A DNA stretch of 24,797 nt, taken from positions 1 through 24,797 of IMG/VR virus record IMGVR_UViG_3300033153_005839; one strand, 5' to 3'. The notes beneath the pieces were generated by a model. It did no database searches and was not told where the DNA came from. It saw only the letters and a list, made by a program, of their open reading frames with translations. The position numbers and the translations under genes were made by a program. This DNA comes from a virus. Positions 1 to 24,797 of the stretch are shown here, in pieces (the first letter of the stretch is position 1; every line of letters begins with the position of its first letter).

Positions 1-296
1 AGCCACTTAATTGCCGCCGGTTTATTTTTCTTTGTTATTGATGCGGTTAGCTTTTCGCTAATCTCAACAAGCAAACCATTGTCCGTTTTAAACAAGGCCA
101 TGCCAGCGGCAGACATCGCATCAGGCAAATCGTTCTCCGATACCCCGCGCAATTTCTTTTCAAGCTCTTTCAGTTTGCCTTTCGCAAGCTCAACATCGAA
201 CTCACATTGAACCTGCAATTTTATCAAGTTTGATATCACTTGTATCTGCGCATCGGTTACGGTTTTGTCATCTTCAAATTCAGTCATGTCAACCAC
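1..296 (-). CDS. Partial conserved phage protein (3' end outside window)
   Basis: The reading frame is open from 296 to the window edge, about 98 codons, so the C-terminus is missing. I chose the GTG at 296-294 because an AAGGAG Shine-Dalgarno lies 6 nt upstream; the in-frame ATG at 287 would have a 15-nt spacer. The product is soluble. It has an acidic start (MVDMTEFEDDKTV), a charged helical stretch around residues 35-52 (KGKLKELEKKL) and then an NGLLVEISEKLTASI segment ending near KPAAIKWL. From memory this resembles small phage proteins of unknown function that end in an 'xWLRDNG'-type motif and are encoded near helicases and replication genes. It lies 29 nt downstream of the 110-aa gene and probably shares its transcript. 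No enzymatic motif is visible, and I assign no function. Confidence 0.75.
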   Translation of the reverse strand, partial: MVDMTEFEDDKTVTDAQIQVISNLIKLQVQCEFDVELAKGKLKELEKKLRGVSENDLPDAMSAAGMALFKTDNGLLVEISEKLTASITKKNKPAAIKW

Positions 297-325
297 GGTA
301 TTCTCCTTCAGTATTTTAAAATTAA

Positions 326-658
326 TTACAATTGATAATTCAGAACAATGTACCTTCCCAAGTCTCTATCCCAATACAGGATCTTAACACGACCCATATT
401 TTGTCTTGCGGCCATTGCCGTTGCTATGCCGATTAGAACTGGATTGCCTATTGGCAACAAATAATCATCATCACTGAAATTCCTTAAAGTATTTTTAAGT
501 GACGTAACAATTGGGCCAGGCAATAAAGCATGTTGCTTGGTGGTGAATAGTTCAACCATGTCTCCATACTCGGCTGCTGCGGTGATATCAACAACCGGTT
601 CCAATTCTCGTGTTATGGTGTTGAATTTTTTCCTCTCTTGTACTACATAAACGCTCAT
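326..658 (-). CDS. Hypothetical phage protein, 110 aa
   Basis: Complete 110-aa ORF starting with an ATG that overlaps the helicase stop codon (ATGA, 655-658), so it is probably translationally coupled to the helicase. I do not recognise the family. The N-terminal half is mixed (MSVYVVQERKKFN, then VVDITAAAEYGDMVELF). A central LLPIGNPVLIGIATAMAARQ segment is followed by a basic beta-rich tail (RVKILYWDRDLGRYIVLNYQL). There is no signal peptide, clear membrane segment or Cys/His metal site. Its position between an SNF2-like helicase and the partial downstream gene suggests a DNA-metabolism role, but only by context. Confidence 0.8.
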   Translation of the reverse strand: MSVYVVQERKKFNTITRELEPVVDITAAAEYGDMVELFTTKQHALLPGPIVTSLKNTLRNFSDDDYLLPIGNPVLIGIATAMAARQNMGRVKILYWDRDLGRYIVLNYQL

Positions 659-2310
659 GCTTCAAACTCCTTATAATCTCGGCCATCGTCAAGCAACGGT
701 GTCTGCTCCGCCACTTCGGTGAATTGTTCTTGTAGCATATTCATAGCATCACCCTGATTGACAAATTTATTCCCGGGCTTAATGTCTCCAGATAACATGT
801 CATTAAAATCTTCAGCCATTTTTTCTTTAGCCTTTAATGCATTCACTATTTTATCATCAACCGTTCCCATAGCAATGAAATCGATGTAGACAACATTTTC
901 CTTTTGTCCGATGCGGTGCGCTCTATCTTCTGATTGGGCTCTTGCTTCGTAACTAAAATCATTGGAGAAGTAAATCATAGTTGTCGCGGCAGTCAATGTT
1001 AATCCGATGCCACCACTATGAGTATTGCCGACAAAGAACCTTGCCGACTTATCTTGGAACCTTTTTACATTATCGACCCGGTCAGCAACATCAACGCTGC
1101 CATGATACTCTACAACGGAATCTGCGCCATACTTTTCCTTGAGTGCTTTTGCTATTGCAAACATCTCCGGTTTAAATCGCGCCCATATAATCATGGAGCC
1201 GTCAATGTCCTCGATAGTTTCCATCAGCAATTTTAATCGATTGCTTTTTAACTCGTGCAAATTCCCCAAGTCGTCAGTCACCCAGCCACCGATGATTTGC
1301 TGCAATCTCAATAAGGTTGTAAGGGTGTTCTCACTCTTTACTATTCCTTTAGTGTCACCCATCGATTGATTAATAAACCACCACAACTCTTCATCGGCGC
1401 TGCTAAACTCTGGTACATCATTGCCAATGTGATCTTCCCTAACTTTGGCAAGGCCATCAACAACAAGGTGGTCATACATACGCTTTTGTTCCATCGTCAA
1501 ATCAACATATATATTTTCATAAATCTTATCAGGCAAGTCAAGGCAATCTTCTTTGCGAACAAAATATGTGTACGGCTTAATTGATCTCACCATCTCTGGT
1601 ATGTTCCGGTAGCCAACGATGTGATCATACTCCATGTGCTCTTGTCGCTTCGCGTTATATGCCATTTGCTTTTCTATGATTGAGAAGTGCGACTTGAACC
1701 CGGCGTTGGTACTATAGCCAATTATATTTTCCGATAAGAACTTAAATTGGGAATATGAATCGAGGGGGGAATTTGTTAGCAATGTCCCGGTTAGAATCCG
1801 CTTCATCTTTGCGTGCTTGCCGAGGTGCAATAATGCTCGTGTTCGCTTGGCGCCCGGGGTTTTCATTCTTTGGGACTCATCAACAGCCATCAGGCAATCA
1901 AATGAATTTAATATCTTTCTTAATTCCACTTTGCCCTTATCGGTGCTGAATGCTTCAACATTAAAAGTGAATACTCTTAACCCGTCAAACTTATTGTTCC
2001 ACAATTTGTTCCATGCTTTCTTTTCTTTTGCTTTGAAGCCTGCACGCCAATACGCGGAAGCATGCGGGATCCAATCGGGCATATGCGCGGTAACTTCATT
2101 GAACACCCAATTGGTGTGAACTCCGTTTGGTGCGATAACCACAAGTGCATTAATTCTGCCTTTGGCATAATTCCAAGCAGCTGTATCGATTATGATTTTA
2201 CTTTTGCCGGTTCCCATTCCCATCAATAAAGCAAACAATGGTTTGTCACGGGAAATCATAAAGCAGTCACGCTGATGGTCAAACGGCTCAGTTTTGTATT
2301 TGTAGTCCAT
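655..2310 (-). CDS. SNF2-like superfamily 2 helicase/ATPase
   Basis: A 551-aa ATP-dependent DNA translocase or helicase with both RecA-like lobes. Visible motifs: Walker A GMGTGKS at residues 31-37; motif Ia VVIAPNGVHTNW near 57-68; motif II DESQ at 144-147 (in place of DEAH/DEAD); motif III LTGTLLTN at 173-180; and in lobe 2, motif V GIGLTLT near 434-440 and motif VI QSEDRAHRIGQ at 459-469. The RAHRIGQ form is typical of the SNF2/Rad54 group rather than DEAD-box helicases. Phages often encode such proteins in replication or recombination modules. It is the first gene after the non-coding gap at 2311-2563 and is coupled to the next gene by ATGA. The acidic C-terminal tail after about residue 500 has no motif I recognise. 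Helicase activity as opposed to translocase activity cannot be decided from sequence. Confidence 0.95.
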   Translation of the reverse strand: MDYKYKTEPFDHQRDCFMISRDKPLFALLMGMGTGKSKIIIDTAAWNYAKGRINALVVIAPNGVHTNWVFNEVTAHMPDWIPHASAYWRAGFKAKEKKAWNKLWNNKFDGLRVFTFNVEAFSTDKGKVELRKILNSFDCLMAVDESQRMKTPGAKRTRALLHLGKHAKMKRILTGTLLTNSPLDSYSQFKFLSENIIGYSTNAGFKSHFSIIEKQMAYNAKRQEHMEYDHIVGYRNIPEMVRSIKPYTYFVRKEDCLDLPDKIYENIYVDLTMEQKRMYDHLVVDGLAKVREDHIGNDVPEFSSADEELWWFINQSMGDTKGIVKSENTLTTLLRLQQIIGGWVTDDLGNLHELKSNRLKLLMETIEDIDGSMIIWARFKPEMFAIAKALKEKYGADSVVEYHGSVDVADRVDNVKRFQDKSARFFVGNTHSGGIGLTLTAATTMIYFSNDFSYEARAQSEDRAHRIGQKENVVYIDFIAMGTVDDKIVNALKAKEKMAEDFNDMLSGDIKPGNKFVNQGDAMNMLQEQFTEVAEQTPLLDDGRDYKEFEA

Positions 2311-2382
2311 TGCTCTCTCAGTATTAAAGTATTTGGTGTTTGGTATGTCTGTATTGTTTATTAAGTGCGTGTGAAAGTAAAC

Positions 2383-2404
2383 CTCTATAAGCGCATTTTT
2401 AAAA
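2383..2404. repeat. Left arm of 22-bp perfect inverted repeat
   Basis: Begins CTCTATAAGCGC and ends TTTTTAAAA. It is the exact reverse complement of 2538-2559, and the arms are separated by 133 bp. I see no target-site duplication outside the arms and no transposase, so a mobile-element origin is not supported, although a MITE-like remnant cannot be excluded. Confidence 0.9.
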
Positions 2405-2473
2405 GTATTTTTTTATTTTAAATCAAATGTGAATTTTCTTTTTCATAATGACGGGCTGATAAGTGTTAATAAA

Positions 2474-2506
2474 TATCCGTAATATCCGATTATCCATCTA
2501 TCCACA
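2474..2506. repeat. TATCC iteron-like cluster with DnaA-box-like sites
   Basis: Four TATCC pentamers start at 2474, 2483, 2491 and 2499, spaced 9, 8 and 8 bp. The last lies within CTATCCACA (2498-2506), which matches 8 of 9 bases of the classical DnaA box TTATCCACA. TTATCCATC (2490-2498) matches 7 of 9. The cluster lies between the two arms of the 22-bp inverted repeat. Function as an origin or protein-binding array is inference from spacing and resemblance only. Confidence 0.45.
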
Positions 2507-2537
2507 CGAAGTTGAAAACAAGAACAGTGTTTTTTCA

Positions 2538-2559
2538 TTTTAAAAATGCGCTTATAGAG
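2538..2559. repeat. Right arm of 22-bp perfect inverted repeat
   Basis: Begins TTTTAAAAATGCGC and ends TTATAGAG, an exact reverse complement of 2383-2404. The arm ends 4 bp before the o-spanin stop codon (2564-2566), which places the whole palindromic unit neatly inside the non-coding gap. Confidence 0.9.
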
Positions 2560-2563
2560 AATG

Positions 2564-2827
2564 TTATTTGTAGTCTGACTCAACCCAAATCTGCAGCCCT
2601 GTAAGACGTGCCCGGCAAATGCCCGCCGTTTCCATGTTACCAACATAAACTCTTGGTATGTCAGGAACCCCGGCTGCTTCTTCATATTCCTTGAGGGGGA
2701 TCAAATGTATCACCGGCTTACTTCTTGGCGTTTGCAGCAACGGCACCCCGGTTGAACAACCGGAGAAAGTCAATGCCATTATTAGCACAAAGATCGATTT
2801 TAGTGGATTCAAATTTAAGTTCTTCAT
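2564..2827 (-). CDS. o-spanin (Rz1-like outer-membrane lipoprotein)
   Basis: An 87-aa predicted outer-membrane lipoprotein that would pair with the i-spanin to fuse inner and outer membranes at the last step of lysis. Starting at the ATG 2827, residues 1-24 form a lipoprotein signal: basic N-terminus, hydrophobic IFVLIMAL core and a lipobox ending FSGC with Cys24 as the lipidated residue (Phe at -3 is unusual but tolerated). I prefer 2827 over the ATG at 2833 because GAGGA sits 6 nt upstream of it. The 5' half overlaps the 3' end of the i-spanin gene in another frame (2718-2827), the arrangement known for Rz/Rz1 pairs. The mature part has a Pro-containing region (PLLQTPRSKPVIHLIPL), as is common in o-spanins. 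It is the last gene of the lysis cassette. Confidence 0.85.
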   Translation of the reverse strand: MKNLNLNPLKSIFVLIMALTFSGCSTGVPLLQTPRSKPVIHLIPLKEYEEAAGVPDIPRVYVGNMETAGICRARLTGLQIWVESDYK

Positions 2828-3032
2828 ATGCATTCCTCAACCCTTCTTGTTCAGCAAGTGATTTCACTAATGCTGTTGTATCAATTTCTTGTTGCTCTTC
2901 AAATGCATCCTTTTGTATTTTTAAAGCGGTGACCACCTTTCCATCTTCATACCAGCCGCGAACCATCCATGTTCCGACAATCGCGCCGAGTAATGCCGCG
3001 CCTAGCAAATAAAATTTAAGTTGAGTCAACAT
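2718..3032 (-). CDS. i-spanin (Rz-like inner-membrane spanin subunit)
   Basis: A 104-aa type II membrane protein. An N-terminal transmembrane segment at about residues 5-25 (LKFYLLGAALLGAIVGTWMV) is followed by a charged helical periplasmic domain (residues 30-90) with coiled-coil character. This is the standard i-spanin plan. A GGGAG ribosome binding site lies about 10 nt upstream of the ATG. The gene overlaps the holin candidate upstream by 17 nt and hosts the start of the out-of-frame o-spanin gene in its 3' third. The pairing with a lipobox-bearing partner makes the spanin assignment secure even though primary sequence is poorly conserved in this class. Confidence 0.85.
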   Translation of the reverse strand: MLTQLKFYLLGAALLGAIVGTWMVRGWYEDGKVVTALKIQKDAFEEQQEIDTTALVKSLAEQEGLRNAYEELKFESTKIDLCANNGIDFLRLFNRGAVAANAKK

Positions 3033-3210
3033 TTTGTTTGTTCTCCCTATTGCGCCAAATGGCTAATATGCCTGTGATGGCAATGCCGTATTCCGCCATG
3101 CCGCCCGTAATTTTACCAAACCAAATAAACGCGTGAAACGTAATTAGTATGACAATGATTAATTTTAATGTGGTTGATTCTTTTAACTTAGTAAGCATTT
3201 CATCCATCAT
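3016..3210 (-). CDS. Holin candidate, two transmembrane segments
   Basis: A 64-aa protein, starting at the ATG 3210 that overlaps the upstream stop (ATGA, 3207-3210), with GAGGTGG just upstream. Reading continues upstream to a TTG at 3249, but that start would overlap the neighbour by 43 nt. Two hydrophobic segments are visible: LKLIIVILITFHAFIWFG (about residues 15-32) and GMAEYGIAITGILAIW (about 36-51). A short charged C-terminus (RNRENKQNVDST) follows. Small size, two membrane helices, charged tail and a place between endolysin and spanins fit a class II holin. It could also be a pinholin or antiholin; no sequence family is recognised. Confidence 0.7.
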   Translation of the reverse strand: MMDEMLTKLKESTTLKLIIVILITFHAFIWFGKITGGMAEYGIAITGILAIWRNRENKQNVDST

Positions 3211-3461
3211 TGGTGCCACCTCTGAAGTTCTTTGATTGATTTTAAGCATTGATTACAAGATGGGTTTTTACCCCGGGATTTTGATTCATAATATTCTGCT
3301 ATAATAGCAATCTGTTTTTGGGTGGCTTCATTCTCAGACGCTTCATTGTGTGAAACCAGAACACCGCCACCCGTAGTGGTTAGCAGGAACACATAAATCA
3401 CAATCACCACTTTAGGATTCTTGACTAATAGCTCAACAAGCCATTTCAAAAAATTGGTCAT
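3207..3461 (-). CDS. Small single-pass membrane protein with CxxC, lysis cassette
   Basis: An 84-aa protein with one strong transmembrane segment at about residues 14-38 (KNPKVVIVIYVFLLTTTGGGVLV). A hydrophilic C-terminal domain ends in a CNQCLKSIKELQRW motif (CxxC). The start ATG overlaps the previous stop (TAATG, 3459-3463). It has no match I recognise. It could be a second holin-like or antiholin protein, or an accessory to the exported protein encoded just upstream. The CxxC pair could form a disulphide if periplasmic. Confidence 0.75.
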   Translation of the reverse strand: MTNFLKWLVELLVKNPKVVIVIYVFLLTTTGGGVLVSHNEASENEATQKQIAIIAEYYESKSRGKNPSCNQCLKSIKELQRWHQ

Positions 3462-3892
3462 TAGAATGTCCCACTGAAGCTGAAGCCAAACAAATTCTCT
3501 TCCCCATCGGAATTGAAATTGATGGCGCCAAATACTTTGCCCATTTGTTTAGCCAAGCCGATTGAAGCGGCAGAGGCATCACACTCCCCTTCGATGAAAA
3601 GAACACCAGCACCAGACCATTGTAAGGCATTCCCGGCTTTATAATTATGTTGCCCTGATGCCGCTGACACCGCAGCCGCGCCACAATAATCTATGCTTGT
3701 TGGTGTCAAAGTGCCTTCTTGAATAACTACGCCGCTATGCGGGTCACCAGCAAAAACCGGGAAGGAAAGCAGCACAAGCAAGATCAACATTATCACAGCC
3801 GAAGCAACAGGCTGCCATTTTTCATTGAGCTTTAAATACCATGTTATTGCGGTGTTAAAATATTTGTTAATTTGTTCCAGAAATTTTTTCAT
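3461..3892 (-). CDS. Exported protein of unknown function with OM-like C-terminus
   Basis: A 143-aa protein. Residues 29-48 are a strong hydrophobic segment (PVASAVIMLILLVLLSFPVFA) ending in FAGD, compatible with a long signal peptide cleaved near 48-49 or with a membrane anchor. The rest is Gly/Ala/Ser rich with alternating hydrophobic residues and ends in LFGFSFSGTF. The terminal Phe after alternating aromatic residues resembles the C-terminal signature of outer-membrane beta-barrels. The Gly/Ala pattern around residues 70-125 is reminiscent of YadA-type anchors, but this is impression, not a search result. Cys70 and Cys104 could pair. It overlaps its neighbours by ATGA and TAATG and has GAGG 8 nt upstream of the start. 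Function unknown; lysis or envelope modification is inferred from location. Confidence 0.75.
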   Translation of the reverse strand: MKKFLEQINKYFNTAITWYLKLNEKWQPVASAVIMLILLVLLSFPVFAGDPHSGVVIQEGTLTPTSIDYCGAAAVSAASGQHNYKAGNALQWSGAGVLFIEGECDASAASIGLAKQMGKVFGAINFNSDGEENLFGFSFSGTF

Positions 3893-4227
3893 TTGCCCAT
3901 CCTCTTCTCAATATAATCCACCATTGGAGTTCGCCTTTTTTGCTCACCTATGAATTGTGCTCTTTCTTTTCTTGCTTCTCTTCGATCCTCTTTTGCTTCT
4001 TTTAATTCATCGAGAATGGCGGTGTTGACCCTGCCTTGTTCTGAGATGTGAAGTTCAAGCCGAATGATGCGTTCAATCAAAGGGGGATCTGTATCTAAAG
4101 TTTTAACAACATAAAATAGTTGGCCTGCCGAGGTTATGAATGTCAAAGAAACAGCAAGAATCAACCCAATGGTGATCTTCTTATCCATGTGCCACTCACT
4201 GCGCCTTTCCGGTTTTTTCTCGGACAT
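3889..4227 (-). CDS. Small membrane protein with coiled-coil tail
   Basis: A 112-aa protein. I start it at the ATG 4227, which overlaps the amidase stop (TAATG), has GGAG 8 nt upstream and removes an unneeded 13-residue extension. After a basic N-terminus (MSEKKPERRSEWHMDKK) comes one transmembrane helix at about 17-40 (ITIGLILAVSLTFITSAGQLFYVV). A long charged helix (about 50-98) rich in E, K and R follows, probably coiled coil. Topology and size are similar to small phage membrane proteins often annotated as holin-like or as DUF proteins next to endolysins. It could be an accessory holin; the family is not identified. Confidence 0.75.
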   Translation of the reverse strand: MSEKKPERRSEWHMDKKITIGLILAVSLTFITSAGQLFYVVKTLDTDPPLIERIIRLELHISEQGRVNTAILDELKEAKEDRREARKERAQFIGEQKRRTPMVDYIEKRMGK

Positions 4228-4793
4228 TAGTTGAACTCCATTAGTGCTTGTGCTATGTTGAAGCACGCGACTTCCCGATGCTTTTGAATAAGTTCTTTGT
4301 GGTGTATAAACTCAGGCTCAATTATAACCGATGGGCAATGTGTTTTCGATAAAAAATAATCAACCTTGTTTTTCGGATTCATGCGAAAGTACCCTGCCAT
4401 GACTCCGTTCCAGTGCTTGCCATATAATGGTTCCATTGCTTCCTGCATATCCACCGCCAACAAGATACCCCGGGCGCTGTTCGGATAATGTAAAGTCAAC
4501 GCGCCACGGCCAACATTGTGCATCTCACCGGGATCAACCACCCCGTCTTTGTTTAGATCTTCCCATACCTTTGCGCTATTGAAGTGAATCTCGATTGCTA
4601 TGCTATCTTTGGCATGTTCGTTTATGAACTCAACCTTTTGCGCTAACTTCCCGGGGGGGACTAATAAAGCATCATCACCAATGTGCCCGGCAATTTTATT
4701 CGCCCAAACAGAAGCCTCATCAAATTCATTGAAGCCTTCAAACTTAGCGCCTTTGCTAGTTTCGTTGTGGCCTGCTGATATTAAATAATTCAT
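4227..4793 (-). CDS. N-acetylmuramoyl-L-alanine amidase endolysin (Amidase_3-like)
   Basis: A 188-aa endolysin predicted to cut the amide bond between N-acetylmuramic acid and L-alanine in peptidoglycan. The Amidase_3 pattern is visible: ISAGHN with the first zinc His at residue 9, an acidic candidate ligand near 23-26 (EFDE), EIHFNS with His70, and VIIEPEFI with the probable catalytic Glu159. There is no signal peptide, so export would depend on a holin. Between His70 and the C-terminal part there is a perfect EF-hand loop, DLNKDGVVDPGE at residues 79-90, with Asp/Asn/Asp/Asp/Glu at positions 1, 3, 5, 9 and 12. That is an unusual insertion for a small phage amidase. The gene opens the lysis cassette, 4 nt after the upstream fibre-accessory gene. 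Confidence 0.88.
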   Translation of the reverse strand: MNYLISAGHNETSKGAKFEGFNEFDEASVWANKIAGHIGDDALLVPPGKLAQKVEFINEHAKDSIAIEIHFNSAKVWEDLNKDGVVDPGEMHNVGRGALTLHYPNSARGILLAVDMQEAMEPLYGKHWNGVMAGYFRMNPKNKVDYFLSKTHCPSVIIEPEFIHHKELIQKHREVACFNIAQALMEFN

Positions 4794-4797
4794 ATAA

Positions 4798-5391
4798 TCA
4801 CCATGTTACCAAAGATAAGTCTAAAAGTTTTTTGCTTGTGGTATCGGAACCATTCATAATTGCTGCTATTGAATTATTTTTGCCTGCGCGCTTTTCAACT
4901 AATGAGGATTTGAATGAAACTCCATCCTCCAAAACATTTCGTAGTTGCGCCGCATTATGAGTTTTGAAAACCTCTCCTGATCCATCATCACATCTAAGTT
5001 TAGCGGGGGCACCTACTGATACCGCACCAATTAAATTAATTTGCTCTGAATCGTTCACAGGGTAAGTGTGATCAGTTCCAAGCGCGTTGCTGATGAACCC
5101 CTGATCCAACTCTATGGCGGCCAATCTGCTAATGTCCCGAATGTAAATATCGCTAACCGTTTCATATAGTGCCGGCAAATTACCATGTGCCGCGACTAAG
5201 TCAGAGACTGAATGTGCAGCTATAACAGCCGCAACATCTACATCTAGTGTGGGCACTATATCAGGAATAAGTAAAGCGGAAAATGCAACACACGCATCTA
5301 CTATGTGAGGCGGATTCTCGTTGGCTAACATATCACCAACATGATTTTTTAAATTTATATCTGCATCTGCCATCGCTTGTGTAATAATCAT
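4798..5391 (-). CDS. Tail-fibre-accessory-like protein (DUF4376-like C-terminus)
   Basis: A 197-aa protein with an AAGGA ribosome binding site 8 nt before the ATG. The N-terminal half is helical and hydrophobic/acidic with no family I can name. The C-terminal half has HTYPVNDSEQINLIGAVS followed by RCDDGSGEVFKTHNAAQLRNV and a basic helical end. This resembles the DUF4376/tail-fibre-assembly region, where a 'D..DQ.NL.G' segment precedes a short helix. Its place, directly after tail-tip genes and before the endolysin, fits a fibre accessory or chaperone. The resemblance is from memory and moderate, so treat the role as tentative. Confidence 0.7.
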   Translation of the reverse strand: MIITQAMADADINLKNHVGDMLANENPPHIVDACVAFSALLIPDIVPTLDVDVAAVIAAHSVSDLVAAHGNLPALYETVSDIYIRDISRLAAIELDQGFISNALGTDHTYPVNDSEQINLIGAVSVGAPAKLRCDDGSGEVFKTHNAAQLRNVLEDGVSFKSSLVEKRAGKNNSIAAIMNGSDTTSKKLLDLSLVTW

Positions 5392-5409
5392 TTTAAAATC
5401 CTTAAAAGT

Positions 5410-5994
5410 TTATAGTGATGGGTCTATCGAAGCTATGTCTAGCGCGTAAAAGTTGGTATGCTTTTCGTCAGCAGTTTCCGAAGGTGAGGAAAATGTAGAA
5501 ACAGCACCACCTACATTATTTCTCAGGCGCCAATCAATAACATCATCAACAACAAAAGTAATGTTACGTGTGCGCGCTTGCGGGGTTGATGATGAAGTGG
5601 ACCACTCTTGTTGCTGAACTGCATTCAACCGCACTTCCAAATAGCTAACAAATCCTCCATCCACTTTATGCGATGCATTAAATGTTGCCGCCCCCGTACA
5701 AGAAGTCATATCCATTGTACGGCAAGCCACCGATGGGGTGCCTGTAACTACCAACGTTCCTTCAATATTGGTGCCGAGGTTAGCACCTTCCTCTAAGGTA
5801 TAATCGGCGGCGGCGGCCATAGTTATGTCATCCAACAAAGCCGCATCCCACGCCATCGCTCTGCCTAACGCACGAGGTGCACCAGAATCCCCTGCGAATG
5901 CCGCCGCAACATTATCCCGTAACCCAGTTATTAAGCCTGTGGTAACAGCCGAGTCTGGATCAATATCGCTATTTGGAATCACTACCCATGCCAT
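5410..5994 (-). CDS. Putative tail fibre/tail-tip structural protein, 194 aa
   Basis: A 194-aa protein with AAGGAG 9 nt upstream of its ATG. The N-terminus (MAWVVIPNSDIDPDSAVTTG followed by LITGLRDNVAAAF and GAPRALG) is of a type I associate with short phage tail proteins: a P-x-S-D-I-D-P-D-S start and then an L.T.LRDN helix. The rest is beta-rich, Thr/Ser/Asn-rich and lacks catalytic motifs, compatible with an adhesin or fibre domain. Its neighbours are a tail hub candidate and a fibre-accessory-like gene. Probable virion protein involved in receptor contact, by context. Confidence 0.7.
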   Translation of the reverse strand: MAWVVIPNSDIDPDSAVTTGLITGLRDNVAAAFAGDSGAPRALGRAMAWDAALLDDITMAAAADYTLEEGANLGTNIEGTLVVTGTPSVACRTMDMTSCTGAATFNASHKVDGGFVSYLEVRLNAVQQQEWSTSSSTPQARTRNITFVVDDVIDWRLRNNVGGAVSTFSSPSETADEKHTNFYALDIASIDPSL

Positions 5995-6000
5995 AATTCT

Positions 6001-6276
6001 TTACTCCTTTTCTACAAATGCTGTCATGTCAGCCACACGGCGTTGCATCGGGAAACCACACAGCACCAAATGTTTTTCGTGCCAATGTATTTTACGCTTG
6101 CCAATCACTCGACTGGTGAAGGGATCTTTGATTGGCATCTCCTCGGCATCAGTCAATAATGTCGTGCCTTTAAAATATTCACACCCCAAGCAACCCTTCA
6201 CAACATAACGTTGCTGCGAATTTAGTAACGGGCAAGATACTGTGACCCCATCTGGCACTCGTATTACATCTGTCAT
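6001..6276 (-). CDS. Small four-cysteine tail-module protein
   Basis: A 91-aa protein with AGGAG 6 nt before the ATG. Four Cys residues are at 15, 29, 32 and 73 (SCPLL, GCLGC, LCGFP), and there are His residues at 64, 66 and 69. The C-x13-C-x2-C-x40-C spacing suggests a bound metal or iron-sulphur cluster. I do not recognise a named family. It lies between the large hub candidate and a fibre-like gene, so it is likely a tail-tip component or assembly factor. By analogy, lambda tail-tip protein gpL is known to carry a four-Cys iron-sulphur site, but no homology is claimed. Confidence 0.75.
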   Translation of the reverse strand: MTDVIRVPDGVTVSCPLLNSQQRYVVKGCLGCEYFKGTTLLTDAEEMPIKDPFTSRVIGKRKIHWHEKHLVLCGFPMQRRVADMTAFVEKE

Positions 6277-6285
6277 AATAAGCTC

Positions 6286-8103
6286 CTACGCTATTAAATG
6301 TCCAATGTCACCATTGGTATATAAACCATCATTCTGACTTATATAACAATAGCGGTTTTGATTCTCTTCTGTCTCTGCCGTGTAATCTCCGGTTCCATTT
6401 GGTGCTATGTAGCCAAACTTCTTGAACCCATAAACAACGCCCTCTGCCCAAACTTTTATTCGCTGCTTGTCGTGGTTGTCCTTAACTTTCAAGACTTGTA
6501 TTTCATGTACTTCATTGGCGCCGCTCAACCCTTCAAGCTCGAATGTATCTAACAAGACGCTATCACCCAACCATATATCGGCATCTTTGGCGTCCACTTC
6601 AAGTTCAACGAGTTTTGGTGCGCCTGAATATTTTGACAACAGCCTGCCTGCTAGTGTTATTATCAATCCCACATTCGCATTGCTTAACCAATCACCGTGG
6701 ATTGTTAAAATTTCTTTGCCATCAAAAGCATTGACCCCTTCGGAATCGGCTGCAATAATTACTTCATGCTTGCTATAGTTCTCGGTTTTTTCTAAGTCAT
6801 CGGTGATGTCGCGTATGTCATAGTGAATCCAAACTTGGGATATGCGATGCTCATCATTATCTTTTGTTTTCATGCTATCCATCATAACAGAACTTGTATC
6901 ATTCCATGTTGGTGGTACCACGTTGTTGATTGGTGGTGCTATTGCTTTTAATTTTATTTCATGATCTCTGTCGTGCCACCAAATGTAAGTTAGATTTTGT
7001 TGACATATCCGCTTTAATAATTTGTTAATGCCTGTTGGCTCTGTTACGGTGCGTGATAAATCATTAGCCGACAACCAAACGTCTTTTTGCAAATCCCATT
7101 CATCATCGGTTCCCGTGGGTGTTGTTAGTCCGGCATCATACGGCAAATAAACTTCGTCAATTCCCGCGCCTGTTTTCAAAAGGTAATGTATCACATCAAC
7201 AACATTGACGGTGTTAAAGTTTAAACAAAGTTGCACCGAGTCGCCAATTTCAAGGTTCTCATCCACCGAACCCTGTTGGCCGCCAACAACACCGGTCAAT
7301 GTATCGGTGGATACCCCGGTGAATTTTAAAACATTATCACCAGAACGCACATACCCGGGAAGTGATACGCTGATTGCCGAACCGGTGTATGGGTCTGTAT
7401 CATAATCGGTTCCCTCCCCTGTTTGTAAAACTAATGTTGTTCCACCTGCTGTGTATTCTGAAGCTAATGTCCCGGTGCTAATTTCTGGCGCCACTGATTT
7501 TTTATCATCAGCAAACTTTAAAATGTCTTTGCCCTTTAATGTTACTTTTCCGCTGCTGTCGATATCAATTGATTCAATTACATATAAGCGATCTTCAAAA
7601 TCATTAAATGAAAATGGATTATTGATGTACCCTTGCCGCACTTTCATAAAGCGTTTTTTATAATAACGTGAACGCGCTTTTAACTTCCTAAAGAATGTGC
7701 CTTGTGTTTCCGGGTCATAAGTCCTCGTGCTAACATAGGGGTCAGTGAAAATATCATCATCAGCAAAGTCTTGGAGCGTAATTGTAACAACGCCGCGCTT
7801 GCCCAATGAACCACGGGGGTCAATTTCACACGGCGTGAAAGATGGTTGCCCAATCATGCACGGGAACCCAGTTTCACCAACCGGCCAATTGCTTACTGGC
7901 TGATAAAAGCGATATGTTTTTTGAACCTTGTTAAAATTAGCAACATCTTGACAAGATGGGAATGTATCATAACATTCCGTTCCAGCAGCACCAGACGCGG
8001 TGCACGGAGCAACACCAAAAGATTCAGCACAATCGTCCAAGTATAACTCAACAACCGATACGGGTATGCGTGCATCCATCACTCTGCTAGAATCATACGT
8101 CAT
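6286..8103 (-). CDS. Putative tail hub/tail-tip protein with Cys-rich N-terminus
   Basis: A 605-aa protein, probably the central tail hub or a large tail-tip component. The first 100 residues are Cys-rich: Cys25, 34, 44, 51, 82 and 92, including ECYDTFPSCQDVANFNK and GFPCMIGQPSFTPCEI. I recall this kind of N-terminus from many siphophage tail proteins. Next come basic beta-rich regions (residues about 100-200, KLKARSRYYKKRF; FSFNDFEDRLYVIESIDID), a TLVLQTGEG segment, and hub-like folds up to FKKFGYIAPNGTGDYTAETEENQNRYCYISQ near the end. It overlaps the preceding gene by 11 nt. There is no enzymatic motif. Assignment rests on size, position after the tape measure and that family impression. 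Confidence 0.75.
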   Translation of the reverse strand: MTYDSSRVMDARIPVSVVELYLDDCAESFGVAPCTASGAAGTECYDTFPSCQDVANFNKVQKTYRFYQPVSNWPVGETGFPCMIGQPSFTPCEIDPRGSLGKRGVVTITLQDFADDDIFTDPYVSTRTYDPETQGTFFRKLKARSRYYKKRFMKVRQGYINNPFSFNDFEDRLYVIESIDIDSSGKVTLKGKDILKFADDKKSVAPEISTGTLASEYTAGGTTLVLQTGEGTDYDTDPYTGSAISVSLPGYVRSGDNVLKFTGVSTDTLTGVVGGQQGSVDENLEIGDSVQLCLNFNTVNVVDVIHYLLKTGAGIDEVYLPYDAGLTTPTGTDDEWDLQKDVWLSANDLSRTVTEPTGINKLLKRICQQNLTYIWWHDRDHEIKLKAIAPPINNVVPPTWNDTSSVMMDSMKTKDNDEHRISQVWIHYDIRDITDDLEKTENYSKHEVIIAADSEGVNAFDGKEILTIHGDWLSNANVGLIITLAGRLLSKYSGAPKLVELEVDAKDADIWLGDSVLLDTFELEGLSGANEVHEIQVLKVKDNHDKQRIKVWAEGVVYGFKKFGYIAPNGTGDYTAETEENQNRYCYISQNDGLYTNGDIGHLIA

Positions 8104-8854
8104 ACATTGCCCCGCAATCGATGCTAAAATCTAAGTGTAGCGGCTTCCGATATTTTGGATACCTGATTCTATTTGCCATCAAGTACCCGGCCTGTGTTGG
8201 GTATGTTTCCTGATTCCAAATAAAATAGAACGGATATAATTCCACGTGATTCGCCATTGCTGTCCAATTAGCATCAATCCATGCCTTTGTAACCAGCCTT
8301 TGATCGATCAACACTTTGGCACCTTCAGCGCGCAATATCCTCCCGGTGTATTGCCCGGTTGCTGTTTTGTTGTTAAATATTTTTCGCACCCGGTTTAAAT
8401 TAGCCGGGGAGAAGTTTGCCCCCATTTCACGTTCTAAAGATTGAGCAACGCCGATGAATAAATTTGCTATGAATGATGCCACCGCTGTACTCGCAATTTC
8501 AAAGCGCCAATATCGTTTCGTTGCTGATGATACCTTACGGAATATAACTTCATTTTCAGTTGGGGTTTGTATGGTGTCGAAGTCTGCTGTGTTAGCTGCA
8601 AAATTATCCGTTGAATGTTGTGGCTTAATAGTCCCGGAGTTATCCGTCAAGTTATGGCCAACAATACCCCAGCAATCCGCAGCCATTGCAGATCCCAAAT
8701 CCAAAGTGACATAAACAGTCCCGGCGGCGTTTGCTTGCCACCAAGATGAAGTCTTATATGACTTTAAATTTTCCTTATCATAACCAACAGCCGTTGACGT
8801 CACCGTGATGGTAGCGGTTTTTAAAAGATTAGTCAAACCAACATAAGCGGTCAT
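8093..8854 (-). CDS. Tail protein with discoidin-like N-terminal domain
   Basis: A 253-aa protein whose start overlaps the tape-measure stop (ATGA, 8851-8854). Residues about 30-75 (SSWWQANAAGTVYVTLDLGS followed by CWGIVGHNL) look like the core of a discoidin/F5-8 type C beta-sandwich. The second half (LEREMGANFSPANLNRVRKI, then GAKVLIDQR and ELYPFYFIWNQETYP) is typical of phage tail proteins immediately following the tape measure, which are usually distal-tail or tail-initiator components. Likely role: tail-tip assembly, possibly glycan contact through the discoidin-like part. Family resemblance is inferred from motif appearance only. Confidence 0.75.
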   Translation of the reverse strand: MTAYVGLTNLLKTATITVTSTAVGYDKENLKSYKTSSWWQANAAGTVYVTLDLGSAMAADCWGIVGHNLTDNSGTIKPQHSTDNFAANTADFDTIQTPTENEVIFRKVSSATKRYWRFEIASTAVASFIANLFIGVAQSLEREMGANFSPANLNRVRKIFNNKTATGQYTGRILRAEGAKVLIDQRLVTKAWIDANWTAMANHVELYPFYFIWNQETYPTQAGYLMANRIRYPKYRKPLHLDFSIDCGAMYDV

Positions 8855-10977
8855 ATCACATTCACCTTAATATTTGCGCCATCACCAATCTCTTCATTGA
8901 CCGCTTCAATCAAATCCCTCACAACCTCTGGGGTGAACATCGCCCCCTTAATAGTTACATTTACATCATTACGTTCTTGTGGTGCAAACGCATCGGGTGT
9001 CTCTCGCACTGGTGCCGGGTCGCTTGGTGTTCCGCTTCCCCCGGTAACATTTACCGATGAACCACCACCCGCTATTCCCGCCGCTTGAACTACCCCGGTG
9101 GCAACGATGATGCCGGCAGAAATAGCGGCCATGGTAGCAATTCCCGCCGCCGCTACCGAACCGCCAATTGGCCCAAGGTCTGCATAAGCCCGCATGATAG
9201 CAACTTGTGTATTAATAGCCAACTGTGCGAGTGCCAAGCCTTTACTAAGCGCCAACACAACTAATTGCCCCGCCTTACTTTCACCAACAACCATATTCAA
9301 TAATCCGATTGCTTGTTGCGCAACTTGCATTTTCATTGCAACTAATTGTTTGCTGAATCGCGCTTCCGCCTTTTCACGTTTATTAATTTCAGTTTGGTTT
9401 AATGCTGTGAGCTTCGTTTGGAATTGAGCCTCAGCCGCCAACAATAATTCCTTGCGCTCCAAATCCTTTACCAATCCAATTTGGAATGCATCTTCAATAG
9501 CCCATTCCTGATCTTCCCGGGCAATTGCCAATGCCTCTTCTTCAGTCAACAGGCTTTCTTGCAACTTGAATAGCGCCATCGCATACTTATCATTCAGCGC
9601 CAACTCTTCAGCCTCATATGCTTTTTCAAATGCTGCGCTGCGTGCCGCTGATTGAATTGCATCTTCCTTTGCTAACCGTTCTTTGAGTTTAATAAGGGCA
9701 TCAGCATCACCCTTCGCTTTCTCTTCAGCGGTGAGTGCTTTTCTGGCAGCCTTCGTTTGCCATATCAAATCCAATTCCTTTTCCATCGACAATAATTTTT
9801 CATCACGCAACTTGCCAATTTCCTTTGCGACCTGAAAATCCCCGCTTAAAAAAGAAGCGGATTGTGCAGCGAATGAAGCCATCACATCACCAAGCCCGGT
9901 GATGCCGACAATGATGGTGCTTATCCATTGCCCAACCCGCGTGAATACCCCAACAATTGCACGCATTGCAGGATCAAATTTGTCGCCAAGAATGAGTGCC
10001 GTGGTCTCCCATGTTGACCCCATTCGCTTCCAATCCCCATCGAGGTTATCAACCTGAATTGCTGCTTGTTCCCCGGCAACATTAGTATCAGTCATTTGCC
10101 CGGTTAGCTTTTTAAGAAGCTCAACATTGCCAACCATTGCTCTGGCCGCTGTTATGTTTCGCTTGCCAAATATAGCAAGCATCTCATTCGGGGACATGCC
10201 GGACTCTGCTAGGTTCTGCATTGCTTGCGTGAAGCCAACCATCGCCGGTTTAAATTTTTCATTTGTTTGCTTGGAAAGATTCAGATAAATATTACGCAAA
10301 TCAGTACCGGCCTCACTACCAAAGATGGTGTTCTTTGCCAATACTTGAATGGCCGCATTCATTTCTTCAAACCCGGTTCCCGCGACTCCGGCAACAAGAC
10401 CTGCTTTTGCAATTGCTTCCGATGTATCCGAGATGACTGATGAACCATACTTGGAACCCGCCGCCAATACGTTGATGAATCGGTTAGCTTGATCCGCGCT
10501 CGCACCGGTTTGATTCAAAGCAAGGGTTAGTGTCTTTGCTGCGTCAGGTAAAGTTGACCCCGATGCTTCAGCCAGTGTGATTGCTTCGGCTGTTACTGCC
10601 GCCAATGCTTCCCCGCTTTCTAACAAATCAGGTTTTGCTGACGCAACTAATCTGAAAGCCTCAGCCGCTTGAGATGCACTCAAGGTAGTTGCTGCGCCAA
10701 ACTCTAGTGATTTCATTGTAAGGAATTCAAGATCTTTACCCGTTGCCCCGGTGATAGCAGACAACTCAGATATGGATTTGCTAAAATCTTTCCAGACGCT
10801 TGTAATGGCACCAATCGCACGAAACGCGATGTATGCGGCAGTCATCACACGCGTTGCGGTGCTTAATGACTTTGTTAACCTCTGTGTTTCAGTGAGGTCT
10901 TTTTTAATCTTTTTAAACGCGGCCTTTGTTTTGTTACTTGCTGTTACTTCGATGCGCGTTTCGTTTGTTACCGGCAT
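8851..10977 (-). CDS. Tail tape measure protein (TP901-type core)
   Basis: A 708-aa protein that sets tail length and is ejected ahead of DNA. The reading frame extends upstream to a TTG at 10986, but I start at the ATG 10977 because GAGG lies 10 nt upstream of it and would be too close to the TTG. Residues about 65-330 form the TP901-type tape-measure core (SELSAITGATGKDLEFL, ASQAAEAF, LRNIYLNLSK, MSPNEMLAIFGKRN). Hydrophobic segments lie near 335-365 (IVGVFTRVGQWISTIIVGI) and about 570-640 (long Ala/Gly-rich stretch). A charged coiled-coil region separates them. The C-terminus ends in a soluble domain (DVNVTIKGAMFTPEVVRDLI). At the usual ~1.5 A per residue the tail would be about 100 nm, an estimate. 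It overlaps the chaperone extension frame by 44 nt. Confidence 0.93.
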   Translation of the reverse strand: MPVTNETRIEVTASNKTKAAFKKIKKDLTETQRLTKSLSTATRVMTAAYIAFRAIGAITSVWKDFSKSISELSAITGATGKDLEFLTMKSLEFGAATTLSASQAAEAFRLVASAKPDLLESGEALAAVTAEAITLAEASGSTLPDAAKTLTLALNQTGASADQANRFINVLAAGSKYGSSVISDTSEAIAKAGLVAGVAGTGFEEMNAAIQVLAKNTIFGSEAGTDLRNIYLNLSKQTNEKFKPAMVGFTQAMQNLAESGMSPNEMLAIFGKRNITAARAMVGNVELLKKLTGQMTDTNVAGEQAAIQVDNLDGDWKRMGSTWETTALILGDKFDPAMRAIVGVFTRVGQWISTIIVGITGLGDVMASFAAQSASFLSGDFQVAKEIGKLRDEKLLSMEKELDLIWQTKAARKALTAEEKAKGDADALIKLKERLAKEDAIQSAARSAAFEKAYEAEELALNDKYAMALFKLQESLLTEEEALAIAREDQEWAIEDAFQIGLVKDLERKELLLAAEAQFQTKLTALNQTEINKREKAEARFSKQLVAMKMQVAQQAIGLLNMVVGESKAGQLVVLALSKGLALAQLAINTQVAIMRAYADLGPIGGSVAAAGIATMAAISAGIIVATGVVQAAGIAGGGSSVNVTGGSGTPSDPAPVRETPDAFAPQERNDVNVTIKGAMFTPEVVRDLIEAVNEEIGDGANIKVNVI

Positions 10978-11619
10978 TTTTAGCAATCCTCAAATCGATT
11001 AGTTCCATGGCATCTATATAAAAGTTTGGCTGTTTTAAAAGGCCACCATCAAATGGTAAAATTCCGTTTTTATAATGTCCATATAATTTCAGCAACATTC
11101 TCGATTGATCATTCACCATAGGCAATAAACAAATGTCACTTTCAATTACATCCGGGATACACCATTTGTTATACCCCGCTGGGTTCTCCTTGCCGCAATG
11201 CTTGTGTAAACATTTATCGCACTTGAATTGATTAGTTGTGTCACTGCTAACCTCAAGTGCGATTATTAGTTTTTTGAGTCATCCTCATCAGGCGAACTGC
11301 GGTTGATTATTTCAGTGAAAATCTCCGTCAATGTCCCAACCGGAATGCGCCCAAAGTTTAAGCGTGAAAATTTAATCTCTTTGCCGTCAGCATCATTAAA
11401 GTTAGACCAACCAACGAGCCCATGCTTCAATGTGAACCGCATCGTGCGGTCTGAAAATGTTATGTTGCCTTCCGGGGTTTCATTCCCTTCTGCCATAACA
11501 CCCATATATTGCTGGCCATCCATAGCCTTGAGTTTAAATTTTGTCGGCTCATCATCATCTTTATCACCTTCCGTGATAAAGTCTGATGCAATGATTTTCT
11601 CTAGTGCTTTAATTGACAT
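10934..11619 (-). CDS. Tail assembly chaperone GT fusion made by -1 frameshift
   Basis: Predicted 228-aa product. Ribosomes read the 117 codons of the G-like ORF, slip back one base on A AAA AAC (11275-11269), and continue in a second frame from 11269 to the stop at 10934-10936, adding 111 residues. The second frame is open throughout and has no credible independent ribosome binding site, as expected for a T-like extension. Its N-terminal part has clustered Cys/His (FKCDKCLHKHC followed by WC and DIC). The rest is helical and basic (MLLKLYGHYKNGILPFD). In lambda and many long-tailed phages, G and GT chaperones bind the tape measure and recruit tail tube subunits. The position between tail tube and tape measure genes is exactly the conserved one. 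Confidence 0.88.
11216..11275 (-). promoter_or_regulatory. Programmed -1 ribosomal frameshift signal (heptamer plus hairpin)
   Basis: Reading the minus strand, the slippery heptamer A AAA AAC occupies 11275-11269 in the G frame, just before its TAA stop (11268-11266). After a 5-nt spacer, ATCGCACTTGA (11263-11253) pairs perfectly with TCAAGTGCGAT (11226-11216), an 11-bp stem. Inside it, GGTTAG and CTAATC can pair further (one G-U), with an AAT bulge and an 11-nt loop. Heptamer, spacer and stem all match the established rules for -1 frameshifting, and the shifted frame is open for 111 codons. Confidence 0.92.
11266..11619 (-). CDS. Tail assembly chaperone, G-like (unshifted product)
   Basis: A 117-aa acidic protein (start MSIKALEKIIASDF, with an acidic GDKDDDEPTKF region and an SSPDEDDSKN tail). 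It has AAGGAAGG 5 nt upstream of the ATG. It is the normally terminated product; a fraction of ribosomes instead produces the GT fusion. Residues about 27-70 (KFKLKAMDGQQYMGVMAEG) and 85-108 (KFSRLNFGRIPVGTLTEIFTEI) are consistent with the small mixed fold of tail assembly chaperones, though the sequence itself is not diagnostic. The call depends on gene order and the frameshift signal at its 3' end. Confidence 0.85.
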   Translation of the reverse strand: MSIKALEKIIASDFITEGDKDDDEPTKFKLKAMDGQQYMGVMAEGNETPEGNITFSDRTMRFTLKHGLVGWSNFNDADGKEIKFSRLNFGRIPVGTLTEIFTEIINRSSPDEDDSKN

Positions 11620-11655
11620 AAATACCTTCCTTTATGTTAGTGGTTTAGTAAAATT

Positions 11656-12582
11656 TTATGTTAATGCGATTGACACTTCATCATCGGTAGTCGATTCAGC
11701 AGCCGCATAAGTTAATTCGAGTGTACGGATACCATCACGATCCCCGGGTGCAATATCTCGATAGTAAATGGCCGGGTGACTAATGTTAATTATATTGCCA
11801 GCCGTTCCACCGATAGCTCCAGAAGCAACCGCACCGGTTGTCCCCGCTTTAAAGTTAGCGTCAAATGCTTCGGTTGCTACCAACACATGTTCAGGATCCA
11901 ACGAGCCGTTAACATCGCGGCCAATCACCCGGACTTCGCCAAAACCATCGGGTGATGATGGATCTGGAGGGAATGCCAATTCATTCCCCATATCAAAATT
12001 CCATGCTCCGATTATCTGTGAATAAGAGAACGCGGAAAATGCTGCATTAATAAATGGAGCCGGGATTGTGGAATCATATGTTGGTGATGGTAATGTTACA
12101 TCAGTCACCGCTGAGGAATGACCCGTCATTGTAAATGACATCTTGATCAGCCCACCAACTTCCATTGCGAAACTTACGTTGCCACGGCAACCAGTTAGCT
12201 TCATCAATGTACCATCTTGGTAATAATAAATTGTTACAGACTTGTGCCCGGTAGATGCTGGTGCATAAGTCACGGACGTAACGGCAACAACCGTTTCAGC
12301 AAAGCCACAAGCCTCTAATAAATCAGCCGCTTCTGGTGGAGTGCCTGCTGTGCCTGAGCCTTTCAATTCCATATCGAATGAAATGGTGCGTAATAGCCCA
12401 CCAAACACATGTTGTAATTTTCCGATACTTGCCCGGGTGGCTGGCCGCTCATTCATGCGCAAACCTTCATTAGCCCAATTTGGCGCTTCAACTAACACCG
12501 CATCGGTGTTTGCTATCGGCACCGGATCTGTATTGTATGTAACTTCTTCTTTGACTAAAATAACTTCACGATTGATAAGCAT
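11656..12582 (-). CDS. Major tail tube protein
   Basis: A 308-aa beta-rich protein, predicted to polymerise into the tail tube. Features typical of siphophage tube proteins are the N-terminus MLINREVILVKEEVTYNTDP (an E-x-T-Y-x-T-D-P segment) and then PATRASIGKLQHVFGGLLRTISF. Multiple strands follow (SFDMELKGSG, NVSFAMEVGGLIKMSFTMTG). It starts at ATG 12582, overlapping the stop of the small basic ORF by 1 nt (TAATG). The next gene is the tail assembly chaperone, the usual order tube, chaperone, tape measure. No separate sheath gene accompanies it, so the tail is non-contractile. Confidence 0.88.
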   Translation of the reverse strand: MLINREVILVKEEVTYNTDPVPIANTDAVLVEAPNWANEGLRMNERPATRASIGKLQHVFGGLLRTISFDMELKGSGTAGTPPEAADLLEACGFAETVVAVTSVTYAPASTGHKSVTIYYYQDGTLMKLTGCRGNVSFAMEVGGLIKMSFTMTGHSSAVTDVTLPSPTYDSTIPAPFINAAFSAFSYSQIIGAWNFDMGNELAFPPDPSSPDGFGEVRVIGRDVNGSLDPEHVLVATEAFDANFKAGTTGAVASGAIGGTAGNIINISHPAIYYRDIAPGDRDGIRTLELTYAAAESTTDDEVSIALT

Positions 12583-12719
12583 TATTGCGCTCCCCCATCT
12601 TGTTTATCGGTTTTTAATTTCTTTGGTTTGGCGCTTGCCGGTTTTTGTTCGTCAGTATCCTTTACGCCACCATGGCGAACTTCAACTTTTTTGCGCTTGC
12701 ATTTGCGTTCTTCACCCAT
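12582..12719 (-). CDS. Small basic protein, 45 aa
   Basis: A 45-aa ORF with AGAGGA 7-8 nt before its ATG and a 1-nt overlap with the tail tube start (TAATG). It fills the gap between the tail terminator-like and tube genes almost exactly, leaving 12 nt upstream. The product is Lys/Arg-rich and apparently disordered (GEERKCKRKKVEVRHGG, then a KPASAKPKKLKTDKQDGG tail). No family is recognised. The ribosome binding site, coupling and lack of wasted space support translation; a virion or assembly role is inferred from location only. Confidence 0.65.
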   Translation of the reverse strand: MGEERKCKRKKVEVRHGGVKDTDEQKPASAKPKKLKTDKQDGGAQ

Positions 12720-12731
12720 GATGAATTCCTC

Positions 12732-13163
12732 TTATGTTAGATTAGCCCAATTTGTTCTATATGATATTGAATACGACAATGTCTGTCTTATAATAGTCCG
12801 GTCACCGGCATCAACAATTGGACGCTCAACCCGGATAGCTTCGATGAACTTGACTATGTTGCCAAGCCCAAGTTGGTAGTCGAGCATCAACGCTGCGTGA
12901 ATTTCCCCGCGCATAGTATTCAAAACCGTAACAACATCATCTTTATTTCCCCGGGCAAGTAAGTCAATGTCAACTGTTAATTGCCAATCGATATATGATT
13001 GAGCAAGATTATTCTGAACGACATCTTCACCTTGTGTAATGATTATCCGGGGCAAATCCGCCTGCTCAATATCATAATCTTGTTCCCGCTGCACATTACC
13101 CCCGGTGGTTGTTAATCCGGTTAGTGTTGTGACAATCGCTCCCAATATATCTTCAGTGCGCAT
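12732..13163 (-). CDS. Tail terminator-like / minor tail protein (gpU-like)
   Basis: A 143-aa protein whose start overlaps the previous stop (TAATG at 13163). It starts MRTEDILGAIVTTLTGLTTTGGNV, an N-terminal helix followed by a glycine loop. An ADLPRIIITQGEDVV strand, a VDIDLLARGNKDDVVTVLNTM segment with helix, and a final QTLSYSISYRTNW strand follow. This alpha/beta pattern is that of small tail terminator proteins that cap the tube and join it to the head. Gene order (connector, this gene, tube) agrees. Primary sequence is not conserved enough to be certain. Confidence 0.78.
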   Translation of the reverse strand: MRTEDILGAIVTTLTGLTTTGGNVQREQDYDIEQADLPRIIITQGEDVVQNNLAQSYIDWQLTVDIDLLARGNKDDVVTVLNTMRGEIHAALMLDYQLGLGNIVKFIEAIRVERPIVDAGDRTIIRQTLSYSISYRTNWANLT

Positions 13164-13441
13164 TAATTTGGTGCCTCAAGAATTATTAATACCATTCCAG
13201 TTCCATCAGGTTGTTTACCAGCAACCCGGTATTCCAAATTGTTAATGCGCAATGTATTCCCTCGCACTATATTTGGGACGGATAATAAATCGATCATAAA
13301 TGTTGGGGCTAAAGTTTCAACCCCGTTCACTTCAATGTATTGATTCTCGAATATGCCAACGATTGAAGTGGTCTTATATACAGCGGCTGTTCCGTGCTCA
13401 ACAGAATTTAAAAACACCGTGTAATCTTCAGTCATTGACAT
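13163..13441 (-). CDS. Head-tail joining protein (FII-like)
   Basis: A 92-aa beta-barrel-like protein. The segments YTVFLNSVEHGTAAVYKT, IFENQYIEVNG, PTFMIDLLSV, VRGNTLRINNLEYRVAGKQPDGTGMVLIIL match the plan of lambda FII / Phage_attach-type connectors. In that group a 'G..L.I.G..Y.V...' strand pair near the C-terminus is common. Such proteins bind the bottom of the filled head and provide the tail docking site. It sits between the capsid cement gene and the tail terminator-like gene, as in lambda (D, E, FI, FII, Z, U order). AAGGG precedes the ATG by 9 nt. Confidence 0.8.
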   Translation of the reverse strand: MSMTEDYTVFLNSVEHGTAAVYKTTSIVGIFENQYIEVNGVETLAPTFMIDLLSVPNIVRGNTLRINNLEYRVAGKQPDGTGMVLIILEAPN

Positions 13442-13456
13442 AATTTAGAACCCTTA

Positions 13457-13819
13457 TTAATTGATCGTGTTTGGACCAACATTCAGCTTCACTAAAATAG
13501 AATCACCAGCGCCCGCCGTCAAAGTTTCCATAGCAATACAACCTGCTGATAAATCACCGGCTGCTTCCGTTGCCGCTTCATCATCAATCAAGTCTACGCT
13601 AGTGTCCCAAACAACAGACTCACCCACAGTAAACGCCGCGCCGGTAACAGCAGGCAGCGAAAATACACCGCTAATCTGCACAGGAACAACATCACCAGAA
13701 TCACCACCCGATAAATATACACCGAGCAGATGACCAATTGCAACCATAGCACCAGCAATAACAGTGCCCCCAAGTGTGATGTCAATCACATTACCTTCAC
13801 CTGAATATAATTTAGTCAT
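13457..13819 (-). CDS. Capsid cement/decoration protein (DUF2190-like)
   Basis: A 120-aa protein predicted to bind the expanded capsid and stabilise it. The pattern is that of the DUF2190 group: an N-terminal strand (EGNVIDITLGGTVIAGAMVAI), a GHLLGVYL segment, a GVFSLP segment, then FTVGESVVWDTS and a final AGDSILVKLN strand. It is separated from the capsid gene by an intrinsic terminator and has AGGAG 8 nt before its ATG. As a decoration protein it would be needed in amounts similar to the capsid protein, so the terminator placed before it is notable. Confidence 0.85.
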   Translation of the reverse strand: MTKLYSGEGNVIDITLGGTVIAGAMVAIGHLLGVYLSGGDSGDVVPVQISGVFSLPAVTGAAFTVGESVVWDTSVDLIDDEAATEAAGDLSAGCIAMETLTAGAGDSILVKLNVGPNTIN

Positions 13820-13836
13820 TTTGCTTTCTCCTAACA

Positions 13837-13848
13837 GGGGTTCACCCC
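13837..13848 (-). promoter_or_regulatory. GGGG-CCCC tetraloop hairpin upstream of the cement protein RBS
   Basis: On the minus strand GGGG TGAA CCCC folds into a 4-bp stem with a 4-nt loop, about 5 nt before the AGGAG ribosome binding site of the cement gene. It could protect the 5' end of a processed transcript or affect initiation. Small palindromes arise by chance, so this is tentative. Confidence 0.35.
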
Positions 13849-13857
13849 ATTAAAGTT

Positions 13858-13886
13858 AAAAAATGCGCAGCCTGTTAAGGCTGCAC
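13858..13886 (-). terminator. Rho-independent terminator after the capsid gene
   Basis: Reading the minus strand, GTGCAGCC and GGCTGCGC pair (8 bp with one G-T) around a TTAACA loop, followed after a short CA by T6 (13863-13858). It lies 18 bp past the capsid stop codon. Because all downstream genes are tail and lysis genes on the same strand, it must be partial, attenuated or antiterminated in the late phase, or another promoter lies downstream. Confidence 0.75.
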
Positions 13887-13903
13887 GATTATTCCGGTAT
13901 TAT

Positions 13904-15955
13904 TTAAACACCAGGATTCTTGTAGCCGCCACGGAAGTCATTACCAGTCGTGCCGTAGTCCATGCGAACTTTCCACTGCACACCGTCAATGTTGAATCCA
14001 TTTTCTGATTCAAGATACGGAGTTTGGTTGCCATCAAGGAATGCAATCTCTAGTGTTGGCACTTCCGCCGGTGGTGCCATTAAGTACCATTCAGTCGCAT
14101 TCAAATACGGGCTAGAGATAACCTTCAGTGAATCTTTATGGACATTCACTTTCTTGCTATTGGCAACAGTGAAATCAGTCTCAGATGAAATGAGCGCTTT
14201 CAAAGTGTCTTCCAGCTCAACACCACAAACGATAATGGTTGGACGTATGCCCAGATAATCATTATCATCTGGATCCATTTGCTTACGCATCGCGGTTTTC
14301 GCTGAACTGATAAGCGCCAATGTTGGAGCCGCACCAGACGCTGCTAAGTTAGCATGAGTTGCGTGGAACAAAGCAACCGCATCGAACAATGCGGCATTAG
14401 TAGTCAAGATGCCAAACACATCGGAGTTCACGGTGCGAGCCGCAGCGCCGCCCAATAAACCAGCAATGCGCATAAAGCCATTCAGATCGTCATTGATAAT
14501 CATTTGGCGAGTTAAAGAAATCATTTTGCCTTTAGTAGCAGCTTGAATTGTTTCCTTTTCTTCTCCGAATGTACCAGATGAATATTCACTACCTTCAGGA
14601 ACCGTTGCAAGTGAATTGAATGAGCCAAGGCGGATACGAGAATTCAATTTGAAATCCGGTACACTGCCAACCAAACAAATTTCACGCCAGCTTTGTTCAA
14701 ACGATCCATAGGCGCGTTGTAATTCTTTGCCTAAGCTATTTTCAAGCAAGTAAGGAAAATCACTTGATGTATGTGTAAACGCCGCAGCAATGATTTTCAT
14801 CTTGTCCATACCAACCATCGATACATTCGCCATGCTTAATGATGCCTTTGCGATGTCGAGTAATGTATGGCCGCGCATTTCATTTTTGCCGTCATCTTTT
14901 TCAACACCGGAGCGAATCGCCAACGCTTGCGAAGCACCAACGCGGAATTTATCGCGCTCATCAGCAAGAGTAAGAATGCGAACATCGTCAGCAACCGGAG
15001 ATGCATTTGTTCGCTTGCCAATAGCATCAAGTAAAATCGTAGATGCCATTTCAGCCGTAGTGTTCTGATCTTCAAGGCATGCTTTTAATTCTTTATCAAA
15101 ATCACTGCCATGCGCGCTGAAAGTAGTATTGATTGATTTTTGGCGCGCACCTTCTTTGGCCAACGCTTCTTCAGTGGCTTGCTTTGCAATTGCCAATGCT
15201 TTTGTTTCCATTTCTGCTTTTGCTTTTGCTTCGGCAGCCTTCTTTTCTTTTTCGGTTAACATAATGTCATCCACCTTTGTTGTGTCGGCCACCGCCAACG
15301 TGTTTTCAATTACAGGTTTTTTCTCCTGTGGTTTTTCGCCAAGATACTGTGCCAATATATGGGACGGTACATTGTCAAACTTGTTCAGGTCGAAGCTCGC
15401 TGCAACATCTACTTCGCCTGTTATCTCATCAATGAAACCAAAATCCAATGCCTCTTCAGCATTCATCCAAGTCTCATCATTCATTAGCCCATCGATTGTT
15501 TCAAGATCAATCCCGGTGCGTGCGGCATATGTCGCTGCCATATTATCTTTCATTTTATCGATAACATCAGCGGTCTTGCGCAAGTCATCGGACTCACCAA
15601 ACCCTCCACCTTGTGGGTTGTGTACCATCATCAAACCGTTCGCGGCCATATTAATATGATCACCGGCCATAGCGATAAGGGAACCCATTGAAAATGCAGC
15701 GCCATCGATATGAACAACAACACGCGCATCGTGGTTCTTCAAAATATTATAAATGGCGGTGCCATCCATAACCGAACCCCCCGGGCTATTCAAATATAAA
15801 TTGATGATCTTCGCATCTTTAATTGCTTTCATATCTGTCATAAATGACTTTGCTGAAACACCCCAATATCCGATTTCTTCATAAATGGTGATGTCGGCAA
15901 CATTCGCACCTTTGCCAACAATCGTGTACCAGCTGTTACTCTTCTTTTTCTTCAT
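13904..15955 (-). CDS. ClpP-like prohead protease / major capsid protein fusion
   Basis: A 683-aa polyprotein starting at ATG 15955 (AGGAG about 8 nt upstream); the frame is open further upstream but that would overlap portal codons. Residues 1-205 are an S14/ClpP-type protease with Ser89 (AFSMGS), His112 (MMVHNP) and Asp176 (GFIDEI) as the probable triad. Residues about 230-275 are an Ala/Glu/Lys-rich coiled coil, probably the scaffold. From about residue 330 comes an HK97-fold capsid protein of the Mu-gpT-like sort (LADERDKFRVGASQAL, FEQSWREICLVGSVPDF, FNIDGVQWKVRMDYG). Fused protease-capsid proteins are known; the protease cleaves the scaffold during maturation. It is preceded by the portal gene with a 20-nt overlap and followed by a terminator. 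Confidence 0.93.
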   Translation of the reverse strand: MKKKKSNSWYTIVGKGANVADITIYEEIGYWGVSAKSFMTDMKAIKDAKIINLYLNSPGGSVMDGTAIYNILKNHDARVVVHIDGAAFSMGSLIAMAGDHINMAANGLMMVHNPQGGGFGESDDLRKTADVIDKMKDNMAATYAARTGIDLETIDGLMNDETWMNAEEALDFGFIDEITGEVDVAASFDLNKFDNVPSHILAQYLGEKPQEKKPVIENTLAVADTTKVDDIMLTEKEKKAAEAKAKAEMETKALAIAKQATEEALAKEGARQKSINTTFSAHGSDFDKELKACLEDQNTTAEMASTILLDAIGKRTNASPVADDVRILTLADERDKFRVGASQALAIRSGVEKDDGKNEMRGHTLLDIAKASLSMANVSMVGMDKMKIIAAAFTHTSSDFPYLLENSLGKELQRAYGSFEQSWREICLVGSVPDFKLNSRIRLGSFNSLATVPEGSEYSSGTFGEEKETIQAATKGKMISLTRQMIINDDLNGFMRIAGLLGGAAARTVNSDVFGILTTNAALFDAVALFHATHANLAASGAAPTLALISSAKTAMRKQMDPDDNDYLGIRPTIIVCGVELEDTLKALISSETDFTVANSKKVNVHKDSLKVISSPYLNATEWYLMAPPAEVPTLEIAFLDGNQTPYLESENGFNIDGVQWKVRMDYGTTGNDFRGGYKNPGV

Positions 15956-17450
15956 CGGGTGGCTCCTCTGTTTTTTCTGTCTTGTCGGACTCTTCTGTTT
16001 TTTCTGGTGGTGTGAGCCCGGCATCTTTTTCTTGCTGCGCTTCTTCAATACGTTGTTGCAATATTTCTTCAGGGTCACCATTGCGCCGTCTTATGATCGC
16101 TGTTTTTGACGAGATGCCTGTTGTCAATTCTTTTTCTATTCCATCCATTTCTTTCTTTGGATCGATCCATGTTAGCGGTGGCCGGGTAAAGCTCACATCA
16201 TACAATGTGCTTTCATCGATGTCCGCAAAATCCTTTAATAGTCTTGCGGTGACAGCCATCTTCAAAAATTCTTCATAAATTGGTAACACTTGACGTTTTG
16301 AAAAGTATGACCATAAAATTCCATAACTCATATATTGTTCAACTAACTCTTGGCGCTGCGCGGAATATGTGCCATTATAATTCTTGGCAATACTGCTGAA
16401 GCTAGTCCCGGCTCCCGCCGCGGCAAAACGCAAATTCATATCCAGAAATGGAATGACCTCGTTGTTTGGTCGATTGCTATTTGTCGTTTGTACTTCTTCA
16501 CCCGCTTTTAAATCATCAAAAATCATTCCCGGCATGAATTCCATTTCACGGTATTCATCGGAATTGTTTGGGGCAACATACATATCTGGTGCGCCCTTCC
16601 TTATGAACCCGGCCATGGCAGCGGCAACTCGTGCAGCAACCCGTTCCGATTCCTCAATGTATTTTATATCTTCAAAACGCTGCATGATGGTGGAGAACAT
16701 CGTCACGCCGCGCGTCTGTCTAATTCGATCAGTCAACTTCAAGTGTAGTATATTTTTTGCCGGGACGCGCTTGGTGTCTTGGGTTGATAACAAACCAAAA
16801 CTTCCTGCGGCATTAGCATTGATGTCCAAGTTCTTGTAAATGTGATATGCGTTTGGACAGCCCCATTTATTCTTTTGAACCCCTTGTACAATGCCCTTCT
16901 TATCATCATTCAAATTTAACGGGACATAATCGGCCTCAATTAGCTCATATGAAAATGGCACAATGGTCTTATGATCAAGAGACTTCATATTGCCTGAAAT
17001 AAGTTGGGTGAATAATTCTCCGTCACGCAACCAAGTTCGACATGCTATGCGTTGGGCTGAAGCCTCATCATAATCACAGGTCACTTCAGGATTGCGTGCC
17101 CAATTTTTATATAGCTTTAATACTTCTTTGTTGGCCTCGGTGTGTAAATCCCCTTGCCCGTTTTTGATCATTGGTATCGGGTGAATGCCCATGCCAACAA
17201 CGTTCGCAACGAGGGTGGTCAATACCCCTTTGGCGAGATCGTAATTTTGTTCAAGGTGCCTTGCGTTGGCGCGTAAATTAGCCGAAGCGGCATTCACATC
17301 AACGTCCGGGCTAGTATTTGATACACGTTGCTTTAAAGTATTACTTGCTTGCCCGCTTTCATAATATGCTTTGACTGCTTGCTTACCTTGCAGCCTGCGC
17401 ACTCCATATCGAGGAAACATTGATACAATTATATCATCAATAAACTTCAT
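15936..17450 (-). CDS. Portal protein (lambda gpB-like)
   Basis: A 504-aa portal protein, the dodecameric ring at the packaging vertex. The lambda-type pattern is clear: an N-terminal RLQGKQAVKAYYESGQ, LRANARHLEQNYDLAKGVLTTLVANVVG, a long middle region with VQGVQKNKWGCPNAYHIYK, IRQTRGVTMFSTIM, FAAAGAGTSFSSIAKNYNGTYSAQR and LTWIDPKKEMDGIEKEL. The C-terminus is acidic and rich in Glu, Lys, Asp and Pro. The start overlaps the previous stop by ATGA (17447-17450). It lies between the DUF6148/gpW-like joiner and the protease-capsid gene, the lambda W-B-C order. Confidence 0.95.
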   Translation of the reverse strand: MKFIDDIIVSMFPRYGVRRLQGKQAVKAYYESGQASNTLKQRVSNTSPDVDVNAASANLRANARHLEQNYDLAKGVLTTLVANVVGMGIHPIPMIKNGQGDLHTEANKEVLKLYKNWARNPEVTCDYDEASAQRIACRTWLRDGELFTQLISGNMKSLDHKTIVPFSYELIEADYVPLNLNDDKKGIVQGVQKNKWGCPNAYHIYKNLDINANAAGSFGLLSTQDTKRVPAKNILHLKLTDRIRQTRGVTMFSTIMQRFEDIKYIEESERVAARVAAAMAGFIRKGAPDMYVAPNNSDEYREMEFMPGMIFDDLKAGEEVQTTNSNRPNNEVIPFLDMNLRFAAAGAGTSFSSIAKNYNGTYSAQRQELVEQYMSYGILWSYFSKRQVLPIYEEFLKMAVTARLLKDFADIDESTLYDVSFTRPPLTWIDPKKEMDGIEKELTTGISSKTAIIRRRNGDPEEILQQRIEEAQQEKDAGLTPPEKTEESDKTEKTEEPPDEEKEE

Positions 17451-17674
17451 ACAAATTTAGCCCGTTGAAAACTTGTTTTGGATTCACCAGCATTGGCGCG
17501 TGTCAACTTGGCCTCTAAGTCTGACCAATAATTAATACTTTTGCGAATTTCATCAGCATCAACCCGCGTCAAAATACGAGAGCCAATTGCATATGATTGG
17601 CCACCGGCAACTGCTAGGTCAGCAGCAACCCAAGCAGAAAGTGCCGTTTGGGCATCGGCTAAAGATACAGGCAT
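17447..17674 (-). CDS. gpW/DUF6148-like head-tail joining protein
   Basis: A 75-aa protein starting at ATG 17674 with GGAGG about 9 nt upstream; a longer in-frame extension to 17752 would overlap the neighbouring gene. The sequence starts MPVSLADAQTALSAWVAAD and goes on to QSYAIGSRILTRVDADEI and INYWSDLEAKL: a helix, a short beta hairpin and a helix, as in gpW and DUF6148 proteins. In lambda the corresponding gene W lies between terminase A and portal B, and its product enters the filled head to stop DNA leaking and to form the tail docking site. It is coupled to the portal by an ATGA overlap. Confidence 0.85.
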   Translation of the reverse strand: MPVSLADAQTALSAWVAADLAVAGGQSYAIGSRILTRVDADEIRKSINYWSDLEAKLTRANAGESKTSFQRAKFV

Positions 17675-17675
17675 A

Positions 17676-18014
17676 TTAATCGGCCTCCACTGTGAATGTG
17701 ACTTTGCCGTGCAATGTTTGCGCGGGTGTTGAATCTGTGGTGCATGAAACATTGACCGCGTATGTTACGCCAGCAACCCCGCCCGACACCGCAAACTGAA
17801 CCGCTTTCCCAGATGCCACAACAACTCCGCTAATTGTTAGCGCGGCGGTTGAAACAACTTTATTTGACAAGGCTAAATCGGTTGTGGTAACTTCAGCCAC
17901 CGTGGGTGTGCCGGTTAGTAGCTCGGCTGACTCCAACTTTCCAATAAATGAAACTGCGGCGTTCAATACTTCTGAAACCGTCTTGGCTGGAATTTCTATC
18001 GCTGTGTGCGTCAT
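17676..18014 (-). CDS. Small Ig-like protein, probable fibre-tail adaptor type
   Basis: A 112-aa protein starting with an ATGA overlap (18011-18014) to the repeat gene. Sequence is of the immunoglobulin-like beta-sandwich type: AELLTGTPTVAEVTTTDLAL, NKVVSTAALTISGVVVASGKAVQF, SGGVAGVTYAVNVSCTTD and GKVTFTVEAD. Small phage proteins of this form are sometimes called fibre-tail adaptor or Ig-like structural proteins. The position in the surface-protein block, directly downstream of the repeat protein, suggests a partner of it. Specific function is unproven. Confidence 0.7.
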   Translation of the reverse strand: MTHTAIEIPAKTVSEVLNAAVSFIGKLESAELLTGTPTVAEVTTTDLALSNKVVSTAALTISGVVVASGKAVQFAVSGGVAGVTYAVNVSCTTDSTPAQTLHGKVTFTVEAD

Positions 18015-18565
18015 TCATCCACCGTGAAATCAAACTTATTGTGGGGCAATGCAAAATCAAAATCATCACCTTTGATATCGTAGTATAACCGAGAATCCAA
18101 TAATGTAAACTGGAAATCAGAGAAATCAATAATTACATTGACCGCCGCATACGTCAAAGTGATCGCGGTTCCGGTTAAATTGAAGGTGCCGAACTCTGCA
18201 TCAAGTTCTCTAAACACTGATAATGTTGCCGGGATTCCGGTTAAAGCGAATGTCCCGGGGTCACAATCAAACTGATATGTTCTTGCTAACTTGGTTGCGG
18301 CTCCGGTTAAAACAAGCGATCCAAATTCTGCATTGAGTTCTCTTGTGGATATTAAGTCAGCAGCGGTGCCTGTTAAAGTGAATGTGCCAAATTCTGCATC
18401 AAGCGGATATTGAATCGAGAAATCAGCAGCGGCTCCGGTTAAAGTGAATGTGCCAAATTCTGCATCGAGTTCTCTTGTGAGTAATAAATCAGCGGCTGTG
18501 CCTGTTAAAACAAAAGTCCCCGGGTCTGCGGCAAGTGCCTTATCCCCGGTGCCTGAATAACTCAA
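18011..18565 (-). CDS. 3' part of split repeat protein, possible separate product
   Basis: The downstream frame is open from the duplication to 18011, but its first possible start is a TTG at 18565, with no good ribosome binding site. Translation from there would give 184 residues with six repeats (LAADPGTFVLTG, LDAEFGTFTLTG, FDCDPGTFALTG) and the C-terminal cap domain. This entry records that possibility; more likely the whole region 19216-18011 is the untranslated or frameshift-dependent tail of the split gene. Confidence 0.35.
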   Translation of the reverse strand: MSYSGTGDKALAADPGTFVLTGTAADLLLTRELDAEFGTFTLTGAAADFSIQYPLDAEFGTFTLTGTAADLISTRELNAEFGSLVLTGAATKLARTYQFDCDPGTFALTGIPATLSVFRELDAEFGTFNLTGTAITLTYAAVNVIIDFSDFQFTLLDSRLYYDIKGDDFDFALPHNKFDFTVDE

Positions 18566-19216
18566 AGTGGCGGCGGCTCCGGTTAAAGCGAATGTGCCCG
18601 GGTCGCATGGTAATTCTCTTAATGTTAATAAATCAGCAGCCGTCCCGGTTAAAGTGAATGTGCCCGGGTCTGCGGCAAGTGGATAATGCCTTAATAAAGT
18701 TGCAGCGGTTCCGGTTAAAACAAACGATCCAGATTCTGCATTGAGTGGATAATGCCTTAATAAAGTTGCAGCGGTTCCGGTTAAAGCAAATGTGCCCGGG
18801 TCTGCGGCAAGTGTTTTTTCACCACCGGAATAGTTTAGATCAGCAGCGGTTCCGGTTAAAGTGAATGTGCCAAATTCTGCATCGAGTTCTCTTGTGAGTA
18901 ATAAATCAGCGGCGGTTCCGGTTAAAGTGAATGTGCCCGGGTCGCATGGTAATTCTCTTGCAAGTAATAAATCAGCAGCGGCTCCGGTTAAAGTGAATGT
19001 GCCAAATTCTGCATCGAGTTCTCTTGTGAGTAATAAATCAGCAGCGGCTCCGGTTAAAGTGAATGTGCCAAATTCTGCATCGAGTTCTCTTGCAAGTATT
19101 AAGTCAGCAGCGGCTCCGGTTAAAGTGAATGTGCCAAATTCTGCATCGAGTTCTCTTGTGAGTAATAAATCAGCAGCGGCTCCGTTTAAAGTGAATGTGC
19201 CCGGGTCTGCCGCTAA
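18155..19216 (-). repeat. Array of 16 coding 66-bp repeats (22 aa each)
   Basis: Sixteen copies of a 22-residue unit, core DAEFGTFTLTGTAADLL with variants DPGTF, CDPGTF, NAESGSF. Two linker insertions (YSGGEKT, YSGTGDKA) break the period. Many adjacent copies are identical or nearly identical at DNA level, including third codon positions, which implies recent expansion or gene conversion. The array follows the 14-bp duplication directly. Confidence 0.9.
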
Positions 19217-19230
19217 GGGTCTGCCGCTAA
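19203..19230. repeat. Exact 14-bp tandem duplication causing frameshift
   Basis: GGGTCTGCCGCTAA occurs at 19203-19216 and again at 19217-19230. The length of 14 nt is not a multiple of three. On the coding strand the second reading encounters CCT TAG. Deleting either copy fuses the two flanking frames into one. Confidence 0.97.
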
Positions 19231-20286
19231 AGAATATGGTGAACCGCTTGCGGCGGTATCGATTGTGAATGTCGGTGTCGCAACTAATTCTGTAGCACCT
19301 GTTAATGCCGCCGCTGGAATTGTTGCGGTCACTGTTTCTTGTGCCGCTATATCGTAACCTGCCGCTGCGGTGAATGTGATTGTTACTACGGTGGGCGATG
19401 TTCTAACAACCGCAGTCACAACCTCTCTGTCTCTTACTTCCCGATCCCATTCACTATCAGCATACCCAAGATCCGCAGCGGTTCCGGTTAAAGCAAAAGT
19501 GCCCGGGTCGCATGGCAATTTTCTTAATGCCAATAAAGTCGCAGCGGTTCCGGTTAAAGCAAAAGTGCCCGGGTCGCATGGCAATTTTCTTAATGCCAAT
19601 AAATCAGCAGCCGTCCCGGTTAAAACAAACGATCCAAATTCTGCATCAAGTTCCCTTAATGCCAATAAAGTCGCGGCGGTTCCGGTTAAAACAAACGATC
19701 CAAATTCTGCATCGAGTGGATAATGCCTTAATAAAGTTGCAGCCGCCCCGGTTAAAGTGAATGTGCCCGGGTCTGCCGGTAATGAATATGGTGAACCACT
19801 TCCCGGTGTGTATGTGATAACAACTTGAAACGTATCTATGTGCCAAGTGTTAGCCGTAGGCATTCCACCTTGAACCCCGACAACATCGACTTGCATTCCA
19901 TTGAGCTGTGCTACCGTCCAATCACTATTCCATGCGCCAGTATTTCTTGATCCTAAAGTTTGATGGGTGTTAGTAAGTTCTCCTGCTGAACCTGCTACTG
20001 CGCCTTGCCCCGTTCCTCCTATAACTAAATCAACTTCAAAACTTTCATCACCACCATCGGTAGTAACTCTGCCGCGTAGTACAATTGAAACATTAGTAAT
20101 GGTATCCGCGTCAACAATATCAACGACATTGGCCATGTCAATAGTAACAACATCACCTTCGCCATCCGAGTCCGAAGAAATTTCATTACCGTCAGCCGCA
20201 GCAATTCCTTCAGATATGTTGCTGCCTGTTCCACTCCAGCCTGTGCCGGAATAAGTACCATCGGGGAATAGAATCTCTTCAGCCAT
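19213..20286 (-). CDS. 5' part of split repeat protein, 357 aa
   Basis: As the sequence stands, this ORF runs from the ATG at 20286 (TAATG overlap with the Cys-rich gene) to the TAG created by the 14-bp duplication. The N-terminal domain has a lectin/jelly-roll-like beta pattern (GDVVTIDMANVVDIVDADT, TNVSIVLRGRVTT, MPTANTWHIDTFQVVITYTPGSG). Five repeats of the DPGTFTLTGTAATLL type follow, then a phage beta domain (REVVTAVVRTSPTVVTITF and further to ALTGATELVATPTFTID). If stable, it would be a shortened surface protein carrying 5 of the 21 repeats. I prefer to read it as the head of a broken 753-aa protein. Confidence 0.75.
   Translation of the reverse strand: MAEEILFPDGTYSGTGWSGTGSNISEGIAAADGNEISSDSDGEGDVVTIDMANVVDIVDADTITNVSIVLRGRVTTDGGDESFEVDLVIGGTGQGAVAGSAGELTNTHQTLGSRNTGAWNSDWTVAQLNGMQVDVVGVQGGMPTANTWHIDTFQVVITYTPGSGSPYSLPADPGTFTLTGAAATLLRHYPLDAEFGSFVLTGTAATLLALRELDAEFGSFVLTGTAADLLALRKLPCDPGTFALTGTAATLLALRKLPCDPGTFALTGTAADLGYADSEWDREVRDREVVTAVVRTSPTVVTITFTAAAGYDIAAQETVTATIPAAALTGATELVATPTFTIDTAASGSPYSLAADP
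19468..19782 (-). repeat. Array of 5 coding 66-bp repeats
   Basis: Five copies of the same 22-residue unit as in the downstream array, with LPADPGTFTLTG, LDAEFGSFVLTG and LPCDPGTFALTG versions and LLALRK/LLRHYP linkers. Two neighbouring copies (LPCDPGTFALTGTAAT and LPCDPGTFALTGTAAD) are nearly identical in DNA. Confidence 0.9.
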
Positions 20287-20540
20287 TAGCTCTCAACCCA
20301 TTGCCAACAACAATCGCCAGTTTCTCTATTCGGCATGTTGTGCGGCCATTCGTTACAAGCAATATTGAATTTATTCAATTCAAACTCGCTCAGTTTTTTC
20401 TGAAGTGTGGGTGTTCGCATTAGCTCACAGCCATTGCCAATGTGATAAATACAATCTGTTTTATCATCATTGGCAAATTGCGGTGATGACCGGCAACACG
20501 ATCCGTTGCAATCTCTAGTGCGAACTAACTTGGCGCCCAC
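20286..20540 (-). CDS. Small eight-cysteine protein, 84 aa
   Basis: An 84-aa protein starting with GTG at 20540, immediately after the TAA of the upstream gene, so it probably depends on translational coupling. Eight Cys at residues 11, 15, 16, 30, 38, 63, 78 and 79 (DCNGSCCRS, NGCELMR, GDCCWQW). The ends carry CxxxCC and CC pairs. The even number and spacing fit several disulphides or metal sites. The pattern of paired Cys followed by a WPHN and CCW segment is one I associate with small phage proteins between structural genes; no function is known to me. Ends by TAATG overlap with the repeat gene. Confidence 0.7.
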   Translation of the reverse strand: MGAKLVRTRDCNGSCCRSSPQFANDDKTDCIYHIGNGCELMRTPTLQKKLSEFELNKFNIACNEWPHNMPNRETGDCCWQWVES

Positions 20541-20987
20541 TTACGTCAGCTCAAATATCTTACCAGCTGTTGCGGTTGCGTTGAATGTTGCTGTGAATGT
20601 TTCTGTATCCGCTAATGTGATACTAGATCCATAATCCCAGTAACCAACCAAGGCATCGGCAGGTGATGTTGCGCTATCATTATATAAAATAGCATAACGA
20701 AATGGCCCAATGCCACCTGCGGTTGCAGTCCATACATTTTCATTACCGCGAACTTCTACCGTGCCTGATGGTGTTTCAACTACCGTAACGGTAATAGCAT
20801 CACCAAGTGCCGTGTAACCATTCGCTGCCGCCGGGTCTGGGTGTAACGAGGCTTCCAGATAACTTACATCAGTTGCCGGTGTTGGTGCGGTGTTAGTCAA
20901 TGCTAGTTTAAATACATGCGTATCAAAATCATGTATACCCAGCGCCATTTGTTCTACAAAATCATCTACCTTTACAAAAGCTGCCAT
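20541..20987 (-). CDS. Probable virion surface protein, 148 aa
   Basis: A 148-aa beta-rich protein with GGAG about 10 nt before the ATG. It reads MAAFVKVDDFVEQMALGIHD, FDTHVFKLALTNTAPTP, then GNENVWTATAGGIGPFRYAILYNDSAT and DYGSSITLADTETFTATFNA. Related small proteins occur in many siphophages close to fibre genes, in my memory, and are annotated as hypothetical or structural. It is part of the surface block between terminase and portal. A beta-sandwich or jelly-roll fold is likely; binding partner unknown. Confidence 0.75.
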   Translation of the reverse strand: MAAFVKVDDFVEQMALGIHDFDTHVFKLALTNTAPTPATDVSYLEASLHPDPAAANGYTALGDAITVTVVETPSGTVEVRGNENVWTATAGGIGPFRYAILYNDSATSPADALVGYWDYGSSITLADTETFTATFNATATAGKIFELT

Positions 20988-21013
20988 TTTACTCTACTCC
21001 GTTGTTATAAAAA

Positions 21014-21757
21014 TTAAACGCCATCTAAGCCGTCAAGTATTGCTTGTCGCTGCGCATCGAACGTAGCGCCCGCCGCAACAAACGTGTCGCCTGTTAATGT
21101 AATTATTAAAATCTTATTCCCCGCAGTGATATCATCTTCATCCACCGTTGCCGTTATCGTTCCGGTGAGTGCTGCTGATGCCGCTGAACTATGGGTGATT
21201 GTTAATTCAGGGGGGGTCGCGCCGCCAGCATCATCTATGTCTACACGATCAGATCCAACTCCCGCTTCGGTGTCTGCTTGTAATGCTATTGTGAAAACAG
21301 TACCGGCATCCCGCGCGGCTTCAACATCGGCTTCCGCTTGCGCACCCATATCATTAGTAGATTTTGAACCCGTTGTTCTAAATGCTGTGCTTAGTTTATA
21401 GTAATCACCGGATACATCTAGCTTGCCCCATGTTGTCGCATTGTCCCCATCGGTATCAAAGGAACCTAGACCATCACCATTGTATGGCCCAATATAAACA
21501 CTTGACGCACTGAAATTTAATACCGCCGTCACTTGGCATATAAAATCAACTTGGGTGACGGTATCCGTTACAGGCAAAGTTGAGATTGTAAATTTAAGCC
21601 CGGTGCGATACATACACGTGCCGCCATCGTCACCAATCCAATGATCAGCTCCTGTGTACTTTGTATAACTTCCACCGCAATTTTCTAAGTCGGCGGAATA
21701 GTCAGCGGTGTCTGTAAAGTTAGCCAAAGGTGAATCCCTCCCCCGCCAATAAGCCAT
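21014..21757 (-). CDS. Beta-rich phage surface protein, about 247 aa
   Basis: Start uncertain: ATG 21763 or 21757 (MAYWRGRDS), or a TTG at 21727 preceded by a strong GGGGGAGGG 9 nt upstream. The last would reduce the overlap with the upstream gene to 8 nt. Residues 1-190 form a beta-sandwich with a carbohydrate-binding look (YRTGLKFTISTLP, VYIGPYNGDGLGSFDTDGDN, AGVGSDRVDIDDAGG). The C-terminal 60 residues (LTGTITATVDEDDITAGNK, ILIITLTGDTF, ATFDAQRQAILDGLDGV) match a domain I recall at the end of many phage surface proteins, usually followed by a second part that here lies in the repeat gene (see findings). Probable virion protein. Confidence 0.75.
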   Translation of the reverse strand: MAYWRGRDSPLANFTDTADYSADLENCGGSYTKYTGADHWIGDDGGTCMYRTGLKFTISTLPVTDTVTQVDFICQVTAVLNFSASSVYIGPYNGDGLGSFDTDGDNATTWGKLDVSGDYYKLSTAFRTTGSKSTNDMGAQAEADVEAARDAGTVFTIALQADTEAGVGSDRVDIDDAGGATPPELTITHSSAASAALTGTITATVDEDDITAGNKILIITLTGDTFVAAGATFDAQRQAILDGLDGV

Positions 21758-22457
21758 AATCATCTGAATACAAAAATAAAGTATTACCTAGTAAAACGGT
21801 ATCACCCTCATTTACACTTCCTAGAGTCACGACATCAAATTCATCTATGCTCCCTGCCATCTTAGGAAAAACAAAAGATAAAACTTCCCCTGAATCTAAT
21901 AACCATTCAGCACCATAGACAAATCCGTGGTGGTTTGTTTTTAATTTACTTGAAGCGATGCCGGAGATAACAGGTGTCACCTGTAAAAACAATCTATAGC
22001 TGTCCGGTAAAGGTGCGGTGAATTGAAATTTAAAGCTATTGTTTCCCAATAATGTTTTAAATACTGAAGGGTAAGTTGTTGCCCCTTCCTTATGTGAATA
22101 TGCCCACTCAATGTTTATCGTATCCGCATCGGGATTAGTTATGGCTTGCCCTTCACTGACCAATGAATAATTACTGCCGCTGGATTCCATTTTAACGTCT
22201 ATGTTAAAACGAGTGTCCAACCCATTACCAATAAGATAACGCGCTTGAGTTCTTTTGCTTTCTACCCAATGCCCAGAAGGTAAATCAACGCGGGTATCTT
22301 CCCCGGCTAAATCATTGCGCTTATGAGTAACAAATTGGCCGCCGTCATTCAACCACATGTTGCGTGCAAAGAAGGTTGACCGCTTCAACAATGGGTTCTC
22401 GGAATCAGTTTCAATTTCTGAGTTTTCAGAATTACGCTGTTTGTTTTGAAAGGCCAT
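21720..22457 (-). CDS. Hypothetical protein, 245 aa, first gene after terminase
   Basis: A 245-aa protein starting in a TAATG overlap with the terminase large subunit stop. The N-terminal 25 residues are hydrophilic and probably disordered (MAFQNKQRNSENSEIETD). The remainder is beta-rich: FVTHKRNDLAGEDTRV, GNGLDTRFNIDVKM, DSYRLFLQVTPVISGIASS, GAEWLLDSGEVLSFVFPKM and GDTVLLGNTLFLYSDDYGLL. I do not recognise a family. The coupling to terminase and the neighbours suggest a structural protein. No signal peptide or catalytic motif is visible. Confidence 0.75.
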   Translation of the reverse strand: MAFQNKQRNSENSEIETDSENPLLKRSTFFARNMWLNDGGQFVTHKRNDLAGEDTRVDLPSGHWVESKRTQARYLIGNGLDTRFNIDVKMESSGSNYSLVSEGQAITNPDADTINIEWAYSHKEGATTYPSVFKTLLGNNSFKFQFTAPLPDSYRLFLQVTPVISGIASSKLKTNHHGFVYGAEWLLDSGEVLSFVFPKMAGSIDEFDVVTLGSVNEGDTVLLGNTLFLYSDDYGLLAGEGFTFG

Positions 22458-24316
22458 TATTTATTCATCCACCCTGTTTGACGTCTGCCGCCCATGCGTT
22501 GGTTGGCTACTTTGTTTGATGCTGGTTTGCGTTTCTGTTCACCTACTACCACAACAGACTTATCCAAATCCGGGTTTAACAACCCCAGCGCTGCATAATT
22601 ATATGCCCGATTATCACAGGCTTCATTTCTGGCACGAGTCTTAACCCACTCCCGCCTTGGGAACCCTCTAATGAATTTAGTCACCAACTTCTCGGCGGTC
22701 AGCTGGTTGAAATATTCTTCATCATATGACATCGGAAAATGGCTGTACCCTTCCCCAATATCGATTTGATTCAGTGAACCCAACATTGTCGCCTTTGCTG
22801 TGTCCACCCCAACCATTATAACTTTGCGCTTGTGCGGATAGCCGATCACGTCACGCGGGTTCACAATTGCTCTGCCTTCCCCGGCCATACCTTTGATGGC
22901 ATAAAATCTTGAGATTGGTCTAGTCGCGCAATAATTATATACTACTTGAGTGTGATGTCCCCCGGAATCGATACACCCGCAAGATATTTTTAACGGAACG
23001 TCATCATCATTAAAATAATCGGCGCGCAATACGGTGGTCAAATCTTCCCAAACATCGGTGTGATTTGGATCCCCCAATAGAATACCATATTTGATGCTCC
23101 AATTTTCCTTACCAACTCCCCAACCAACAACCTCATATTCTAGCCGGTCACCCTGTACATCGATGCCGATTGTTAAAACCTTCACTTCAAGCGGCACACC
23201 TTTATAATCTTCCCGCCTTTGATACAATGCATGGGGATCTGTGGTGGCTCCTTCATCTTCAAAAGTCTCACCGAGGGTAGTGTTGACCCATGTCTTTAAA
23301 GTTTCCGGGTTGTTCTTGTCAATCAGAAAGTCAACTTTGATCTCTTCCCAACGCCGCCAAGATGAGTATAGCTCATTTATGTGAAATCCGATAACCCCAT
23401 CACGGTGATGTATCCCGGACTCATAAATTGGATCCTCCCCCGGTAATGGTTCAACCGCTATGAATCGCCATTCCCCCAGCGCCACCATTTTTATTTTATC
23501 CGATTCCTCAATAACGCACCCATGCGTATCACAAACATAATACGCGGCCTTGTCATCTGACCACTGAACATTAGACCATTTCAGGAATTGAAACTCACCG
23601 CAATGCGGGCATGGAACAAAGTACCGGCCTTGGCTTGAATTCCCGTATGCCGTTTCAATACGGCTTGCGCCTTTGACTGTTGGGGTACTTGTTAACATTA
23701 ATTTTCGAGTTGGGAAAGTGGTGGAGCGTTTGCGCGCCAAATTGACCGGGTCACCTTCAGTGCCGGCAGATACCGGATAGCGGTCAATTTCATCACACAA
23801 TACATCTCGAATCGGTCTTGATGCTAATGAAGCCGGGGAGTTGGCACCCGCCATTGTGATGTGTCCACCCGGAAATATTTTGTGCTTGACCGTGTTTCCG
23901 CTATCTCTTGACCTTGGATCCTTTACGGTGTTCAATAATTTGGGGGTGTCTCTTAACATCGGTGCCAATCTATCCTTACTCCAAGCATCAGCCATATCAA
24001 GTGTGGGCTGTAATAATAAAACTGGGCCAGGGTTTTGGTCAACGATGTACCCAACAACATTATTCAATATCTCAGTGGCACCAACTTGAGCGGATTTCAT
24101 CAACACAATGGTATGGATAGATTTTAAATTGTAAGCGTCCATGATTCCGCGCTGGAATGGTGCGCGGCTAGTCCTCCATTGACCCGGCTCCGCGCTTGCT
24201 TCGGCACTCAGCTTTCTGTATTTGTCAGCCCATTTGCTCACGGTGAGTTGAGTTGGTGGCTTTAATACTCGGCGGGCTATTTTGTCGCACTGTTTTATAT
24301 TCATCTGGCATTCCAT
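22457..24316 (-). CDS. terL: Terminase large subunit (GpA family)
   Basis: A 619-aa packaging motor and nuclease. It has the GpA entry motif SAEASAEPGQWRTSRAPFQ (residues 37-55), a deviant Walker A KSAQVGATE at 74-82, and Walker B VLCDEIDR at 172-179. A zinc-like Cys pair CPHC at 236-239 comes with later Cys262 and Cys267, and a nuclease Asp lies in IGIDVQGDRLEYEVVGWG (Asp386) with IDSGGHHT further on. AGGGG is 5 nt before the ATG 24316; an ATG at 24304 is also possible. The start overlaps the small-subunit gene by 92 nt, and the conserved GpA N-terminal region is so close to the start that the overlap must be largely real. Confidence 0.96.
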   Translation of the reverse strand: MECQMNIKQCDKIARRVLKPPTQLTVSKWADKYRKLSAEASAEPGQWRTSRAPFQRGIMDAYNLKSIHTIVLMKSAQVGATEILNNVVGYIVDQNPGPVLLLQPTLDMADAWSKDRLAPMLRDTPKLLNTVKDPRSRDSGNTVKHKIFPGGHITMAGANSPASLASRPIRDVLCDEIDRYPVSAGTEGDPVNLARKRSTTFPTRKLMLTSTPTVKGASRIETAYGNSSQGRYFVPCPHCGEFQFLKWSNVQWSDDKAAYYVCDTHGCVIEESDKIKMVALGEWRFIAVEPLPGEDPIYESGIHHRDGVIGFHINELYSSWRRWEEIKVDFLIDKNNPETLKTWVNTTLGETFEDEGATTDPHALYQRREDYKGVPLEVKVLTIGIDVQGDRLEYEVVGWGVGKENWSIKYGILLGDPNHTDVWEDLTTVLRADYFNDDDVPLKISCGCIDSGGHHTQVVYNYCATRPISRFYAIKGMAGEGRAIVNPRDVIGYPHKRKVIMVGVDTAKATMLGSLNQIDIGEGYSHFPMSYDEEYFNQLTAEKLVTKFIRGFPRREWVKTRARNEACDNRAYNYAALGLLNPDLDKSVVVVGEQKRKPASNKVANQRMGGRRQTGWMNK

Positions 24317-24773
24317 CCCCTGCTAATTCATGCAAGGCTTCACGTAAAAAATCATCAAGAGAATCTTCAATGTCTTGGAGGGTTGTTGCGTTGAGTGCGA
24401 CCATTGCCGCCCGGGGTGAGATCCCCATTATCTTCGCACGGAATGCAAGCAACATAGTCTCCCAATGTTCCACTACGGCATCAGCGGGTACAAGTTCACC
24501 CTTTAATCTTTTCAGGTTTATGTCTTCTTTTTCGGCTTGGAGTCGAGCCAACTTTGTTCGCTCTTGGTGAAGCGATTGTCCCACAGTACCGGCAACAATG
24601 TCTCGCTGAATTCTAAACTGAATTACTTCACGAATGTCATAGTACAAGCGGGTGGTTTTATTCCCGGGCTTTGCTGTCGGTTCGATGCCCCACGAGCCAA
24701 TGGCCTGAGTGGACACGCCCATTGCGGTTGCCGTGTCTTTTCTGTTTAATAAGAAATCAAATTTTGGTGGCAT
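24225..24773 (-). CDS. terS: Terminase small subunit (Nu1-like)
   Basis: A 182-aa DNA-recognition subunit that brings the large subunit to the packaging site. The N-terminus has a winged-helix/HTH region (LLNRKDTATAMGVSTQAIGSW, then RLYYDIREVIQFRIQRD). A long charged helix with coiled-coil character follows (ERTKLARLQAEKEDINLKRLKGEL) and then the LVPADAVVEHWETMLLAFRAKIMGI helix, as in Phage_Nu1-type proteins. GGAG is 8 nt before the ATG. It is the most upstream gene in the window, and only 24 bp of its upstream region is visible, so no promoter can be seen. Confidence 0.9.
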   Translation of the reverse strand: MPPKFDFLLNRKDTATAMGVSTQAIGSWGIEPTAKPGNKTTRLYYDIREVIQFRIQRDIVAGTVGQSLHQERTKLARLQAEKEDINLKRLKGELVPADAVVEHWETMLLAFRAKIMGISPRAAMVALNATTLQDIEDSLDDFLREALHELAGDGMPDEYKTVRQNSPPSIKATNSTHREQMG

Positions 24774-24797
24774 GTCTATGGCTCCATGATTATTAAA

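Follow-up and report, generated by a model that had tools for sequence, protein, structure and literature searches.

Two reading frames meet on the minus strand of a 24,797-base viral contig (hereafter, the window) from an uncultured tailed phage, between the gene for the tail tube protein and that for the tape measure protein. Does their junction encode a programmed −1 ribosomal frameshift, as had been predicted from the sequence, or is the second frame a gene of its own or the product of an error? We conclude that the junction is almost certainly a frameshift of the lambda G/GT type, with a 117-aa G protein and a rarer 228-aa GT protein as the predicted products.

Anatomy of the G–T junction

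Every coordinate of the original prediction was reproduced base for base. Gene G (11266 to 11619, minus strand, as are all features below) starts with ATG, carries AAGGAAGG 5 nt upstream of this codon, and ends with TCA AAA AAC TAA. The slippery heptamer A_AAA_AAC (AAAAAAC, 11269 to 11275) is in frame and abuts the stop codon TAA (11268 to 11266). The spacer TAATA (5 nt, 11264 to 11268), which includes the stop codon, is followed by a perfect 11-bp stem, formed by the 5′ arm ATCGCACTTGA (11253 to 11263) and the 3′ arm TCAAGTGCGAT (11216 to 11226). The 3′ arm overlaps the codon for the first conserved Cys in T. The inner part (11227 to 11252) comprises a 6-bp inner stem (GGTTAG with CTAATC), a loop, and a 3-nt bulge, and varies between relatives.

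RNAfold recovered the 11-bp stem, a 3-nt bulge (AAU) on its 3′ side and, after the bulge, the 6-bp inner stem that had been proposed, which contains one G·U pair. The energy of the stem-loop amounts to −21.2 kcal/mol (z = −4.05), and none of 200 dinucleotide shuffles was equally stable. With synonymous-codon shuffles of the T frame, which keep the protein, z was −3.25 and 6 of 1000 shuffles reached the same stability. When the whole minus strand of the window was scanned for perfect stems that reach 11 bp and enclose a loop no longer than 40, the junction stem, which presumably stimulates slippage, was the sole one found. The string AAAAAAC is not enriched in the window (12 occurrences versus 10.9 expected). 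Its frequency being ordinary, the significance of the heptamer derives from its frame, its place, the stem, and its conservation. Searches of the window for Rfam families and tRNAs returned none.

The −1 frame contains no stop between 11269 and 10937 and closes with a stop codon at 10936 to 10934, so that the T part (10934 to 11269) consists of 111 codons plus stop and the predicted fusion of 117 + 111 = 228 aa. It ends, as had been claimed, within the tape measure gene, and the overlap is 44 nt if the latter begins at ATG 10977.

Conservation of the slip site

Profile searches yielded 14 loci, two bacterial-genome loci, and 70 loci. These sets overlap and give 59 distinct junctions, the window included. 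A canonical slippery heptamer is present at the junction in all 59: 47 loci carry A_AAA_AAC, three G_GGA_AAC, and nine A_AAA_AAA, the last located one codon upstream in eight cases and at the same codons as A_AAA_AAC in one. The T frame is invariably −1 relative to G. The original prediction had named homologues without the heptamer, but with an independent second gene, as the observation that would speak against it; the opposite was found. Directly after the heptamer position, 23 loci have TAA, 16 have TGA, and 20 have a sense codon. Since the stop after the heptamer varies, it is the slip site that is conserved. The loci span a GC content of 40–68%, and slippery heptamers are kept even at 60–68% GC; thus, the A-rich heptamer is not an effect of base composition.

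The close relatives L002 and L006 and Alteromonas phage P24 (L004) all read AAAAAAC TAA, with the stem region after it. In a distant locus (L003, 2968 to 3653), a G-like reading frame precedes a Cys-containing, T-like −1 frame, and A-rich slip candidates are present. In Rhodobacter phage RcTiptonus (L005), genes 42 and 43 comprise an annotated tail assembly chaperone and, after it, a hypothetical protein that weakly resembles T (E 0.9); they may be another unannotated frameshift pair.

Covariation of the stem

The original prediction had called for folding of the stem and for covariation in homologues, and both bear it out. In an alignment of 14 sequences, 80.4% of cells in the 11-bp register are paired. 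Its covariation score of 0.253 compares with 0.135 for shuffled alignments, none of 500 shuffles scored as high, and the score fell to at most 0.082 when the register was slid. RNAalifold recovered only a 5-bp core from this alignment, and the full stem was therefore assessed by protein-anchored counting, in which the 3′ arm was placed on the first conserved Cys codon, independently of the stem. Among 57 distinct loci, the register pairs in 84.4% of cells versus at most 42.8% when slid; the 481 paired cells exceed both the mean (451.4) and the maximum (465) of 2000 shuffles. These paired-cell and covariation counts are inflated by the relatedness of the loci. Compensatory changes were observed as well: one pair is GC, GU, AU, or CG depending on the locus, and the base on its 3′ side occupies the third position of a codon. 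The spacing between heptamer and stem is conserved at 5–6 nt.

The homologous stem is part of the minimum-energy fold in 29 of the 57 loci, and in the other 28 a different fold has the lowest predicted energy. The z values from synonymous shuffling are weak outside the closest group of relatives. Support for the stem is strongest in the group to which the window belongs.

The G and T proteins

The predicted G protein had no match at a meaningful score in Pfam or NCBIfam, and neither DNA nor G-protein searches against annotated phages gave matches. Three G homologues matched phrog_313 (Tail assembly chaperone) weakly, with a best E value of 0.0046. An AlphaFold2 model of G, built from 13 G sequences (pLDDT 83), was closest to B. 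subtilis YqbN among solved structures (3klu; Z 6.4, rmsd 5.2, 96 residues aligned), followed by the HK97 tail assembly chaperone gp13 (2ob9; Z 5.8, rmsd 4.5, 90 aligned) and 5ir0 (Z 5.3, rmsd 4.0, 87 aligned), after which the scores drop to Z 2.2. Several of its matches among viral models are named tail assembly chaperone. The likeness to HK97 gp13 and YqbN lies in the fold alone, with 7–15% sequence identity. These moderate scores, a modest structural match, suggest that G has the fold of a tail assembly chaperone.

The T part is Cys-rich (CxxC...HC...C) and shows 39–61% identity among relatives. It matched no family in the Pfam and PHROGs libraries, and its model (pLDDT 82.5) gave nothing convincing among solved structures (best Z 2.1). 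As a single query, T found no relative among viral contigs, whereas profile queries did; against annotated phages, it retrieved Alteromonas phage P24. Its first ATG, GTG, or TTG is codon 49, past the conserved Cys cluster. An ordinary independent start therefore cannot yield the conserved protein, and, judged by its codons, T would be reached by frameshifting only.

Neighbouring genes

The gene order is tail tube, G, T, tape measure. The tail tube gene directly upstream of G (11656 to 12582) was recognized by PF18906 (E 9.8e-17), and the tape measure gene (8851 to 10977) by PHROG tape measure families (E values down to 7.8e-35) and PF10145. Its start is most likely ATG 10977 rather than the TTG at 10986 chosen by the ORF caller, as suggested by alignment with the homologue in L006 (ATGCCAGTGAC), in which MPVTNETR of the window faces MPVTETRV.

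Two other minus-strand regions of the window deserve mention. A single reading frame at 13904 to 16081 carries both a ClpP-type protease domain and a major capsid domain (Phage_capsid_4); its listed start overlaps the preceding reading frame by 146 nt, and the true start is therefore probably internal. A repeat protein at 18011 to 20286, with repeats of ~22 aa (xADPGTFTLTGTAADLL..., 66-bp units), is split over two frames, and the frame change adjoins a 14-bp tandem duplication at 19203 to 19230. It can be read as one gene with a frame-breaking duplication, as a switchable, tail-fibre-like gene, or as an assembly error in the repeats.

Alternative explanations

Slippage might occur during transcription instead of translation, with RNA polymerase dropping or adding an A on the run of six A, so that part of the mRNA would fuse G and T. 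Such six-A runs exist, and several relatives have eight or more A (A8–A9 in some), but six A are few for polymerase slippage, and this counts against the proposal. Moreover, the three loci with G_GGA_AAC have no long homopolymer and yet possess a canonical ribosomal slip site, and a covarying stem at a conserved distance of 5–6 nt is consistent with ribosomal pausing. We regard transcriptional slippage as very unlikely. A T gene in its own right, with ribosomes re-initiating close to the stop codon of G, is scarcely credible. The T frame does open at that stop, and the rare start codons ATA and ATC are found there, but the late first start codon of T and a slippery heptamer that stays constant while junction codons and stops vary among relatives led us to reject an independent T gene.

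A metagenomic contig with two adjacent open frames also raises the suspicion that a sequencing or assembly indel has split one gene. However, 59 distinct loci, which come from many samples and include a bacterial genome contig, share the identical −1 step at the identical position, as does the isolate Alteromonas phage P24. These homologues already refute an indel, the probability of which is practically negligible, and it was rejected. A variant of the ribosomal reading assigns a role to the stop codon, which abuts the heptamer position in 39 of the 59 loci. Termination that is slow while AAC occupies the P site could favour slippage, much as it does where sites are sensitive to release factors; the G:GT ratio would then vary with release-factor activity, and T would be a previously unnamed Cys-rich, possibly metal-binding module recruiting tail tube subunits. 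We consider this variant unlikely.

Proposed mechanism and relation to known systems

The lambda-type G/GT frameshift proposed for this locus is supported by the heptamer in every locus, the constant −1 relation, the covarying stem, and the chaperone-like predicted fold of G. Most ribosomes would read G and terminate at TAA, releasing the 117-aa chaperone, while a minority would pause at the stem-loop, move back one base on A_AAA_AAC, and read T to give the 228-aa GT. By analogy with lambda, G would coat the tape measure protein, tail tube subunits would be recruited through the T extension, and neither G nor GT would be found in the finished virion. We infer the occurrence and the rate of slippage as well as the roles of G and GT. 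The programmed −1 frameshift in G/GT of phage lambda (Levin 1993; Xu 2004) is reviewed in PMC5009743. Shared with lambda are the position before the tape measure gene, the −1 shift at a heptamer near the end of G, and the combination of a short G with a long GT. Unlike lambda, the present locus has the heptamer A_AAA_AAC, a strong stem-loop at a distance of 5 nt, a stop codon directly after the heptamer, and, as T, a Cys-rich domain without Pfam or PHROGs match.

It is established that G/GT pairs use programmed −1 frameshifting, and that G binds the tape measure protein whereas the tube protein is bound by the T extension (PMC5009743). In E. coli, slippage on A_AAA_AAC is far less frequent than on A_AAA_AAG (PMC5009743); the strong stem may reflect the weaker site. 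Among the Acinetobacter phages vB_AbaS_Loki (gp12/gp13) and IME_AB3, an AAAAAAC that immediately adjoins the chaperone stop is reported for Loki, in a passage that mentions neither a stem nor covariation (PMC5313236). Caulobacter phages, a different phage group, have AAAAAAC in the phiCbK group and GGGAAAC in Colossus (PMC3556154); these are also the two heptamers that replace each other among the present loci.

Alteromonas phage P24 (MK241539.2) is the one close cultured relative. It shares the G–T arrangement, AAAAAAC TAA, and the register of the stem, and its T is 43–44% identical; the homologous stem is weaker and absent from the minimum-energy fold. In its GenBank record, G is called a hypothetical protein and the T half (3001 to 3303) is unannotated, in keeping with the earlier expectation that standard annotation misses T.

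Taken together, the frameshift signal is real and common to dozens of relatives, and its mechanism is textbook phage biology, ordinary in kind. What is new is this family only, with its Cys-rich T part that matches no library family. The finding leaves the understanding of tail assembly unchanged.
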